Assembly (NCBI RefSeq): GCF_017313765.1
Contig: NZ_JAFLNC010000003.1
Coordinates: 248,001 to 312,000 of the forward strand
Direction of reading: 5' to 3'
DNA: 64,000 bases
Source: Sneathiella sedimenti
GTDB lineage: Bacteria; Pseudomonadota; Alphaproteobacteria; Sneathiellales; Sneathiellaceae
Position numbers and translations under genes: made by a program. Under the pieces are notes generated by a model. The model ran no database searches. It was not told the DNA's origin and saw only the letters and a program-made list of their open reading frames with translations. Below, piece by piece: positions 1 to 64,000 of this stretch; the stretch's first letter is position 1, and every line of letters starts with the position of its first letter.

Positions 1-121
1 TAATTTTCCCCCATCGTAATATCTTTTTAAGACCATCAATTGTATTGTTTGTATGACATAAGCTGCAACCTGGGTGGAGGTGCCCGCAAGAGGCGACGCG
101 TTCGCGTGTTAAGAGATTTTT

Positions 122-1357
122 ATGGCGTCTAAAGAAAAGTTTTTATTCCTAGAGCCTCTACGGGGCATTTTCGCGCTTGTCGTTGTTTTCGTGCATGGCG
201 ATGTTGTCGGACACACGTCCTTCTTATTGGGGGGCATGTTTTTTGAAAACAGCAGGATGTTAATCGACCTGTTTTTTCAATTGAGCGGATTTGTAATTGC
301 CTACAACTATGCTGACCGCATCCACAGTTTTTCTTCTGCTGCTGTATTTCAGTTCAACAGGTTGCTGAGAGTTTATCCGCTCCATATCGTAACATTTTTG
401 GTTTTTGCGGTAGGATTTCCCTTTATTAAGTTTATCAAGGATTTGGTGACCGGGAAAACAGGAGATCAGTCCGCGTTTTCTAATTTTGATTTTTCCGGTG
501 TTTGGAACGAGCTTTTTTCTTTTAATGAAGAAGCAAAAGTTTGTCTGAGCCATAGTTTTACCAGCTTTGATGCCTCAGAGTTTATCAACAATATACTTCT
601 GACAAACGGCATTTTCGAAAAATGCCTGAGCTATAACTATCCGAGCTGGTCGGTATCTATCGAGTTTTATACCTATGCCACATTCGCACTGATCTTCTTT
701 CTCTTTGCGTCCAAGCCGTTAAGAATTGTTACGAGCATCGTGCTTGTTATTGCTTCGGGATTAATTCTGTATTTTACAAATAGCGTTTATCCAGAAACTC
801 AAACTGCAATATTCAGATGCATGTATTCTTATTATTTGGGTGTTCTGCTATTTTATATTTATAATAATTTCAAATTAAACGTGGCGCCAGTATTTGTTTA
901 CTTGAGTTTTATCTTAATGTTCACATGCTGGTATTATGGAAATTTTGTCTCTAGCTTACTGACGCCATTCACCTATTCATTTATCTTTCTATCATTATTG
1001 TGGTCGGGTGACTCGATAATAAAAAGGATTTTGAGTGCACCAAAACTGGTGTTTCTCGGGACTGTAAGTTACGGAATTTATATGATCCATGCGGCCGTAT
1101 ATTATGCAATTGCGCTCGTGATGGAAAAAATATTCATGTACCGAATGGTTGAAGATCCAGAGACAGGTAATCCATATTTGCTGGTGGATCCAATGTTAGG
1201 GACGGCATTGTTGCTGTTAGGCATGGTCCTTACAGTTTACCTGGCGCATTTAAGTTACCGATATCTGGAAACGCCGTTCAACAATATGAGAATACGAATG
1301 CCGTCGGTCTCAAAAAAAATCAAAGACAGGCAATCTGTTGGCTCAAACATATCCTAG
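122..1357 (+). CDS. Acyltransferase 3 family membrane protein (OafA/YrhL-like)
   Basis: This 411-residue integral membrane protein belongs to the acyltransferase 3 family, whose members transfer acetyl or other acyl groups onto cell-surface glycans or exported molecules. The N-terminus has the family hallmark: LEPLRGIFALVVVFVH (residues 11-26), with the Arg and His of the active site, followed by DLFFQLSGFVIAY and an RLLRVYPLH block. About ten hydrophobic segments follow, which fits the usual 350-400 residues. The acyl acceptor cannot be read from sequence. The coding region is visibly richer in A and T than the genes after it, which suggests later acquisition. The ATG follows a weak AAGAGA ribosome site. 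The gene stands alone, and what lies to its left is outside the window. Confidence 0.88.
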   Translation: MASKEKFLFLEPLRGIFALVVVFVHGDVVGHTSFLLGGMFFENSRMLIDLFFQLSGFVIAYNYADRIHSFSSAAVFQFNRLLRVYPLHIVTFLVFAVGFPFIKFIKDLVTGKTGDQSAFSNFDFSGVWNELFSFNEEAKVCLSHSFTSFDASEFINNILLTNGIFEKCLSYNYPSWSVSIEFYTYATFALIFFLFASKPLRIVTSIVLVIASGLILYFTNSVYPETQTAIFRCMYSYYLGVLLFYIYNNFKLNVAPVFVYLSFILMFTCWYYGNFVSSLLTPFTYSFIFLSLLWSGDSIIKRILSAPKLVFLGTVSYGIYMIHAAVYYAIALVMEKIFMYRMVEDPETGNPYLLVDPMLGTALLLLGMVLTVYLAHLSYRYLETPFNNMRIRMPSVSKKIKDRQSVGSNIS

Positions 1358-1481
1358 TTCCGAGACCTGAAAACCTAGACGTTGAAATCGCTGCTGGTTG
1401 ATGCGGACTGCGTGCTATAAAATGAATGGTAAATTGTATCTGGCGGACAATTCACCATTTTAGTTAAGGGCATCAGTTCAA

Positions 1482-2024
1482 ATGCGCAAATTACCTGTCT
1501 TACTTATCCTCGTCGGATTAGGCCTGATCGGCTGGGTTGGGTATGACTACACCACCAGCGGGGAGGAGATTGCACGGTTTGAACTGGCAGGTGAGGCGGG
1601 AAGCACGGATCTCATTAGTCTTGAACCCTCCTTGAATTCGATGCGGGCACTGTTGAGTGTGACGTATGAAATCGAGCTTTTGGCTGGCAGTGCGACCGCA
1701 TTCGACTATTCCATAATGATGACCGGACCAGGCAGCCTGACTGTGTTCACTGCAGAGGGGCAGCAACGGGATAAACGTGATGACAATACCCCCGAATATG
1801 CGACAAAAACATCGGAACAGGTCATTAAAACATTTGCAGTTCCGGCACCCGGCGAATATTTATTGGACTGGCGGATTGTGCCGGATAAAGCCAGGATTAC
1901 CAGCAGGTCGATTTCCCTTCGGCGAAATGTAGAGCCCTTGAGAATTCCGTACCTGATTGCGGGAGTAGCATGTTTTGGCCTTGGCGTTCTTCTCCTGATT
2001 AGGAAGCGAAGAAAGTCCATTTAG
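1482..2024 (+). CDS. Uncharacterised two-TM membrane protein
   Basis: I do not recognise a family for this 180-residue protein. It has a hydrophobic segment at residues 5-20, a polar and probably periplasmic central region of about 130 residues that looks beta-rich (for example FAVPAPGEYLLDWRI), and a second transmembrane segment at about 155-173 ending in the basic tail RKRRKS. This predicts both ends in the cytoplasm and the central domain outside. It is followed after 23 bases by the DUF1737 gene and then lysE, so the three may be co-transcribed. No catalytic motif is visible. Confidence 0.7.
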   Translation: MRKLPVLLILVGLGLIGWVGYDYTTSGEEIARFELAGEAGSTDLISLEPSLNSMRALLSVTYEIELLAGSATAFDYSIMMTGPGSLTVFTAEGQQRDKRDDNTPEYATKTSEQVIKTFAVPAPGEYLLDWRIVPDKARITSRSISLRRNVEPLRIPYLIAGVACFGLGVLLLIRKRRKSI

Positions 2025-2047
2025 CGATTGAGGGATGAGTAGACAGT

Positions 2048-2239
2048 ATGGCGGACGAAAAACCTGATTACCGGTTACTGACGGGCGAGGATACGCATGA
2101 ATTCTGTGTCCGGGTGAGCAAGGCCCTCGCGGATGGATATATTCTGTATGGCTCTCCCTCGGCGACGTTTGACCCCACTACAAACCGAATGCTTGTCGCG
2201 CAGGCCGTGGTAAGGCCGGACGTCATGAGAGGCGCCTGA
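2048..2239 (+). CDS. DUF1737 domain protein
   Basis: This 63-residue protein is almost entirely a DUF1737 domain: YRLLTGEDTHEFCVRVSKAL, then GYILYGSPS and a C-terminal QAVVRP strand. The family is small, cytoplasmic and of unknown function, and is common in proteobacteria. A GATGAG ribosome site lies a few bases upstream of the ATG. The stop codon is one base before the lysE start, and the ribosome site for lysE (AGAGG) sits inside the end of this gene, which suggests translational coupling. Confidence 0.8.
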   Translation: MADEKPDYRLLTGEDTHEFCVRVSKALADGYILYGSPSATFDPTTNRMLVAQAVVRPDVMRGA

Positions 2240-2240
2240 A

Positions 2241-2873
2241 ATGTTGATCGAGTCAGCGGCACTGGGGCTATTCATACTCTCTGCGCTGGCGCTTAATTTG
2301 ACGCCCGGACCGGACATGCTGTTCACGACAGCGAGCGGGCTTAAGCAGGGGCCCCGCGCCGGTGTGGTTGCAGCACTGGGTATTTCCGCGGGTTCCTTGG
2401 TTCATGTCCTGCTGGCGATCATCGGAGTGACGGCCATATTCAAGACATCGGAGTTTGCATTCGATGTCCTGCGATTTGCGGGTGCGGCGTATCTTTTGTG
2501 GATCGGGATCCGTAGCTTTTCGGCGCACGGTGGAGACCTCAGCCGACCAAATGTGAAGTCCGCGGATATGGTCGTTGTCTTCCGACGCGGCATGCTCACC
2601 AATATATTCAATCCCAAGGTGGCGCTCTTTTTTATTGCCTTCTTGCCGCAATTTGTGTCGATAGACGCGGGTTCAATCGCTTTGCAAATCCTGATTTTGG
2701 GTCTTCTGTTCAATTTGACAGGGTTACTCTGCAATGGCGGTGTTGGCCTTTTTTCCGGTGGAGCGGGACGGCTTCTGCTGCAACGGCCGGGAACAGCCAA
2801 ATGGGTTTCGCGGATATCCGGGACAATATTTATCGGGCTTGCGATACGGCTTGCGTTGACCGAGCGGGCGTAG
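2241..2873 (+). CDS. LysE/RhtB family amino acid exporter
   Basis: This 210-residue inner-membrane protein is a LysE/RhtB translocator, a family of six-TM exporters for amino acids such as homoserine, threonine or lysine. The N-terminal helix is followed by the family signature LTPGPDMLFTTASGLKQGPRAG (about residues 20-41). GRSF-like positions read GIRSFSAHGG, and the second half has the typical FRRGMLTNIFNPKVALFFIAFLPQF block. Length and helix number match the family. The substrate cannot be assigned. The gene directly follows the DUF1737 gene with a one-base gap. Confidence 0.9.
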   Translation: MLIESAALGLFILSALALNLTPGPDMLFTTASGLKQGPRAGVVAALGISAGSLVHVLLAIIGVTAIFKTSEFAFDVLRFAGAAYLLWIGIRSFSAHGGDLSRPNVKSADMVVVFRRGMLTNIFNPKVALFFIAFLPQFVSIDAGSIALQILILGLLFNLTGLLCNGGVGLFSGGAGRLLLQRPGTAKWVSRISGTIFIGLAIRLALTERA

Positions 2874-2934
2874 ATGCTATTGAGATACAATATAGGGTTT
2901 TTGGCTGGTCCATTCGCAAAGAGAGAGTGATAAA

Positions 2935-3597
2935 ATGTCTCAGAATGTCTTGATTATCGGGAATAAGCGTTACTCCTCCTGGAGCTTGCGGGGTTGGCTC
3001 GCGGCAAAGTTATCAGGCATGGAGTTTGAAGAGGTACTGGTCCCCCTGTACCAGGAAGGCTGCCACGAAGAGCTTAAGAAAGTGAACCCCACAGCGCCCC
3101 CAAAAGTTCCTTCGCTGAAAATAGGGGACTGGGCCGTCTGGGACACTCTCGCTATCAGTGAGTTTCTCGCGGAGCAGTATCCGGAGGCCCATTTGTGGCC
3201 GGAGGACACCTTGGCGCGCGCGTATGCGCGGTCGATTGTGGCGGAGATGCATTCCAGCTTTCAGGCCCTGCGCGAGCATGTGCCAATGGATCTGTTGAAA
3301 AAGATGCCTTACGCGCCATTATCTGAGGATGTCGAGGCAGATATTTCCCGCATATGCGAGATTTGGCGGGACTGTCGCTCGAAATTCGCTGATAAGGGAC
3401 CCTATCTCTTCGGCAAGATTTCAATTGCCGATGTCTTTTTCGCGCCGGTTCTGGTGCGGTTTTACAGCCGTTCCATACCTCTCGATGATATCTGCCAGAA
3501 CTATTTCAATACGCTTTGGGCGTTACCGGAATTTGTGGAGTGGCGAGAGGCCGCCGAGCAGGAAGAATGGACTATCACTGATTATAGTCTGAAATAA
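2935..3597 (+). CDS. Glutathione S-transferase family protein
   Basis: This 220-residue cytosolic protein has the two-domain GST layout. The N-terminal thioredoxin-like domain carries the motif NKRYSSWSLRGWLA (residues 10-23), found in one bacterial GST subgroup, and the cis-proline region PPKVPSLKIGDWAVWDTLAISEFL. The helical C-terminal domain starts near residue 90 and includes FGKISIADVFFAPVLVRF. Conjugation or reduction with glutathione is inferred from the family only, and the substrate is unknown. The gene ends five bases before the convergent nucleotide cyclase gene and has its own GAGAGAG ribosome site. Confidence 0.87.
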   Translation: MSQNVLIIGNKRYSSWSLRGWLAAKLSGMEFEEVLVPLYQEGCHEELKKVNPTAPPKVPSLKIGDWAVWDTLAISEFLAEQYPEAHLWPEDTLARAYARSIVAEMHSSFQALREHVPMDLLKKMPYAPLSEDVEADISRICEIWRDCRSKFADKGPYLFGKISIADVFFAPVLVRFYSRSIPLDDICQNYFNTLWALPEFVEWREAAEQEEWTITDYSLK

Positions 3598-3602
3598 CAT
3601 CC

Positions 3603-4823
3603 TCAAGCGGGCGTAAAGGCGTCTATCGGGTCTTTAAGCCCCGGAACGGATTGTTGCGGGAACCGTCGCCAGTCAATCGGGAGATGATCGGCAATTGCAG
3701 ATGATACCAGCAGGCTAGCATCGAGTGTCTTGGTCAGGTCTTGAAGCCTGCTGGCCATATTGACGGCCGGGCCGATAACCGAGAAATCGAGGCGTTCCGT
3801 CGCGCCGATATTGCCGAACATGACGTCACCATGATGAATGCCAACTCCAAACTGTAATTTCGACGCTTCGGAGGGATGCCGGGCGAGGGATGCAGCACCG
3901 TCTCGCGCCGCCTTCAAGGCTCTTTGCGCCGCATCTGCAATGCCCGCTCTATCCGATGTCGGGAAAATGGCGAGGAAACCGTCACCCATAAATTTGAGCA
4001 CTTCCCCACCTTCCGCCATAACGGCCTCCGCCATGGACTCAAAGAACTGGTTTACCAGTGTCAAATATTCGGCCATCTCCATTTGATCGGCAAGGGCGCT
4101 GGACCCACGGAGATCGCAAATCCAGATGACGGCCTGGATAACGTCGCCATCCCCGCGCTGATTTTTACCTTCCATCACTTGCCGTGCAGCGACTGGACCG
4201 AGATAGGCGCTCAAGACATCCTGTAATGTCTGCTCTCGTTTAAAAATACGCGCAGTCGCATGGAACAGTTTGACCAGTCGCTTTAAGGCTCTGATTTCTC
4301 TGTCGGTAAACCCGCCATTTCGGTCCGTGAGCCAGGATGAGATAATGCCATCCTGCTGTTTGATCGCGGTTTCCTGGTTCCCAAAGGGGGTAAGTATGGC
4401 AAGGTAGTCGGTACCACCAATGGCTTTGAACTCTGTAAAAATCGGAAATCTTCGAACTACTTCATCGCTAGTTAAGTCGCAGCGATACTCGTCGATAACA
4501 TTTTCAATCATGTAAAAGAGAGGGCTTTGCGTCCAGTTTGGCTCCGCCACCTGCGTTCGGGGGCGGGAGTTGGTAAGCAACTCTCCTGTCCGGTTCCATG
4601 TGTGATCCGTATGATCGATAAAGGGGTGCATTTGACGCATCGTGACATGGGAGCGTACTAGCGGAAACAGGGTTCGATCTATTTTTTGGCTGAGCTCGGT
4701 GAACACATCCGTTAACGAAATGTCTTCAAACATACGCTGAACAATCCAGTTTTCAACCTGGCGGACAGCCAGATCAAAGTCGGAAGTTTTTGTGGCAAAA
4801 TCAGTTCCCGATCGTACGTCCAA
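3603..4823 (-). CDS. Class III adenylate/guanylate cyclase
   Basis: This 406-residue protein ends in a class III nucleotide cyclase domain (about residues 225-400). The metal-binding aspartates are seen in ICDLRGSSAL and KFMGDGFLAIFP, and the purine and ribose-binding region in FSVIGPAVNMASRL. The Lys before FMGDG and the Asp of LDFSVIG favour ATP over GTP as substrate. The 220-residue N-terminal part has no transmembrane helix and may be a sensor domain, but I cannot name it. The ORF begins at a TTG codon. No in-frame ATG exists until residue 31, so the true start is uncertain. The product would be a cyclic nucleotide second messenger. Confidence 0.87.
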   Translation of the reverse strand: MDVRSGTDFATKTSDFDLAVRQVENWIVQRMFEDISLTDVFTELSQKIDRTLFPLVRSHVTMRQMHPFIDHTDHTWNRTGELLTNSRPRTQVAEPNWTQSPLFYMIENVIDEYRCDLTSDEVVRRFPIFTEFKAIGGTDYLAILTPFGNQETAIKQQDGIISSWLTDRNGGFTDREIRALKRLVKLFHATARIFKREQTLQDVLSAYLGPVAARQVMEGKNQRGDGDVIQAVIWICDLRGSSALADQMEMAEYLTLVNQFFESMAEAVMAEGGEVLKFMGDGFLAIFPTSDRAGIADAAQRALKAARDGAASLARHPSEASKLQFGVGIHHGDVMFGNIGATERLDFSVIGPAVNMASRLQDLTKTLDASLLVSSAIADHLPIDWRRFPQQSVPGLKDPIDAFTPA

Positions 4824-4923
4824 GGCAGCAAATATCCTTTTCCTATTTTGCCTTAAATAGGAAATGCCATCAAAAATACAAGTGAATGCACTGGTTTAGG
4901 CGCCGTATGCCGACTAAGTCAGA

Positions 4924-5562
4924 TTAGGCCGGGACATCAGGGTTAAGGCTATAGGTACCCACGTAAGACCCGCTTGCAAGTATATGTCCTTCCATCGCAG
5001 AGAGCGCCTCCGGGCCGCCAAATATACCTGACAGCCCCAGGCTTTCCACATCCAGGGCATAGACCGTGAAATGATAGTGGTGGACGATACTGTCATTCCA
5101 GGGCGGGCAGGGGCCATCATATCCGCCATAGTTCCCCGCCATATCAGGATCGCCGGCAAACCAGTCGGTATAGTTATTGATCCCGGTGACGCCATAGGCG
5201 CGCTGGCCGGGGGCCTTGCCTTTGGCCGTGATCCCGTCGCTGACTTCTCCTTCAGCCAGGCTGGTGAACTCAACGGGAATATCAACCTGAACCCAGTGAT
5301 AGAAATCAACGCGCGGCAGATCAGCAGGAACTGTCTTTCCTTCCTGATTCACATCCTCTCCAGAGGAGGGGACATCAGGATCGTGACAGATAATGGCGAA
5401 TGACTTGGTTCCTTCAGGGACGTCAGACCAGCTGATGGCCGGGCTTTTGTTGTCACTAAGCGCGACATGCCCTTCCTCGGCAGGAATACCGAAGGCGAAT
5501 TTGCCCGGGATAGTCCCGCCATTTTCCCAACCGTCGATTTTCACTTTTAATGCTGCCGTCAT
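4924..5562 (-). CDS. YbhB/YbcL-type phosphatidylethanolamine-binding (PEBP) protein
   Basis: This 212-residue protein matches the bacterial PEBP or Raf-kinase-inhibitor-like family. Seen are DNKSPAISWSDVPEGTKSFAIICHDPD (ligand pocket start), FYHWVQVDIP, and GYDGPCPPWNDSIVHHYHFTVYALD, the conserved GPxPP...HxY block. There is no signal peptide, so it is probably cytosolic. The bacterial family has no firm biochemical role, and ligand binding is inferred. A GAGGA ribosome site lies ten bases before the ATG. The gene stands downstream of the carboxyltransferase on the same strand with 72 bases between them. Confidence 0.9.
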   Translation of the reverse strand: MTAALKVKIDGWENGGTIPGKFAFGIPAEEGHVALSDNKSPAISWSDVPEGTKSFAIICHDPDVPSSGEDVNQEGKTVPADLPRVDFYHWVQVDIPVEFTSLAEGEVSDGITAKGKAPGQRAYGVTGINNYTDWFAGDPDMAGNYGGYDGPCPPWNDSIVHHYHFTVYALDVESLGLSGIFGGPEALSAMEGHILASGSYVGTYSLNPDVPA

Positions 5563-5634
5563 GATATGTCGTTCCTCATTTTATTATGTTATGGGCGGCT
5601 GATTTTAACAAAGCCACCAACGGAGGTAAATGGT

Positions 5635-7185
5635 TTAAGGCCGGAAGGAAAAGCTAACCGGTCCTTTCAGGCTTTCGAGCTGGGGTTGAATCCAGTCGAC
5701 CCACTGACAGAGCGCGGGGCGGGTCTCCCGCGGATCAATAATGTCATGCACGCTGAAGCTTTCTGCGCGAGGAAAGGGGGATTGCTGGGCCGCGAGTTGT
5801 TCTTCAAGTTCTGCCCTCAATTTTTCTGGTTCTTCCGCTTCTGCCAGCTGCCGGCGGTAGGCAACGGCCACACCCCCTTCGACAGGAAGAGGCCCCATCT
5901 CTGCACTGGGCCAGGCGAGGACATAGCCGTTTTCGCTAAAATGCGCGGCGGCGGCGACGCCAAAAGCCTTCTTCACGATCACAGTCGCCCAGGGAACAAC
6001 GGACATGACGGCAGCGGCAACCGCAGACGTCCCGAATTTAATGGTACCGTCCTTTTCCGAGTCCGGGCCGATCATGAAGCCGGGTTCATCGGTGAAATTG
6101 ACAATAGGAATATGGAAAGTGTCGCATAGCTCGATAAACCGCCGGACTTTCTGGGCGGCGTCGGCTCCCATGGCCCCAGCATAAATTCGACAGTCATTGG
6201 CAATTACCCCGATCGATTGCCCGTCGAGGCGGGCAAATCCGGTGATGAGGCTGCGACCGTAATTTTTTCCCATTTCAAAGAAACTGTCGACATCCATGAC
6301 CATTTGGACCAGCTTTCGCATATTAAAGGGCAGGCGCCGGTTTTTGGGCACGATACTGAGCAGTTCCTCTTCCATGCGATCGGTGGGATCTTCTGATGAC
6401 GCACGGGCAGGGAGATCCCAGACATTACTGGGAAGATAACTCAGAAAGGCACGGATCTGGGCGAAAGCGTCCAGTTCATCTTTTGCAATATTGGCAGCAA
6501 CAGCATTGCGACTATGGACGTTGGCGCCGCCAAGCTCTTCTTTCGTGATTTTGATATTGAGTGCCCGGTCCACCAGGGCCGGACCCGCAATAAGAAGCTG
6601 TGCCGTCTCGCGCGTCATCACCGAGAAATGGGAGGCAGCAAAGCGTGCCGCAGGAAAACCGGCAACCGGTCCAAGCGCGGCAGAGGCAACCGGAACTTCT
6701 CCCATCAATTTTGCAATGGAAAGAAACCTCGGCTTTTCATAGGCCGGGCTGCCGACGGTGCCGCCACCCTTGCCCTTCGCCACACTCCCGCCGCCACCTT
6801 CCAGCAGGCGGATGAGAGGTACTCGGTACTGGGAGGCCAGTTCCTCTGCGAAGACACTTTTCCGCAGTCCCGCGGCATTGGGTGAGCCGCCTTTGAGCGT
6901 GAAATCCTCGCCGCCAACGGCAACACGCCGGCCCTTTATGGTACCAAGCCCGGTAACATAGTTCGCCGGTGAGAAATCTGTGATATTGCCTTGCTCGTCC
7001 CGTTCAGCCGATCCTGCAATGCGGCCCTGTTCCTGGAAACTGTCTGTATCGAGTAGGCTATTTATCCGTTCGCGGATTGTGAGGCGTCCTTTGGCATGTT
7101 GGGCCTCGATCGCTTCCTTGCCGCCTTGGGCGCGGGCCGCGATGCGCATTCTTTTTATTTCTTCGGCTTCTTTTTCCCAGCTCAT
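5635..7185 (-). CDS. Acyl-CoA carboxylase carboxyltransferase (beta) subunit
   Basis: This 516-residue protein has the two crotonase-like halves of a biotin-dependent carboxyltransferase, the subunit that moves CO2 from carboxybiotin to an acyl-CoA. Seen are HAKGRLTIRERI near the N-terminus, GGEDFTLKGG, the glycine-rich oxyanion region LLEGGGGSVAKGKGGG, and the C-terminal-half GAMGADAAQKVRRFIELCDTF and PWATVIVKKAFGVAAAAHF. Propionyl- or methylcrotonyl-CoA carboxylase subunits are the nearest types, but the acyl-CoA is not decidable. No biotin carboxylase or biotin carrier gene is nearby, so the partner must be encoded elsewhere. I chose the ATG at 7185 because GGAGAA precedes it; an upstream ATG at 7212 lacks such a site. 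Confidence 0.9.
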   Translation of the reverse strand: MSWEKEAEEIKRMRIAARAQGGKEAIEAQHAKGRLTIRERINSLLDTDSFQEQGRIAGSAERDEQGNITDFSPANYVTGLGTIKGRRVAVGGEDFTLKGGSPNAAGLRKSVFAEELASQYRVPLIRLLEGGGGSVAKGKGGGTVGSPAYEKPRFLSIAKLMGEVPVASAALGPVAGFPAARFAASHFSVMTRETAQLLIAGPALVDRALNIKITKEELGGANVHSRNAVAANIAKDELDAFAQIRAFLSYLPSNVWDLPARASSEDPTDRMEEELLSIVPKNRRLPFNMRKLVQMVMDVDSFFEMGKNYGRSLITGFARLDGQSIGVIANDCRIYAGAMGADAAQKVRRFIELCDTFHIPIVNFTDEPGFMIGPDSEKDGTIKFGTSAVAAAVMSVVPWATVIVKKAFGVAAAAHFSENGYVLAWPSAEMGPLPVEGGVAVAYRRQLAEAEEPEKLRAELEEQLAAQQSPFPRAESFSVHDIIDPRETRPALCQWVDWIQPQLESLKGPVSFSFRP

Positions 7186-7288
7186 AGGCTTTGTTCTCCG
7201 CGTAACTATCATTAGTCACGGAGTATAACCGCTGTCGCGTTAGGGAGATAGGTATCGAGAAAGCCAAAGTTTATTTTTGGGCCGCCAA

Positions 7289-7696
7289 CTAGAGGGACAG
7301 TTTGGTCCCTAGCCGGGATTCCGGCGGACTTGCCTCAGGCACTTTCTTTGGATTCTGAGGTTTCATGCCTTCCATGATCTGCTTGTTGACTGCAACGAGG
7401 GGGCCAACTGACGCTTCGCCCTTCATGGCCTGCAGGCTGTAGCGTCCAACCCAGAATGCGATGGAGAGAAGCCGACCTTTTAAATCGTCGGGGAGGGCGT
7501 TCTCCTCTGACAGTAGATCCATCTGCATGGTGAGCCAGAGCCGTCGGTTATTGGCGACAGCGCGGATTCGCTCCATTACATTATCTTCTTTGTCAGCTTC
7601 TTCCATAGCACGAGTGAATATTGCGAAAGCCCGGTATTCGGTTTGTCGGGGACTTTCGGCATTCTGGTTGGCTTTTTGGTAAGCAGCTACAGACAT
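7289..7696 (-). CDS. flaF: Flagellar biosynthesis regulator FlaF
   Basis: This 135-residue cytosolic protein matches FlaF, an alphaproteobacterial factor needed for normal flagellin production and studied together with FlbT. The family pattern is visible: MSVAAYQKANQNAESPRQTEYRAF at the start, then the helical core NNRRLWLTMQMDLLSEEN and ISIAFWVGRYSLQAMKGE-like stretch ending with PLVAVNKQIMEGM. It is the last gene of the minus-strand flagellin module, 69 bases downstream of a flagellin gene. FlbT lies at the other end of the same module. A small hairpin lies in the gap before it. Confidence 0.9.
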   Translation of the reverse strand: MSVAAYQKANQNAESPRQTEYRAFAIFTRAMEEADKEDNVMERIRAVANNRRLWLTMQMDLLSEENALPDDLKGRLLSIAFWVGRYSLQAMKGEASVGPLVAVNKQIMEGMKPQNPKKVPEASPPESRLGTKLSL

Positions 7697-7721
7697 ATCT
7701 TTTTCTCATCCATTTCCGATA

Positions 7722-7751
7722 GTAAGGGATATTATTTACGAAAATCCTTAC
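7722..7751 (-). other. Small hairpin between flagellin and flaF
   Basis: GTAAGG (7722-7727) and CCTTAC (7746-7751) form a six-base-pair inverted repeat with an AT-rich loop. On the minus strand it lies between the flagellin stop and the flaF start. It has no U-tract, so it is more likely a processing or attenuating structure than a full terminator. It might lower flaF expression relative to flagellin, but that is inference. Confidence 0.3.
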
Positions 7752-7765
7752 GATACTCTTACTAA

Positions 7766-8566
7766 TTACTGGAATAGCTGAAGAATTGACTGTGGCCGCG
7801 AGTTGGCAATCGAAAGAGACTGGATGCCAAGCTGTTCCTTGGTCTGCAATGCCTGCAATTCGGCACTGGCTTCCGCAAGGTTGGCGTCGACCAGGATTCC
7901 CAGACCTTCTTTGAGCTTATCCGTCAGGAGCTGGGTAAATTCAGCCTGACTGTCGAGACGGTTTGCCGCGGTACCCAAAGTCGTAATAACATCACCGATA
8001 ACAGCTTCTGCACCGTCAACGGCAGCGAGAGCAGTGGCCGGGTCCGTCAGATCAAGCCCGACGAGGCCCAAAGTGGCCAAGCGTAAATCCTGAGCGGCAA
8101 TTGTCTGCGTAACACCGCCAAGTCCCGTCAAAACGTCAAGATCGGCGCTTACGCCGTCAATCAGGTTAACTCCGTTAAAGACACTTGAGCCAACGACAGC
8201 TGTGATCTGGGCAAGGAGAGCATCGACTTCTTCCTGCAGAACCGTAACGTCAAGACCATCGTTGAACGCCTGGGTTACTTTCTGGTTGATATCGATGACA
8301 ATGTTGGAAATTTGCAGCGCACCGGCGTTTGCCATGCTGACCGTTGCCTGTCCGAACGTCAGGCCTTCTTCAATGGCGTCCAAAGCAGAAATATCGCCGC
8401 GCATCGTCTGGGCGATTGTAAAGGATGCCGGATTGTCTTTAGGCTCGGCAACTTTCAACCCGGTTTCGACCTGGCGCTGGGTGTGACTCAATGCTGACTG
8501 AGTCATAGACAATGTGCGAAGCGCCGCCATCGCAGTCGCGTTGGTATTAATAGAAAAAGAAGTCAT
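7766..8566 (-). CDS. Flagellin (short filament protein, first copy)
   Basis: This 266-residue flagellin has the conserved D0/D1 ends and almost no central variable domain. The N-terminus reads TNATAMAALRTLSMTQSAL, LSHTQRQVETGLKV, then IAQTMRGDISALDAI. The C-terminus has ANRLDSQAEFTQLLTDKLKEGLG and the coiled-coil end SIANSRPQSILQLFQ, typical of flagellin C-termini. Such short forms are common in alphaproteobacteria. It is exported by the flagellar type III apparatus and polymerises into the filament. A strong GGAGA ribosome site and a sigma-54 promoter precede it. The other flagellin copy at 9701-10510 shares the architecture but is clearly diverged. Confidence 0.95.
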   Translation of the reverse strand: MTSFSINTNATAMAALRTLSMTQSALSHTQRQVETGLKVAEPKDNPASFTIAQTMRGDISALDAIEEGLTFGQATVSMANAGALQISNIVIDINQKVTQAFNDGLDVTVLQEEVDALLAQITAVVGSSVFNGVNLIDGVSADLDVLTGLGGVTQTIAAQDLRLATLGLVGLDLTDPATALAAVDGAEAVIGDVITTLGTAANRLDSQAEFTQLLTDKLKEGLGILVDANLAEASAELQALQTKEQLGIQSLSIANSRPQSILQLFQ

Positions 8567-8587
8567 TATGTTTCTCCTGTAGATTCC

Positions 8588-8605
8588 TGCGTTACCAAAA
8601 ACGCA
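8588..8605 (-). other. Hairpin in flagellin 5' leader
   Basis: TGCGTT (8588-8593) and AACGCA (8600-8605) form a six-base-pair stem with a six-base loop in the predicted leader transcript, about 20 bases upstream of the flagellin start. In Caulobacter, FlbT acts on the flagellin mRNA leader. Since flbT is in this module, the hairpin is a candidate target, which is inference. Confidence 0.4.
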
Positions 8606-8625
8606 AATTCACTCAACGCTACAGA

Positions 8626-8642
8626 AGCAAGGGGCGTGCCAA
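8626..8642 (-). promoter_or_regulatory. Sigma-54 (RpoN) promoter of flagellin gene
   Basis: Read on the minus strand this is TTGGCACGCCCCTTGCT, an exact match to the -24/-12 consensus TGGCACG-N4-TTGCW, with GG and GC ten bases apart. Counting from the -12 C places the transcription start near 8615, giving a leader of about 50 bases before the flagellin ATG at 8566. Sigma-54 needs an enhancer-binding activator (FlbD or FleQ type in flagellar systems); none is encoded in the window. Confidence 0.88.
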
Positions 8643-8645
8643 CTT

Positions 8646-8671
8646 AAAAATCCGCGAAAAACTGCGGATTT
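8646..8671 (-). terminator. Rho-independent terminator after DUF1217 gene
   Basis: On the minus strand AAATCCGC and GCGGATTT form an eight-base-pair stem with an eight-base loop, followed by a run of five Ts. It lies downstream of the DUF1217 gene and just upstream of the sigma-54 promoter. It therefore insulates the flagellin unit from read-through. Confidence 0.75.
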
Positions 8672-8801
8672 CGTCGATGTTTTATGTTTTAGAAGCGGGG
8701 AAGGAAAGGCGTCAAATCTGCCTTGAATAGGAATTTATTGCTTAGCTATGAAAAAAATGCCCGGCATAAAGAGAGTATGCCAAAGAAGATCAGCGGTGAG
8801 A

Positions 8802-9584
8802 CTAGACGAATAAATCTATCTGGATCGGCTGGGGGCCAACAAATTTGTCCGATGATATTGGCTGAAATAGCGATAATATCGGGTTGCTCGTGGGATCAGT
8901 ATTATTGATCTCCGTATAGACTAGAAAGCGTTGAATAAGCTTTTCCACTTTTTCGGGGTCTTTCAGGTCTTCTACGTTAATTTGCTTTTCAAGCCGGTCT
9001 CGTTGCTGAGAATATTCCAGTGTTTGAAAGCTTTCCGGCAGTCCCAGGCTGACCCGGACGACATGCATCAATGTAGGGTCTGCCATAATCTGTGACAGTT
9101 GGTCGACGTCTCCGGCCAGCCGCTTGAAGTAGAGTGCCTCTCGCACGCCGTCCGCGTTTTCACCTTCAAATTTCTCGAATTCGTTGGTTTTATAGCCAGC
9201 GAGGATCGTGTCGACATTCGATTGATTCTGGAAAAAATCGGGGTCGCTGTTCAGGCCATACAGGGCGCTCGCCAGTTTTGCCCAACGCGGCTCCACCAGT
9301 TTATTGACCAGGCTATCTTTATCAGCAGGATCTTCGGTCAGAATTTTCCGGACCATCGCCGTTTTGCCGACTTCGCTTTCCAACTGAAAAGCAGACATAA
9401 CCATTGTCAGAACAGTACGGTTTTTCATCAGATCATCGACAGATTTAATATCGCCGATTTTTTCTTTGAAAGTTGCCACGTCTCGGGTAACCGTCGGCTG
9501 CGCCTCGAACATCTTCATGTGCGAGTCTTTTAAGCTATTCGCAAGCTTGTACCAGAGGAGGGAACTGTCGGTCGATAATTGCAT
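8802..9584 (-). CDS. DUF1217 flagellar-associated protein
   Basis: This 260-residue, mostly helical protein matches the DUF1217 family, which occurs in flagellar loci of alphaproteobacteria and has no settled function. Repeated segments have the form DP-x-FF/DPTLMHVVRVSLGLPESFQ and YSQQRDRLEKQINVEDLKDPEKVEKLIQRFLVY. No signal peptide or membrane segment is seen. I chose the ATG at 9584 because AGGA lies six bases before it; the ATG at 9590 directly abuts that site. The gene sits between two flagellin genes on the same strand and is closed by a terminator, which suggests a filament-related role such as assembly or secretion. Confidence 0.82.
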   Translation of the reverse strand: MQLSTDSSLLWYKLANSLKDSHMKMFEAQPTVTRDVATFKEKIGDIKSVDDLMKNRTVLTMVMSAFQLESEVGKTAMVRKILTEDPADKDSLVNKLVEPRWAKLASALYGLNSDPDFFQNQSNVDTILAGYKTNEFEKFEGENADGVREALYFKRLAGDVDQLSQIMADPTLMHVVRVSLGLPESFQTLEYSQQRDRLEKQINVEDLKDPEKVEKLIQRFLVYTEINNTDPTSNPILSLFQPISSDKFVGPQPIQIDLFV

Positions 9585-9656
9585 CGTCATTCCTGAGGAA
9601 ATGTATATTCCATATCGCTTATTATACGGGAGAGATTATGAACAGGAGGTTAACAG

Positions 9657-9683
9657 AAAAGGCGGCCCATAAGAGCCGCCTTT
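9657..9683 (-). terminator. Rho-independent terminator after second flagellin
   Basis: AAAGGCGGC and GCCGCCTTT form a nine-base-pair stem with an eight-base loop (8 bases, 9667-9674). On the minus strand it ends in TTTT. It sits 18 bases beyond the flagellin stop codon and before the DUF1217 gene, so the abundant flagellin message probably ends here. Confidence 0.85.
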
Positions 9684-9700
9684 CCAAGTAGGGATGTTTC

Positions 9701-10510
9701 TTAACGGAACAGAGCCAGAATACTCTGCGGTGCGGAGTTCGCAATGCTAAGAGAGTTAATGTTGAGCTGTTCCTTGGTCTGCAAAGCAGTCAGCTCTGCT
9801 GCAACTTCTGCCATGTCGGCATCAACAAGAACGCCGAGACCTTCTTTCATCGTGTCGGTCAGAAGCTGGGTGAACTCACCCTGGTCGTCAAGCCGGCTGG
9901 CGAATGTACCGATGCTGGTCAAAGCCCCACCAACTGTAGCGATAGCGGCATCAATTGTTGCGAGATGCGTATCGAGGTTTGCAGTATCAGTTGCGTCAAC
10001 AGTGTTAAGAGCAAGACCTGTAGTTGACGTCAAGTCAACGTTGGTAAACGTAACATTGTCCGCCGCACCAAGGCCTGTAGCAACAGTCAGGGTAGTGGCG
10101 GTTGCCGTCAGAAGATTGACGCCATTGAACGCCGACGTGCTGGTAATCGCATCAATCTGTGCAAGAACTTCAGTAACCTGGTCCTGAATAACAGACCCGT
10201 CGAGACCTTCATTTTTCGCCTGTGTGACAAGACCTTTTAGGGTTGTCAATTGGTCGGAAATGGAGGTTGCGCCCGCCATAGCCATGCCGATTGTAGCCTG
10301 ACCAAAGGAAATACCTTCAGAAACAGCATTCAGAGCGCCGATGTCAGCACGCATGCCCTGGGCAATCACGAAGGTTGCTGGAGCATCTTTTGCGCTGTTG
10401 ACGCGTAGGCCGGTTTCTAGCTGAGACTGAACTTTTCCAAGTGCGTTCTGCGTCATGTTGAGAGTACGCAGGGCAGCCATGGAAGCGGAGTTTGTGTTAA
10501 TAGAAGCCAT
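9701..10510 (-). CDS. Flagellin (second copy)
   Basis: This 269-residue flagellin has the same short layout as the copy at 7766-8566. The N-terminus is MASINTNSASMAALRTLNMT, followed by LETGLRVNSAKDAPA and FVIAQGMRADIGALNAV. The C-terminal block is ASRLDDQGEFTQLLTDTMKEGLG and the end SIANSAPQSILALFR. The middle is threonine- and alanine-rich and differs from the other copy. The ATG at 10510 follows GAGGAA; the longer ORF starting at 10552 would add 14 residues not expected in flagellins. No sigma-54 consensus is seen upstream. A weak sigma-28-like match (TAGA, 16 bases, GCCGAT) ends near 10550. Confidence 0.95.
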   Translation of the reverse strand: MASINTNSASMAALRTLNMTQNALGKVQSQLETGLRVNSAKDAPATFVIAQGMRADIGALNAVSEGISFGQATIGMAMAGATSISDQLTTLKGLVTQAKNEGLDGSVIQDQVTEVLAQIDAITSTSAFNGVNLLTATATTLTVATGLGAADNVTFTNVDLTSTTGLALNTVDATDTANLDTHLATIDAAIATVGGALTSIGTFASRLDDQGEFTQLLTDTMKEGLGVLVDADMAEVAAELTALQTKEQLNINSLSIANSAPQSILALFR

Positions 10511-10838
10511 AATATAATTCCTCATTCTAGAGTTGTCGCATCTGCGACGCATCGGCTCTTTCTGAGCCCCGGTCTACTTCGAAACCGTGGAATGACTATC
10601 TCTGTGAAATCCTAACAAAAGATTAATGAGGGCTTCATTGGTGATATTAAGCAGGGCTAATTGTGCCTTGGGCGCAGATATGGGGTCTGGAAAGGCTGGA
10701 AAACTGCTATTTTTTGATCCGATGGGGAGGCGAAAAATTTTTTGGATAAAGTTACTATTGATCCTAACAGGCGCTGGTCACCCCTGTATTCAATCGCAAA
10801 AATGACTGAATCAATAAGGTAGTCTCTTGGAAATGCGG
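10511..10838. other. Flagellin leader region with two hairpins, 328-base gene-free interval
   Basis: Read on the minus strand, the bases just upstream of the flagellin start contain two short stem-loops: GTCGC/GCGAC (10535-10539 with 10544-10548, loop of four) and GGCTC/GAGCC (10554-10558 with 10564-10568, loop of five). The second abuts the weak sigma-28-like -10 element, so only the first is certain to be in a transcript from that site. The remainder up to the flbT stop codon at 10839 is AT-rich, and I see no gene or strong terminator in it. Confidence 0.45.
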
Positions 10839-11240
10839 TTATTTAACTGATTCCGTCGATTCAGTGTCCGCGGATTTAAAGTACTTTTGAAGCAACTTAA
10901 GGGCCGCATAATAGTTTTTCTCGCCCACAAGGCCGACAACTTCAAAAACGAGGTTTCGTTCATCGTTATCGACCGTGGAAAGAAATGCTATCTGCGAGGC
11001 ATCCTGAAAGCTTTTGTGATGCGTCTCGTGACTGCTCGGCTCGATATACATGAGCTGAACATAGAGATATACATTTTCCAGCGGGGTTTTAACGTTCTCT
11101 GGCAGGAGGATGTCGCGCTCGCGCATGATTGACGCATCATTTTCCAGCGAAAAATGCATAGCCTTGTTGCTTGTATTTGTAAGAACTGCGCCATTGACGA
11201 CAATTTTCTCGCCGGCAGGAATACGAAACTTTAACGACAT
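10839..11240 (-). CDS. flbT: Flagellar biosynthesis repressor FlbT
   Basis: This 133-residue protein matches FlbT, an RNA-binding post-transcriptional regulator that in Caulobacter destabilises flagellin mRNA until the hook is complete. Family features are the opening MSLKFRIPAGEKIVVNGAVL, then RERDILLPENVKTPLENVYLYVQLMYIEP, and the helical end LVGEKNYYAALKLLQKYF. GGAGA lies upstream of the ATG. It is the first gene of the minus-strand flagellin module, with flaF at the far end. Its action on the two flagellin leaders here is an inference from the family. Confidence 0.93.
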   Translation of the reverse strand: MSLKFRIPAGEKIVVNGAVLTNTSNKAMHFSLENDASIMRERDILLPENVKTPLENVYLYVQLMYIEPSSHETHHKSFQDASQIAFLSTVDNDERNLVFEVVGLVGEKNYYAALKLLQKYFKSADTESTESVK

Positions 11241-11458
11241 GGAATTCGTCTCCAGATAGGGACCACACGTTTCACTATAACGATAGTCACAAATTGTGCA
11301 AAATAGGAATGTATTCTGACTGATGATAAATGAGTTTTAACGCGCTAATCAGCGAAAAGTAAATAATTTCTGGCCTTGACCTCGGGGTGGACTATATGAT
11401 TGCTCATGTCGGAGCGCCCCGGACTTTAGCGTTCTACCGCCATTTTAGAGGATATTGA

Positions 11459-11749
11459 ATGCCAAGAAATATCGGTTCACTGATTATAAAATTGGTTTTG
11501 TTTTCTTTTATTGTCGGATGGGCCCTGACCCTGTTTGATATTACCCCGCTTGATCTTTTAAAAGATTTGACAGGGACGATTGGCCAGATCTACTCCACGG
11601 CGCTTAGCACGGTGCGTTGGGCAGCAGATTATATTCTGCTCGGGGCCGTTATCGTCATTCCTATCTGGGCGATTGTTTCGGGCCTGAACTATCTCCAGCG
11701 GAAAAGCCGCCGGAATATGTCTTCCTCTTCGTCCAAGCGCCAGGATTAG
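11459..11749 (+). CDS. Small two-TM protein, DUF6460-like
   Basis: This 96-residue protein has two hydrophobic segments (about residues 8-25 and 57-76) and a serine- and arginine-rich tail. The part around WALTLFDITPLDLLKDL and GAVIVIPIWAIVSGLNYLQR resembles the DUF6460 family of small alphaproteobacterial membrane proteins, as I remember it; I cannot search to confirm. Function unknown. It is monocistronic, and its stop lies 11 bases before the stop of the convergent DksA-like gene. Confidence 0.65.
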   Translation: MPRNIGSLIIKLVLFSFIVGWALTLFDITPLDLLKDLTGTIGQIYSTALSTVRWAADYILLGAVIVIPIWAIVSGLNYLQRKSRRNMSSSSSKRQD

Positions 11750-11760
11750 AAGGTTTTCCG

Positions 11761-12090
11761 TTATCCGCTTGCGCAGTCTATGCAAAGCGGGGTGCTCGGA
11801 TCCAGAGCGAGACGCTTTGAGGAGATTTCTTCACCGCAGGTGACACAATATCCATAGTCACCCGTGTCGACACGGGCGAGAGCCGCATCGATCCGTTGCA
11901 ATTCGTTATTACGCCGACGCTCCGTCTCTTGGGCCATTGCCTGCCCCTGCAGCGCGTCCATACGGGAGAGCCGTCCTACGCGGGTCTGGTCGAGCTCCAC
12001 GGGGCGACTGCCTTCAACACTCGCCTTCATGACCGCGAGCAATTCCTCTCGGCGGGCAAGCAGATCATTCTTTGGATCCGAATTTGTCAT
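11761..12090 (-). CDS. TraR/DksA-type zinc finger protein
   Basis: This 109-residue protein has the DksA/TraR layout: an N-terminal helical hairpin (residues 8-75, including LSRMDALQGQAMAQETERRR) and a C-terminal C4 zinc finger with CVTCGEEI and CIDCA. DksA homologues bind the RNA polymerase secondary channel and adjust transcription in the stringent response. This is a short paralogue rather than full-length DksA of about 150 residues, so the role may differ. The gene is separated from korB upstream by a strong terminator. Confidence 0.87.
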   Translation of the reverse strand: MTNSDPKNDLLARREELLAVMKASVEGSRPVELDQTRVGRLSRMDALQGQAMAQETERRRNNELQRIDAALARVDTGDYGYCVTCGEEISSKRLALDPSTPLCIDCASG

Positions 12091-12129
12091 GACGAAAGGC
12101 TACGTCAAAATTTGCGCCGATGCAAAGAA

Positions 12130-12153
12130 AAGGCCGGTCCTTTCAGACCGGCC
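12130..12153 (-). terminator. Rho-independent terminator after korB
   Basis: GGCCGGTC (12132-12139) and GACCGGCC (12146-12153) form a perfect eight-base-pair GC-rich stem with a six-base loop. On the minus strand it is followed by TTTTCTTT. It lies 23 bases after the korB stop codon and upstream of the DksA-like gene. Confidence 0.88.
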
Positions 12154-12175
12154 CTGATAACGGAAATGTTAATTT

Positions 12176-13192
12176 TTAGGCTTCCCAGGTATGACCCTGC
12201 CGGAGAAGGGCATCCAGCGACGGCTTGCCATTGGCTTCCGCAGCTTCCAGTTTTTGGGTAATGCCGTCCTCATAAGTGGCCGCCGGGTTACAGTAGATCA
12301 CGCCAAAAGCGACAGGAAGGTCTCGCCCATCCATATCGGCGATCAAGGTCGCAAGCGAGCGGTTCGTCTCGTCATGAACCAGAATATCTTCTTCCGTGAC
12401 TCCATTCTCGCCGATGGTCACGGTCTCCAGCGTCAGGGATTGCATGTTAAGCCGAATACCCTTGTTCTTTTCCGCGCCGAAGATCATCGGCTTGCCATGT
12501 TCCACATGCAGCTGCTTTTCAGCGGCCACATCGCGTGCGAGGACATTATCGAAAACTGCATCATTATAAACAATGCAGTTTTGCAGGATTTCCACCAGCG
12601 ACGTTCCCTTATGCTCATGTGCACGCTTGAGAATTTCGGGAAGTGTCTTCTGCGTATCATAGGCACGGGCGGCAAATCTCGCGCCGGCGCCGAGCGTGAA
12701 AACGAGAGGTTTCAACGGGGTATCAACCGATCCATCCGGAGAAGAAGGGGTCCGAAGTCCGACTTCCGAAGTCGGAGAATACTGTCCCTTGGTAAGGCCG
12801 TAAATCTCGTTGTTGCAGAGCAGGATTTGCAAATTGACGTTTCTGCGCAACACATGGAGCATGTGATTGCCACCAATGCTGAATCCGTCACCGTCACCGG
12901 TCACCATCCAGACATCCAACTCCGGGTTGGCAATCTTGATCCCGGTAGCAAAGGCAGGCGCCCGACCATGAATTGTATGGAACCCGTAGGTCGACATATA
13001 ATAAGGAAAGCGGGATGAACAGCCGATCCCCGAAACAAACACATAGTTTTCTTTCGGCGTTTCAAGGTCAGGCAGGGTTCTTTGTACCGCCTTGAGGATC
13101 GCATAGTCGCCGCAGCCGGGGCACCAGCGTACTTCCTGGTCTGAGGCAAAGTCGGCAGGTTTCAGTTTATCTTTTGTAACGGCAACATTCAT
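12176..13192 (-). CDS. korB: 2-oxoacid:ferredoxin oxidoreductase, beta subunit
   Basis: This 338-residue protein is the thiamine-diphosphate-binding beta subunit of a 2-oxoglutarate- or pyruvate-type ferredoxin oxidoreductase. Seen are VRWCPGCGDYAILKAVQ (cofactor loop), GIGCSSRFPYYM, TYGFHTIHGRAP, and the GDGDGFSIGGNH motif that binds Mg-ThDP. A second metal-loop part is NNEIYGLTKGQYSPTS. The C-terminal 50 residues are the usual extension of the two-subunit enzymes. The ATG at 13192 follows GGAGA and lies one base after the korA stop, so the two genes are coupled. 2-oxoglutarate is the most likely substrate by similarity, but this is not proven. Confidence 0.92.
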   Translation of the reverse strand: MNVAVTKDKLKPADFASDQEVRWCPGCGDYAILKAVQRTLPDLETPKENYVFVSGIGCSSRFPYYMSTYGFHTIHGRAPAFATGIKIANPELDVWMVTGDGDGFSIGGNHMLHVLRRNVNLQILLCNNEIYGLTKGQYSPTSEVGLRTPSSPDGSVDTPLKPLVFTLGAGARFAARAYDTQKTLPEILKRAHEHKGTSLVEILQNCIVYNDAVFDNVLARDVAAEKQLHVEHGKPMIFGAEKNKGIRLNMQSLTLETVTIGENGVTEEDILVHDETNRSLATLIADMDGRDLPVAFGVIYCNPAATYEDGITQKLEAAEANGKPSLDALLRQGHTWEA

Positions 13193-13193
13193 G

Positions 13194-15074
13194 TCAGTTC
13201 TCCAATGCTGCGTCGATGGCGCGTTCAATCTCGGAAATCTTGAACGGTTGCCCCGTCACCTTGGTCAGGGGCTGCGCATCGATCAGATATTGATCTCGCA
13301 GGACCGTTTTAAGCTGTCCATCGTTCATTTCCGGGACAATGACTTTGTCAAATCCGCGAAGCAACTCGCCAAGGTTTTTTGGCAAGGGCCAGATATGGCG
13401 GAGATGGATGTGGGAGACTTCCTTGCCTTCCGCGAGCTTGTTGTCGACCGCACGGCTAATTGGCCCATACGTAGAGCCCCATCCGACAATTGCGAGTTTA
13501 CCGCTTGTCTTGCCGTTTTCGACCGTCTGTTCAGGTATATCGTTGGCGATATTCAGGATTTTATCCCGCCGCAAATCAGTCATTCTCTGATGATTTGCAG
13601 GTTCATAGGAAATGTTGCCTGAGCCATCTTCCTTCTCGATCCCGCCAATGCGATGCTCGAGACCCGGCGTGCCCGGAACGGCCCAATGACGTGCGAGCGT
13701 ATCAGGGTCGCGGTTATACGGCTGAAACCCTTCTGCAGTCGTTTCAAATGTTACCGGAAACGCTTCCCGATCCGCCACATTGGGGATCAGCCAAGGCTCC
13801 GCCGCATTTCCAATATATCCGTCGGTCAGCAGCATGACAGGCGTCATATATTTTGTGGCAAGGCGGCAGGCTTCAATTGCAACTTCGAAGCAGTCTGACG
13901 GGCCATGCGTAGCGAGAACGACAAGCGGCGCATCGCCGTTACGCCCATAAACAGCCTGATAAAGGTCAGATTGCTCTGTTTTCGTCGGCAATCCGGTTGA
14001 CGGACCGGCACGCTGCGAATTCACGATGATCAGGGGAAGTTCCGTCGAGATAGCCAACCCGATCGCTTCGCCCTTCAGGGCAATGCCGGGGCCGGATGAG
14101 GAGGTGATGCCGAGAGAACCTGCATAGGAGGCGCCGATTGCCGAGCAAATTGCCGCGATTTCATCTTCAGCCTGAAATGTCTTTACGCCAAACTGCTTCA
14201 TCTTGGCCAGCGCGTGCAATACAGGGGAGGCAGGCGTAATTGGGTATGACCCAAAGAAAATCTTCAGATTCGCAAGTTCTGCACCTGCAACCAGGCCCCA
14301 CGCCAGCGCTTCACCACCTGTTACCGTGCGATAAAGCCCGTGAGGCATGGTTGCCGCCGGAATCGCATAAAGCTGCGTCAGGCCGCCAACTTCAGACGCT
14401 TCGCCATAGATATGGCCCGCATTCAAGGCGGCAATATTGGCATCGGCTATGTCAGGGCGCTTTGCGAACTTGCGCCGGAGCCAGTCAACCGTATCACTCC
14501 GGTCACGACCATAAATCCAGTAGACAAGGCCAAGAACCCAGAAGTTCTTGCAGCGCAGGCCCTCTTTCTGTGAGAGGCCAAATTCCTTGACCGACTCAAG
14601 CACCAGCTTGGTAATATTGATATCCAGGACGGTATAGGCTTCAAGCGACGTGTCTTCGAGCGGGTTCTCAAGATACCCGGCCTTTTTAAGGTTCCTGTCG
14701 GTAAAGGTGCCGCTGTCGACGATGATCATTCCGCCGGGCTTCAGCCGCGCTAGGTTCACCATCAGCGCGGCAGGGTTCAGGGCAACCAGAACATCCGGGT
14801 CATCGCCGGCCGTTTCAATTCGCCGCGAGCCGAAGTTGATCTGAAAAGCGGAAACCCCGAAGGTCGTTCCAATAGGGGCGCGGATTTCAGCAGGGAAATC
14901 CGGAAATGTGGCAAGGTCGTTTCCAGCCAGCGCAGTTGTGTCTGTAAACCGGCTGCCGGTAATTTGTATGCCGTCACCAGAATCGCCCGCGAACCGAATA
15001 ACGACTGAGGAGACTTCTTTCCTCGACGCAGGGTCCGACTTAATTTTTAATTCGTTCAACTTTCTTACCCGCAT
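13194..15074 (-). CDS. korA: 2-oxoacid:ferredoxin oxidoreductase, fused gamma-alpha subunit
   Basis: This 626-residue protein carries the gamma domain at the N-terminus (residues about 20-200, opening VVIRFAGDSGDGIQITG) fused to the alpha domain (about 210-600), with YPITPASPVLHALAKM and QAEDEIAAICSAIGASYAG. The fused form is typical of the two-subunit KorAB enzymes that work without a separate delta ferredoxin subunit. It oxidatively decarboxylates a 2-oxoacid to acyl-CoA with reduction of ferredoxin. No ferredoxin gene is adjacent. The ATG at 15074 lacks a clear ribosome site. The 285-base upstream interval holds an imperfect AT-rich inverted repeat (ATTATTTT 15289-15296, AAAATAAT 15311-15318). 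Confidence 0.93.
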   Translation of the reverse strand: MRVRKLNELKIKSDPASRKEVSSVVIRFAGDSGDGIQITGSRFTDTTALAGNDLATFPDFPAEIRAPIGTTFGVSAFQINFGSRRIETAGDDPDVLVALNPAALMVNLARLKPGGMIIVDSGTFTDRNLKKAGYLENPLEDTSLEAYTVLDINITKLVLESVKEFGLSQKEGLRCKNFWVLGLVYWIYGRDRSDTVDWLRRKFAKRPDIADANIAALNAGHIYGEASEVGGLTQLYAIPAATMPHGLYRTVTGGEALAWGLVAGAELANLKIFFGSYPITPASPVLHALAKMKQFGVKTFQAEDEIAAICSAIGASYAGSLGITSSSGPGIALKGEAIGLAISTELPLIIVNSQRAGPSTGLPTKTEQSDLYQAVYGRNGDAPLVVLATHGPSDCFEVAIEACRLATKYMTPVMLLTDGYIGNAAEPWLIPNVADREAFPVTFETTAEGFQPYNRDPDTLARHWAVPGTPGLEHRIGGIEKEDGSGNISYEPANHQRMTDLRRDKILNIANDIPEQTVENGKTSGKLAIVGWGSTYGPISRAVDNKLAEGKEVSHIHLRHIWPLPKNLGELLRGFDKVIVPEMNDGQLKTVLRDQYLIDAQPLTKVTGQPFKISEIERAIDAALEN

Positions 15075-15359
15075 TAAGCAAAAGAGGGGGTTTATTTGTT
15101 TTTAACCCCGTTATTGCCTTTAGTTTAGCCATATTTTGAAGCAGCAATCAACGGCCTATATCACCATTTGCTGTAACGACAACAATTTCTTGGGCCTTAA
15201 ACTGCCCCTATCACTCTTGCTGGCGTTTGACGTGGATGCCCACCGTCACTCTAAGGCTAGATATAGGGGATTTTGATCGGAACGCAACATTATTTTCTAA
15301 ATTACAGTGTAAAATAATTTAATAACAAAAAAATTATGTGAAATATATCTGTCTCGCCG

Positions 15360-15953
15360 TTAGGCCAGACCGTCTTTCATAATGCGCACAAAGAAGGCTC
15401 CAATTTGTGCCGGTGTCTGGCCTCCGGGACGGTACCAACTGCTCGACCAGTTGAGTGATCCCAGCAGACTTAGGCGCAGCAACCCTTTATCTATATCGTC
15501 CGGAAGTGGTAAATCCTCAATCAGATCCATGAAGAGCTTGTCGTAGCTGTCCCGAATTTCGATTAGCCTGCTTCTTAGGGTGGGAGCCGTCCGGGATATA
15601 TCGGCGCAAAGCAGAATGGAGAAATTATTGCCGCCGAACAAAGTGTTCATATGAGCGATTGCCGCCTGTGTCAGCCGCTCCCACGGATCATCGACCCCGT
15701 CAATTGCTTCCACTACAGCCGTACTGATAAGACGTTTGCCTTCTTCATAGGTCGCTACGATCAAATCATCTTTGGACGAGAAGTGATAATACATGGATCC
15801 GGCCAGCATACCGGCTTCACGGGCGATGTCCCGCATCGATGTTGCGTCATATCCGCGCTGGTTAAACAAATGCGCCGCCGCCGCCATCAATTCCTGCCGG
15901 CGATTATCGCTCCGATGGAGACCTTCCTCGCGTGCGCGTATATTTTCAGTCAC
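15360..15953 (-). CDS. TetR/AcrR family transcriptional regulator
   Basis: This 197-residue regulator has an N-terminal TetR helix-turn-helix (residues 17-63: RQELMAAAAHLFNQRGYDATSMRDIAREAG then GSMYYHFSSKDDLI). The C-terminal ligand domain ends with SLNWSSSWYRPGGQTPAQIG, which resembles the KstR2-like subgroup that senses acyl-CoA compounds. The start is GTG, supported by AGGA seven bases upstream. Neighbours are the korAB operon downstream and an AsmA-like gene upstream on the same strand. The target genes are not evident; self-regulation through the repeat at 15969-15990 is possible. Confidence 0.9.
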   Translation of the reverse strand: MTENIRAREEGLHRSDNRRQELMAAAAHLFNQRGYDATSMRDIAREAGMLAGSMYYHFSSKDDLIVATYEEGKRLISTAVVEAIDGVDDPWERLTQAAIAHMNTLFGGNNFSILLCADISRTAPTLRSRLIEIRDSYDKLFMDLIEDLPLPDDIDKGLLRLSLLGSLNWSSSWYRPGGQTPAQIGAFFVRIMKDGLA

Positions 15954-15968
15954 GGGCTGGTCCTAACA

Positions 15969-15990
15969 AACAGTTGTTATAATGTCTGTT
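15969..15990. promoter_or_regulatory. Possible TetR operator
   Basis: AACAG (15969-15973) and CTGTT (15986-15990) form an inverted repeat with a 12-base AT-rich centre, 15 bases upstream of the GTG of the TetR gene. The position fits autoregulation, but the arms are only five bases long, so this is weak. Confidence 0.3.
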
Positions 15991-16018
15991 ATGCCCGCTG
16001 GAACGATGGGCGGCAACC

Positions 16019-16774
16019 CTATTTTTCGAGGAGGTTTCTTAAGCGATCTATGACTTCTTCCGTTTCATCGCTCGCGCCACGCAGAATATTGAGGGCCTGA
16101 TCAGAAAGATTAAGGTCTGTCGAAAGCGCGGCAAGGGTAGTTGCCTGAAGGAGTGGCCCATAAATCTTCTCGATCAGTGCCGCCGGGTAAAGCCCATCCT
16201 CATCCCGGCCCAAATCTTCCAGATGAAGCGTTTCCAGGACCGCCGTTGCCTTTTTGCCGACAAGAGCATCCGCCTGAACAATAACAACTGCGTTCGTAAT
16301 ATACAGGTCATTCACAATAAACTTCTTCACCGGACCCGGGCGGTCGGTGGGGAAGGCGCCGCCGGATTCCGTTGTTATGGCTTCTTTGATGTGGGCGCGA
16401 ATGGTACGTAAATTGTCGCCGGATTTCGTAATTTCATAGGTAATCTCAGGCGCCTCGATTTCTATCCGCTTAATAACAATGGTGTCATTATTGACGGTTT
16501 GTGGATCGATCTGCATCTTGATACGAGGGGATAAAAATGCGGGTTGCGCGGTGTAGGGCGCAGGGCTTGCCACAGTTAGATCGAGCAACTCGGCCTCCCC
16601 GGTGGTTGGAGAGAACTCAGTTTCACGTAAAGTGACGTTAGTTTGGGTAATTGCGGATCCGTAGCTTTCCACGGTTGTTGTGATAACGGATCCTATCGAA
16701 AGATAAACAGTAATAATTGCCACGCAGAAAAGTATGACGATCCCGATCATTGCGATAGTCAGTCCACGTCTCAT
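16019..16774 (-). CDS. AsmA-like single-TM envelope protein, uncharacterised
   Basis: This 251-residue protein has one N-terminal transmembrane segment (about residues 4-25: LTIAMIGIVILFCVAIITVYL) and a periplasmic part. The pattern VTLRETEFSPTTGEAELLDLTVASP followed by INDIT-like strands (RIKMQIDPQTVNNDTIVIKRIEIEAPEITYE) recalls the repeating-groove proteins of the AsmA/DUF748 type, which are linked to lipid transport or outer-membrane homeostasis. The last third is helical with charged residues. I cannot name a family with certainty. The ATG at 16774 was preferred over an in-frame GTG nine bases upstream. Confidence 0.7.
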   Translation of the reverse strand: MRRGLTIAMIGIVILFCVAIITVYLSIGSVITTTVESYGSAITQTNVTLRETEFSPTTGEAELLDLTVASPAPYTAQPAFLSPRIKMQIDPQTVNNDTIVIKRIEIEAPEITYEITKSGDNLRTIRAHIKEAITTESGGAFPTDRPGPVKKFIVNDLYITNAVVIVQADALVGKKATAVLETLHLEDLGRDEDGLYPAALIEKIYGPLLQATTLAALSTDLNLSDQALNILRGASDETEEVIDRLRNLLEK

Positions 16775-16878
16775 ATAGATCACCGTTCGTAATAGTTAAA
16801 ATTTCGGGCGCACCATACGATGACGAATACGGCACCGCAAGCGCAAGCGGGATTAGATGAATATTAAAGGGTTACAAT

Positions 16879-16911
16879 AAAAAACGCCCGCCGGAAATTT
16901 CCAGGCGGGCG
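16879..16911 (-). terminator. Rho-independent terminator after TRAP permease
   Basis: CGCCCGCC (16885-16892) and GGCGGGCG (16904-16911) form an eight-base-pair GC stem with an 11-base loop that itself contains GGAAATTTCC. On the minus strand it ends in a run of Ts (As at 16879-16884 on the plus strand). It closes the TRAP transporter operon. Confidence 0.9.
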
Positions 16912-16933
16912 CTTTCCTGAGTTAGGATTTTAC

Positions 16934-18931
16934 CTAAATCGCAGCAGCTGCTTTAGCACGTCGTTCAATCATGAAGGCGAGCGCCGCAGCAGAACCCGCT
17001 GTGACCAACGCAAAGAGTGCCAGTTCCAGATTGCTGAATGGAATGAGCGCACTTCCGCCCGGAGTCGCTAACGCGAGCCCGCCAATAAGAATAAACGCTC
17101 TGATTGGCCAACCTAGCACAGGATGGCGGTGCAGATTACCAATCCATATCAGATATCCCTGAAGCGAGCTGGCGACCAGAATGACGCCTGCTACAGCAGA
17201 GACAAACAACAGGGCAGTCTGGCTCAACTCTCCGCGGAAAATTAAGGCCGGATCAAGAACGAAGAAGAAGGGAACAAAGTAGATGATTGATCCCAACCGC
17301 ATTGCCTCAAACCCTGTCCGCATCGGATTTGCACCCGCAATGGACGCAGCCGCAAAAGCTCCCAGCGCAACTGGGGGCGTGATGAAAGAAACCATACCCC
17401 AGTAAAGGATGAACAGATGAACTGACATCGGATCCAGGCCGCCTTGCACAAGAGCAGGTGCAAGAACAATGGCAAGGAAGATGTAAGCAGCAGTCACTGT
17501 CATGCCGATGCCCATAATGAAGCTGGTAATCGCGCCCATCAGAAGCAGAACGAGAATGTTACCACCTGCCATAAAGATCAGATCATTCACGAGCGTGCCC
17601 GCCATGCCAGTGATGGATAGTGCACCGACGATCAAGCCGACGCCTACCAGAATGGCCGCAATCTCCGCAAGAAGTTTGCCCGTCGCCAGAAGAAACTCCC
17701 AGAATTCCTTCATTCCCCAACGGTTAGGGGAGAAAATCTGGTTGATGACGATAAGCAATGCTGTTGCATAGAATGGCGCAAGCACTTCCTGCTTAAGATA
17801 AACCAGCATGACGATAAGCAGAACGAAGACGGCAATGAAATGCCAGCCTTTTCGGAAGGTTTCTCCCAGCTTTGGCAGAAGCTCCCGAGGCAAGCCCGGC
17901 ATGTTGTTTCGAGCTGCATAGGCATCGATCTGTATGAACAGCGCCAAATAGTACAGAACCGAGGGGATAATGGCCGCCACAGCAATGGTGATATAGGGAA
18001 TGTTCAGGAACACAGCCATGATGAAGGCCGTTGAGCCCATAATCGGTGGCATAAGAACACCGCCTGTCGAAGCACAGGCTTCAACACCAGCAGCATAGGA
18101 GGGCCGAAAACCGGTCTTGCGCATTGCTGGAATGGTCATAACGCCGGTTGTGATAACATTTGAGATAACACTACCGCTCATCGATCCCATAAGACCGGAA
18201 GAGAAAATAGCAACCTTCGCCGGCCCGCCGCGCACGTGCCCAAGAGCAGCAAACGCCAAATCAATGAAGAACTTCCCGCCACCGGTTTGAGTAAGGGCAA
18301 CGCCGAAGATCAAAAATCCGATCACAAGGTTGGCCAGCGCCTGCATGGGTATGCCGAGCATACTTTCCGCACTTAAAACATGATAGGCCGTTGTGTCCGA
18401 TAATGTGCTGCCAAGACCTGAAATTGGGCCCGGCATGATATCGGCGTATAGCGGATAGAGTGAAATGATTACCACGATCGCGAACAGGGCCGTGCCGCCG
18501 GCGCGTCTTGTTCCTTCAAGAACCAGAAGCCAAAGCACCAGGCCAAGCATAACAATATAGTCCGGCGCGCCCATTTCCCATCCGTTATCGACAATTGCTT
18601 CTGCATTCATGAAGAAAAACACAAGCAGGCCGAAGGTAACCACGGCGAACAAAATATCGTACCACGGGACTCGATCCATGGCGGATTTGCTTGTTGCGGG
18701 GAAGATGAGGAAAACAACCGGCACCAGTAATCCAAACAATGCGTACTGATACTCGTTGTCAAGCCAGGTATGCCCGACTAGAAATCCTGCGTTAAACAGC
18801 TGATTGACAGCCAGTAGGGTAACGATGACGGTAACCGCAATTACGATTGCACGCCATACGCTCGAAAGGTGACGGTGGCGCGCCAATTCTGGCTGCACCA
18901 CCGCTCCGCTTTCCTGTTTTTGAGTTTCCAT
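16934..18931 (-). CDS. TRAP transporter fused 4TM/12TM permease (TAXI type)
   Basis: This 665-residue inner-membrane protein is the fused small and large membrane subunit of a TRAP transporter, a sodium-coupled secondary uptake system that works with a periplasmic binding protein. About 16 or more hydrophobic segments are seen. Large-subunit features include GGGKFFIDLAFAALGHVRGGPAKVA, SSGLMGSMSGSVISNVITTG and ACASTGGVLMPPIMGSTAFIMA. Length is right for the DctQ-DctM fusion found with TAXI binding proteins. The start lies 21 bases after the binding-protein stop. The substrate is unknown; TAXI systems that are characterised carry organic acids or glutamate-like solutes. Confidence 0.93.
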   Translation of the reverse strand: METQKQESGAVVQPELARHRHLSSVWRAIVIAVTVIVTLLAVNQLFNAGFLVGHTWLDNEYQYALFGLLVPVVFLIFPATSKSAMDRVPWYDILFAVVTFGLLVFFFMNAEAIVDNGWEMGAPDYIVMLGLVLWLLVLEGTRRAGGTALFAIVVIISLYPLYADIMPGPISGLGSTLSDTTAYHVLSAESMLGIPMQALANLVIGFLIFGVALTQTGGGKFFIDLAFAALGHVRGGPAKVAIFSSGLMGSMSGSVISNVITTGVMTIPAMRKTGFRPSYAAGVEACASTGGVLMPPIMGSTAFIMAVFLNIPYITIAVAAIIPSVLYYLALFIQIDAYAARNNMPGLPRELLPKLGETFRKGWHFIAVFVLLIVMLVYLKQEVLAPFYATALLIVINQIFSPNRWGMKEFWEFLLATGKLLAEIAAILVGVGLIVGALSITGMAGTLVNDLIFMAGGNILVLLLMGAITSFIMGIGMTVTAAYIFLAIVLAPALVQGGLDPMSVHLFILYWGMVSFITPPVALGAFAAASIAGANPMRTGFEAMRLGSIIYFVPFFFVLDPALIFRGELSQTALLFVSAVAGVILVASSLQGYLIWIGNLHRHPVLGWPIRAFILIGGLALATPGGSALIPFSNLELALFALVTAGSAAALAFMIERRAKAAAAI

Positions 18932-18952
18932 TTAGAAATCTACAAATATGGA

Positions 18953-20107
18953 CTATTTAAAAATCGGATTCATGCCCGCAGCTTCAAGCGCAGCTGCACG
19001 GACTTTCATCCATTCATCCTTGAAGGCATCGCCGTCGAGGTCTTTGTCTTTCATGGTTGCCCAAGCTTCGGCCAGAACATTCTGACGCTCAATCATCTTG
19101 TTGTTGTTGGCTTCCATGTCGTCTGTCCAGACGCCGATTTCTTTCCAGTACTTAACCGCTGACTGATGGTAAGGGACTGCCCATTCAAAAGTCTGGTTTT
19201 CAAGTGCCCAGCCAGACATCGCCGGCAGTGAGTCCTTGTAGCTGTCATATTCCGAGTGAACGGCTTTCACCATTGAATACACAAGGTCAGGATCCTGGTC
19301 TGCACGGGTAATCAGGATCGGATAAGGGTAGGCCGCGCCATCATGCGGCGTGTCCTTGGAAATATTCCCTGTACCCAATGTGGCTGTATGAGGAACGAAA
19401 TAAGGAGCGATTTCCTGAATGCGTGCCCAGCCTTCCTTGTCAGCAGCCGGAGTAGGCGGCCAGTAAATGCCACGAGGGGATGCTTCAAGCTGTTTGGTTG
19501 GTCCGGAAACAGTTGACGCAAATGCTGCGTCGATCTGACCTGAAACCATGCCTTTCCACATTGCGCCATAGCCGCCGAACTCTACGACTTCAACATCATC
19601 AAAGGTCAATCCGCCAAATGCGATAATAGCCTGAGTACCGATGGTGAGTGCCGGGGAACTGCGAACAACGCCGACGCGTTTACCTTTGAGGTCTTGAAAC
19701 GTTTTGACCCCTGTATCGGCAGCAACGCCGACCGACAGGTTAGCATCTGAAGTTGCTGACATCAGCAACTGTACCTTCTGTGGGCCCCAGTCAGGTGTCG
19801 CAAAGTTGAATACACCTTCAGAAGCGTAGAAAGTGCCTGCGCCGTTTGCAATGAACTGAACCTTATCGGAACGTAGCGGGCCCATACGTGAAATATCGTT
19901 CTTGCCCGGTACAACCCGAAGATCAATGCCATATTTATCTTTTAAGGCCTTGCCGATGGCGACGGACTGATTATAACCAGTGGTGCCCGTGTTGTACGCG
20001 CTCCAGGCAATCGTACTCGGAAGCTTTACATCGTCAGCAAAAGCGGCAGTTGAAAAAGTAAACGCCACTGCCGCTGCAGCCGCGCATAATCTTGTATTGA
20101 TTCCCAT
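18953..20107 (-). CDS. TAXI family TRAP transporter binding protein
   Basis: This 384-residue periplasmic protein begins with a signal peptide (residues 1-24, ending AAFA|DD). The TAXI family is recognised by SAYNTGTTGYNQSVAIGKAL, LRVVPGKNDISRMGPLRSDKVQF and FQDLKGKRVGVVRSSPA with the hinge region GYGAMWKGMVSGQIDAAF. It captures the solute for the fused permease encoded just downstream. A GGGAG ribosome site precedes the ATG. Divergent transcription from the IclR gene across 125 bases suggests that IclR controls this operon. The C-terminal part is longer than in many TAXI proteins and ends with an acidic helix. Confidence 0.92.
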   Translation of the reverse strand: MGINTRLCAAAAAVAFTFSTAAFADDVKLPSTIAWSAYNTGTTGYNQSVAIGKALKDKYGIDLRVVPGKNDISRMGPLRSDKVQFIANGAGTFYASEGVFNFATPDWGPQKVQLLMSATSDANLSVGVAADTGVKTFQDLKGKRVGVVRSSPALTIGTQAIIAFGGLTFDDVEVVEFGGYGAMWKGMVSGQIDAAFASTVSGPTKQLEASPRGIYWPPTPAADKEGWARIQEIAPYFVPHTATLGTGNISKDTPHDGAAYPYPILITRADQDPDLVYSMVKAVHSEYDSYKDSLPAMSGWALENQTFEWAVPYHQSAVKYWKEIGVWTDDMEANNNKMIERQNVLAEAWATMKDKDLDGDAFKDEWMKVRAAALEAAGMNPIFK

Positions 20108-20162
20108 TATTGTCTCCCTAAGAAAACTTGATACAGATTTTTTTGTTTTCTAATAGGACAGC

Positions 20163-20190
20163 ATTCTGCATAGTGGAATGGTATTCTGCA
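20163..20190. promoter_or_regulatory. Candidate IclR operator between divergent operons
   Basis: ATTCTGCA occurs twice in direct orientation (20163-20170 and 20183-20190), 20 bases or two helical turns apart. Between them GAAT-N3-ATTC and ATTC-N9-GAAT form overlapping inverted repeats. The block sits in the intergenic region between the TAXI operon and the IclR gene, where a shared operator would be expected. Confidence 0.5.
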
Positions 20191-20232
20191 AGTTTTTTTC
20201 GTGAGAAATACTTTTTACACTGAAGGTAGAAA

Positions 20233-21039
20233 ATGCTGGAAGATGAATCTTTATCTGGGGGAGGGGCGATGCCGGACAACAATCGGCATTTCGTTACTTC
20301 CTTGGCGCGTGGTCTAGAGATTCTACAGGCTTTTCGTCCTGGTGAGGGACCGCTTGGGAACAACGAGCTTGCCAAGAGGACGAAACTACCCAGGTCTACC
20401 GTTTCCCGCCTGACGAGTACATTGCTGCAGTTGGGCTACCTTACCTATAGAAAAAGCCTTGGTAAGTACGAACCTTCACCGACGGTTCTTTCCTTGGGCT
20501 ATACATTTCTCGCAAATAACAAGATTCGCTTGATGTCCCGCCCATTGATGGCTGATCTTGCAAAACAGGCCGGACTTGGGGTTGCCCTTGCAACGCGCGT
20601 GCAACTGAACATGATGTATGTGGAAACGGCTCGTGGCAGTGATCAAAGTACACTTCGACTGGAGGTCGGCTCCTTTTTACCGATCGCTAGTACTGCTGTT
20701 GGGCGCGCATTTCTCTGTAAACTTCCTGAGGGGGAAAGAAATTTCCTTCTGGACCATATTCGGCGAAAATTTTCTGATGAGTGGCCAAAAATTAAAAAGG
20801 AGTTTGAGGCGGCGGAAAGGGATTACGCAGATTTCGGATATTGTCTTTCCATAGGAGGGTGGGAGCCAAGCTTCCACGCGGTTGGCGCTGCCGCACGCGA
20901 CAATTCGACGGGTGACATCGTTGCCTTTAATTGCGGAGGCTCTGCTTATCTGGTAACAGAAGCAACCTTGCGAGAAGAAGTCGGCCCCCGCCTTGTTAGC
21001 CTGGCAAGAAGCGTTGAGGTAATGTGTGGGCTGGATTGA
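20233..21039 (+). CDS. IclR family transcriptional regulator
   Basis: This 268-residue protein has an N-terminal winged helix (residues 22-75, including SLARGLEILQAF, ELAKRTKLPRSTVSRLTSTLLQLGYL) and an IclR effector domain ending near VSLARSVEVM. IclR proteins control catabolic operons in response to a small-molecule ligand. Two ATG codons are possible: 20233, with GAAGG upstream, and 20269, with GGGAGGGG upstream. I report the longer one. It is divergent from the TRAP operon and directly upstream of the acyl-CoA dehydrogenase and aldolase genes, so it may govern both sides. Confidence 0.9.
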   Translation: MLEDESLSGGGAMPDNNRHFVTSLARGLEILQAFRPGEGPLGNNELAKRTKLPRSTVSRLTSTLLQLGYLTYRKSLGKYEPSPTVLSLGYTFLANNKIRLMSRPLMADLAKQAGLGVALATRVQLNMMYVETARGSDQSTLRLEVGSFLPIASTAVGRAFLCKLPEGERNFLLDHIRRKFSDEWPKIKKEFEAAERDYADFGYCLSIGGWEPSFHAVGAAARDNSTGDIVAFNCGGSAYLVTEATLREEVGPRLVSLARSVEVMCGLD

Positions 21040-21080
21040 ATTTAAATTTAAAAAATAACAAGAAAGTAGAAGGATAGAAG

Positions 21081-22235
21081 ATGGCTCTGGATACCGAGAC
21101 ATTTGAATTAGTGAAAGATGCAGTCTCCCGATTCGTGCGCGAGAAACTCATCCCGGCTGAGGATGTAGTGGAAGAGACGAACGACGTGCCCGAAGAAATT
21201 ATCCAGGAAATGCGGGAACTGGGCCTTTTCGGTCTCTCTATTCCTGAGGAATACGGAGGGTTGGGCCTAAACATGGAGCAGGAATGCCATATCATACATG
21301 AGCTTTGCAATGCATCGCTGGCATTTCGTTCTGTGATCGGGACAACGGTTGGCATCGGCAGCCAGGGCCTCGTCATGACCGGGACGGATGAGCAAAAGAA
21401 ACAGTATCTGCCGCGTCTCGCCACAGGTGAGATCATGTCATCTTTCTGCCTGACTGAGCCAGAAGCCGGTTCAGACGCGGCCTCATTGCGGACCGTGGCC
21501 GTCCGGGATGGTGATGATTATGTTCTGAACGGAACGAAACGCTTTATCACGAACGCGCTCCGTGCGGGAATGCTGACTGTCATGGCGCGCACCGATCCAT
21601 CGAAAAAGGGCGCCGCGGGCATTTCAGCCTTTCTTGTCGATCCCAGTACACCAGGCATAACCATTGCCAAGGCGGACGAAAAAATGGGTCAGCGGGGTAC
21701 AAAAACAAGCGATGTTATTTTTGAGGATGTCCGCATTCCTGCCTCCGCGTTGCTTGGCGGTGTTGAGGGTCAGGGTTTCTACACTGCCATGAAAGTGTTG
21801 GACCGTGGGCGGTTGCATTTGAGCTCTGTGTCGACAGGTATTTCGGAGCGAATCCTGGAAGAGGCCCTCAACTATGCGGCGGAACGTAAACAGTTCGGAA
21901 CGGTGATTGGCGAGTTCCAGTTGGTTCAAGCGCTGCTCGCTGACAGCCAGACCGAACTTTTCGCGGGCAAGGCAATGACGTTGGATGCAGCAAAGAAATA
22001 TGATAATAGTGAAGATATCTCGATGCTTGCGGCCTGTTGCAAGATGTTTACGACGGAGGCGGCCGGAAGGATAGCTGACCGCGCAGTGCAGATTCACGGC
22101 GGTGCGGGTTATATGGCGGAATATAAAGTCGAACGCTTTTACCGGGATGTCCGGTTGCTGCGGCTCTATGAAGGAACAACGCAAATTCAGCAGCTTGTCA
22201 TCGCTCGCAACATGCTGAAATCGCATACGAATTAA
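21081..22235 (+). CDS. Acyl-CoA dehydrogenase
   Basis: This 384-residue FAD enzyme introduces a double bond into an acyl-CoA. The family motifs are present: SSFCLTEPEAGSDAASLRT (flavin and substrate contacts), GTKRFITNA, FEDVRIPASALLG, RKQFGTVIGEFQLVQ, and the C-terminal YRDVRLLRLYEGTTQIQQL, in which Glu364 is the expected catalytic base. Length equals that of short/medium-chain or branched-chain enzymes; the acyl group is unknown. AAGGA precedes the ATG. Its stop is 24 bases before the class II aldolase start, so they form one unit downstream of iclR. Confidence 0.93.
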   Translation: MALDTETFELVKDAVSRFVREKLIPAEDVVEETNDVPEEIIQEMRELGLFGLSIPEEYGGLGLNMEQECHIIHELCNASLAFRSVIGTTVGIGSQGLVMTGTDEQKKQYLPRLATGEIMSSFCLTEPEAGSDAASLRTVAVRDGDDYVLNGTKRFITNALRAGMLTVMARTDPSKKGAAGISAFLVDPSTPGITIAKADEKMGQRGTKTSDVIFEDVRIPASALLGGVEGQGFYTAMKVLDRGRLHLSSVSTGISERILEEALNYAAERKQFGTVIGEFQLVQALLADSQTELFAGKAMTLDAAKKYDNSEDISMLAACCKMFTTEAAGRIADRAVQIHGGAGYMAEYKVERFYRDVRLLRLYEGTTQIQQLVIARNMLKSHTN

Positions 22236-22259
22236 TAAACTGAAAAAGGGAATATCGAT

Positions 22260-23033
22260 ATGGGTGTTGATAAGATAAATAAAATGGTACCCAGCCTGCA
22301 AGGCAAGGTCAGCGATGAGGAATGGGAAACGCGCGTCAATCTCGCGGCCTGCTATCATCTCGTCGCTCATTACGGCATGAGTGATCTTGTCTTCACCCAT
22401 ATTTCTGCACGTGTCCCGGGCAGTGATCATCACTTCCTGATCAATCCCTATGGCCTCTTCTTTGACGAAATTACGGCGTCAAGCTTGATCAAGGTGGACA
22501 TTGACGGGAATATTCTCGACGAAACACCGTTTTTCATTAACCCGGCGGGATACACAATCCACAGCGCCATTCACGCCGCGCGCGAGGATGTAGGCTGTGT
22601 GCTTCATACGCATACGACGGCCGGTATGGCCGTTGCCGCGCAGAAGCAGGGCCTGCTGCCGATCAGCCAGCACTCGATGATGTTCTATGGCCGTCTGGCC
22701 TATCATGGGTATGAAGGCATTGCGCTGGACCTTGATGAACGGGAACGTCTGGTTCGCGACATGGGCGACAGCATCGCAATGATCCTGCGTAATCACGGCC
22801 TGCTCACAGTTGGGACGACGGTTTCAGAAGCTTTCCGCCGGATCTTCTATCTTGAGAAGTCATGCGAATCGCAGATCAAGGCACTTGCGGGGGATTCCGA
22901 ATTAATTCTTCCTTCCCGTGAGGTTTGTGAACATGCCGCCGGCCAGTTTAAAATCAGCGCATCACAGTCGGGCCTTGAATGGCCGGGCCTGCTGCGTCTT
23001 CTCGATCGCAAGGGAGCAAATTACCGCGACTGA
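22260..23033 (+). CDS. Class II aldolase/adducin family protein
   Basis: This 257-residue protein has the class II aldolase fold. Zinc ligand positions are in VLHTHTTAGMAV (about residues 117-128) with a later His in ILRNHGLLTVG, and DLVFTHISARVPG with NPYGLFFDEITASSL forms the N-terminal core. The family includes fuculose-phosphate aldolases, decarboxylases and adducin-like proteins, so the reaction cannot be fixed. A paralogue lies at 48851-49621. It is the last gene of the unit that begins with iclR and is closed by a hairpin terminator. Confidence 0.88.
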   Translation: MGVDKINKMVPSLQGKVSDEEWETRVNLAACYHLVAHYGMSDLVFTHISARVPGSDHHFLINPYGLFFDEITASSLIKVDIDGNILDETPFFINPAGYTIHSAIHAAREDVGCVLHTHTTAGMAVAAQKQGLLPISQHSMMFYGRLAYHGYEGIALDLDERERLVRDMGDSIAMILRNHGLLTVGTTVSEAFRRIFYLEKSCESQIKALAGDSELILPSREVCEHAAGQFKISASQSGLEWPGLLRLLDRKGANYRD

Positions 23034-23061
23034 TCAGGGGCTTTTAAGCTTACAGTTACCG

Positions 23062-23104
23062 GCGCCGGGCCTGCTTCTTCAAGCAGTTTCCGGCGCTTTT
23101 TCTT
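23062..23104 (+). terminator. Terminator between convergent aldolase and MFS genes
   Basis: GCGCCGG (23062-23068) pairs with CCGGCGC (23090-23096), and inside it CTGCTT-CTTC-AAGCAG forms an inner stem. TTTTTCTTT follows on the plus strand. The right half overlaps the last codons of the minus-strand MFS gene, so the hairpin lies partly within that coding sequence. Confidence 0.8.
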
Positions 23105-24335
23105 TGGGCGTCTTTGATTCCTTTGATCGGCTGTAGATCAGTAACGCGACGGCGACAATTGCCGCCAGACTGAAATAGAGAACCCGATAGGCCTCAAGCG
23201 GCGCAGTGCCATCTGCAGTGGCAAAGGTGCCAATTATAAATCCGCCCATCGACTGGAGCAGGAACACTCCGAGAAACACGGCTGTGTTGAGTGTTGCAAT
23301 TCCGCGGCCCAATAACCTCTCCGGAAAAATCGAACGTCCCTGGGACATTATCAGCACGCCATAGTTCCCGAAAAAACTGAAAAGAATCAAAAGCGCTGAA
23401 ATCTGCCAGACCGAAACGACGGGAATTGATCCCAGTACGACCAGCAGAATTATTGTTGTGATGGAAGCGGTTGCAACCAGCTTTTTGCGGGATTTGCACA
23501 CACCATCCAGATATCCATAAAAGAACGCGCCGCCAATGACCGCAACAGTCATCCAGAAAAGAATATTGCCGCGTGCCGTCAGGTCGAGCCCGTAAACGTC
23601 CCGCAGGAAATTTCCACCCCACAAACCGACGATCGACATGATCGTTCCGTAGATGACTAGGTTAATAGTAAAAACCAGCTGAAACTGCCGATCCTTAATA
23701 ATACCAATCACCCCTCCCAATGTGTCCTTCATGCTCTCTACTTTTCTGGCGTGGAAAGCATGACCCTCTGGGGCGTCCTTGATGATCAGATATCCGAAAA
23801 TGATAGAAACCGCACTGAACAGGCTGGCGATCCAGAAAACATCACGCCAACCGATCATATCGGTCAGGATTGCTGTTGGTGTTGTGGCCAGAATATTGCC
23901 AAGCCCTCCCATGCCAACAATTAGTGACATATAGAGGGCGAACCTTTCCGCCGATAGCCATCTCGATATAATGACGAGCGATCCCATCAGAACCGGGGCG
24001 CACCCTACACCGATAAAGAAGCGGGCCGCGGTAAGTTCAAGGAAATCCGTCGCCAAAGCGAACCCAGCCGACCCGAGGACGGCAAACAGCATCAACCCGC
24101 AGATGGTTTTTCGGGGGCCATAGCGATCAAGGAAAATGCCGACTGGTACCTGAAAAATTGCAAAGGCAATAAAGAAGGTGCCGCCGACAACACCGAGTTG
24201 CTCGTGAGTGAGCCCGAGCTCATCCATCATATTTGGCGCAATTACGGCAATGGAAGAACGGTAAAAATTACTCGCGACATAAACAATCGACAGTGTCGTG
24301 ATAAGCTTGATGGCGTTCGCCGTTTCATTCTTCAT
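23079..24335 (-). CDS. MFS transporter
   Basis: This 418-residue permease has 12 predicted membrane helices. Major facilitator signatures are in the loop between helices 2 and 3 (GIFLDRYGPRKTI) and around helix 4-5 (GVGCAPVLMG). A start like NAIKLITTLSIVYVASNFYRSSIAV is typical of anion or organic-acid carriers, but no substrate can be assigned. It ends convergent with the aldolase gene. It stands within the catabolic island, so uptake or export of the island's substrate is plausible but unproven. Confidence 0.9.
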   Translation of the reverse strand: MKNETANAIKLITTLSIVYVASNFYRSSIAVIAPNMMDELGLTHEQLGVVGGTFFIAFAIFQVPVGIFLDRYGPRKTICGLMLFAVLGSAGFALATDFLELTAARFFIGVGCAPVLMGSLVIISRWLSAERFALYMSLIVGMGGLGNILATTPTAILTDMIGWRDVFWIASLFSAVSIIFGYLIIKDAPEGHAFHARKVESMKDTLGGVIGIIKDRQFQLVFTINLVIYGTIMSIVGLWGGNFLRDVYGLDLTARGNILFWMTVAVIGGAFFYGYLDGVCKSRKKLVATASITTIILLVVLGSIPVVSVWQISALLILFSFFGNYGVLIMSQGRSIFPERLLGRGIATLNTAVFLGVFLLQSMGGFIIGTFATADGTAPLEAYRVLYFSLAAIVAVALLIYSRSKESKTPKEKAPETA

Positions 24336-24473
24336 TTTTATCGCGCCCGAACCTACTTTTTATTAGAGCTAGCAGGTTGCGCGCCCAAGGTCAATTCGTG
24401 TCGCAGTAGGGCTTTGCAGGCGACCGTCTTGCAGGTATGCTGACGGGAAAATAATAACATAAGGAAAAAAAAG

Positions 24474-25487
24474 ATGGCTAGATGGCAGAAACGACCGGAT
24501 GGATCAAACTGGGGCGATTTTGGAGAAAATGATCAGATAGGTCGCCTGAACCTTATTACGCCAGAGAAAATTCGCGCTGCCGCGGCAGAAATTAAAACAG
24601 GAGAGCGTTTCTGCCTTAGTTTGCCCCTTGATCTGCCGGGTGGGAATCTCCTCAATCCCCGTCGTCACCCTCCGAAAATTTCACCGACCGTCAGGTCCGG
24701 TGACCGGCCGAACATGAACTATAACCTGTCACAAGATGACCCAAACATGATTGATGTGATCTGTGATGACTTGGTTGTCCTGCATACGCAATATTCGTCG
24801 CAGTGGGATAGTCTGGCTCATGTCGGGCAGGAGTTCGACGCCGATGGCGATGGCGTGGCAGAGATTGTCTATTATAACGGCTATCGTGGTGGGGAGCATA
24901 TCCAGGGACCGGAAGATGAGGGCGGTCCGCGCGCATTAGCCCTTGGTATCGAGAATATGGCTGCCGCCGGCGTTCAGGGACGCGGCGTGATGATTGATCT
25001 GGAAGGCGAATTCGGTCGGGCCCAGACGCTTGTCGGTTATGACGACCTAATGCGTGTCATGGAAAAAGACAATGTGACGGTCGAGGAAGGGGATATGGTT
25101 TGCCTGCATACCGGATTTGCCCAGATGATTATGGAGATGAACGGAAATCCGGATAAGGACAAGCTACACGGGTCCTGTGCCGCGCTCAATGGACGCGACG
25201 GCAAGCTTCTTAACTGGATCACTGATTCAGGCCTTTCCCTGCTGATCGCTGATAACTATGCGGTTGAGGCGCACCCGTCTGTGCCCGGACAGGGAAGCTG
25301 CGCCTTCCTTCCGATCCATGAGCATTGCCTGTTCAAGCTCGGCATACATCTTGGGGAACTTTGGTATCTGACGCCCTTGAATAATTGGCTAAAGGCAAAT
25401 AAACGTTCACGTTTCATGTTGACTGCACCACCAATCCGCTTGCCGGGCGCGGTTGGGTCTCCTGCCAATCCGGTCGCAACAGTATAG
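24474..25487 (+). CDS. Cyclase family protein with altered metal motif
   Basis: This 337-residue protein belongs to the kynurenine-formamidase-like cyclase family (PF04199). The family metal motif HxGTHxDxPxH is represented here by a variant around residues 104-116, with His104, Gln110, Asp112 and His116: the second His is Gln110 (SQWDSLAH) and Pro is Leu114. Such SQWD variants form a recognisable subgroup. LHTGFAQMIMEM and the late VEAHPSVPGQG and FLPIHEHCLFKLGIH match the rest of the fold. It may hydrolyse a ring or an amide, but the reaction is unknown. AAGGA lies before the ATG. It follows the divergent MFS gene. Confidence 0.85.
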   Translation: MARWQKRPDGSNWGDFGENDQIGRLNLITPEKIRAAAAEIKTGERFCLSLPLDLPGGNLLNPRRHPPKISPTVRSGDRPNMNYNLSQDDPNMIDVICDDLVVLHTQYSSQWDSLAHVGQEFDADGDGVAEIVYYNGYRGGEHIQGPEDEGGPRALALGIENMAAAGVQGRGVMIDLEGEFGRAQTLVGYDDLMRVMEKDNVTVEEGDMVCLHTGFAQMIMEMNGNPDKDKLHGSCAALNGRDGKLLNWITDSGLSLLIADNYAVEAHPSVPGQGSCAFLPIHEHCLFKLGIHLGELWYLTPLNNWLKANKRSRFMLTAPPIRLPGAVGSPANPVATV

Positions 25488-25622
25488 TAAATTGCGATTT
25501 CTACGGCTATTGCATGTGTGGGCGGGCGCATTATGTTACCCTTGTAGCTTGCCCACGCAAATTTATTCTGCTAGCTGACGGCCGTATATCAATTTCCCCG
25601 ACAAAGGGAACAGGAGTTCTTA

Positions 25623-26507
25623 ATGTTTATTCAGACCTTGCCGCATGAAAATGAAGACAGGATGAAGTTTCTGCCTGGGCGTCAGGTTCTGGCGACAGGA
25701 TCCATTCTGTTTGAGGACGAAAAGGAAGGGCGCGCGCGCTCTCCCCTTGCGGCACGTCTATTTGATATCCCCGGCGTCCGCTCTGTGGAGCTTGGGGAAG
25801 ATTATGTGACAATCGTTAAACTGACAGACGACGAGCACAAGACTCTGTGGATACAGCTCAAGCCGATGGTTCTGGCCGCAATCATGGATCATTATATGAG
25901 TGGTATGCCCGTTTTGAACGGGGATCAGCAGGTAGCAAGCGCCAGCTATTCTGAAGATGATCAGAAGATCGTTGATTCCATAGTTGATCTGATCGACACA
26001 CGTGTCCAGCCGCAGCTTCGTGAGGACGGAGGTGAAGTCGCGTTTAAATCCTTTGATCCCACGGAAGGCGTTGTCGTGTTGGAGATGGACAGTTCCGGTC
26101 TGTCAACGCCCGCATTCGGCACGCAAATCAAAATCGAAAATACGCTGAAGCACTATGTCCCCGAAATTCACCGGGTGCGGTTTGAACGCATGGTCGAAGA
26201 AGAGGCCGCATCTGCGACGGATCGACCGGGCCTTCAAACTGAAGAGGCGGATCAAATCCGCGTCCTTCTAGAGACACGGATCAATCCCGCGATTGCGGCG
26301 CACGGCGGATACATCACCCTCATCGACATTAAGGACAACACCGCCTTTGTTGAAATGGCGGGTGGTTGCCAAGGGTGTGGAATGGCCGATGCGACGCTAA
26401 AGCAGGGTGTGGAAGTGGAAATCAAATCCGCCGTACCGGCAATCGAACGGGTTTTGGATGTCACTGATCATGCAGGCGGCGCAAATCCCTATTATGTGGG
26501 ATATTAA
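25623..26507 (+). CDS. NfuA-like iron-sulfur carrier with duplicated NifU domain
   Basis: This 294-residue protein has three parts: an Nfu N-terminal domain (residues 2-95, opening FIQTLPHENEDRMKFLPGR), a NifU-like domain (113-188) and a second NifU domain (208-280). The last has GGCQGCGMADATLKQG with Cys249 and Cys252, the pair that holds a 4Fe-4S cluster at a dimer interface. In the middle domain the matching cysteines are replaced, by hand alignment, by Ser157 and Leu160, although IENTLKHYVPE is kept. Usual Nfu proteins have one NifU domain of about 190 residues in all. CAGGAG precedes the ATG. A carrier role in cluster delivery is inferred. Confidence 0.9.
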   Translation: MFIQTLPHENEDRMKFLPGRQVLATGSILFEDEKEGRARSPLAARLFDIPGVRSVELGEDYVTIVKLTDDEHKTLWIQLKPMVLAAIMDHYMSGMPVLNGDQQVASASYSEDDQKIVDSIVDLIDTRVQPQLREDGGEVAFKSFDPTEGVVVLEMDSSGLSTPAFGTQIKIENTLKHYVPEIHRVRFERMVEEEAASATDRPGLQTEEADQIRVLLETRINPAIAAHGGYITLIDIKDNTAFVEMAGGCQGCGMADATLKQGVEVEIKSAVPAIERVLDVTDHAGGANPYYVGY

Positions 26508-26519
26508 GCGCCGCGACGC

Positions 26520-26732
26520 CTAGTCAACTTCTTCTATGGATTTGATAACGAAGCCGCGCTCCGCACTATATTTGCGGCGCATTTTTTCCCATGCCTGTTC
26601 GAGACTTTCCGCATAGACGTCAAAATAATGCGTTTCTGCCCAGCTATCTGAGAGGTTTTTATGGTGCTCGCCCTCCTGGAGTGCGTCAAGAACTTCCTCG
26701 TTAAAAATAGCTGCTTCAAATTTCAGCTGCAT
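26520..26732 (-). CDS. Small conserved-looking protein of unknown function
   Basis: I do not recognise this 70-residue acidic protein. It has no membrane segment or signal peptide. The sequence LKFEAAIFNEEVLDALQEGE, HYFDVYAESLEQAWEKMRRKY and a hydrophobic end GFVIKSIEEVD suggests an alpha/beta fold. It is convergent with the NfuA-like gene, with 12 bases between the stops. The ATG has only a weak CGGGA upstream. Codon use is like that of the neighbours, so I believe it is real. Confidence 0.6.
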   Translation of the reverse strand: MQLKFEAAIFNEEVLDALQEGEHHKNLSDSWAETHYFDVYAESLEQAWEKMRRKYSAERGFVIKSIEEVD

Positions 26733-26792
26733 TCCCGGTCTCGCCTAATGTTATTACTTCAAAGATTCTTGCATTTTTGAATTAAAATTTGG

Positions 26793-27263
26793 TTAGTCAG
26801 CGTACTCCACAATTGCTTCATTGAGGACAGGAAAATTCACTGAATTGGCGATAAAACAAGTTTCATGAGCGTCGTGATGAAGACGTCTTGCCTTGTCTAG
26901 ATTGCTTGTCTTGGTAATGGTCACAACAGGCCGCAATATAATCTCAGAGAACCTAAGTTTACCGTCAAGCATTTCCATTTTTCCCCAGGCTTCGTCGTGA
27001 TACGCGGTGACAGAGATATTCTTTCGCGCACAGAGTGCCAGATAGCTCAGCATGTGACAGGCGGAAAGCGACGCAACCAGCAGATCTTCCGGATTGTAGC
27101 GGTCATCCGTACCAAGAAATACAGGGGCCGCCGATCCCTTGATGACCGGTCGTCCACCGATTGCAATATCATAGTCGCGGGAATAGCTTTTATAGTCCGT
27201 CGTTGGGCCGTTGACCGCGCCTTTCCAGTCAATAAGCGCAACAAATTCATGTGTATGTGCCAT
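26793..27263 (-). CDS. OsmC family protein (thiol peroxidase-like)
   Basis: This 156-residue protein has the OsmC/Ohr fold: GGRPVIKGSAAPVFLGTDDRYNPEDLLVASLSACHMLSYL near residues 35-75, with a conserved Cys in LSACHM, and a second Cys late in AHETCFIANSVNFPV. OsmC proteins reduce organic hydroperoxides or act in osmotic and redox stress, using these two cysteines. The length is normal. A weak ribosome site precedes the ATG at 27263. It lies on the minus strand next to a short uncharacterised gene. Confidence 0.9.
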   Translation of the reverse strand: MAHTHEFVALIDWKGAVNGPTTDYKSYSRDYDIAIGGRPVIKGSAAPVFLGTDDRYNPEDLLVASLSACHMLSYLALCARKNISVTAYHDEAWGKMEMLDGKLRFSEIILRPVVTITKTSNLDKARRLHHDAHETCFIANSVNFPVLNEAIVEYAD

Positions 27264-27406
27264 TGTTTAACCGTTTCACGCTAATTCACATTATCGGGAG
27301 CAGGAGCGATATCGCTTTGCCTTGTTATTAGAATACAACTATGTAACTTTTGAATTCACGATCTCACGGTTATTTGGGTGAATCAATAGGGTATTTCGAA
27401 GAAAAA

Positions 27407-28018
27407 ATGTTTGATGCAGCGCTGCGAAATATCATTGATCCGCCCCTGAATGCGATGGGAACGAAAATTGCCGCCATTGGAGTTTCCGCGAATACTGTCA
27501 CGGTCGTTGGCTTTCTCCTCGGCATGTTGTCTGTCCCCTTTATTGCGACAGAGTATTATAGCGTAGCCCTTATACTTATTGTGCTGAACCGGGTATTCGA
27601 CGGCCTGGATGGCGCTGTTGCGCGCCATTCGCTGTTGACGAATTTCGGGGGCTATCTTGATATTGTCTGTGACTTCATTTTTTACGCGGCGGTTGTTTTT
27701 GGGTTTGCGCTGGCCCGCCCCGAAAATGCGCTTTATGCAGCCTTTCTCATTTTCAGTTTTATGGGAACAGGTTCGAGCTTTCTGACTTACGCAATAATGG
27801 CAGAAAAATACGGCATATCGACGGATATTCAGGGGCGCAAATCGCTCTATTATCTCGGCGGTCTTGCTGAAGGCGGGGAGACAATTGCAGCAATGTTGTT
27901 GATGTGCGTATTCCCGGATTATTTTTTGATCATCGCGCTCGTATTTGGCGCCATGTGCTGGATTACGACAGTTACACGGATCTATGCCGCCTGGCTGACT
28001 TTTGGTAAATCCAACTGA
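27407..28018 (+). CDS. CDP-alcohol phosphatidyltransferase family protein
   Basis: This 203-residue membrane protein has the CDP-alcohol phosphatidyltransferase motif D-x2-DG-x2-AR-x8-G-x3-D-x3-D: DGLDGAVAR, then a glycine and GGYLDIVCD. These enzymes exchange CMP on a CDP-alcohol (such as CDP-diacylglycerol) for a second alcohol in phospholipid synthesis. About six membrane helices are predicted. The start MFDAALRNIIDPPLN matches the usual opening of alphaproteobacterial homologues, so I prefer the ATG at 27407, though the frame is open back to a TTG at 27350. The alcohol acceptor is not known. Confidence 0.88.
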   Translation: MFDAALRNIIDPPLNAMGTKIAAIGVSANTVTVVGFLLGMLSVPFIATEYYSVALILIVLNRVFDGLDGAVARHSLLTNFGGYLDIVCDFIFYAAVVFGFALARPENALYAAFLIFSFMGTGSSFLTYAIMAEKYGISTDIQGRKSLYYLGGLAEGGETIAAMLLMCVFPDYFLIIALVFGAMCWITTVTRIYAAWLTFGKSN

Positions 28019-28095
28019 TCGGCATTGTTTGGCGGCCCGGAACCGCTATACTCAACCGACAGTAAAAGAATAATAAAAATGAAGGAGGATCCTGA

Positions 28096-28947
28096 ATGGG
28101 CAATTGGCAAGTTGGCAATGTAAAGATTACCCGTGTTGTTGAGGTGGAGGCAACGGGCGGCACTCGATTCCTTCTGCCGCAGGCAAGCCCAGATGCAATA
28201 CAGCCAATCGACTGGCTCGTCCCGCATTTTGCGACGGCGGAAGGCAAGCTGATCATGAGTATCCATGCGCTTATCATCGACACGGGAGAACGCCGGATAA
28301 TCGTCGATACTTGTTTGGGCAATGATAAAAAACGTGAAATTCCCGCATGGAACATGCTGCAAACTACCTTCCTGGAAGATCTTGAAGCGGCTGGATATCC
28401 GCGGGAAAGTATTGACACCGTTCTCTGTACACATCTTCATGTCGACCATGTTGGCTGGAACACGATGTTGGTTGACGGTCAATGGGTCCCGACATTCCCG
28501 AATGCGCGCTATCTGTTCGGTGCGAAGGAATGGGAATATTGGCAAGCCACGGCACAGGAGGAATTCGGGGATGTGATCGGCGATTCGGTTGCACCAGTTG
28601 TTGACGCCGGTCTTGCTGACCTGGTGGCGATGGATCATAAAATTTGCGACGAGGTAAGTTTGTTCCCGTCACCCGGTCATACGCCGGGCCATGTCTGCGT
28701 CCAAATCCGGTCCGCTGGAGAAGAAGCAATCATTACCGGCGACAGCATGCACCACCCCTGCCAGATTGCACATCCGGAGTGGTCGAGCGCCGTGGATGCC
28801 GATGCAGGTGCCGCTCAGGCAACTCGGGAAGCATTTTTGGAGAAATACGGCAATTCGGATACACTGATTATTGGTACTCATTTTGCGACGCCGACAGCCG
28901 GGCATCTTAAAAAGAAAGAAAACGGAGAGTATTGGTTGAAAACATAA
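28096..28947 (+). CDS. MBL fold metallo-hydrolase
   Basis: This 283-residue protein has the metallo-beta-lactamase fold with the metal motif HxHxDH in CTHLHVDHVGWN (about residues 112-123), the further ligand region SPGHTPGH and the Asp of IITGDSMHHP, and a last His in IIGTHFATPTAGH. The opening WQVGNVKITRVVE is typical of a group often found near transporter and GST genes. The reaction is unknown; lactonases and glyoxalase-like hydrolases are related. GGAGGA precedes the ATG. It ends about 105 bases before the choline binding-protein gene. Confidence 0.9.
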   Translation: MGNWQVGNVKITRVVEVEATGGTRFLLPQASPDAIQPIDWLVPHFATAEGKLIMSIHALIIDTGERRIIVDTCLGNDKKREIPAWNMLQTTFLEDLEAAGYPRESIDTVLCTHLHVDHVGWNTMLVDGQWVPTFPNARYLFGAKEWEYWQATAQEEFGDVIGDSVAPVVDAGLADLVAMDHKICDEVSLFPSPGHTPGHVCVQIRSAGEEAIITGDSMHHPCQIAHPEWSSAVDADAGAAQATREAFLEKYGNSDTLIIGTHFATPTAGHLKKKENGEYWLKT

Positions 28948-29052
28948 CAAGAGCCCGGACGTCGACTTCTTTATAGTATCTGGCGGTAAGGGAGGGGAGA
29001 TACAGATTATCGCGTGCAGATATTTAGATGTATAAAAACAGGGAGCGACAAT

Positions 29053-30003
29053 ATGCTAAAAAAAATTTCACGGACTCTATTTGTTACCGCCGTGGCAGCG
29101 TTGGCATTCAGCCCGGCTGCGTATGCAGCGGATTCTGAAGCATGCAAGAAAGTAAGATTCTCCGACGTTGGCTGGACGGATATTACGGCAACTACGGCGG
29201 CAGCATCTGTTGTCCTGGATGCCTTGGGGTATGAACCGACTGCGACGGTTCTATCCGTTCCGGTTACATACGCCAGCCTGAAGAACGGGGATATTGACGT
29301 ATTTCTTGGAAACTGGATGCCGACAATGGAGGCGGACATAGCGCCTTATCGCGCAGATGGTTCAGTAGAAACGACGGGGATGAACCTTTCCGGCGCGAAA
29401 TATACCCTTGCCGTCAATAAAGCGGCAGCAGACGGCGGTATCAAGAGTTTTGCCGATATTGCCAAGTTTAAGGACAAGCTGGATGGCAAGATATATGGGA
29501 TCGAGCCCGGTAACGATGGTAATCGCCTGATTCAGGACATGATCGATAAGGATGCTTTCGGGCTGAAAGGCTTTGAGGTCGTCGAGTCGAGCGAGCAGGG
29601 GATGTTGGCCCAAGTTGCCCGTGCAGACCGGAAAGACGAATGGGTCGTATTTCTGGGCTGGGAACCCCATCCGATGAACGCCAATTTTGAGCTGACCTAT
29701 CTTGCGGGTGGTGACGATTATTTCGGGCCGAATTTCGGCGGTGCAGAAGTCTATACGAATGTGCGCAAGGGATATCTCGCTGACTGTCCGAATGCCGGGA
29801 AGCTCATTTCCAATCTGAAATTCACGCTGGCAATGGAAAACGAGATTATGGGAGCGATCCTTGATGATGGCGAGGATCCGAAAAAGGCAGCCAAGGCCTG
29901 GCTGAAAGCTCATCCGGACGTTCCTGCGGCTTGGGTGGCGGGTGTCACCACATTCGATGGCGGAGATGCAGCCGCGGCCCTCAACAAGGATCTCGGTATG
30001 TAA
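29053..30003 (+). CDS. choX: Choline/betaine ABC transporter binding protein ChoX
   Basis: This 316-residue periplasmic protein binds choline-type trimethylammonium compounds. A signal peptide (about residues 1-25, ending AAYA|AD) is followed by VRFSDVGWTDITATTAAASV and LSVPVTYASLKNGDIDVFLGNWMPTM, the region carrying aromatic box residues in ChoX homologues. The GLEPG-like IEPGNDGNRL and VVFLGWEPHPMNAN complete the OpuAC fold. GGGAG precedes the ATG at 29053; an in-frame GTG at 29014 would add a non-signal leader. It heads the choXWV operon. Confidence 0.9.
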   Translation: MLKKISRTLFVTAVAALAFSPAAYAADSEACKKVRFSDVGWTDITATTAAASVVLDALGYEPTATVLSVPVTYASLKNGDIDVFLGNWMPTMEADIAPYRADGSVETTGMNLSGAKYTLAVNKAAADGGIKSFADIAKFKDKLDGKIYGIEPGNDGNRLIQDMIDKDAFGLKGFEVVESSEQGMLAQVARADRKDEWVVFLGWEPHPMNANFELTYLAGGDDYFGPNFGGAEVYTNVRKGYLADCPNAGKLISNLKFTLAMENEIMGAILDDGEDPKKAAKAWLKAHPDVPAAWVAGVTTFDGGDAAAALNKDLGM

Positions 30004-30006
30004 TTG

Positions 30007-30046
30007 AAAAATGGCGGTAGGGTAATCACCCTGCCGCCATTTTCGT
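30007..30046 (+). terminator. Hairpin attenuator between choX and choW
   Basis: AAAATGGCGG (30007-30016) pairs with CCGCCATTTT (30034-30043), with AGGGT/ACCCT extending the stem inside. It directly follows the choX stop and ends in TTTCGTT. Such hairpins after a binding-protein gene usually lower expression of the membrane genes relative to the binding protein, while allowing some read-through. Confidence 0.8.
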
Positions 30047-30087
30047 TATTCGGCGTATTCTGACCGCGTAGAATAGGGGGGCGTGAG

Positions 30088-30933
30088 ATGGAGTGGCTTA
30101 CCGATCATAAAATTCCACTCGGAAGATGGATCAGCGACGGCGTTGATCTGCTGCTCGATCACGGGGCGTGGATATTTGACAGTTTTGCCGACGGGCTGGC
30201 ATTTCTGATCAACGCGCTGGTGGATCTGATGCTTTGGTGCCCACCACTTCTTCTGGTGGCAATCTTCGCAGGATTGGCCTATGCGCTGCATCGAAGCTGG
30301 AAGCTTTCTCTCCTGATCCTGATTTCCCTGCTGCTTGTCATCAATCTCGGATATTGGGAGGAAACAGTTCGAACACTGGGCCTGATAATATTCGCGACGT
30401 TAAGCTGCGTCATTGTTGGTGTACCGCTTGGAATATTGGCCGCGCATCGTCAGGGATTTTATACGGTATTGCGGCCCATCCTCGATCTCATGCAGACCAT
30501 ACCGACATTCGTCTATCTAATTCCGACAATGATCATGTTTGGTCTAGGTGTGGTGCCGGGCCTGATTTCTACCGTAATCTTCGCCATCCCCGCGCCCATC
30601 CGTCTTACATATCTGGGCGTTTCCAACGTGCCCAAGCCCCTCATCGAGGCGGGGGAGGCTTTCGGCGCGACGAAGCGGCAGATACTCTGGAAAATTGAGC
30701 TGCCCCATGCGGCACCGACCATAATGGCCGGCGTGACGCAATGCATAATGCTGTGTCTATCAATGGTGGTCATTGCGGCAATGGTCGGCGCGCCGGGGCT
30801 TGGTGTTCCTGTCTTGCGCGCCCTCAATACGGTGAATATTGCGAAAGGGTTTGAGGCTGGCCTCGCTATCGTGATTATCGCCATATTGCTCGACCGCCTC
30901 TGCAAGCAACCCTCCAAGACGGAGAAGAAATAA
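30088..30933 (+). CDS. choW: Choline ABC transporter permease ChoW
   Basis: This 281-residue protein is the membrane subunit of the choline or glycine-betaine uptake system. About six helices are seen, with the ABC permease EAA-type loop ALTLEAGEAFGATKRQILWKIELPHAAPTIMAG near residues 186-212 (here LIEAGEAFGATKRQ). PILDLMQTIPTFVYLIP and VGAPGLGVPVLRALN are typical of the OpuAB family. GGGGGCGTGAG precedes the ATG. It ends one base before the choV start, so the two are translationally coupled. Confidence 0.92.
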   Translation: MEWLTDHKIPLGRWISDGVDLLLDHGAWIFDSFADGLAFLINALVDLMLWCPPLLLVAIFAGLAYALHRSWKLSLLILISLLLVINLGYWEETVRTLGLIIFATLSCVIVGVPLGILAAHRQGFYTVLRPILDLMQTIPTFVYLIPTMIMFGLGVVPGLISTVIFAIPAPIRLTYLGVSNVPKPLIEAGEAFGATKRQILWKIELPHAAPTIMAGVTQCIMLCLSMVVIAAMVGAPGLGVPVLRALNTVNIAKGFEAGLAIVIIAILLDRLCKQPSKTEKK

Positions 30934-30934
30934 C

Positions 30935-32116
30935 ATGGCCGTCGTAGAATTCAGGGATGTCGATATTATTTTCGGATCGAATCCGGCGCCGGCTCTCACG
31001 CTCCTGGATCAGGGCGCGGACCGGGAAAATATTCTCACGGAAACGGGAAATGTGCTTGGTGTGGCGGGGGCGTCGCTTTCCGTTGAAGCAGGGGAGATAT
31101 GTGTCCTGATGGGGTTGTCCGGATCGGGCAAGTCAACCTTGCTGCGTGCCGTCAACGGGCTGAACAAGGTCACACGCGGAAAGGTACTGGTAGAGCATGA
31201 GGGACGCCAGATAAATCTGCCCGAATGTGATGCTGTGACACTTCGGTATCTCAGAATGCACCGTATTTCGATGGTCTTTCAGCAATTTGCGTTGCTGCCC
31301 TGGCGAACCGTGTCGGAAAATGTCGGCTTTGGCCTGGAACTGCGGGGCGTGACCAAGCGAGAACGAAACCGTATTGTCGAAGAAAAGCTGGAACTGGTGC
31401 AGCTCGACCAATGGAAGGACAAGTTCGTCCATGAGCTTTCTGGGGGTATGCAACAGCGTGTCGGCCTTGCCCGGGCTTTCGCAACCGATGCCGATATTCT
31501 GCTGATGGACGAGCCTTTTTCCGCGCTTGACCCATTGATCCGTAACCGGTTGCAGGATGAACTTCTGCAACTTCAGGAGAGAATGCACAAGACCATCATT
31601 TTTGTTAGCCATGATCTTGATGAGGCGCTTAAAATTGGCAATAAAATTGCGATCATGGATCAGGCACGTATCGTCCAGTATGACACCGCGGAAGAAATTG
31701 TCCGTAATCCGGCGAATAAGTATGTTGCCGATTTTGTGGGGCATATGAATCCGCTCAATGTTCTGAAAGGCAGGACACTGATGACGACAACAGATAAAAT
31801 TCCAAGACGTGCTGAGGAACTTATTCTGGATCGCGCGGGATACTGCCGGCTGAAAATAGACGAGAAGTCTGCCATTTTGTCTGCGACGTCTAATGGAGAG
31901 CCCTCGGAAATAATCTCTTTTTCCGGTCCGGAGGGGATAGAGGGCATTCAGTATAACCAGTTTGTTACCGCGCCCGCGGATATCATGCTGAGGGATGTGA
32001 TCGAGATTAGACGTCGTTCAGGTTCGCCGGTATTGTTTGTTGAGGAAGAAAAACTTATCGGTATGATTGGCGACGATGAAATTTTTGAAGGATTTCTCAA
32101 TTTACAGGATAGCTAA
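30935..32116 (+). CDS. choV: Choline ABC transporter ATPase ChoV
   Basis: This 393-residue ATPase energises choline uptake. The Walker A motif GLSGSGKST is at residues 60-68, the Q-loop at [10 protein letters not shown], the signature in [15 protein letters not shown] and Walker B in [13 protein letters not shown]. The C-terminal 110 residues resemble one CBS-like regulatory domain ([24 protein letters not shown]), the place where related OpuAA proteins sense ionic strength. GGAGAAGAAATAAC gives the ribosome site inside the end of choW. Confidence 0.92.
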
Positions 32117-32154
32117 ATAGTCCGGGGCGCAACACTGGATGAGGAAAAAGAAAA

Positions 32155-32787
32155 ATGAAATTATATGATTGTCCGGGACCGCCGAGCCCACGTCGTGTAC
32201 GAATCTTTATGGCGGAGAAGGGTATTGATCTTGAAAAAGTGATCGTCAATATGCGCGATGGAGAGCAATTGAGCGAGGAATTCAAGAAAATAAATCCGCA
32301 CTGTACTGTACCGGTACTGGAATTGGACGACGGCAGCCGGATCTCCTCGATCGACGCGATCAATCGCTATCTTGAGGAAAAATTCCCCGAACCGCCGCTA
32401 TTCGGTAAATCACCGGAGGAGCGGGCGCGTATCAATGATTGTAATCATTATGTCAATGTTAATGGCTTTATGGCTGTTGCGGAAGCCCTCCGAAATTCCG
32501 CGCCACGGCTCGCCCATCGGGCCATAACCGGACCACGAAATGTTGAACAGATCGCTGAACTCGCGGAACGCGGCCGTCAACGCGTAGTTTATTTCTTCGA
32601 GGATATGAACAAGCAGCTTGAGGGGCAGGAGTTTGTGGCGGGAGACAACTATTCCGTCGCAGATATCGGTGCCATGGTTGTCGTGGACTTCGCAACCGGC
32701 ATGGCAAAGATCGAGATGCCGGACGGTCTGAACAATCTCAAACGCTGGCACGATGCAGTGTCCGCCCGTCCGAGCGCGAGCGCATAA
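32155..32787 (+). CDS. Glutathione S-transferase family protein
   Basis: This 210-residue protein has a thioredoxin-like N-terminal domain opening KLYDCPGPPSPRRVRIFMAEKG and CTVPVLELDDGSRISSIDAI, then a helical domain with FVAGDNYSVADIGAMVVVDF, the usual GST end. It differs clearly from the GST at 2935-3597. It follows choV on the same strand after 38 bases and may be co-transcribed, but a link to choline metabolism is not obvious. It meets the convergent bmt gene with six bases between stops. Confidence 0.88.
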   Translation: MKLYDCPGPPSPRRVRIFMAEKGIDLEKVIVNMRDGEQLSEEFKKINPHCTVPVLELDDGSRISSIDAINRYLEEKFPEPPLFGKSPEERARINDCNHYVNVNGFMAVAEALRNSAPRLAHRAITGPRNVEQIAELAERGRQRVVYFFEDMNKQLEGQEFVAGDNYSVADIGAMVVVDFATGMAKIEMPDGLNNLKRWHDAVSARPSASA

Positions 32788-32793
32788 TGTAAA

Positions 32794-33828
32794 CTAACTC
32801 TGGCGGCGGCGACCGCGGCGACTACCCCTGCCACTTGCAGGGGCCGCTCCGTGAGACGCTTCCGCCGGTAGCTTCACCTGCCAAACGGGACCGAAGCGCG
32901 CCTCTATATCCGAGATATTGATGTCCCGCTGAGGCGTATACCCGTCAAGGGCATCGGCCATCGCTTTCAGATGCGCATGGCTGGTCCCGCAACAACCGCC
33001 AATGATCCGCGCGCCAGCGTCCGCCGCGAGACGCGCATAATCAGCCATCACGTCCAGCGTTCCGCTATAATGAAGCTTGCCATCCTTGAATTCCGGAATG
33101 CCGCAGTTGGCTTTGGCAACAATGACATCGCCTTCTTCCGCGGTGGATTTAAGTCCCAGGACCGTTTCCAGCAACTCACCCGCGCCAACCCCGCAATTGG
33201 CGCCCCAGCCAATCGGGCGCGCTGGCAGCTCATGACAAAACTCTGTAAAGTCAGCGGGCTTAATGCCCATCATCGTCCGCCGGTTCGTATCGAATGACAT
33301 GGTGCAGACGAAGGGATGTCCCGTGGCTTCGGCTGCTTTAACGGCGGCGGCAACTTCCTCTTTGGAGGACATCGTCTCAATCCAGAGCACATCGACACCG
33401 CCTTCAACCAATGCATCGGCCTGCGCCTTGAAGGCGTGAACGGCGCTGTCATGCGTCAATGCGCCCATTGGCTCCATCAACTCTCCTGTCGGTCCCATGG
33501 ACCCTGCCACAATCACGGTGCGGTCAATTCGGTCCGCTTCCGCGCGGGCAATTATTGCGGCCGACAGATTTAGCTCTCGAACGCGATCTTGCGCATTATG
33601 AAGCTTGAGCCGGTAACTTGTTCCGCCGAAACTGTTGGTCAGGATGATATCCGAGCCGGCGTCGACAAAACCCCGGTGCAAATCATGGATTTTTTCCGGT
33701 GCGTCGATATTCCACAGCTCCGGCGCGTCCCCCGACTGGAGGCCGACGGCAAAAAGATTTGTTCCGACCGCGCCATCAGCCAGCAAGAAGGGCTTGCTGT
33801 CCAGAAGCTGTTGAAGTTTATTGACCAT
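32794..33828 (-). CDS. bmt: Betaine--homocysteine S-methyltransferase
   Basis: This 344-residue zinc enzyme transfers a methyl group from glycine betaine to homocysteine, forming methionine and dimethylglycine. It has the N-terminal LLADGAVGTNLFAVGL, the middle DVLWIETMSSKEEV, and the zinc ligands in WGANCGVGAGE and GGCCGTS. The last 25 residues form a tail rich in Arg, Gly and Ser (GRGSRRGRRRQS) beyond the catalytic domain. It lies convergent with the choXWV group, which supplies choline and betaine. The rest of the pathway from choline to betaine is not in the window. Confidence 0.9.
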   Translation of the reverse strand: MVNKLQQLLDSKPFLLADGAVGTNLFAVGLQSGDAPELWNIDAPEKIHDLHRGFVDAGSDIILTNSFGGTSYRLKLHNAQDRVRELNLSAAIIARAEADRIDRTVIVAGSMGPTGELMEPMGALTHDSAVHAFKAQADALVEGGVDVLWIETMSSKEEVAAAVKAAEATGHPFVCTMSFDTNRRTMMGIKPADFTEFCHELPARPIGWGANCGVGAGELLETVLGLKSTAEEGDVIVAKANCGIPEFKDGKLHYSGTLDVMADYARLAADAGARIIGGCCGTSHAHLKAMADALDGYTPQRDINISDIEARFGPVWQVKLPAEASHGAAPASGRGSRRGRRRQS

Positions 33829-33859
33829 CTTTTTGTCCTATGAAAAAGCTCCAGAAAGA

Positions 33860-34252
33860 CTACGCATTATTTGAGCCCTTGTCATTATTTGCGTCTTCTG
33901 ATGGTTTCGGCTTATCAGACGCTTCGTCGGCCACGATGATCACGTCATCACTAGTGTCATTCCCGGTTGCAGGGGGTGTTTCCGGCGGCCAGGGCCCAAC
34001 GGGGAAAGGCTTTTCATCGCTCTGGTAGGACAAAAAGGCGACGAGCTGCTTGTTATACTCTGCAAGTGCCCCGCCAAAGGATTGTACGCGTTCAAAAGGA
34101 GAGCCGGTCAGCAGGGCCTTGAGGAATTGTATGATGGTGATAGCAAAAAGGACAATGCTGGCCACCCGGAAAATGATCGCGTAGAGGATCAGGTAAATTA
34201 ATCTCGTCCATGTCGTTTTCGATTTAACGTGTTTCTTTACGTCATCCGTCAT
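33860..34252 (-). CDS. DUF4389 membrane protein
   Basis: This 130-residue protein matches DUF4389: two membrane helices around IFRVASIVLFAITIIQFL and LYLILYAIIF, a following LTGSPFERVQSFGGALAEYNKQLVAFLSY, and PFPVGPWPP. The family is uncharacterised. The C-terminal 40 residues are acidic and of low complexity. The ATG at 34252 is preferred to the GTG at 34261 because AGGGG is properly spaced. It is followed after 31 bases by bmt on the same strand. Confidence 0.85.
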   Translation of the reverse strand: MTDDVKKHVKSKTTWTRLIYLILYAIIFRVASIVLFAITIIQFLKALLTGSPFERVQSFGGALAEYNKQLVAFLSYQSDEKPFPVGPWPPETPPATGNDTSDDVIIVADEASDKPKPSEDANNDKGSNNA

Positions 34253-34314
34253 CGGTAGCACCCCTTGAGATGGTCAATAAGTTGCGGCAGGAATATCCAC
34301 GCATTTCAGGCTGC

Positions 34315-34779
34315 TTAAAGCCAGCGCCGAACCCTTGCCTTGTAGTCTAGATATTCCTTGCCAAACTTATCTTCAAGGTAGGCCTCTTCCCGGGCAATGA
34401 CATAATAGCGAATTACGACGAGACAGAAGGGAAGAAGAATAACGGCCAGCCAACTGCCAGCGGCAATGGCAATACCGGCATATAGCACGGCCATAGCGAG
34501 GTAAATAGGATTGCGGGAGTATTTATAGGCTCCATCGGAAATAATGGTCGTGGTGGGTTTCCAGGGTTCGACATTAGAACCGGCGGTATTGTGTTTTCGT
34601 GCCGCGACGAACAGGTAGATGGCGGAAAGGACAGCAATTACGCCGCCGAGTATGGTCAGGTAATTTGAGGAAAGACGGCTATCAATCCAGGCTGAATCTA
34701 AAAGAATCCCAACTGCAAGAAATGCCAGGAAACAAAGCGGCGGAGGAATTTTCACTCCGGCGTTATCAGGTTTAGACAT
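34315..34779 (-). CDS. Isoprenylcysteine carboxyl methyltransferase family protein
   Basis: This 154-residue membrane protein belongs to the ICMT-like family. The family's SAM-binding region is seen as GAYKYSRNPIYLAMAVLYAGIA, with FGKEYLDYKARVRRW at the end. About four helices are predicted. Bacterial members probably methylate small molecules or lipids rather than prenyl-cysteine; the substrate is unknown. GGGAGG lies in front of the ATG. Confidence 0.88.
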   Translation of the reverse strand: MSKPDNAGVKIPPPLCFLAFLAVGILLDSAWIDSRLSSNYLTILGGVIAVLSAIYLFVAARKHNTAGSNVEPWKPTTTIISDGAYKYSRNPIYLAMAVLYAGIAIAAGSWLAVILLPFCLVVIRYYVIAREEAYLEDKFGKEYLDYKARVRRWL

Positions 34780-34855
34780 CGGTGCCTCCCTTATAAGCTG
34801 CTTAATATTAGCAAAAAAGAGGCAATGTATCCGTGTCGCGCGTCACAAACGGCTG

Positions 34856-36043
34856 CTATTGCGGAACATTGGCCGCGAGATATTCGATTGCTGCCTGCGT
34901 TCCGCCCGTTCCATGGGGAATTTTCAGGGCTTTCAGACTCATTTCTATGGAGCTTAGCGTCCCCAGTAGCATCGGCGCATTGATATGTCCCATATGCGCA
35001 ATCCGAAGTGCTTTTCCCGAAAGGGCCGCGATACCGACGCCTACCACAACTCCGCATTTCTCACTGCAGTAGTCATGGATGGGGCCGAGGTTTTCCTCGT
35101 TGCTGACAAGGACAGTCGTAACAGAATTCGCCCGTTCCTTCGGTTCTGTAATATTAAAAGCGAATTCGCCTTGTTCGGACCATTTTTCAACGGCCGCTCG
35201 CGTCGCGCCCGCAAGCAGTTGATGACGGGTGAAAATCTGATTCAGCCCTTCCTCGCGGATTATTTCAAACGCTTTTTGCAGGCCGAAAAGCATGTGGACG
35301 GGTGGGGTGCCGGCATAATTTTGGTAATGCTCTGCGCCCTGTCGACTGGTCCAGTCCCAATAGGCCGTTCGAAGATTGGCGTTTTGGTGGCGTGCCATGG
35401 CCTTTTTATTGGCGATTGTGAAGCTAACGCCTGGTGACATCATCAAGCCCTTTTGACAGGCGGCGACGGTAACGTCGACCCCCCATTCATCCATCCGATA
35501 GTCCATCGTTCCCAGGGAGGCAATTGTATCCACCATCAGCAAGGCGTCATGACCGGCATTGTCAATTGCGCGGCGAATCGCCGGGATATCATTAAATACG
35601 CTGGAGGCTGTGTCGACCTGTACAACAAGGACGGCCTTGATGTCGCCGCTCTTGTCCGCTTTTAGCCGGGCCTCGACCGCATCTGGGTCGACTGCTTTTC
35701 GCCAATTACCGGGCAGGACTTCCACATCCAGTCCGATGGTGCCGCCAGATTGTCCCCAGCCAGCAGCAAATGAGCCGCTCTCGAGCACCAGCACTTTTTC
35801 ATTCCGGCTGAGAACATTGCTGAGTGCAGCTTCCCATGCACCATGGCCGTTGGCGATGTAAATGAAGGGTGTACCATTGGATTTGCTGATCATGCGTAGA
35901 TCATCTTTAAGGCGGGCGGTCACATTGACGAGCTCGCCCTTGCGAATATCCACAGCCGGACGGTGCATTGCCGCCAAGACTTCATCGGGAACGGTTGTTG
36001 GACCAGGTATGCTCAAAAATTGGCGGCCGTTTCTGACACTCAT
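34856..36043 (-). CDS. Class V pyridoxal-phosphate aminotransferase (serine--glyoxylate type)
   Basis: This 395-residue enzyme resembles serine--glyoxylate or alanine--glyoxylate aminotransferases. It has IPGPTTVPDEVLAAMHRP at the start, ANGHGAWEAALSNVLS for the cofactor phosphate, VDTIASLGTMDYRMDEWGVDVTVAACQKGLMMSPG, with Asp and the Lys of QKG that forms the Schiff base, and a C-terminal domain ending in IGALSGKALRIAHMGH-like (IAALSGKALRIAHMGH). Such enzymes serve photorespiratory-like or serine-cycle metabolism. The donor is inferred from the family. The upstream ribosome site is weak. Confidence 0.88.
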   Translation of the reverse strand: MSVRNGRQFLSIPGPTTVPDEVLAAMHRPAVDIRKGELVNVTARLKDDLRMISKSNGTPFIYIANGHGAWEAALSNVLSRNEKVLVLESGSFAAGWGQSGGTIGLDVEVLPGNWRKAVDPDAVEARLKADKSGDIKAVLVVQVDTASSVFNDIPAIRRAIDNAGHDALLMVDTIASLGTMDYRMDEWGVDVTVAACQKGLMMSPGVSFTIANKKAMARHQNANLRTAYWDWTSRQGAEHYQNYAGTPPVHMLFGLQKAFEIIREEGLNQIFTRHQLLAGATRAAVEKWSEQGEFAFNITEPKERANSVTTVLVSNEENLGPIHDYCSEKCGVVVGVGIAALSGKALRIAHMGHINAPMLLGTLSSIEMSLKALKIPHGTGGTQAAIEYLAANVPQ

Positions 36044-36130
36044 AATGGTATTTTCCCGTATTAGATATTCATTGGCGTTGAAAAGTGTATGCGCTTTTGC
36101 GGGCAGGGCAATCGCAATTTATTCAGCTGC

Positions 36131-37393
36131 TCAATCGTCATCAGGATTTTCCTTCCGCCCATAGGCCTTCTGTGCGACAGAACTGTAGAGCTGCTTGCTT
36201 GATGAGCCGAGGCTGCCAAGAGGCAAGAACTCCGCTTTTTTCTTGCCGGAGGGACGCTGAATGACACGGACAATTGTCAATGCCGTAAGAAACAATGTGC
36301 AGCCCATTATATAGTAAAACAGGCCGTTCGGTCCGACCTGCCCCATGATTTGCGAGGCGGCAATCGGTCCGATGCTGGCACCCGTACCATAGGCCAGCAA
36401 GAGACCCGCGGAAACCTGGACCAGCCGATCCTGATCCGCGAGGTCATTCACCTGTGCGGACGACATCGGATAAATGGTATAGCAAAAGCCACCATAGATA
36501 AGGCAAAAGCCAAACAGGGCCAGAATATAGTGCTCTTCGGCGGCCCAAATAATGCCGCCGCTGACGAGCGCGGTGGCAAGCGCGGAACTGATCAGGATTG
36601 TCCGCCGATCAAAGAGGTCAGACAGCCGGCCTACCGGAAACTGCAGGAGCATGCCCCCCAGGAGGATCGTCGCCATGAAGGTGGATATCTGGCCAAGGGT
36701 CAAGCCGATGGTGGCCGCAAAGATAGGGCCCATACTGTTGATGGCGGAATTTGTGAGCCCCGCAACAAGGGTACCTGCAACGCCAACAGGCGAAATCCTG
36801 ACCAGATCGCGGAATTTCATCCTCTCCGGAGCTGATGGTTTAGGCGCGGTTGCCCGGGTCAGAAGAATGGGGACAAGCGCGATGGAGAAAATAATTGATG
36901 CGACGGAGAAGAGTTGGAAGCTGTCGGGGTTCGCAATCGTGATCAGGAACTGGCCGGAGCCGGCGCCAAGATAGTTCGTGATCATATATAGCGAGAGAAC
37001 ACGGCCGCGCGTCGCGTTGGTCGAGCGTTCGTTCAGCCAGCTCTCAACGATCATCACCATGCCGGCCATGCAAAACCCGGTAATTGCCCGCAAAATGAAC
37101 CAGGCAACCGGATCGATGATAAGTACATGCGCGAGCACGGCAACAGACATGACAGAGGCGAAGGCGGCAAAACTTCGGATGTGACCCGCGCTTGCCACTA
37201 CCCGCACGGCATAAAAGGCGCCCAGCAACATGCCAATGAAAAATCCGGCCATGATCAAGCCAGTAATTTCCGTCGAAAACCCTTCAAGCTTGCTGCGCAG
37301 ACCTAGTAGAGTCCCGAACATCGCGTTGGCGACCATCAGCAGGCCATAGCTTGCCAGAAGGGAGGCGACGGATTTAATTGAGCTCCATATCAT
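36131..37393 (-). CDS. MFS transporter (YcaD-like)
   Basis: This 420-residue permease has 12 helices and matches the YcaD-like major facilitator group: LLMVANAMFGTLLGLRSKLEG, ITGFCMAGMVMIVESWLNERSTNATRGRVLSLYM and FPVGRLSDLFDRRTIL in the second half. The substrate is unknown. The ATG at 37393 overlaps the last base of the upstream transporter stop in TGATG, so translation is coupled. The C-terminal 40 residues are hydrophilic with several lysines. Confidence 0.9.
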   Translation of the reverse strand: MIWSSIKSVASLLASYGLLMVANAMFGTLLGLRSKLEGFSTEITGLIMAGFFIGMLLGAFYAVRVVASAGHIRSFAAFASVMSVAVLAHVLIIDPVAWFILRAITGFCMAGMVMIVESWLNERSTNATRGRVLSLYMITNYLGAGSGQFLITIANPDSFQLFSVASIIFSIALVPILLTRATAPKPSAPERMKFRDLVRISPVGVAGTLVAGLTNSAINSMGPIFAATIGLTLGQISTFMATILLGGMLLQFPVGRLSDLFDRRTILISSALATALVSGGIIWAAEEHYILALFGFCLIYGGFCYTIYPMSSAQVNDLADQDRLVQVSAGLLLAYGTGASIGPIAASQIMGQVGPNGLFYYIMGCTLFLTALTIVRVIQRPSGKKKAEFLPLGSLGSSSKQLYSSVAQKAYGRKENPDDD

Positions 37394-38613
37394 CAGCCGG
37401 ATCCGGTAACGGTTTGTGATGTCCGCACGGTCCAAGCCATCGCAGCGATCGATAAAGCGCCGAGCACGGCAAAGCTGGCGACGAGCGGAAGAACAGTGCC
37501 ATCATAGAGCTGCGCAATCACCGTACCAAGGCCCATGGAAACAAAAGTTGTAATGGAGCCGATCACGGCTGCGGCAACACCGGCAATATGTCCGAGCGGT
37601 TCCATTGCCATGGCGTTGAAATTCCCGAACAGGATGCCGATGCAGAAGAAGATCACCATAAAGAAGGAAACCAGCGCCCAAAGCGGAGGCTGGCCGTTCC
37701 AAAGATAGGTGTACACCATAAACAGCATGGACAGCACGGTCAGCGCGACTAGTGCGTGATAGGAGAGCTTGCGCATGCCAAAACGCATCACCAGGCGGGC
37801 GTTCACGAACGAGGCTGTCCCTAGCGCCAAGGCCAGCACTCCAAAATAAACGGCAAACATATCGCCCACACCGTATTGGTCCTGGAAAATCTGCTGTGAC
37901 ATGGTGAGGTAGCCAAGAAAAGCGCTAAAAATAAAGCCGCCAACCATGGTAAAGCCAAAAGCAGCGCGCGTGCGAACCACTTCCTTGACCGCCCGCCAGA
38001 TACGCTTGAGAGAGAGCGGCGCGCGATGTTCGAGCGCCAGTGTCTCTTCCTGCCGCAGGCCGAACCAAATGAGTGTCGCCAGTCCGAGGACAAATAAAGC
38101 GACAAAAATCATCCGCCATTCAGCAAAATAAAGGATGAGTTGGCCAAGCGCCGGCGCCAATACCGGCACCAGAATAAACACTGTCATTACCAAGGAGACA
38201 AAGCGCGCCATTTCACGCCCCTGATATTGATCACGTATAAGGGCGAGTGAGACGATCCGCGGCGAAGCGACACCTAGTCCCTGTAACAAGCGGCCGACCA
38301 GCATGATTGTAAAGTTCTGGGCAAAAATGGATAAGAGACAGCCTATGAGAAACAGGCCAAACCCCATATAAATAGCGGGCTTTCTCCCGATGCTGTCGGA
38401 GAGTGGACCATAAAACAGCTGACCTATTGCGAGGCCCAGAAAAACGGCGGCAATGACATACTGGCGGTCGTTCGGGTTCTCCGCCTGAAGATCCCGACTA
38501 ATATCGAAAAGGGCAGGAAGCATCACATCAATCGCCAACGCGACCATGGAAATCATGAATGCGAGCAGGATGATTTGCTCTACAAACCCAAGCTTTTTTG
38601 ATGTTGCGGACAT
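37393..38613 (-). CDS. Bcr/CflA family multidrug efflux MFS transporter
   Basis: This 406-residue, 12-helix permease has Bcr/CflA features: IDVMLPALFDISRDL, the loop motif LFYGPLSDSIGRKPAIYMGF, and LQGLGVASPRIVSLALIRDQYQG. Members export drugs such as bicyclomycin or sulfonamides and are drug:H+ antiporters. No substrate can be assigned here. It heads a two-gene operon with the following MFS. An 11-base inverted repeat lies upstream at 38678-38720. Confidence 0.9.
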   Translation of the reverse strand: MSATSKKLGFVEQIILLAFMISMVALAIDVMLPALFDISRDLQAENPNDRQYVIAAVFLGLAIGQLFYGPLSDSIGRKPAIYMGFGLFLIGCLLSIFAQNFTIMLVGRLLQGLGVASPRIVSLALIRDQYQGREMARFVSLVMTVFILVPVLAPALGQLILYFAEWRMIFVALFVLGLATLIWFGLRQEETLALEHRAPLSLKRIWRAVKEVVRTRAAFGFTMVGGFIFSAFLGYLTMSQQIFQDQYGVGDMFAVYFGVLALALGTASFVNARLVMRFGMRKLSYHALVALTVLSMLFMVYTYLWNGQPPLWALVSFFMVIFFCIGILFGNFNAMAMEPLGHIAGVAAAVIGSITTFVSMGLGTVIAQLYDGTVLPLVASFAVLGALSIAAMAWTVRTSQTVTGSG

Positions 38614-38677
38614 TTGGCGAGCACAGGCTCCTGTTTAGCCGACAGCGTTCGGGATAAAAGCAGGAAGCTGCATGCCT

Positions 38678-38720
38678 TATAGTGGAGTGTCATCTTCTGC
38701 CCTAATGAAACTCCACTATA
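38678..38720. promoter_or_regulatory. 11-bp inverted repeat upstream of MFS operon
   Basis: TATAGTGGAGT (38678-38688) and ACTCCACTATA (38710-38720) are perfect inverted copies with 21 bases between. On the minus strand the ACTCCACTATA half includes a possible -10 (TATAAG) for the bcr-type gene. No T-run follows, so an operator is more likely than a terminator. The core ACTCCACTAT also occurs at the predicted -10 of hspQ near 58777-58786. Confidence 0.55.
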
Positions 38721-38778
38721 GTATATTTTATTTTGGGCTGAACAGACTGTTTTTAATCAAACAGATTCTTGTCGGCAT

Positions 38779-39321
38779 TTAGTGCCCGTTAGTACTGCCC
38801 AGGGCTTGCTGCAACCGTTGAAATGTTAAGTCATCCCAAGCAGGAGATCCGTAAATTTCGACGAAGTTGCGGTTTCCCACTTGTGCCAGCGAATGGTCAG
38901 CCGTAAAGCCCAACGCGCGAATATAGTCGTGGTTTGCAACAACGAACTGAGTTTTATACGGAAAGAGGAAGTAACCTTCGCGCTGAACAAATTGAATCAG
39001 AGCCTCCTCATAGTTGCGACACCAGAGGTTTAAAAGCCCTGAGCATTTAGGGTCGTACCATAACACTCCCATATCATCCCCAACTCTTGCGGATCCGCTG
39101 AGGACATGATGGGCATGTTGCCAGCTTTTATATCCAGCCAGACGAGCGACTGCCTTCAGCGCATCTTTATGTTGATAAGGGGGTTCCTGCTTGCCGGACT
39201 TTTTCAAGATTTTAACCGCTTCCGGCTTTTTATCGGCGGCAGCCTTCAAAAGGATGCGGCTGCGGATTTTCAGTTCCGCGAGCGAGCGACAGGTAATGGA
39301 CGTATTTTCCGAAATAGACAT
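38779..39321 (-). CDS. Uncharacterised protein, glyoxalase-related N-terminal region
   Basis: This 180-residue protein is not assigned. The N-terminal 75 residues (SLAELKIRSRILLKAA, then HKDALKAVARLAGYKSWQHAHHVL) resemble the small domain found in glyoxalase-related proteins, where a helix ends in GYKSWxHxxH. The C-terminal 100 residues carry LWYDPKCSGLLNLWCRNYEEAL and FPYKTQFVVANHDYIRALGF. The many His and Cys may bind metal, but no catalytic set can be pointed to. A GGAG ribosome site precedes the ATG. Cytosolic location is expected. Confidence 0.65.
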   Translation of the reverse strand: MSISENTSITCRSLAELKIRSRILLKAAADKKPEAVKILKKSGKQEPPYQHKDALKAVARLAGYKSWQHAHHVLSGSARVGDDMGVLWYDPKCSGLLNLWCRNYEEALIQFVQREGYFLFPYKTQFVVANHDYIRALGFTADHSLAQVGNRNFVEIYGSPAWDDLTFQRLQQALGSTNGH

Positions 39322-39622
39322 ATCTTAACTCCAAAGTTTTATCGGCGTCCCGCGAGGCCAAACTTGTAATTATTTAACATGTCTGTGTCTGAAGTCGTTT
39401 CAGGGTGATGTCATCTTGAGCGGGCAGGCGCCCCTGAGAGCCTGCGGCGAATATAGCCATGGATTTCCGCAAGTCAATTCTCGGTAGCATAATTTTCCGG
39501 CCAGCATCTCGCTGCAATACTGCAGCGAATATTTTTCCATTTCGATTTTCCGGCAATGCGGAGTAAGCTTTACGCATGCTGACGGGAAATTCCGCATCGA
39601 AAATAAATAACAGGGAAGCAGC
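39322..39622. other. 301-base gene-free interval
   Basis: Both flanking genes start here and are transcribed outwards, so this interval must hold two promoters. I see no convincing sigma-70 boxes, palindrome or hairpin. A CAGGGAAGC ribosome site lies before the plus-strand MFS start at 39623. Confidence 0.4.
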
Positions 39623-40990
39623 ATGACCCAAAATAAAAGCAAGGTTCAGTTGAGCGGTGTGGACGCAGTATTGGCACGCACCCCGTTTTTTTATGGATGG
39701 GCGGTGGTCGCCATTGTTTTCATCACCATGGGGATCGGCGTAAATGTCAGGACCTCATTTTCGTTGCTATTTCCGGCCATCCTGAATGAGTTCGGCTGGG
39801 ACCGGGCTACAACAGCGGCCGCTTTTTCAATTGGCTTCGCGCTGGCCGCAATTCTGGCGCCGATTGTCGGCAAGCTTCTTGAGTTCGTGGCGCCGCGGTT
39901 TCTCCTCTCCGTGTCGGCGATAACGGTCAGTCTCGGCCTGATACTGTCGACGATTGCTACGCAACCCTGGCATTTTTACCTCACGCTTGGAGTGTTGATG
40001 GTCGGAACCGGTATTGTCCTCACCTATGTTGGCCAATCGATGTTTCTGCCGAACTGGTTTCAGCGGCGACGTGGACTGGCGGTGGGGATTGCATTTTCCG
40101 GGGTCGGGGTAGGCTCAATGATCCTGATGCCAATAATTCAGGAGGCGATTTCTGCGGATGGCTGGCGGGATGCCTGCTGGCTGATGGCGGCCCTATTGTT
40201 GTTCATCATATTGCCGCTCAACTTCTTTTTCCAGCGCAAGCAACCGTCGGACATTGGCCTTTATCCTGATGGGGATGCGGCACCGGATAAGGAGAAAACC
40301 CGCGCGCAGCAAGACGCCGCAGATCCTGTGGTGGACCACGACTGGGTCAGTACCGACTGGACCATAAAAAAGGCGGTGAAGACAGGGACGTTCTGGTGGT
40401 TGGCATTGGCATGTTCAACAGCGCTCTATGTCTGGTATGCGGTCCAGGTACATCAAACTAAGTATCTAATTGAGATCGGCTTTTCGGATCTGGAGGCGGC
40501 GTCTGCATTGGGACTCGTCGGATTCGCCGGGGTTCTCGGCCAGATTTATCTTGGTAATCTTTCTGATCGGATCGGTCGGGAATGGGTCTGGACCATCTCG
40601 ACCACGGGGTTCCTGTTAAGCAGTGTATTATTGTTGGTCATGGAATATGTGCCAAGCGCCGTGATGATGTATGCGATGGTTATCCTGCAGGGTGGCCTTG
40701 GTTATGGCGTGGCGACCGTATACGGTTCCATGCCTGCAGATCTTTTCCAGGGGCGGGGATATGGTATTATATTCGGGACGATCAGTACGCTCGCCTTGGT
40801 TGGCGGGGCGGTTGGGCCTTGGCTGACGGGCTTATTTTATGATGAAGTCGGGAACTATCATCTCGCCTTTTATGTCATTATCGGCATGTCTTTTTTGTCG
40901 ATTTTGTCCGTCTGGCTGGCAGCGCCGAGGAAACGCCGACTGGTCGCGGGTCAGGCCCAAAAGCGTGCCGCGTTAGCGACAGCAGGCTAA
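39623..40990 (+). CDS. MFS transporter (oxalate/formate- or monocarboxylate-type)
   Basis: This 455-residue permease has 12 helices. It resembles the monocarboxylate or oxalate:formate group: FFYGWAVVAIVFITMGIGVNVRTSFSLLFPAI, IGFALAAILAPIVGKLLEFVAPR, and a long central loop with charged residues (GDAAPDKEKTRAQQDAADP) between the two six-helix halves. The second half has GFAGVLGQIYLGNLSDRIGRE. Substrate unknown. It is followed by an SDR gene after 30 bases. Confidence 0.9.
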   Translation: MTQNKSKVQLSGVDAVLARTPFFYGWAVVAIVFITMGIGVNVRTSFSLLFPAILNEFGWDRATTAAAFSIGFALAAILAPIVGKLLEFVAPRFLLSVSAITVSLGLILSTIATQPWHFYLTLGVLMVGTGIVLTYVGQSMFLPNWFQRRRGLAVGIAFSGVGVGSMILMPIIQEAISADGWRDACWLMAALLLFIILPLNFFFQRKQPSDIGLYPDGDAAPDKEKTRAQQDAADPVVDHDWVSTDWTIKKAVKTGTFWWLALACSTALYVWYAVQVHQTKYLIEIGFSDLEAASALGLVGFAGVLGQIYLGNLSDRIGREWVWTISTTGFLLSSVLLLVMEYVPSAVMMYAMVILQGGLGYGVATVYGSMPADLFQGRGYGIIFGTISTLALVGGAVGPWLTGLFYDEVGNYHLAFYVIIGMSFLSILSVWLAAPRKRRLVAGQAQKRAALATAG

Positions 40991-41020
40991 ACGTAATTTT
41001 CAAGTAATGTGGATTAAGAA

Positions 41021-41779
41021 ATGACTGAGAAAAACAGGATCGCGCTCGTTACCGGAGCGGGGGCGGGGATTGGCCGGGCGGTTTCCCTGACGCTGATGAA
41101 AAATGGATACCGTGTCGCCTTGGCTGGCCGCAATCGTGTAACTCTTCAGGAAACCAAGGATCTTGCGGGTTCTGCTTCTGCCAATGGACTGGTCGTTGTT
41201 ACAGATGTCAGTGACCAGGTGTCGGTGGATGCCCTGTTCGATACAATCAGGGAAAACTTTGGCAGACTTGACCTTCTTTTTAATAATGCCGGCATTGGTG
41301 CACCGCCTGTTACGCCGGATGAGTTGGCTGTTGATCTCTGGCAGAATGTGGTGAACACAAACCTCAACGGCTCCTTCTACTGCGCACGTGCTGCATTTGG
41401 TCTCATGCGGGAACAACGCCCGATGGGGGGCCGGATTATCAACAACGGATCAATCTCGGCACATGTCCCCCGCCCAAACAGTATTGCTTATACGTCGACC
41501 AAGCACGCCATCACGGGGCTGACGAAATGCCTTTCGCTGGATGGGCGCGCCTTTGATATCGCCTGCGGGCAGATTGACATCGGCAATGCGGAAACACCGA
41601 TGACAGCCGTTATTAAAAAAGGTGTTCCGCAGGCCAATCTCTCAGTGATGCCGGAGCCGGTCATGGACGTCGAGAATGTTGCTTCTGCCGTTCTTTACAT
41701 GGATAGCCTGAGTCTGGATGCGAATGTCCAGTTCATGACGATTATGGCGACAAAAATGCCGTTCATCGGGCGCGGATAA
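41021..41779 (+). CDS. Short-chain dehydrogenase/reductase
   Basis: This 252-residue enzyme has the classical SDR sites: the nucleotide-binding [12 protein letters not shown] (residues 12-23), NNAGIGAPP, and the catalytic Ser-Tyr-Lys set with [27 protein letters not shown]. The Arg in the AGRN after strand 2 suggests NADP preference. The substrate is unknown. It starts 30 bases after the MFS stop and probably belongs to the same transcript. Confidence 0.92.
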
Positions 41780-41860
41780 GCTAGGGCTTTCAAACTGGGA
41801 ATTGATACATATATCTAACCGATCGTTCCAAAATTACTGAAAAGGAAAGTCAGGTGTATT

Positions 41861-42700
41861 ATGTCCAACTTACGCAAAGTGGATCGCGTTATCCTCTCTA
41901 TTGAGGCTTCGGATGGTGCCGGTGTGAAGCTGCGCCGCTCCATCGGATCGGAATTGATATCGGATCTGGATCCGTTCCTCTTGCTTGATAACTTCGGCAC
42001 AGAGAACCCGGATGATTATATTGCCGGCTTTCCATCTCATCCCCATCGTGGTTTCGAGACCGTTACCTATATGATCGATGGTCAGATGCGTCATAAGGAT
42101 TCGACCGGATCAGAAGGCATTCTCGGTCCAGGAAGTGTCCAGTGGATGACGGCGGGGCGTGGAATAGTACATTCCGAAATGCCGGAGCAGCGGGAAGGCC
42201 GGATGAGTGGGTTTCAGCTCTGGGTCAATCTGCCGGCGAAGGACAAGATGTGCACGCCGCGATATCAGAACATCGACCCTGAGGATGTGCCCGTAGTTGA
42301 ACTCGACAGGGTGAAACTGCGTGTTCTCGCAGGAACGGTCGACAGCCTGGATGGCGCGGTTGCGGGCCCAGTTGTGGGTGTTGCAACCGACCCGATTTAT
42401 ATCGATGTCGCCCTTGCCCCGGGTGGAAGCTATAGCCACACGGTGCCTGAAGGACACACGGCGTTCGCCTACGTCTTTGAAGGTGTGGTTGACATCAGCG
42501 GTCAGGAAGTGAACCAGCATCATCTTGCCATTCTCTCGGATGGGGATCAGGTTCATTTGTCGAGTGAAACGGGTGGCCGGGCCATTCTTGTCGCCGGCCG
42601 ACCGATCGGCGAACCGGTGGCTCGCTATGGCCCGTTCGTAATGAACAGCTTTGATGAAATTCAGCAGGCTGTTCGTGACTTCCAGACAGGTAACTTTTAA
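41861..42700 (+). CDS. Pirin family protein
   Basis: This 279-residue protein has two cupin domains. The N-terminal pirin metal site is seen in GFPSHPHRGFETVTYMIDG with His residues, a later His in MTAGRGIVHSEMPEQ, and PEQREGRMSGFQLWVNLPAKDKM. The C-terminal cupin is less conserved. Bacterial pirins include quercetinases and regulators of pyruvate metabolism; the role here is open. It precedes the Old Yellow Enzyme gene by 85 bases. Confidence 0.92.
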   Translation: MSNLRKVDRVILSIEASDGAGVKLRRSIGSELISDLDPFLLLDNFGTENPDDYIAGFPSHPHRGFETVTYMIDGQMRHKDSTGSEGILGPGSVQWMTAGRGIVHSEMPEQREGRMSGFQLWVNLPAKDKMCTPRYQNIDPEDVPVVELDRVKLRVLAGTVDSLDGAVAGPVVGVATDPIYIDVALAPGGSYSHTVPEGHTAFAYVFEGVVDISGQEVNQHHLAILSDGDQVHLSSETGGRAILVAGRPIGEPVARYGPFVMNSFDEIQQAVRDFQTGNF

Positions 42701-42785
42701 GGTAGCTTGATCGTCCGGGGAAAGGCCGTTAGGATTTTCCCCGGCAGAAATTGTCACCAAGAGAATGACGAAAAAAAAGGATTAA

Positions 42786-44021
42786 GTGCCGATGTCAGTG
42801 GATATTTCTTCACCCATTACCCTCCCATGCGGTGTTTCCGTTAAAAACCGGATTGCCAAGGCCCCGATGACGGAAGGGCTGGCCGACCCGATGAACCGGG
42901 CGACCGAGCGTCACGTCAGGCTCTATCGTAAATGGGCGGAAGGGGGCGCGGGTATTCTCGTGACGGGTAATGTTCAGGTGGACCGGAGATATTTGGAGCG
43001 GCCGGGCAATGTCGTTATCGATCAGAATGGCGGCCTGGAGGAACTTCGCGCTTTCGCTGCCGCAGGGACGATTAACAATACCTTGCTGTTTATGCAGATT
43101 GGTCATGCGGGGCGTCAGACGCCGCGTCGGGTGAACCCTCGGCCCGTGGCACCGTCGGAAATCGCGATGACCCTGCCGGAGAGTGCCTTTGGTGCGCCTC
43201 GCGCGCTTACCTCTGACGAGGTAGAGGATGTGATCCGGCGATTTATCCATGTGGCAAAGGTTGCCAGGGAGACGGGCTTTTCCGGTGTTCAGGTTCATGG
43301 TGCGCATGGCTATCTGATTTCTGAATTTCTCTCCCCCCTCGCCAACCAGAGGACGGATAAATGGGGGGGCAGCCTTGAAAACAGGGCCCGTCTTTTGCGC
43401 GCCGTAGTACAAGGCATCCGAAAGGCGGTCGGGCCGGATTATCCGATATCCGTCAAGCTGAATTCTTCTGACTTCCAGAACGGCGGTTTCAGTCATGAGG
43501 ACTGCCTGCAGGTCGTGAAATGGCTGGAGGAAGATACGGTTGACCTTCTCGAGATTTCAGGTGGTAATTACGAGAATCCCGCCATGATGATCGGCGCGCG
43601 CGGAGCGGACGAAATCCGCAATTCGACCATCGCCCGGGAAGCTTATTTTATGGGTTATGCCAAAAGCATTCGCGAAGCGACAAATGTTCCTCTGATGATT
43701 ACTGGCGGCTTTCGGAGCCGTGCGGCAATGGATGAGGCGCTTGCCGGGGGCGATGTGGATGTTATCGGTATTGCTCGTCCCATGTGCGTTGATACGGACG
43801 CGCCTAACCAGCTGCTCGCTTCATCAGACGCCAGCACTGTCGCCTATGAACAGCAGATAAAGCCATCAAAAGGGGCGCTCGGCTGGTTCTGCCTCAATAT
43901 TATCAAGATTGCAGAGGGGACGGGGCCTAACCCGGATATGACCGGAGAGGAAGCCATTACAGCTTATCTTGAGAATGAAGAGAGGACCGCCGCCTCGTTA
44001 AAAGGAATGAATGTAGGTTAG
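42786..44021 (+). CDS. NADH:flavin oxidoreductase (Old Yellow Enzyme family)
   Basis: This 411-residue FMN enzyme has the TIM-barrel OYE layout: NRIAKAPMTEGLADPMNRAT (flavin site), LFMQIGHAGRQTPRR, VQVHGAHGYLISEFLSPLANQRTDKWGGSLENRARL with catalytic His and Tyr-type region, and GGFRSRAAMDEALAGGDVDVIGIARPM for phosphate binding. It reduces activated alkenes. AAGGA is four bases before a GTG at 42786 and ten before an ATG at 42792, so the start is uncertain by two codons. It follows pirin and SDR genes. Confidence 0.9.
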   Translation: MPMSVDISSPITLPCGVSVKNRIAKAPMTEGLADPMNRATERHVRLYRKWAEGGAGILVTGNVQVDRRYLERPGNVVIDQNGGLEELRAFAAAGTINNTLLFMQIGHAGRQTPRRVNPRPVAPSEIAMTLPESAFGAPRALTSDEVEDVIRRFIHVAKVARETGFSGVQVHGAHGYLISEFLSPLANQRTDKWGGSLENRARLLRAVVQGIRKAVGPDYPISVKLNSSDFQNGGFSHEDCLQVVKWLEEDTVDLLEISGGNYENPAMMIGARGADEIRNSTIAREAYFMGYAKSIREATNVPLMITGGFRSRAAMDEALAGGDVDVIGIARPMCVDTDAPNQLLASSDASTVAYEQQIKPSKGALGWFCLNIIKIAEGTGPNPDMTGEEAITAYLENEERTAASLKGMNVG

Positions 44022-44063
44022 CCGACTAAAAAATCATTGGGGGATTATGCTGCTTGAATTGAA

Positions 44064-44468
44064 TCACTTGCAGCTTTTTCTGCTTTTAAGGTAGTAAAGC
44101 TGATCTTTCCGAAATTGCAAATTAGAAAGGTTCTCCTTTGCTTCGTCGTTGTTGTCAGCCCCAAACGCAGGAAAGATAAACAACGCGCCAAGATAGCCGA
44201 CAATTTGGTTCTTTACGCGATCCCCCTTAATCACCAATTCATTGTCTTCGATCGCTTCATTGACTTTCGTAAGCTCTGAATCAAGCTCTTCACAGACCTT
44301 CGAGAGATCGTCTTCATCTATATTGAGAGTTTTGATGATCTCAGCGTCTGATTTATTTGCACGACTGATCGGAAGGTCAGGAGCGGACCTAGCACAACCA
44401 ACCAAAAGCAACAGCGTCAGGAGAGTAATAAAGTATCCGCGAAATTGTTTGTTACAATAGGTCGGCAT
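44064..44468 (-). CDS. Small predicted lipoprotein
   Basis: This 134-residue protein has an N-terminal signal with the lipobox LLLVGC (Cys25 region, after GYFITLLTLLLL), so it is likely a lipoprotein. The rest is acidic and helical (AEIIKTLNIDEDDLSKVCEELDSELTKV) with one more hydrophobic stretch IVGYLGALFIFPAFG. No family is recognised. The gene and its neighbour are AT-rich compared with the surroundings. Both lie on the minus strand. Confidence 0.7.
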   Translation of the reverse strand: MPTYCNKQFRGYFITLLTLLLLVGCARSAPDLPISRANKSDAEIIKTLNIDEDDLSKVCEELDSELTKVNEAIEDNELVIKGDRVKNQIVGYLGALFIFPAFGADNNDEAKENLSNLQFRKDQLYYLKSRKSCK

Positions 44469-44509
44469 AATATTCTTATAAATTCTTAAGTTATTGAATT
44501 TGCAAATTT

Positions 44510-44917
44510 TCAGTCGTTAAAAACTACTGCACGCCCTTTGCCTTCCAAAGCACCCCAACTGAAAAATGAAACGCCGACTGAACCATGTCTTACAAAAATG
44601 ACTGCGTCCGCCCCAATTTCGGCAGCTTTCTCTTTGAGCGCTTCATTAACCATTTCTGGTGTGGGATCAGCATTGAAAATGGTTGTCTTGTTTACGGTTA
44701 CTTCAATGTCGCCGATAACAGAATACTTTTTATCTGTAATATCGCCGTCAGTAAGGATTATTTTTGAGGGATCCTTTTTCTCGGATTCTGAAATGCTAGC
44801 AATTTCAACAGCTTTACCGTCATTAGTAACCTGTGAATCTGACCAAGTGGAGCATGCAGAAACGAGAAACATTAATGAAAATATTACGATAGCTTTATTA
44901 AACATTTTTAAATCCAT
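44510..44917 (-). CDS. Small predicted lipoprotein
   Basis: This 135-residue protein has a signal with lipobox LVSAC (Cys22), followed by a polar domain. The motif GDIEVTVNKTTIFNADPTPEMV and AAEIGADAVIFVRHGSVG resembles envelope proteins of the GADAVI type, whose function is unclear. The first ATG is at 44917, but an ATG at 44905 with GGA seven bases upstream is an equally good start. It may form a transcript with the following lipoprotein gene. Confidence 0.7.
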   Translation of the reverse strand: MDLKMFNKAIVIFSLMFLVSACSTWSDSQVTNDGKAVEIASISESEKKDPSKIILTDGDITDKKYSVIGDIEVTVNKTTIFNADPTPEMVNEALKEKAAEIGADAVIFVRHGSVGVSFFSWGALEGKGRAVVFND

Positions 44918-45122
44918 GATTATTCATGCTGACCTATGAAACACCAATGAGGAATTTATACTGATTAGTGAACAATATATACGTGTATCATTGTTGGCAA
45001 GAACTTACGTGTATTACCTGAGGAAAAATTAGACCATAGATTTAGCATGATTTGATCGCGGTCAATGCGGTCATAAATGGATCGGGTAGGGTTATACCTC
45101 TTTTCATAGGAAGGAGGAGCCT

Positions 45123-45566
45123 ATGTTCGACAATCCGTCTTTGGTAACCCGTGTCGCGATTGGCAAGTCTATCGGTCTGGTTTTTGGCCTGATCGGTTTT
45201 TTCCTGATGCCGTATATCTGGCCTGAGGGTGATATGTTGCTGCGGCTTGGTGTGCTGTTCTGGTACGTCACGGTCGGCGCATTTATCGGCGTTTTCGGCG
45301 TGATGGACTGGCACCCCATACTCCGTATACCGTTGCCCTGGTGGATTCGCGCGTCCTGGATTGGCGGATGGATGAATTTTGTTCTTACCCTTTTTGCCTA
45401 TGATACATTTGAGAAAATGATGATCTATGTACTGGGTCCCGATTTTCCTTTTTTATCGCCGTTCTGGTTTGTCCTGGAAGGGGTTATTGTCGGCCTCATC
45501 ATCGGGTACTTCGCAACTAAATTTGGCGGAGAAGGCAAGGCCACGGTTCTAAAGCGTCCGTTATAG
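45123..45566 (+). CDS. Uncharacterised four-TM membrane protein
   Basis: This 147-residue protein has four hydrophobic segments (about residues 15-33, 40-60, 75-92 and 117-134) and little outside them. A motif such as HPILRIPLPWWIRASWIGGWMN lies between helices 2 and 3. I do not know the family. GGAGGAG directly precedes the ATG, which makes the start firm. It stands alone on the plus strand. Confidence 0.7.
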   Translation: MFDNPSLVTRVAIGKSIGLVFGLIGFFLMPYIWPEGDMLLRLGVLFWYVTVGAFIGVFGVMDWHPILRIPLPWWIRASWIGGWMNFVLTLFAYDTFEKMMIYVLGPDFPFLSPFWFVLEGVIVGLIIGYFATKFGGEGKATVLKRPL

Positions 45567-45599
45567 CAGGGATCTGCCACCTTCATCCCAGGGGACGTC

Positions 45600-46208
45600 T
45601 CAGCGTTGTCGCAAGATTTCTTTTTCCACGACCTCCAGCCGGTCCTTACCAAAAAATATTTCATTGCCGACGAAAAAGGTTGGCGCGCCAAAACAGCCAC
45701 GTTCGACGGATGCATTCGTATTCTTGATTAGCGCCTCCTTTACGGCTTGGTCCTGAGCGCGTTCCAGAATATGTGCACCATCGAGACCGGCGGCACCTAG
45801 CACAGAGGAGATCACTTCGGGATCATCCATCTTCTTTTCCTCTTCCCACATGGCAGTAAACACGGCGTCTCTGTATGCAGCTGAATACCCTTCATCCTCA
45901 GCGACAATTGCCCCCCGCATTATCTGTACTGTGTTCACCGGAAAATGCGGGTTCATGGCATATTTGGTCAGCTTGTGCTCTTCGATAAAACGTCTTGTTT
46001 CAAGATGCATGTACTCCATTTTCAAGGGAATTCCCTCGAACTGCTGTATCGGGGACTTGTTGTTGGTCAACTTGAAGACACCGCCCAGCAAAATCGGAAA
46101 ATAGCTGAACTTCGCGCCGGTTCTTGTTTCGATGTCGGGAATAACCTTATGAACGAGGTAGCAGTTGGGGCTGCCGAAGTCATAGTGAAATTCAACCTTT
46201 ACAGTCAT
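45600..46208 (-). CDS. 2-hydroxychromene-2-carboxylate isomerase family protein
   Basis: This 202-residue protein has the DsbA-like thioredoxin fold used by HCCA isomerases and the GST kappa class. Seen are VEFHYDFGSPNCYLVHKVIPDIE at the N-terminus, with Ser and no Cys-x-x-Cys, IPLKMEYMHLETRRF, and a C-terminal RGCFGAPTFFVGNEIFFGKDRL. GGA lies at a proper distance before the ATG at 46208; the ORF extends 52 codons upstream, which I do not regard as coding. In naphthalene degradation such enzymes use glutathione, but a role here is uncertain. Confidence 0.88.
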   Translation of the reverse strand: MTVKVEFHYDFGSPNCYLVHKVIPDIETRTGAKFSYFPILLGGVFKLTNNKSPIQQFEGIPLKMEYMHLETRRFIEEHKLTKYAMNPHFPVNTVQIMRGAIVAEDEGYSAAYRDAVFTAMWEEEKKMDDPEVISSVLGAAGLDGAHILERAQDQAVKEALIKNTNASVERGCFGAPTFFVGNEIFFGKDRLEVVEKEILRQR

Positions 46209-46336
46209 GCGATCATTCCTTTTTAGTCTTCCAACGCTGTGATATGTTGCAGTCTGAACCGAGCCGAGACAAGAGGCAAGGGTTGTCTTAAGTTGAACGG
46301 ATACCAATAATAAGAAAGATAAACGGGAGCGATAAG

Positions 46337-46918
46337 ATGAATGATATCTCCAACGAGAGAGCAAGATTCAGCCAGATGGAAGAAGGAACAGCGGCTGACT
46401 ACAAGATCATCTCCGATAATTTTAAGGTCTTTTCCAAGGAGTTGCCAGACAGGGTTCTTAGTCACCTGAAATTACTGGAAGGAGATTTTGGTGGATTTGC
46501 GGTGGACCGGCTGGAGCATTCTTTGCAAAGCGCGACCCTCGCCCATCAGGACGGACAGGATGAGGAGTATGTCGTGGCGGCCCTGCTTCATGATATCGGG
46601 GATACGCTGGGAACCTTCAATCATGCCGACATCGGCGCCGCGATGCTAAAGCCATTTGTGTCGGACAAGATCCACTGGATCCTCGAAAAGCACGGCATAT
46701 TTCAAGGATATTATTTCTTCCATCATATCGGACTTGACCGAGACATGCGGGAGCAGTTCCGTGGCCATGAACACTTCGAGGATTGTGCTCACTTTTGCGC
46801 GGCGTATGATCAGGCTGCCTTTGACAAGAATTTTGACTCTGCTCCGCTTGAATTTTTCGAGCCAATGGTCCGCCGGGTAATGGCCGCACCCAAGAAATCA
46901 ATCTATCTGATGGAGTAG
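46337..46918 (+). CDS. HD domain protein, PhnZ-like
   Basis: This 193-residue protein has an HD domain with the ligand pattern His61, His85-Asp86, His96 or His119, and Asp158 (EHSL, LLHDIGD, NHADIGA, KHG, AAYDQAAFD). The overall pattern recalls the PhnZ and myo-inositol oxygenase group of mixed-valent di-iron oxygenases rather than HD phosphohydrolases. No phosphonate gene is near. The ATG has a proper GGGAG upstream. It is convergent with the EamA gene, and a GC-rich hairpin (46917-46923/46926-46932) separates the two. Confidence 0.8.
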   Translation: MNDISNERARFSQMEEGTAADYKIISDNFKVFSKELPDRVLSHLKLLEGDFGGFAVDRLEHSLQSATLAHQDGQDEEYVVAALLHDIGDTLGTFNHADIGAAMLKPFVSDKIHWILEKHGIFQGYYFFHHIGLDRDMREQFRGHEHFEDCAHFCAAYDQAAFDKNFDSAPLEFFEPMVRRVMAAPKKSIYLME

Positions 46919-46940
46919 GGGGCCCGCCCCCTTACAACTT

Positions 46941-47855
46941 CTATAACTTCGTCTCGATGGCTGAGGGTGTTTGCGCCTTGCGGCTGACCTGAAGTTCCCG
47001 GTGGGAAATATAGGTTGCTGCGCCGATAATGACTGCGCCGCCAATCATGACAAAGGGGTCAAGCGGTTCTCCAAAGACCAGTACGCCCAGTATTGCGGCC
47101 CAGACCAGTTGAAGGAAGCCAAGAGGCTGGGTAACGGTAATCGGGGCTGCCTGAAAGGCCCGGGTCAGGGTGTAGTGTCCCATCGTGGCAATAACAGCCG
47201 CAAGGGACAACCAGGCAAGTTCATGTTCCGTTGGCGTGCGCCATTGTATTATCGCCCCAGGCAACAGGGTTATGGTGCACCCTATCGAGAGCATGCCGAC
47301 GATCATGGATGAACTTTGAGAACCAGTCAGTTTCTTCGCAATAAGAAAAGAGACGGCGAATAACGGCGCCGCGCAAAGCTGCGCAAGCTGGCCAAGCTGA
47401 ATTTCCTGAAAGCCCGGCCGCAAAATAATAAGCGCCCCGACAAATCCGGCGATTACCCCGCCGATCCGTCGAAACTGCAGTTTCTCCCCGAGAAAAATCG
47501 CAGCCCCCAAGGTAACGAAAATCGGGGCGACATAGCCAATCGCGGTTACTTCCGCAATCGGAATACGGGCCATGGCGTAGAACCAGAGCATAACGCCAAC
47601 TCCATGGACCAGGCCGCGCAAAATATAAAGCCGGGTATTCCGCTTGCTCGGCATGCCGGGCCAATGCCGGATAACCATGGGGAGAATAATCAATGACCCC
47701 AATAAATAACGGATAAACGCGGCCTCGATCGCGGGCATATCGGACCCAAGATGGCGCACTATTCCGGTCATGCCGACAAAGAGAAAGCTGGTCAGGATCA
47801 TCCAGGCAATTCCCTGTAAGGTCGTACTATTTCTCAGGGAGCTGGAGACTGACAT
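46941..47855 (-). CDS. EamA family DMT transporter
   Basis: This 304-residue permease has ten helices and two EamA repeats: GIAWMILTSFLFVGMTGIVRHLG at the start with AFIRYLLGSLIILP, and the second half with IGCTITLLPGAI and AAITVTQPLGFLQLVWAAILGVLVFGEP-like (APITVTQPLGF). It resembles S-adenosylmethionine/riboflavin-type or general drug/metabolite carriers. Substrate unknown. It is separated from msrA by 168 bases in which I see no convincing signal. Confidence 0.9.
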   Translation of the reverse strand: MSVSSSLRNSTTLQGIAWMILTSFLFVGMTGIVRHLGSDMPAIEAAFIRYLLGSLIILPMVIRHWPGMPSKRNTRLYILRGLVHGVGVMLWFYAMARIPIAEVTAIGYVAPIFVTLGAAIFLGEKLQFRRIGGVIAGFVGALIILRPGFQEIQLGQLAQLCAAPLFAVSFLIAKKLTGSQSSSMIVGMLSIGCTITLLPGAIIQWRTPTEHELAWLSLAAVIATMGHYTLTRAFQAAPITVTQPLGFLQLVWAAILGVLVFGEPLDPFVMIGGAVIIGAATYISHRELQVSRKAQTPSAIETKL

Positions 47856-48023
47856 GCGGGGGCCTTTATTATTTTTTTTATGGCGCCTTATTACAAATTG
47901 TTGCTCAAAGCAGTCGCGCCGGGTTTCATTTTAGGACGCGCGACTGCATTTGACTACTCTATTTCGGATTGCCTTTTATTTGAAGGTCATGGAGCAGGAA
48001 ATTTCACCCTCGCTCAGGCACCA

Positions 48024-48665
48024 TTAATGCTCCATTATACCGCGGTGGGCCTGATCTCCCCAAAGTTCTTCCACCTTGGCATCCCGACCGCAGTTGAATC
48101 GATAAAAGCTATATCTGATCGGGTTTATCTCCGCATAGTTCTGATGATAATCCTCCGAAGGATAAAATTTCGTGGCGGTTCGGATGGGCGTAACAACAGG
48201 ATTTTTCAATAGCCCAGACGCATTAAGAGCGGCTTTGGAATCTTCAGCTGTTGATTTTTGGGCTTCGCTGGTGACGAAAATAGCGGTTTTGTAACTTTCA
48301 CCCCGATCACAGAACTGCCCGCCATCATCCGTCGGATCGACACTCCGCCAGAATATGTCCAGAAGCTTTGCATAGGAAATCTTGTCCGGATCGAAGACGA
48401 TTTCAACCGCTTCCAGATATCCGCTGCCCCCTGCAGAGACGATTTTATATGTCGGGTTGGGTGTCTTCCCGCCGATATAGCCCGAGGTCGTTTCCAGCAC
48501 ACCGGGAACATGATCAAAATCTGATTCCACGCACCAGAAGCAGCCGCCTGCCAATATTGCAGTTTCCTCTGCCGCGGCAGCCTGGGAGGACAGCGCATGG
48601 GCCCCTCCCAAGATGGTTGTGATCGCCACCAAAACTTTTAAAAAGGGCGAGTATAATTTCTGCAT
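48024..48665 (-). CDS. msrA: Peptide-methionine (S)-S-oxide reductase MsrA
   Basis: This 213-residue enzyme reduces methionine-S-sulfoxide. The active motif GCFWC (Cys42 and Cys45) is followed by VESDFDHVPGVLETTSGYIGG, and the late PIRTATKFYPSEDYHQNY is conserved. Residues 1-33 form a signal peptide, so this is an exported, periplasmic MsrA rather than the cytosolic type. GGAG precedes the ATG. It acts in repair of oxidised envelope proteins. Confidence 0.95.
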   Translation of the reverse strand: MQKLYSPFLKVLVAITTILGGAHALSSQAAAAEETAILAGGCFWCVESDFDHVPGVLETTSGYIGGKTPNPTYKIVSAGGSGYLEAVEIVFDPDKISYAKLLDIFWRSVDPTDDGGQFCDRGESYKTAIFVTSEAQKSTAEDSKAALNASGLLKNPVVTPIRTATKFYPSEDYHQNYAEINPIRYSFYRFNCGRDAKVEELWGDQAHRGIMEH

Positions 48666-48850
48666 AAACGCAACTCCGCTTTTAATAATTATTCAGTAAA
48701 CGGAAGCTGGCCTATATGTTCTTCAATTACCAGTGCATCTCGCGGAGATTTGATATCACAAAAATATCAACGGGGGTGCTGCTTCCGGCCGCATTCCTTT
48801 TGTCAGCCTGGCCGGACCAAATGGCAGACCCCCGGAAATATTGTTTGCCT

Positions 48851-49621
48851 CTAGTCCGCGTAACCCGGTAATTGCCGGTCGAGTTTGCGCAAAAGAGCCG
48901 TCCAGGCTATTCCCGAAACAGCCGCAAGACCATTCTCGCCCTGCTTTGCCGTAACTTCAATGACGCTGTCGGAAGGGTAGTGGAGTTTGCGACCGCCAGC
49001 CAGGCTGGCTACCTGCATTTCGCAGGCGCGTTCCAGAAAATACATATTCAAAAAGGCTTCCCGGACCGTTGGGCCAAGGGCAAGTGTGCCGTGGTTCCAG
49101 AGTAACATCATGCTCTTGTCACCCAGATCCTTTTGCAGACGTGGCCGCTCATCATGATTGAGCGCGACACCTTCATATTCGTGGTAGGCAAGCTGTTCGC
49201 GGACGAGTAATGCCGTTTGGTTAAGCGGCAACAGACCCTCTTCTTGCGTTGCGACGGCTGTGCCGGCGGCGGTGTGGAGATGCATGACACAACCCGCATC
49301 GTGCCGTACCTCATGCACGGCGGAGTGTATGGTAAAACCGGCAGGGTTCACCCGATAGTCGGTTTTTCCGACGATCTCGCCATTCATGTCAATTTTGACC
49401 AGGGACGATGCGGTGATTTCATCAAATGTCATGCCATAGGGATTGATGAGAAAATGGTTGTTATTTCCCGGCAGGCGCGCAGAGATATGAGTGAAAATCA
49501 GATCATCCCACCCGAATAGAGCGACGAGCCGATACGCGGCCGCAAGATCGACCCGAATTTTCCATTCCTCATCGCTTATATGCTCCTGCCCCGATGTGTT
49601 CTGTACTGTTGCCAAGCTCAT
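48851..49621 (-). CDS. Class II aldolase/adducin family protein (paralogue)
   Basis: This 256-residue protein resembles the one at 22260-23033 over its whole length: ISDEEWKIRVDLAAAYRLVALFGWDDLIFTHISAR-like opening, NPYGMTFDEITASSLVKID and zinc region CVMHLHTAAGTAVATQ. In place of HTHTTAG it has HLHTAAG, and the later His is in LLWNHGTLALG. The reaction is unknown. A strong AAGGAG precedes the ATG. No pathway partners lie next to it. Confidence 0.88.
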   Translation of the reverse strand: MSLATVQNTSGQEHISDEEWKIRVDLAAAYRLVALFGWDDLIFTHISARLPGNNNHFLINPYGMTFDEITASSLVKIDMNGEIVGKTDYRVNPAGFTIHSAVHEVRHDAGCVMHLHTAAGTAVATQEEGLLPLNQTALLVREQLAYHEYEGVALNHDERPRLQKDLGDKSMMLLWNHGTLALGPTVREAFLNMYFLERACEMQVASLAGGRKLHYPSDSVIEVTAKQGENGLAAVSGIAWTALLRKLDRQLPGYAD

Positions 49622-49848
49622 TCTGATCTCCTTTTTTTATTTTCTGTGCCGAGGTATCGATCTGGAACGCCCGACCACTCTCGGAAAGAGTAAGTTTCTC
49701 AAATTCTGATATTCAAGTGTAGCGGATGTTTTTGCGTTTGAGCAAACCTCTTTTCAACCAATGCGCCCTAACCCGTTGTTAATAATTTTGCGGTAGTTGT
49801 GCTTGTGTCATTGCAATTGAAGAGGGGCCGTGCGGGCTGATTTAACAA

Positions 49849-52188
49849 ATGATGAAAAAAATAATCCAGGTATTTAAGAAAAAAAACAAGCCGGATAGCG
49901 CAGGAGAAGCGGTAAAATATTCCAAGTTTGGAATTGGGCCGCGCCTTATTGCTGCCTTCTCTATAGTCGCAATATTAACAATTGCCATATCGGCAATCAG
50001 CTGGGTTAGCCTGGGAACCATCACGACGGCGCAGGAAGATCTTATTAACAAGAAAGTCCCCGCAATCTCCCTCGCGTTGAAACTCGCGAATGAGACAACG
50101 GCACTCGCAGCGGCTGCCCCGCAACTCAGCACTGCTGAATCGGAAGCTGAACGCTCGCGGAGCTATAAGGCGATCACGAATGCAGGTAAAGCGGCGTCAG
50201 AGCGACTAACCTCATTGCGCGAGTATATGGATGGCAACCTGTCTCTTCAAAAAATTGACGATGGCCTGACCAAGATGCTGGACAGTTTGTCACGGCTCAA
50301 CGAACAGGTTCAAAAGCGCATTGAGTTTTCAAAGCAGCTGAGTACGACTGTTCCGGGTCTTTCTGTCGCCCGCGATATTCTTGATACGGGCCTGAGTCCC
50401 TTGCTTTTCCCGTTGAGAATGAAAGTAATCAAGAATTCCGATAATTGGAATGAACTGCTTTCTCAGTCCATTGATCAGGCCCTAACAGGAGTCCGTCCTG
50501 AAAATGATACGTCAGAGCTCTCCATGGAGACTCTCGGCATTCTCAATGACCAGGATGCTATTTACTCCTTCAAGAGTAGTGGATATCAAATGCTGAGCCT
50601 GCTGACGGAAGGTTTGCAGACGAGCGATATCAATGCTGTGCGAGACCTTGAATCCGTGTTCTTGTCGTCGATTTCCTCAATGGGAACACCCTTGAATGAA
50701 ATTGAACAGAATGCGTCCAAGGATCAAACCCAAGAGCTTTCTACGTTGTTCAACAACTTTCTTGCCATGGGCGTAGAAGACAGCACCAGTGATTCGGTCA
50801 ATATTTTTCAGACACGTATAAAAGAGCTGGAGACCGCAGAAACCGCGGAGGCAATCGTCAATGAAAGCAGGTTCCTGGCGGGCATCCTTGTTAAGAACGT
50901 AAATGCCTTCACTGCAGAAATTGAGGAATCCCTTGGTGTTGCGGCAGAACAGAATGCCACACTTGCCAATACAACAAAAATGACGTTGCTGCTTTGTGCT
51001 GTGGTCGCGTTGTTGATAACAATTGCAATTGGCTGGCTCTATGTCCGTCGGAATATTATTCGCCGACTAATGCTTCTGGTGGCGTCTGCACAGCGGCTTT
51101 CTGAAGGTGATCTGAAGTCCAGCATCTACCGTGAAGGACGCGATGAGATCGCACGGATGGGACATGCACTGGTCGGTTTCCGTGATACCGCAAGGGAAGC
51201 CGAAGCGGCCCGCGCTGAAGCGGAAGTGCAACGGCAAAAACGCGATGAGGAAAAAGCAAAGCGTGAGGAAGAACAGCGAAATGCGGAAAAAGCTGCCCAA
51301 GAAGAGCGTGAGCGGATCGAACGCGAAGCGATGGAAACAAAAACCAGGGAGCGGAACCAACTGGCCGATACTTTTGAGGGCAGCGTAAAGCATCTGGTCG
51401 AAAAGTTTGCCGCCGCCGCGTCCGAAATGACGGAAATGTCGCAGTCAATGACCAGATCTGCTGAAGATACTACTCAACGGTCCGCGACCGTTGCGTCGGC
51501 ATCCGATCTTGCAACGTCCAGTGTTAATTCGGTCGCTGCCGCGACGGAGGAACTGACATCTTCCATCAATGAGATCAGCCGTCAGGTCAACCAGGCTGCC
51601 AACATTGCGGGTGAAGCCGTCTCGGAAGCCGAACGGACCAACATTATGGTCACTTCACTGAACGAAGCAGCATCGAAAATTGGTGATGTGGTCGGCCTGA
51701 TTAATGATATTGCCGGCCAAACCAACCTGCTTGCCTTGAACGCCACGATTGAAGCAGCCCGTGCCGGTGATGCCGGCAAGGGATTTGCGGTGGTGGCCAG
51801 CGAAGTGAAAAACCTGGCGGCACAGACAGCAAAGGCAACGGAAGAAATCTCGGAGCAGATCAAGGCTGTTCAGGAAGAAACCGGCAATGCGGTTGGCGCG
51901 ATTGGCGGAATCACGACTACGATCGGAAAGATAAACGAGATTGCGACGTCAATCTCCGCCGCCGTGGAAGAACAAGGCGCGGCCACGGGTGAAATCAGCC
52001 GCAGTATTCAGCAGGCTGCGGAAGGGTCGCAAGAGGTATCCCAGAATATCCTCACTGTGAGAAATGCAGCGGAATCTACCGGCAAGACGGCGCAGGAGGT
52101 TGAAGAAATCTCGAATGGAATTGCCAAGGAAGTGACAGAGCTTGATCAACAGGTAGAAGGATTTCTGGCGCAAATTCGCGCAAGCTAA
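49849..52188 (+). CDS. Methyl-accepting chemotaxis protein
   Basis: This 779-residue chemoreceptor has a first membrane helix (residues 35-55), a large helical periplasmic domain, a second helix near 376-397, a HAMP domain to about 450, a highly charged helix (447-504, [18 protein letters not shown] and on) and the signalling domain from about 505 to the end. The hairpin tip has [20 protein letters not shown] (about 615-634). The periplasmic domain has no recognised ligand type. It couples to CheA through CheW, which are not in the window. A strong terminator follows. Confidence 0.95.
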
Positions 52189-52205
52189 TTCTTGAAATAT
52201 CCAGC

Positions 52206-52257
52206 AAAGGCAGTATTTACAGGCGAAATATCCTGAAACAAATACTGCCTTTTTCTT
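52206..52257 (+). terminator. Rho-independent terminator after chemoreceptor
   Basis: AAAGGCAGTATTT (52206-52218) and AAATACTGCCTTT (52240-52252) form a 13-base-pair stem; AGG/CCT extends it inside the loop. TTTTTCTTTT follows on the plus strand. It ends the chemoreceptor transcript. Confidence 0.92.
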
Positions 52258-52411
52258 TTCAATTATTTGCCCGTAATAATTGCAAAGATTAAAAATTAAG
52301 CAATTAACTCAGCTAGCTCCCTTTAAAATCACTATATTTTTTTCTGGCAAAAATTTATTCTTTGAGTCACAGTTACAGGGCAAAATAAGAATAACGTTTT
52401 AAACTGGGAGG

Positions 52412-52429
52412 TGGACGCCTAGGCGTCCA
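52412..52429. promoter_or_regulatory. 18-bp perfect palindrome upstream of liv operon
   Basis: TGGACGCCTAGGCGTCCA is a perfect palindrome, about 60 bases before the GTG start of livG. It has no spacer, so it is more likely a binding site for a dimeric repressor than a hairpin. No regulator gene lies next to the operon. Confidence 0.6.
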
Positions 52430-52490
52430 GAAGCGTATTCATAGAATGTTTGAAGATGCATCTGGGAGCTCGTGCAGCCATTAGTTATGA

Positions 52491-53306
52491 GTGAACAAAA
52501 ACACAGATAATTTAGCTTCTACGGACGCTTCAGCAAGCGACGCCTTGTTAAGTGTTCAAGATGTAAGCGTTCATTTCGGCGGCATCGTCGCGTTGGACGG
52601 AGTGTCTTTTGATATTCCCTCTGGCCAAATTGTCGGGTTGATTGGACCAAATGGGGCCGGGAAAACGACCCTGTTTAATTGCATAAGTCGTCTCTATGAC
52701 GTGAATTGGGGCGACATCCTCTTTAACGGGGAATCCATACTGAAAAGCCCCGTACACAGGATGAGTGAGATCGGGCTTGGCCGGACTTTTCAAAACCTTG
52801 CTCTTTTCTCCAATCTAAGCGTTCTCGATAACATTATGATTGGCGGACATTCGACGGCAAAGTCGGACTATATAAGCAACGCCCTGCACTTACCCTGGAT
52901 AAAACGGGAAGAGAAGGAGCTTCGTAAACGGGCATTTGAGATGCTGCGGTTTATGGAGCTGGAAGATACGGCGTTGCAGCGGATTGGCGGTCTGTCGTTC
53001 GGTATACAAAAGCGCCTTGAAATTGCCCGTGCATTGTTAAGTCGTCCGAAGCTCCTGTTGATGGATGAGCCCGCAGGCGGCCTTAACCACAATGAGTTGT
53101 CTCTTCTTGTGGATACTATCCGTCGTATTCGAGATGAGTTCGGCACGACGGTTCTTTTGGTGGAGCACCATATGGGCGTGGTCATGGAAGTTTCCGAGAA
53201 AGTTGTAGCTCTCAACTTTGGTCGTAAACTTGCGGAAGGGCCACCCGCTGAAATCCAGCAACATCCTGATGTTATTGAAGCGTATCTGGGGACAGGCAAG
53301 AAATGA
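52491..53306 (+). CDS. livG: Branched-chain-type ABC transporter ATPase LivG
   Basis: This 271-residue ATPase has Walker A GPNGAGKTT (residues 51-59), the helical insertion typical of LivG (IGLGRTFQNLALFSNLSVLDN), signature LSFGIQKRLEIARALLS, and Walker B LLLMDEPAGGLN. The start codon is GTG and the ribosome site is weak; no other start in frame precedes the ATP domain sensibly. It opens the livGFHMK operon and overlaps livF by four bases (ATGA). The substrate is not fixed: such systems carry amino acids, aromatic acids or amides. Confidence 0.92.
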   Translation: MNKNTDNLASTDASASDALLSVQDVSVHFGGIVALDGVSFDIPSGQIVGLIGPNGAGKTTLFNCISRLYDVNWGDILFNGESILKSPVHRMSEIGLGRTFQNLALFSNLSVLDNIMIGGHSTAKSDYISNALHLPWIKREEKELRKRAFEMLRFMELEDTALQRIGGLSFGIQKRLEIARALLSRPKLLLMDEPAGGLNHNELSLLVDTIRRIRDEFGTTVLLVEHHMGVVMEVSEKVVALNFGRKLAEGPPAEIQQHPDVIEAYLGTGKK

Positions 53307-54016
53307 GTCATTTGCTTGAAGTAAAGGGCCTTGAAGCGTCATACGGCCCGACGAAAGTTCTGCATGGGCTGGATTTCAGTCTTGAGCGGGGCGGCGTTAC
53401 AACAATTCTCGGCGCAAACGGCGCCGGAAAAACAACGACTTTGCGCGCAATTAGCGGGATGGTCACGCGAAAAGGAAAGATTGAGCTGGATGGCACTGAG
53501 CTTGTCGCCCTGCAAACCGCGGATATTACGAGAAAAGGGATTGCTCATGTCCCGGAAGGGCGCGGCACCTTTGTCAGAATGTCGGCCGAAGACAATTTGC
53601 GTCTTGGTGCCTACAGCCGGAGCGACAGGGCGGGTATCGCCGAGGATATAGAGCGGGTATATGGCTATTTCCCCATTCTAAAGCAACGGCGAAATCAACA
53701 GGCCGGCACACTGAGCGGCGGTGAAGCACAGATGTTGGCTGTCGGACGCGCCTTGATGCTGCGGCCGCAGTTGTTGTTGCTTGATGAACCCTCTTTCGGC
53801 CTTGCGCCTTTGATTGTTCAGGAACTCTTTGAAATCTTGAAACGGATCAATGCTGAGGAAAAGGTGAGCATGTTGCTGGTTGAGCAAAATGCGTCGCTCG
53901 CCCTTGATTTGGCGGATCACGCCTATTTGCTGGAAACGGGAAATATCGTCATTTCCGGCACCTCGGAGTCAATTCTTGAAAATGAGACCGTTCGTCGGTC
54001 CTACTTAGGGTATTAG
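53303..54016 (+). CDS. livF: Branched-chain-type ABC transporter ATPase LivF
   Basis: This 237-residue ATPase is the second of the pair. Walker A GANGAGKTT is at residues 36-44, the signature is LSGGEAQMLAVGRALM and Walker B LLLLDEPSFGLAP. Length equals that of LivF. The start ATG overlaps the livG stop. livH follows after nine bases. Confidence 0.93.
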   Translation: MSHLLEVKGLEASYGPTKVLHGLDFSLERGGVTTILGANGAGKTTTLRAISGMVTRKGKIELDGTELVALQTADITRKGIAHVPEGRGTFVRMSAEDNLRLGAYSRSDRAGIAEDIERVYGYFPILKQRRNQQAGTLSGGEAQMLAVGRALMLRPQLLLLDEPSFGLAPLIVQELFEILKRINAEEKVSMLLVEQNASLALDLADHAYLLETGNIVISGTSESILENETVRRSYLGY

Positions 54017-54025
54017 GACGTTCCC

Positions 54026-54898
54026 ATGGATCTTTTTCTACAGCAAATACTAACCGGTATCGCAAACGGCGCGATCTACGCATGCCTGGCATTGGCGGTT
54101 GTGATGATTTATCAGGCCATCGATCATTTCAATTTCGCACAGGGTGAAATGGCGATGTTCAGTACCTATATCTGCTGGGCGTTGATCGCTGGCGGAGTTC
54201 CCTACTGGCTAGCGTTTTTTGCAACGATTATCATTTCCTTCCTCGGCGGATTGGCAATTGAACGGATAATTTTCAAGCCACTGCATAGTGCGCCGGTTCT
54301 GAGCCACATCGTGGTCTTTATTGGCCTCGTCGCCATATTCAACAGTACGGCCGGGGCGATCTGGGATCACAATATCAAAACCTTTCCATCGCCCTTTCCC
54401 GAAGGCTCTTTCGGCGGCCTGATTGGGTTGCATGAAGTCGGCATGTTCTTTGTAACGTTGCTGCTGTTGCTCGCCATTTTCTGCTTTTTCCGCTTTACGC
54501 GGGTTGGAATGGCCATGCAGGCGGCGGCGGCGAATCCGGATTCAGCCGGTCTTGTCGGTATCCGGGTTGGCTGGATGCTGGCCCTGGGGTGGGGCTTGGC
54601 GGCAGCGATTGGCGCGGTGGCCGGCATGATGATCGCACCGATCGTCTTCCTCGAGCCGAATATGATGCTGGGCATTCTGTTGTACGGCTTTGCCGCTGCG
54701 ATCGTTGGCGGAATATCAAGCCCGGGTGGCGCTGTTGCGGGCGGATTTCTGGTCGGGATCATTGAGAATTTGGCGGGGACATATATCCCGGCAATTGGAA
54801 GTGAATTGAAATTGACGGTCGCTCTGATCCTGATTGTAACCGTCCTGTTGTTCAAGCCAAACGGCTTGTTTGGTAAAACCATTGTGACCAGGGTGTAA
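54026..54898 (+). CDS. livH: Branched-chain-type ABC transporter permease LivH
   Basis: This 290-residue permease has eight or so helices. LivH-type motifs are seen: NGAIYACLALAVVMIYQAI, HFNFAQGEMAMFSTYI, and the loop LVGIRVGWMLALGWGLAAAIGAVAGMM, with YGFAAAIVGGISSPGGAVAGGFLVGIIENL near the end. It pairs with LivM to form the transport channel. The stop is four bases before livM. Confidence 0.93.
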   Translation: MDLFLQQILTGIANGAIYACLALAVVMIYQAIDHFNFAQGEMAMFSTYICWALIAGGVPYWLAFFATIIISFLGGLAIERIIFKPLHSAPVLSHIVVFIGLVAIFNSTAGAIWDHNIKTFPSPFPEGSFGGLIGLHEVGMFFVTLLLLLAIFCFFRFTRVGMAMQAAAANPDSAGLVGIRVGWMLALGWGLAAAIGAVAGMMIAPIVFLEPNMMLGILLYGFAAAIVGGISSPGGAVAGGFLVGIIENLAGTYIPAIGSELKLTVALILIVTVLLFKPNGLFGKTIVTRV

Positions 54899-54902
54899 AA
54901 AT

Positions 54903-55910
54903 ATGGCAACGGATGTAGAAACGCGTATGGATACGAATATGGAAGCCGCTGCAAAAATTCCCTTTAAGTGGGTCATCCCGTTCATTGTGATTGGCGCAAT
55001 CCTGCCCTTTTTCCTTGGGGGGTATGCAACCTTCCAGGGCACCTTGATAATGATCTACGCCATTGCGATTTTGGGCCTGAACTTGTTGACGGGTTTTAAT
55101 GGGCAGTTCTCGCTTGGTCATAGCGCCTTTTATGCAATTGGCGCCTATACAGCGGCCATTCTGGTCTATCATCTCGATTGGCCGGTTTATGCGGCCATCC
55201 CGGTAGGGGGCGTGGTTTGCTTCTTTGCCGGGTTCTTGTTTGGTTTGCCGGCGTTGCGCCTGGAAGGCCTTTATCTTGCCCTGGCAACCTTTGCTCTGGG
55301 CGTATCGATACCGCAAGTCCTGAAATCGTCGCATCTGGAAGGGTTGACCGGCGGGGTTCAGGGCTTGGATGTATTCCGCCCTGCAGTACCGGCCTTCCTG
55401 AAGGAGAACTTTGGGATCACTATGGACCAATGGTGGTACTTGATCGTCTTTGTGGTGATGCTGTTGTTGTTCTGGGTTGCCTGGAACCTGATCAACAGCC
55501 GGACAGGCCGCGCGATGATGGCAATCCGGGATAATCCTATTGCGGCTAAATCAATGGGCGTGAACTCTTCATTATATAAATCCCTTACCTTCGGTGTCAG
55601 CGCCTTCTATACGGGTATCGCTGGCGCAATGGCGGCAATCGTAATCGAGTTTGTCGCGCCGGACAGCTTTACTTTCCAGCTTTCGATCTTGCTGTTTATT
55701 GGCATGGTTGTTGGAGGAACCGGCTCAATCTGGGGGGCAATTTTTGGTGGCTTTTTCATACTGACAGTCCCGAATTTTGCGGAAGAAATTTCCACAGGTC
55801 TTTCCTACGCCATTTTTGGCGTTATCCTTATCCTAGTAATTTATGTCATGCCCTCAGGTTTTGCAGGGTTGGTAAATCTGCTAAGAGTTCGCATAAAAAA
55901 TATGCTATAA
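54903..55910 (+). CDS. livM: Branched-chain-type ABC transporter permease LivM
   Basis: This 335-residue permease has the LivM signatures GFNGQFSLGHSAFYAIGAYTAAIL, LPALRLEGLYLALATFALG, RTGRAMMAIRDNPIAAKSMGVN and FIGMVVGGTGSIWGAIFGGFFI. The first 30 residues are a short hydrophilic leader before the helices, as is common. livK follows after 68 bases with its own GGAGG ribosome site. Confidence 0.93.
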   Translation: MATDVETRMDTNMEAAAKIPFKWVIPFIVIGAILPFFLGGYATFQGTLIMIYAIAILGLNLLTGFNGQFSLGHSAFYAIGAYTAAILVYHLDWPVYAAIPVGGVVCFFAGFLFGLPALRLEGLYLALATFALGVSIPQVLKSSHLEGLTGGVQGLDVFRPAVPAFLKENFGITMDQWWYLIVFVVMLLLFWVAWNLINSRTGRAMMAIRDNPIAAKSMGVNSSLYKSLTFGVSAFYTGIAGAMAAIVIEFVAPDSFTFQLSILLFIGMVVGGTGSIWGAIFGGFFILTVPNFAEEISTGLSYAIFGVILILVIYVMPSGFAGLVNLLRVRIKNML

Positions 55911-55978
55911 ACTCTTAGTTGTATGCGTGAAGAAATTTCGTATCGACACGATATGGTAATAATAAACAGGAGGTACTA

Positions 55979-57196
55979 ATGAATACCGGGAGAAAATTAG
56001 CGATTACCTTCGCCGCCGTTGCCGCAATGGGCATGGCTGCGACGTCAGCATTAGCTGACAAGATGTACGGGCCGGGTGTGACCGATGATTCCATTAAAAT
56101 CGGTAACACAATGCCTTATAGCGGCCCAGCGGCTGCATACGGCCAGATTGGCAAGGCGACAGCCGCCTATTTCGACAAGATTAATAAGGAAAATGGTGGC
56201 GTAAACGGTCGTAAGATCGAGTTTATTTCGCTGGATGACGGCTATAGCCCACCAAAAACGAAGGAACAGATCCGCAAGCTGGTTGAGCAGGATGAAGTAT
56301 TGCTCATCTTCGAAAGCCTCGGAACGCCAACAAACTCGGCGATTCATAACTATATGAACAAGAAAGGTGTCCCGCAGTTGTTTGTCGCAACTGGCGCAAC
56401 TAAATGGGGTGATCCGGAGAACTTCCCTTGGACAATGGGCTGGCAGCCAAGCTATCAGACAGAAGGTAAACTGTTTGGTGCCTATATCATGGAGAATGTG
56501 AAAGACCCGAAGGTCGCCATTCTTTACCAGAATGATGACTACGGTAAAGATTACGTTCACGGGCTGAAAGAATATCTTGGCGACAAGGCTGATTCCATCA
56601 TTGTAGCGGAGGAAAGCTTTGAAGTGACGGACCCGACGATCAATTCTCAGATGATCAAGCTGAAAGACAGCGGCGCCAACGTCTTTTTCAACGTTTCAAC
56701 ACCGAAGTTCGCGGCACAGGCTATTAAGAAATTCCGCGAATTGAACTGGGATGCCGTTTTCCTGAATAACTCTGTTTCCAATTCCGTCGGTGCTGTTTAC
56801 AAGCCGGCGGGCCTTGAAAACTCTAAGGGTATCATTTCCCTGATGTACTACATGGATATTACCGATCCTAATAACTTCGAGACAGAAGGATACAAAAAGT
56901 GGTCGAAGTTCATGGATGAGTACTATCCGGATGGGGACAAAACCAGTGCCTTCACGGCCTATGGTTATCTTGTCGGCCAGACGATGGAACAGGTATTGAA
57001 GCAGGCAGGTGACAACCTGACACGTGAAAATATCATGAAGGAAGCTGCTAATCTGGATCTGGAACTGGATATGATGCTGCCAGGCATTAAAATTCAAACC
57101 AGCCCGACTGACTTCTTCCCGATTGAGGCAATGATGCCGGTTGAGTTTAATGGTGAGAAATTTAACTCTCTGGGCAAGGTTGTATCCGTAAACTAA
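55979..57196 (+). CDS. livK: ABC transporter substrate-binding protein (LivK-type)
   Basis: This 405-residue periplasmic protein opens with a signal peptide (about 1-26, ending SALA|DK). It has the LivJ/LivK fold: KIGNTMPYSGPAAAYGQIGKAT, EFISLDDGYSPPKTKEQIRKLVEQD, ILYQNDDYGKDYVHGLKEYLG and LKDSGANVFFNVSTPKFAAQAI. The residues of the amino acid pocket are not obviously conserved, so the substrate could be an amide, an aromatic acid or a fatty acid. It is the last gene of the operon and is closed by a terminator. Confidence 0.9.
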   Translation: MNTGRKLAITFAAVAAMGMAATSALADKMYGPGVTDDSIKIGNTMPYSGPAAAYGQIGKATAAYFDKINKENGGVNGRKIEFISLDDGYSPPKTKEQIRKLVEQDEVLLIFESLGTPTNSAIHNYMNKKGVPQLFVATGATKWGDPENFPWTMGWQPSYQTEGKLFGAYIMENVKDPKVAILYQNDDYGKDYVHGLKEYLGDKADSIIVAEESFEVTDPTINSQMIKLKDSGANVFFNVSTPKFAAQAIKKFRELNWDAVFLNNSVSNSVGAVYKPAGLENSKGIISLMYYMDITDPNNFETEGYKKWSKFMDEYYPDGDKTSAFTAYGYLVGQTMEQVLKQAGDNLTRENIMKEAANLDLELDMMLPGIKIQTSPTDFFPIEAMMPVEFNGEKFNSLGKVVSVN

Positions 57197-57217
57197 TCGG
57201 ATATCTGATCTAAAAAT

Positions 57218-57253
57218 AAAGGGCAGGGGAAGTCTGTTTCCTCTGCCCTTTTT
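57218..57253 (+). terminator. Terminator after livK
   Basis: AAAGGGCAG (57218-57226) and CTGCCCTTT (57243-57251) form a nine-base-pair stem with GGA/TCC inside, followed by TT. The reverse strand also has As and Ts at the ends, so it may serve the convergent alcohol dehydrogenase gene too. Confidence 0.88.
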
Positions 57254-57259
57254 GTATGA

Positions 57260-58318
57260 CTATTTTAGCGGGCTGAGCACAATGCGGCCTTTGACTTTTC
57301 CGGCATGCAGGTCAGTGAGCGCGCTATTGGCTTCATCAAGCGGACGGACTTCATAGGGGATTGGAGCCACTTTCCCCGCCCGAACAAGGGCCATCATTTC
57401 ATGCATTTCCTCTAGGGAGCCGACATAGGAGCCCTGGATCGTTCGCATCATAAGCGGCAGCATGGCAATGGAGAGGGGCATGGAATCCCCAAACAAGCCA
57501 ACCGTTACCATATGACCGCCCTTTCTTAACCCGTTAAATCCAAAAAGAGCGGTCGCCGGAGCTCCCACAAAATCGATGGAACCTGCAGCGCCCCCGTTTG
57601 TTATTTCCTGAAGTTTTGCGAGCGCCGCCTCCGGGTCACTGTTATCAATAGTTTCATGTGCGCCCGATTGACGGGCGATAGAGCGCTTTGTCTCGTCAAT
57701 GTCGGCAACAATGATTTTCGCCTTTACGACGCTCGAAGCAAAATGCACAGCGGAAAGACCGACCCCTCCGGCACCGATGATTACAAGGTGATCGTCTTCT
57801 CGGAGGTGGGAGAGCTTTTTTAGGGCGCTATAGGCCGTCAGCCCTGAGCAGGCATAAGTGCAGGCGAGTTCGGTCGGGACGCCGTCATAAGGAATCAGGT
57901 ATTTCGGGTGGGGCGCAATTACCTCGTTCGCATATCCGCCATTGTAGCGCGTGCCCACTGTTTGCGGGGCCATACAGAGAAGCTCGTCCCCTGCCAGGCA
58001 GACATTGCATTTACCACAGCCGATCCAGGGAAAGACAATGCGCTTGTCACCGATCTCCACGCCTTCCGCATCCGGACCAAGTGCGGCGACTTCACCGACC
58101 ACTTCATGCCCGAGGGTGAAGGGTAGTTTCATGCGCTGTAGGAGGTCCATTTTCTGTCCCCCTCCCAGATCGAAGAAACCCTCCCAAATATGCAAATCAC
58201 TATGGCAAACGCCGCATGCCGCGACGTTCAGAAGTACTTCAGTTCCCTTTGGCTCTGGCGTCGGATAATCGCGCGCTTCGAGCGGCTCGCCGAACTGGAT
58301 AATTTGTTGGCAGTGCAT
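57260..58318 (-). CDS. Zinc-containing alcohol dehydrogenase
   Basis: This 352-residue enzyme of the medium-chain dehydrogenase family has the catalytic zinc site GVCHSDLH and TLGHEVVGEV, the structural zinc with four cysteines in GCGKCNVCLAGDELLC, and the nucleotide loop GAGGVG. NAD(H) is likely because an Asp follows the second strand (IVADIDE). The substrate is an alcohol or aldehyde, not fixed. The ATG at 58318 follows GGGGAG at a good distance; a further ATG at 58333 lacks such a site. It faces livK. Confidence 0.92.
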   Translation of the reverse strand: MHCQQIIQFGEPLEARDYPTPEPKGTEVLLNVAACGVCHSDLHIWEGFFDLGGGQKMDLLQRMKLPFTLGHEVVGEVAALGPDAEGVEIGDKRIVFPWIGCGKCNVCLAGDELLCMAPQTVGTRYNGGYANEVIAPHPKYLIPYDGVPTELACTYACSGLTAYSALKKLSHLREDDHLVIIGAGGVGLSAVHFASSVVKAKIIVADIDETKRSIARQSGAHETIDNSDPEAALAKLQEITNGGAAGSIDFVGAPATALFGFNGLRKGGHMVTVGLFGDSMPLSIAMLPLMMRTIQGSYVGSLEEMHEMMALVRAGKVAPIPYEVRPLDEANSALTDLHAGKVKGRIVLSPLK

Positions 58319-58426
58319 GGTAATTCTCCCCATTTATTTATTTTTAATTGGAGAAAAGATGCTAGCTCGTTTCGGGGACGACGGCCAGAATTTCTATGCC
58401 TGATTGTTGCGCCTGTCCGCCGTTTG

Positions 58427-58768
58427 CTAGGACTGCAGGCGGTTGCTGAAAAGATAACGCCCATCGCGCAACTCTGAGAAGAAGTCCTTCACGGCCGGAT
58501 GCGAAATCGGCTTTCCGCTGTCGTCAATTAAGAGGTTCTGCTCAGATACATAGGCTTCATAGGTTGTTTCGGCGTTCTCTGCAAACAGGTGATAGAACGG
58601 TTGGTCTTTCTTCGGCCGAACCTCTTCCGGGATGGATTGCCACCATTCCTCGCTGTTATTGAAGGTGGGGTCGACGTCGTAAATGACCCCGCGGAATGGA
58701 TAAACCCGATGCTTTACGATTTGTCCAATCGCAAACTTGGCTGCCCTGACTTGTGAATCCTTGCTCAT
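58427..58768 (-). CDS. hspQ: Heat shock protein HspQ (hemimethylated DNA-binding-like)
   Basis: This 113-residue protein matches HspQ/YccV: FAIGQIVKHRVYPFRGVIYDVDP, PFYHLFAENAETTYEAYVSEQNLL and DDSGKPISHPAVKDFF. In enterobacteria HspQ is a heat-induced factor linked to Lon-protease specificity and DnaA turnover. The ATG at 58768 has no ribosome site, and a predicted promoter -10 lies only about nine bases upstream, so a leaderless transcript is possible. A 16-base palindrome lies further upstream. Confidence 0.93.
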   Translation of the reverse strand: MSKDSQVRAAKFAIGQIVKHRVYPFRGVIYDVDPTFNNSEEWWQSIPEEVRPKKDQPFYHLFAENAETTYEAYVSEQNLLIDDSGKPISHPAVKDFFSELRDGRYLFSNRLQS

Positions 58769-58776
58769 GACGTGTC

Positions 58777-58804
58777 ATAATAGTGGAGTTTACTTTATGG
58801 GCAA
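58777..58804 (-). promoter_or_regulatory. Predicted sigma-70 promoter of hspQ
   Basis: Read on the minus strand: TTGCCC (58799-58804), a 16-base spacer and TATTAT (58777-58782). The transcription start would fall near 58770, directly before the ATG at 58768. The spacer end contains ACTCCAC, shared with the inverted repeat at 38678-38720. Confidence 0.5.
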
Positions 58805-58821
58805 GCCTTGAACAGGGAGAA

Positions 58822-58837
58822 TTCATTCCGGAATGAA
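58822..58837. promoter_or_regulatory. 16-bp perfect palindrome between acyl-CoA synthetase and hspQ
   Basis: TTCATTCCGGAATGAA is a perfect palindrome without spacer. It sits 20 bases beyond the acyl-CoA synthetase stop and 18 bases upstream of the predicted hspQ -35. It looks like an operator for a dimeric regulator. A role as a terminator is unlikely, since no T-run follows. Confidence 0.55.
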
Positions 58838-58857
58838 ATATATAAGCGCCTTCCTGT

Positions 58858-60405
58858 TTATACGATACGGCTTTTCTTATCCCCCCAATAGCGATCCCTG
58901 AGCAACCGTTTGTACAATTTGCCAGTGGGAAGGCGTGGAAGCTGTTCCTCGAAATCAAAAGAGCGCGGGCATTTCTGGGGGGAGAGATGCTCTTGGCAGT
59001 AGGCGTCCAGCTCAAGCGCCAGATCCTCGCCCGGAATGATGCCGGGCATGGGTTGCACAACGGCCTTTACCTCTTCCCCAAAATCTTCATTAGGGACGCC
59101 GAAAACCGCGGCATCCGCGATCTTAGGATGGGTGATTAGCAAATTTTCGCATTCCTGCGGATAGATATTCACGCCACCGGAGACGATCATGAAGGTCGCC
59201 CGGTCGGTGAGATAAAGAAATCCATCCTCATCGATATAGCCCATGTCGCCAACCGTACTCATGGTGCCATCCGGGGAAAGCGCCTCTTTGGTTCGCTCCG
59301 GGTCGTTGAAATACTCAAATTGAGTTGCCGTCTTGAACCAGACGGTTCCAGGCGTTCCGACCGGACATGGATTCATTTCTTCATCCAGAATGTGGAGGTC
59401 TCCGAGGAGCACTTTGCCGACAGAACCAGGGTGAGCAAGCCATTCCGCACTGTTGCATGCTGTAAAGCCAAGGCCTTCAGTGGCGCCATAATATTCATGA
59501 ATTATCGGTCCCCACCAGTCAATCATGTCCTTTTTTACCTGGACAGGGCAGGGGGCCGCGGCATGAATGGCGATTTCCAGAGAAGAAAGGTCGGCCCGCT
59601 GCCGCACTACTTTTGGAAGTTTAAGCATGCGGGAAAACATGGTGGGAACAAGTTGGCTGTGCGTTACCTGATATTTCTCGACTAACCGGAGATATTGTTC
59701 AGGATCAAATTTTTCCATGATGATCACGGTTCCGCCAAAACGGATCGCGAAATTGCAGGCGGCCTGCGGCGCGGAGTGGTACAAGGGCGCCGGGGACAGA
59801 TACACCATATCCTCGCGATACTGCCACAGCTTCTGGAGGAATGTATAAAGCGGAATTTGTTCGAGAGGATGGCTATCGGGCATCGGGCGGAGAATGCCTT
59901 TTGGTTGTCCTGTTGTGCCCGATGAATAAAGCATGGACAAACCAAGCCGTTCATTCTCCAGTGGTGTCGCGGGGCAGTCTTTAACTGCCTCCTGAAGATT
60001 AACAAACTGATCATCGGATTCGCCATCAACAACAATTCCCATCAGGACATTTGGGCAGGATTTCAACGCTTCTCGCGCGACTTCCTTTTTTGCTTCCGAT
60101 GTGATGAGTATTTTTGATTCGCTGTTATTAAGAATATAGGTCAGTTCTTCCGGCGTCAGGTAGGAATTGACGCAGGTGTAATACAGGCCCGCCCGTTCCC
60201 CAGACCCACAGCTTTCAAAATACCACGCGTTGTTTTCCATGAAGATCGCGTAATGATCGCCGTGAGAGAGTCCTTTTTGCTGCAGGAAATGGGCGAGTTT
60301 ATTCGTCCTTTCCTCATACTCCTGATAGGTGACGATTTCCCCGGAAGAGGCCATAATAAAGGCCGGTCTATTAGGGTGTTGGGTCGCAAACTTCCCTGGA
60401 TACAT
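58858..60405 (-). CDS. AMP-forming acyl-CoA synthetase
   Basis: This 515-residue ligase activates a carboxylic acid to its CoA ester through an acyl-AMP. The core P-loop is LYSSGTTGQPKGI (about residues 165-177), then YYGATEGLGF, VGDMGYIDEDGFLYLTDRATFMIVSGG and a final LPRLPTGKLYKRLLRDRY with the C-terminal catalytic Lys. Length is normal. The acid is unknown. GGGAGG precedes the ATG. The gene lies near the liv operon and dehydrogenase, which may share a carboxylate substrate. Confidence 0.92.
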   Translation of the reverse strand: MYPGKFATQHPNRPAFIMASSGEIVTYQEYEERTNKLAHFLQQKGLSHGDHYAIFMENNAWYFESCGSGERAGLYYTCVNSYLTPEELTYILNNSESKILITSEAKKEVAREALKSCPNVLMGIVVDGESDDQFVNLQEAVKDCPATPLENERLGLSMLYSSGTTGQPKGILRPMPDSHPLEQIPLYTFLQKLWQYREDMVYLSPAPLYHSAPQAACNFAIRFGGTVIIMEKFDPEQYLRLVEKYQVTHSQLVPTMFSRMLKLPKVVRQRADLSSLEIAIHAAAPCPVQVKKDMIDWWGPIIHEYYGATEGLGFTACNSAEWLAHPGSVGKVLLGDLHILDEEMNPCPVGTPGTVWFKTATQFEYFNDPERTKEALSPDGTMSTVGDMGYIDEDGFLYLTDRATFMIVSGGVNIYPQECENLLITHPKIADAAVFGVPNEDFGEEVKAVVQPMPGIIPGEDLALELDAYCQEHLSPQKCPRSFDFEEQLPRLPTGKLYKRLLRDRYWGDKKSRIV

Positions 60406-60680
60406 GCCGCGTTCCTCCCTTTTTTTTCTTCCTTTTTATGGAAGATATTTTAAGAAAAAGGATAGGTTGCACAGGCTTTAACTGCAACATTTATATAGCG
60501 TTATTTTCTGCGGTTTTGTCTGCACTTGTCATAATTTCTACATATTCTTCGTCTCAATTTGTAGATCGAAAAATTAACGAATTCAGGCTAAAAATATTTC
60601 ACGTATCCAATGGATATATTAATTGTTTTCCGGCCCTAGACTGTTTATTAGGCGGATATTAGTCATTTAGGAACGAACTG

Positions 60681-61811
60681 ATGGTTATGTTCAATAAGCC
60701 ATATTTAACTGGCAATGAGTCAGCTTATATCCAACAAGCTTTGTTTAGCGGCCATCTTTCTGGTGACGGCTCATTTTCAAAACAATGTCACACTTGGCTT
60801 GAAAACCAGACAGGCGCCTCGAAGGTGCTTCTAACGCATTCCTGTACAGGGGCATTGGATATCGCCGCGTTACTCTCAGGCGTTGGGCATGGTGACGAGG
60901 TTATCATGCCGTCATTCACGTTCGTTTCGACCGCAAATGCGTTTGCTTTGCGCGGGGCGACGCCTGTATTTGTTGATATCCGCCCGGATACGCAAAATAT
61001 AGACGAGACGCTCATTGAAGCCGCGATTACCGAGAAAACGAAAGCTATTGTTCCGGTCCATTATGCAGGCGTAAGTTGCGAAATGGATGTCGTTATGGAT
61101 ATTGCGAAGCGACATAACCTCCTCGTTATAGAAGACGCCGCACAGGGCATCATGGCCAGCTATAAAGGGCGCGCCCTTGGTGCAATCGGCGATATTGGGG
61201 CTCTTTCATTTCACGAAACCAAGAATATAACCTCCGGTGAAGGAGGGGCGTTGTTATTGCGCGATAGCCGTTTTTCTGAAATGGCAGAAATCATTCGTGA
61301 GAAAGGGACAAACCGGCAGCAGTTTTTCCGCGGCCAGGTAGACAAATATACTTGGAGCGATATTGGCTCTTCCTTCCTTGTTAGTGATATGGCCGCCGCG
61401 TTCTTGATCGCGCAGCTGGAGCAGGCAGAAATTATCACAGATTTACGACTTAAAATTTGGAAGCGCTATTTCGATGCCTTCCAGGAGTTGCTGGAAAGAG
61501 AGCTGATCGGATTACCAACTGTGCCGCAGACATGTAATCATAACGCTCATATGTTTTATTTGATGTTGCCGGACCTGGAACGTCGCACAGCCTTCATTTC
61601 CTATATGGCGGCTCGCGACATTCATACCTATTTTCATTATGTTCCGCTGCATAATTCCCCGGTTGGCAAGAAGATCGGGCGATCACATGGGGATATGCAT
61701 CATACGGAAAGTACCTCTGACAGACTTGTGAGGTTACCGCTCTATGCGGGTTTAACCGAAGAAGAACAAGAAAATGTAATTTCTGCGGTTTATTCTTTTT
61801 TCGGATCCTGA
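60681..61811 (+). CDS. dTDP-4-amino-4,6-dideoxygalactose transaminase-like (DegT family)
   Basis: This 376-residue pyridoxal-phosphate enzyme matches the RffA/WecE group that aminates a dTDP-4-keto sugar. It has FNKPYLTGNESAYIQQAL, SGDGSFSKQCHTWLENQTGASKVLLTHSCTGALDIA, VIEDAAQG with the cofactor Asp, and the Schiff-base Lys181 in SFHETKN. The GEGGALL follows. Other sugar-nucleotide genes are not in the window, so the sugar is not proven. AGGA precedes the ATG. A 17-bp hairpin follows between it and the convergent gene. Confidence 0.9.
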   Translation: MVMFNKPYLTGNESAYIQQALFSGHLSGDGSFSKQCHTWLENQTGASKVLLTHSCTGALDIAALLSGVGHGDEVIMPSFTFVSTANAFALRGATPVFVDIRPDTQNIDETLIEAAITEKTKAIVPVHYAGVSCEMDVVMDIAKRHNLLVIEDAAQGIMASYKGRALGAIGDIGALSFHETKNITSGEGGALLLRDSRFSEMAEIIREKGTNRQQFFRGQVDKYTWSDIGSSFLVSDMAAAFLIAQLEQAEIITDLRLKIWKRYFDAFQELLERELIGLPTVPQTCNHNAHMFYLMLPDLERRTAFISYMAARDIHTYFHYVPLHNSPVGKKIGRSHGDMHHTESTSDRLVRLPLYAGLTEEEQENVISAVYSFFGS

Positions 61812-61813
61812 AT

Positions 61814-61855
61814 AATTTGCGAGAGGATTGATCAAAAACAATCCTCTCGCAAATT
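61814..61855. terminator. 17-bp hairpin between convergent aminotransferase genes
   Basis: AATTTGCGAGAGGATTG (61814-61830) and its complement (61839-61855) form a perfect 17-base-pair stem with an eight-base loop. It lies two bases after one stop and ten before the other. T-runs are weak on both sides, but the position and stem suggest a bidirectional terminator. Confidence 0.8.
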
Positions 61856-61865
61856 GCGCGTCTTT

Positions 61866-62933
61866 TCACGAGTTATGTTTTGACGTCAGTCTCGCAAAAT
61901 CTTCAATCAGTTTTTCTTCTGTCAAGAATGCGATATCCGGATGACACGGAATGTTGACAAGACGGCGGTAAATATCTGTACAGTTCGGAGTCTCCGCGAG
62001 CGGGAGATAGTATTTTGCGAGCATCAGATGTTGCGCCGCATCCACGTCTGCCTGTCGGACAGGATTTTCAGCACAGAACGGCAGACTGGTTGCCGGGGTC
62101 AGTTTGTCGAATGTGTAAAGCGGTCGCAGTCCCACCTTTGAAGCAATTTCGGTCACTCTTGCTGTTTGCTCAAGATAGAGAGGTTTCCACTCATCGACGC
62201 GGCTTAACCGGTCAATTTGAAACGCGCAGGCAATGTCTGACACTTTCCCGTTATTGATCCAGTGCTTCTTTTCGGTCGCACTGATGGGCCCGTAGTTCAA
62301 AAGATTGTAAATTGACTCCATTTCGTCCCTTGGCGACAGAACCAATCCTCCTTCACCGGCGCCGTAAGGCTTCGTGTGATGCAGGCTGAAGCTTTGATAC
62401 GGCCAGTCAGGAAGCTTTTCATTGAGCCCCGCCGCATTGTCGATCACCATGAATTTTTTATGTTTCCTGGCGAATTTGATAAATGGATCAAAATCGTGCC
62501 ATGCGCCGAAAGGGTTGGTGAGGATGAAGCCATCAAAGTTGGCCATGCCAAATTCTTCAAGCGACGCCAGACTCAGTATTCCCTCCTCCGTGCAATCAAC
62601 AAAGTGCATATCGTTGAAATAGCCACGTCCCAGATTGTTGAAGCTGAAAGAACTGCCGACCCAGCGGATCGGTTTGTCAAATTTGATTTCGAGAAATCTC
62701 GCCAATGCTTCCAGACCGATACCCCCATTTGCACATGGCGTTATGGCAAGATCGGCAGAAAGATTAAAATGCTTATTATACTTGTCTGCGAGCAGGTGAT
62801 AAAGCGGCCCTCGGTTCGCCCACATATTGGTTTTTATGCACTGCTCGAGAAGCTTCTCAACATAAGCCATGTCCGGCCGTTTGTTCTCTACAAATGGCAT
62901 TTTTGCATTGTTATCAGATAATTTCACAATCAT
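61866..62933 (-). CDS. DegT/DnrJ-type aminotransferase
   Basis: This 355-residue enzyme has the DegT fold: NMWANRGPLYHLLADKYNKHF, FVDC, the cofactor Asp165 in MVIDNAAGL, and the Schiff-base Lys188 in SLHHTKPYGAGEGGLVL. It is only distantly related to the convergent gene and belongs to the SLHxTKPxGxGEGG group. The sugar or other substrate is unknown. AAGGCC precedes the ATG. The 3' part is normal, with no truncation. Confidence 0.88.
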   Translation of the reverse strand: MIVKLSDNNAKMPFVENKRPDMAYVEKLLEQCIKTNMWANRGPLYHLLADKYNKHFNLSADLAITPCANGGIGLEALARFLEIKFDKPIRWVGSSFSFNNLGRGYFNDMHFVDCTEEGILSLASLEEFGMANFDGFILTNPFGAWHDFDPFIKFARKHKKFMVIDNAAGLNEKLPDWPYQSFSLHHTKPYGAGEGGLVLSPRDEMESIYNLLNYGPISATEKKHWINNGKVSDIACAFQIDRLSRVDEWKPLYLEQTARVTEIASKVGLRPLYTFDKLTPATSLPFCAENPVRQADVDAAQHLMLAKYYLPLAETPNCTDIYRRLVNIPCHPDIAFLTEEKLIEDFARLTSKHNS

Positions 62934-62974
62934 ATGGCCTTAAATTCGGAATATTTTCGATACTTGGATGAATG

Positions 62975-63016
62975 TTCAACTTTTACGTAATTTTATCATA
63001 AACGATAAAAGTTGAA
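62975..63016. repeat. Nested inverted repeats in divergent promoter region
   Basis: TTCAACTTTT (62975-62984) pairs with AAAAGTTGAA (63007-63016), and inside it TTTTATC (62991-62997) pairs with GATAAAA (63004-63010). They share four bases, so they exclude each other. The block lies between divergent genes, 40 bases from the DegT start, so it could be an operator or a leader structure. The rest of this 291-base interval shows nothing. Confidence 0.5.
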
Positions 63017-63224
63017 TTTTCTGTTTACCAATCAAAAAAAGCGATTACGGGAGATGCTACTATTAGTATAGTGCGTGAAACCATATGCAATTAAAATAAT
63101 GTACTGCGAACCAACTCTATGAACCGGGCATTCTGTGCAAATGGAAAAATAGTCTATCATTTCATAGAGGGAGCCGCCAATATAACAAAATTGCAAAAAA
63201 TAACAATCGGACGGAGAAGCCGCA

Positions 63225-64000
63225 ATGAGCAATGATTCCGTTGACTCGAAGAGTAGTGGAATAAAGAGCGGTGATCTTTTCTTAATCGGCGCTGTTCTTG
63301 CGTGGGGTATTAATTTCCCGATCGCGAAATATGCCTTGGATTTCATGGATCCGATTACTTTTTCGGCCACACGTTATCTTGCGGCAAGTCTTCTTCTATT
63401 TGGAATTCTCCTTTTCAAAAATGCAGCAATTCGAATTTCGGTCAAAGAGGCGGGGATGCTTGTCATCATTGGCTTGTTGAGCGTCGCCCTGTTTCAGGGC
63501 GGATGGGCGTACGGTCTCAGTCTGACATCCGCATCAAAAGCCTCCGTCTTGATCACGACGTCGCCCATTTTTGGGGCTTTGATTGCCGCAACGATGGGGA
63601 ACCGACCCAGTACCAAAGCTTGGATCGGCATACTTCTGTCCTTCCTCGGTGTCGCTGTCGTAATTAATAACAGCCTGACAGAAATTACATTTAGTGCCGG
63701 CACGATAGTTGGGGACATGCTGATTGTCGGCGCATCGATGATGTGGGCGCTTTATACATATGTCTCCGGTCCCCTTGTCGCCAAGCGCGGGCCTCTGCTG
63801 GTAACTGCCTGGGCGACGTTATTCGGATCAATAATATTGAACCTGATCGGGAGTCCCAACCTTATCGAGCAGAACTGGGCTGGTATTTCGACGCTGGGCT
63901 GGCTGAGCTGGGCGTCTACCGCTATTTTCGGTGCCGCTCTCGCTTTCGTCTGGTATTGTGCAGGAATAGCTCGCCTCGGCATTACCAAGGGGATGGTGTA
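63225..64000 (+). CDS. EamA family DMT transporter, partial (cut by window end)
   Basis: The frame is open from an ATG at 63225 to the end of the window without a stop, giving at least 258 residues. It is a DMT/EamA permease: GDLFLIGAVLAWGINFPIAKYAL, FSATRYLAASLLLFGILLF, a loop at SASKASVLITTSPIFGALIAA, and the second repeat GDMLIVGASMMWALYTYVSGPLV. GGAG lies nine bases before the ATG. The missing part should be the last one or two helices. The substrate is unknown. Confidence 0.9.
   Translation, partial: MSNDSVDSKSSGIKSGDLFLIGAVLAWGINFPIAKYALDFMDPITFSATRYLAASLLLFGILLFKNAAIRISVKEAGMLVIIGLLSVALFQGGWAYGLSLTSASKASVLITTSPIFGALIAATMGNRPSTKAWIGILLSFLGVAVVINNSLTEITFSAGTIVGDMLIVGASMMWALYTYVSGPLVAKRGPLLVTAWATLFGSIILNLIGSPNLIEQNWAGISTLGWLSWASTAIFGAALAFVWYCAGIARLGITKGMV

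Follow-up and report, generated by a model that had tools for sequence, protein, structure and literature searches.

The window, a stretch of 64,000 nucleotides from the Sneathiella genome of a marine bacterium (closest match Sneathiella litorea, 96% identity), carries a gene for an Nfu protein in which an Nfu_N domain is followed, in order, by a NifU domain lacking cysteines and a NifU domain with a CxxC pair (Table 1). A cyclase-family gene lies upstream of it and OsmC-like and CDP-alcohol transferase-like genes lie downstream, all named by eye; the cyclase-family neighbor recurs in 23 loci and the transferase-like neighbor in 19. No Fe-S gene was recognized among the neighbors of the gene in the window. 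A small open frame of about 70 residues (26520-26732, minus strand) is convergent with the Nfu gene.

Table 1. Features of the three-domain Nfu gene (window positions) and PLP-enzyme fusions found at other loci (positions within each locus).
Feature	Position	Strand	Remarks
CDS of three-domain Nfu protein, class I	25623..26507	+	ATG start, 294 aa + stop
Nfu_N domain, residues 3-94	25629..25904	+	Pfam PF08712, 68.8 bits; fold of 2ltm
Middle NifU domain without cysteines, residues 111-190	25953..26192	+	PF01106; NFU1-side tree position; pN/pS 0.18
Remodeled ex-cluster loop and start of next helix, residues 156-173	26088..26141	+	16/18 positions invariant
Pro-Gly-Leu motif (202-204) in linker between the two NifU domains	26226..26234	+	Conservation of 90% or more across an alignment of 74 three-domain proteins
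C-terminal NfuA-type NifU domain and tail, residues 209-291	26247..26495	+	Pfam, TIGR03341, tree
CQGC motif, presumed cluster ligands Cys249 and Cys252	26367..26378	+	Cysteines invariant in 74/74 aligned proteins
PLP-enzyme + dead/live NifU fusion	L116 2096-3925	-	
PLP-enzyme + dead/live NifU fusion	L117 1303-3081	+	
PLP-enzyme + dead/live NifU fusion	L160 1681-3393	+	
PLP-enzyme + dead/live NifU fusion	L161 1473-3353	+	
PLP-enzyme + dead/live NifU fusion	L162 1762-3468	+	

Against a PF01106 cut-off of 27 bits, the middle piece of the protein (residues 111-196) scanned alone is recognized as NifU with 42.1 bits (E 9.7e-11), and the C-terminal piece with 76.4 bits (E 1.9e-21). The original prediction of an Nfu_N domain with two NifU domains is borne out by these per-domain Pfam scans and by a confidently modeled middle (below), and residues 113-188, on whose identity as NifU that prediction hinged, hold up with this score and an NFU1-like fold. 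The presence of two NifU domains sets the protein apart from canonical NFU1, which has a single one, and as residues 1-248 are devoid of cysteine, it also lacks the CxxC of the NifU domain that follows Nfu_N in NFU1. The only cysteines in the protein are the intact pair foreseen for the last domain, 249 and 252, which are presumably its cluster ligands. With TIGR03341, the model of gammaproteobacterial NfuA, the whole protein scores 106.1 bits, below the curated cut-off of 269.35, and the best stretch is the C-terminal domain only, which spans positions 107-190 of the 190 in the model. A Pfam scan of the protein at E up to 1 returned no A-type carrier family, the N-terminus being Nfu_N.

An AlphaFold2 single-chain model, built from 74 family members, has a mean pLDDT of 87.7 and a pTM of 0.47. 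Residues 111-190 are modeled confidently (block means 84-97), block 251-260, after the cluster cysteines, has a pLDDT of 64, and the linkers are low (below 50 at 101-106 and 192-196, with blocks 101-110 and 191-200 at 53-58). As modeled in a single chain, the cysteine-less (dead) and cysteine-bearing (live) NifU domains have no supported fixed arrangement. In VIA-align comparisons run on Foldseek matches, in which unrelated proteins also score Z 8 to 9, residues 1-100 resemble the N-domain of human NFU1 (2ltm; Z 16.9 over 96 residues at rmsd 1.2). The middle resembles both the C-domain of human NFU1 (2m5o; Z 11.2 over 95 residues at rmsd 3.6, model range 15-194) and mouse HIRIP5 (1veh; Z 9.7 over 90 residues at rmsd 3.4), and the counterpart of the last domain is a NifU-like protein from rice (2jnv; Z 8.7 over 80 residues at rmsd 3.0). 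By sequence, the PDB relatives of the middle domain are HIRIP5 and NFU1, and those of the last domain are plastid NFU proteins and a NifU-domain protein from Staphylococcus.

In canonical alphaproteobacterial Nfu the cluster loop and what follows read approximately GxCxGCPSSTATLKxGIENMLxHYVPEV. Counted from the Met that precedes the loop to the IEN isoleucine (Met155-Ile171), the window protein has two residues fewer in this stretch. The replacement of the two cysteines by Ser157 and Leu160, as the original prediction had it, is too precise, since the loop differs in length and the alignment programs disagree: BLASTP sets Gly159 and Thr162 opposite the canonical cysteines, MAFFT a gap and Leu160, making the Ser157/Leu160 pairing only one of several and not a robust one. 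The former cluster loop has been remodeled and shortened. Among 113 middle domains, the CxGCPSS columns are gaps in 71-73% or more, and the loop is deleted in about 72%. CxxC is found in 0 of 118 middle domains (5 of which are from the PLP fusions) and any cysteine at all in 4.

The 113 middle domains come from 113 distinct intact proteins with the order Nfu_N, dead NifU, live NifU, gathered from loci by an ORF-based search and consisting of intact open frames only. So many intact frames of the same order are neither chance nor a frame artefact; together with a second copy in the genome itself they rule out an error of frame or assembly, and the C-terminal domain, for which a survey of homologs had been the proposed check, is no artefact of frame. 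When the ORFs of all loci are tallied with duplicates, 164 are three-domain proteins, 24 are ordinary Nfu_N / live NifU proteins, 7 are dead/live pairs, 34 carry a single live NifU without Nfu_N (NfuA in 30 cases), 2 are Nfu_N / dead (one contig-end copy counted twice) and 1 is Nfu_N alone; none has two live NifU domains or a live middle domain. Among the less usual frames, one of 193 residues (L115 2816-3394, plus strand) is a stand-alone dead/live pair without Nfu_N, and no NifU domain besides these two was found in its genome (G245); another (L127 2353-3435, plus strand) has Nfu_N alone fused to a DUF2189 membrane protein. The genome_contigs locus titles name Alphaproteobacteria or just Proteobacteria. 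The single exception is a Nitrospira MAG (L050), in which the protein clusters with that of an Acetobacteraceae member and may owe its place to a binning error. No description of the three-domain architecture was found in the titles and abstract openings searched; it may already be mentioned in McCarthy et al. 2019 or in the principal paper on NfuA evolution, Py et al. 2012.

Within the Alphaproteobacteria, the three-domain form is present in 33 of 387 genomes of a class sample, all with E below 1e-60, a count made by hand among listed matches that extend to far weaker ones; in a sample of 299 genomes from the phylum, the Sneathiella genome alone passes E 1e-45. It is thus a minority architecture. 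The Sneathiella genome has four NifU domains in two proteins, both of the three-domain kind, and a NifU domain search found no ordinary Nfu in it. Likewise, no ordinary Nfu was found in 30 of the 33 three-domain genomes of the class sample. The Pfam NifU search covered 41 genomes (the 33, 7 more Sneathiellaceae and G245) and found an ordinary Nfu in three (G084, G331, G391), all among the 33, so that a strict exclusion of the ordinary by the three-domain form is false. Of three genomes with the ordinary form, two (G378 and G357, not G059) have their nfu gene less than 2 kb from tsaB, and a three-domain gene near tsaB was found in none of four three-domain genomes (G000, G024, G208, G053). This difference in context favors a gene that arose at a new site, with the old one lost; conversion in place of the ancestral NFU1 gene is unsupported in the small sample of genomes checked (3 + 4). 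Elsewhere in the Sneathiella genome, contig 5 has two SUFBD-core matches with NifU_N and an A-type protein within 5.4 kb and a second NifU_N apart from these, and contig 4 has a second A-type protein.

The origin of the domains was addressed with a maximum-likelihood tree of 71 NifU domains and 80 columns, with at most 18 rows per group after thinning, drawn from 65 middle and 40 C-terminal domains that were left. The C-terminal domains fall with gammaproteobacterial NfuA (support 99/96). The middle domains fall with ordinary alphaproteobacterial NFU1, the branch splitting both from the rest having support of 87/90 in a tree that carries a warning of long-branch meeting and many open forks, the separation of the NfuA-like side being its firm part. 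A search with TIGR03341 points the same way: the model runs through its last position on the C-terminal domain of two proteins of the genome (86.0 and 82.3 bits), and the best other alphaproteobacterial match in a 249-genome search has 53.1 bits and ends at position 178. The NfuA type suggested for the last domain is borne out by the first of these scores and the tree. This match to the end of the model and the domain tree together indicate an NFU1 joined to an NfuA-type NifU domain, and on these sequence comparisons the protein appears to be a fusion rather than an internal duplication. A tandem duplication inside one Nfu gene, which the adjacency and common fold of the two domains might suggest, and which has a parallel of sorts in plastid NFU1-3, thought to be the product of two fused NFU genes (PMC3721309), is very unlikely: mean identity (up to 10 sequences per group) between middle and C-terminal domains is 24%, below the 39% between middle domains and canonical NFU1 and the 40% between C-terminal domains and NfuA, and the tree keeps the two apart with 99/96 on the NfuA side. 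The tree and the absence of cysteines thereby support the original suggestion that a domain was added to a standard Nfu whose older NifU domain lost its cluster ligands.

The three-domain family itself has an old split into two paralogs. In a midpoint-rooted protein tree of 72 of the 113 proteins, left after thinning, the side of the window protein (class I, 14 of the 72 rows) is separated from that of the second copy of the same genome (class II) with support of 96/91. Class I loops read approximately SxPxFxxxIxIENT; class II loops are mostly deleted, with a longer cysteine-less loop kept in some rows of that side (L026, L119, L128, L141). The class I set consists of 23 distinct proteins, the window protein included, more than 60% identical to it. 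One of the 14 rows (L125) was labeled class II by a text pattern, yet its loop reads as class I; the label as given needs two changes on the 72-row tree, and class I is not taken as one clean clade. Class I occurs together with a second, class II-like copy in all 24 Sneathiella genomes (in contig-end pieces in G010), the second copy having been recognized by 44-51% identity (38% over a fragment in G010) and by its loop where the locus was in hand. The same is true of the 6 other cases (L024/L040, L025/L033, L036/L064, L057/L060, L125/L126, L052/L150), of which L024 and L025 differ very little. Among the 27 genomes of the class sample from outside Sneathiella, a single three-domain protein was found in 26.

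Purifying selection acts on the dead domain. In a set of 13 class I genes from Sneathiella, pN/pS is 0.20 for Nfu_N, 0.18 for the dead domain, 0.075 for the live domain and 0.45-0.50 for the linkers; pN/pS is reported instead of dN/dS because saturation at synonymous sites affects 23 to 37 of the 78 pairs, depending on the region. The former cluster loop is the best-conserved stretch of the class I dead domain: 16 of the 18 positions of residues 156-173 do not vary among the 23 class I proteins, as against 17 of 62 in the remainder of the domain, a contrast with a Fisher p of 3.7e-6 that is optimistic, as the stretch was picked after looking at the selection data. Purifying selection and an invariant loop indicate some function for the dead domain, of whatever nature, and rule out drift or a pseudogene. 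That the domain is a decaying remnant, as loss of the ligands and an evolution faster than that of the live domain could be taken to mean, is accordingly scarcely credible: its pN/pS is close to that of the N-terminal domain, the loop pattern contradicts decay, and the dead/live pair also occurs fused to another enzyme. The 113 intact frames alone are weak evidence on this point, since broken copies fall outside an ORF-based search. A loop this constant is also what a new ligand site would look like, and it includes Asp156 and Glu172; yet a metal or cluster bound through other residues is highly improbable in view of the lack of cysteine and histidine at 156-173, the deletion of the loop in most relatives, and the description of the cysteine-less Nfu domain of plastid NFU1-3 as redox-inactive in PMC5890173 and PMC7851846.

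Candidate clients emerge from the neighbors and fusions of relatives. Of 112 distinct three-domain loci, 34, all of class II, have a radical SAM gene as the next gene downstream in the same orientation, with a CCAEP tail in 29 of the 34 matches, and a matching ATP-grasp gene is present in 39 of the 112. Many loci are short, making both counts lower bounds, and as the loci were collected by similarity to the window protein, 34/112 should not be read as a rate in the population. In L049 (4001-7517) and L067 (4001-7498) the genes follow one another as carrier, radical SAM, ATP-grasp. The radical SAM protein of L067 matches NF040546, the CUAEP/CCAEP-tail radical SAM (seleno)protein model, with 574.7 bits (cut-off 500), the next-best model being the arsinothricin enzyme ArsL (231.6 bits), and the locus continues with the SUF regulator TIGR02944 (128.8 bits, cut-off 110.65). 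The class II Nfu, radical SAM and ATP-grasp genes resemble a biosynthetic operon equipped with a cluster carrier of its own. Across the class sample, the CUAEP-type radical SAM is found at E of 1e-60 or better in 12 of 387 genomes (11 above the cut-off), all 12 among the 33 with the three-domain form, and the two genes adjoin in 8 of them; it is absent from the other 21 of the 33, Sneathiella included. Under independence the chance of this overlap would be 1.8e-14 when genomes are counted and 1.4e-7 when families are (all 6 families having the radical SAM among 14, out of a family total put at 161, a slight overcount), statistics that ignore kinship, the families being related. As a client of the window protein itself this enzyme is rejected, since its own genome and five other Sneathiella genomes have no match at E 1e-60; nor does any class I locus have a radical SAM gene directly downstream. 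BolA is a partner in cluster trafficking, and a BolA-like gene, named by eye, adjoins a class I gene at L024 (4937-5302, plus strand) and L025 (2618-3016, plus strand).

In 5 of the 41 genomes searched, a PLP enzyme of Cys/Met metabolism carries the dead/live pair as a C-terminal fusion (Table 1; PF01053 with 354.6 and 357.8 bits in the two members scanned). The result is a cystathionine gamma-synthase/lyase-like enzyme of sulfur amino acids bearing a cluster-carrier module. At L160 and L161, a Rieske-type oxygenase, recognized by eye only, lies beside the fusion. The fusions exist besides a three-domain protein in four of the 33 genomes, G186, G265, G288 and G413, and in a fifth genome, G391, that also has an ordinary Nfu, indicating that the three-domain protein is not everywhere the sole NifU-domain protein.

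The protein is probably a cluster carrier in which a silenced NFU1 serves to target a cluster domain of the NfuA type. It would have arisen when the NifU half of an NfuA-type protein was appended to a standard alphaproteobacterial NFU1 (Nfu_N + NifU). The cluster, by the Nfu literature most likely a [4Fe-4S] one bridging two subunits through Cys249 and Cys252 of each, would sit on the C-terminal domain and be loaded from the SUF scaffold, the donor we infer. The NFU1 part, its own cluster site lost, would have been retained for targeting: Nfu_N and the dead NifU domain, with its remodeled and invariant loop, may dock onto clients or a partner carrier and so direct the handover of the cluster by the C-terminal domain. 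Targeting of clients is the most likely role of this part by an analogy to known systems that is strong in build, and the persistence of the same three-part protein in many relatives suggests that the silent domain is kept for another job such as partner recognition. As the loop is gone in most middle domains, docking through it could hold only for class I.

It is also conceivable, though unlikely, that the dead domain is a structural or dimerization piece that sets the geometry of the bridging cluster without recognizing clients, pairing with itself, with the C-terminal domain or, in a class I/class II heterodimer, with its counterpart in the second paralog. Nfu clusters bridge a dimer, according to PMC8593673; purifying selection fits such a role equally, and every genome found to have class I also has a second three-domain protein. 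Co-occurrence of paralogs is, however, no proof of interaction, most non-Sneathiella genomes with a three-domain protein were found to have just one, and the single-chain model has no fixed domain packing. Returning to a targeting role, a more far-reaching version is possible, if rather doubtful: a whole silenced NFU1 reused as an address label, with an early paralog split, the class I loop rebuilt as a recognition surface, and the dead-plus-live pair coupled to particular clients. The class II genes beside the CUAEP/CCAEP-tail radical SAM and the pair fused to a PLP enzyme would then be instances of client coupling, with radical SAM and PLP enzyme as the candidate clients in relatives. If true, targeting by dead carrier domains would be a principle of cluster delivery that has evolved repeatedly and by convergence.

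Among known systems, canonical NFU1, as in humans and most sampled Alphaproteobacteria, has the same build as residues 1-190, with 39% mean identity in the NifU domain; it differs in its CxGCPSS loop, which is remodeled here and gone in most relatives, and in its single NifU domain, which is followed here by a second. Gammaproteobacterial NfuA (YhgI/GntY) shares the C-terminal NifU domain, with GGCxGC and tail. Reviews covering E. coli NfuA (PMC8593673, PMC3721309) describe a degenerate A-type domain that binds no cluster and targets NfuA to apo-proteins, both domains being required in vivo. Both proteins thus have a dead carrier domain ahead of a live NfuA-type NifU domain, the dead one being a degenerate A-type carrier in NfuA (PMC8593673) and a degenerate NFU1 in the Sneathiella protein. 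The three-domain family looks like a second, independent build of the E. coli NfuA plan with a different dead domain, and comparing the two lets one ask what a silenced carrier domain contributes. A tandem of one live and one cysteine-less NifU domain is also found in plastid NFU1-3 of plants and algae, and Arabidopsis CnfU (2z51) aligns to residues 113-280 (Z 9.7, 142 residues, rmsd 9.9). In the plastid proteins the first NifU domain is live and the second lacks cysteines, according to PMC5890173, PMC7851846 and PMC3721309, whereas the Sneathiella protein has the reverse order, dead before live.
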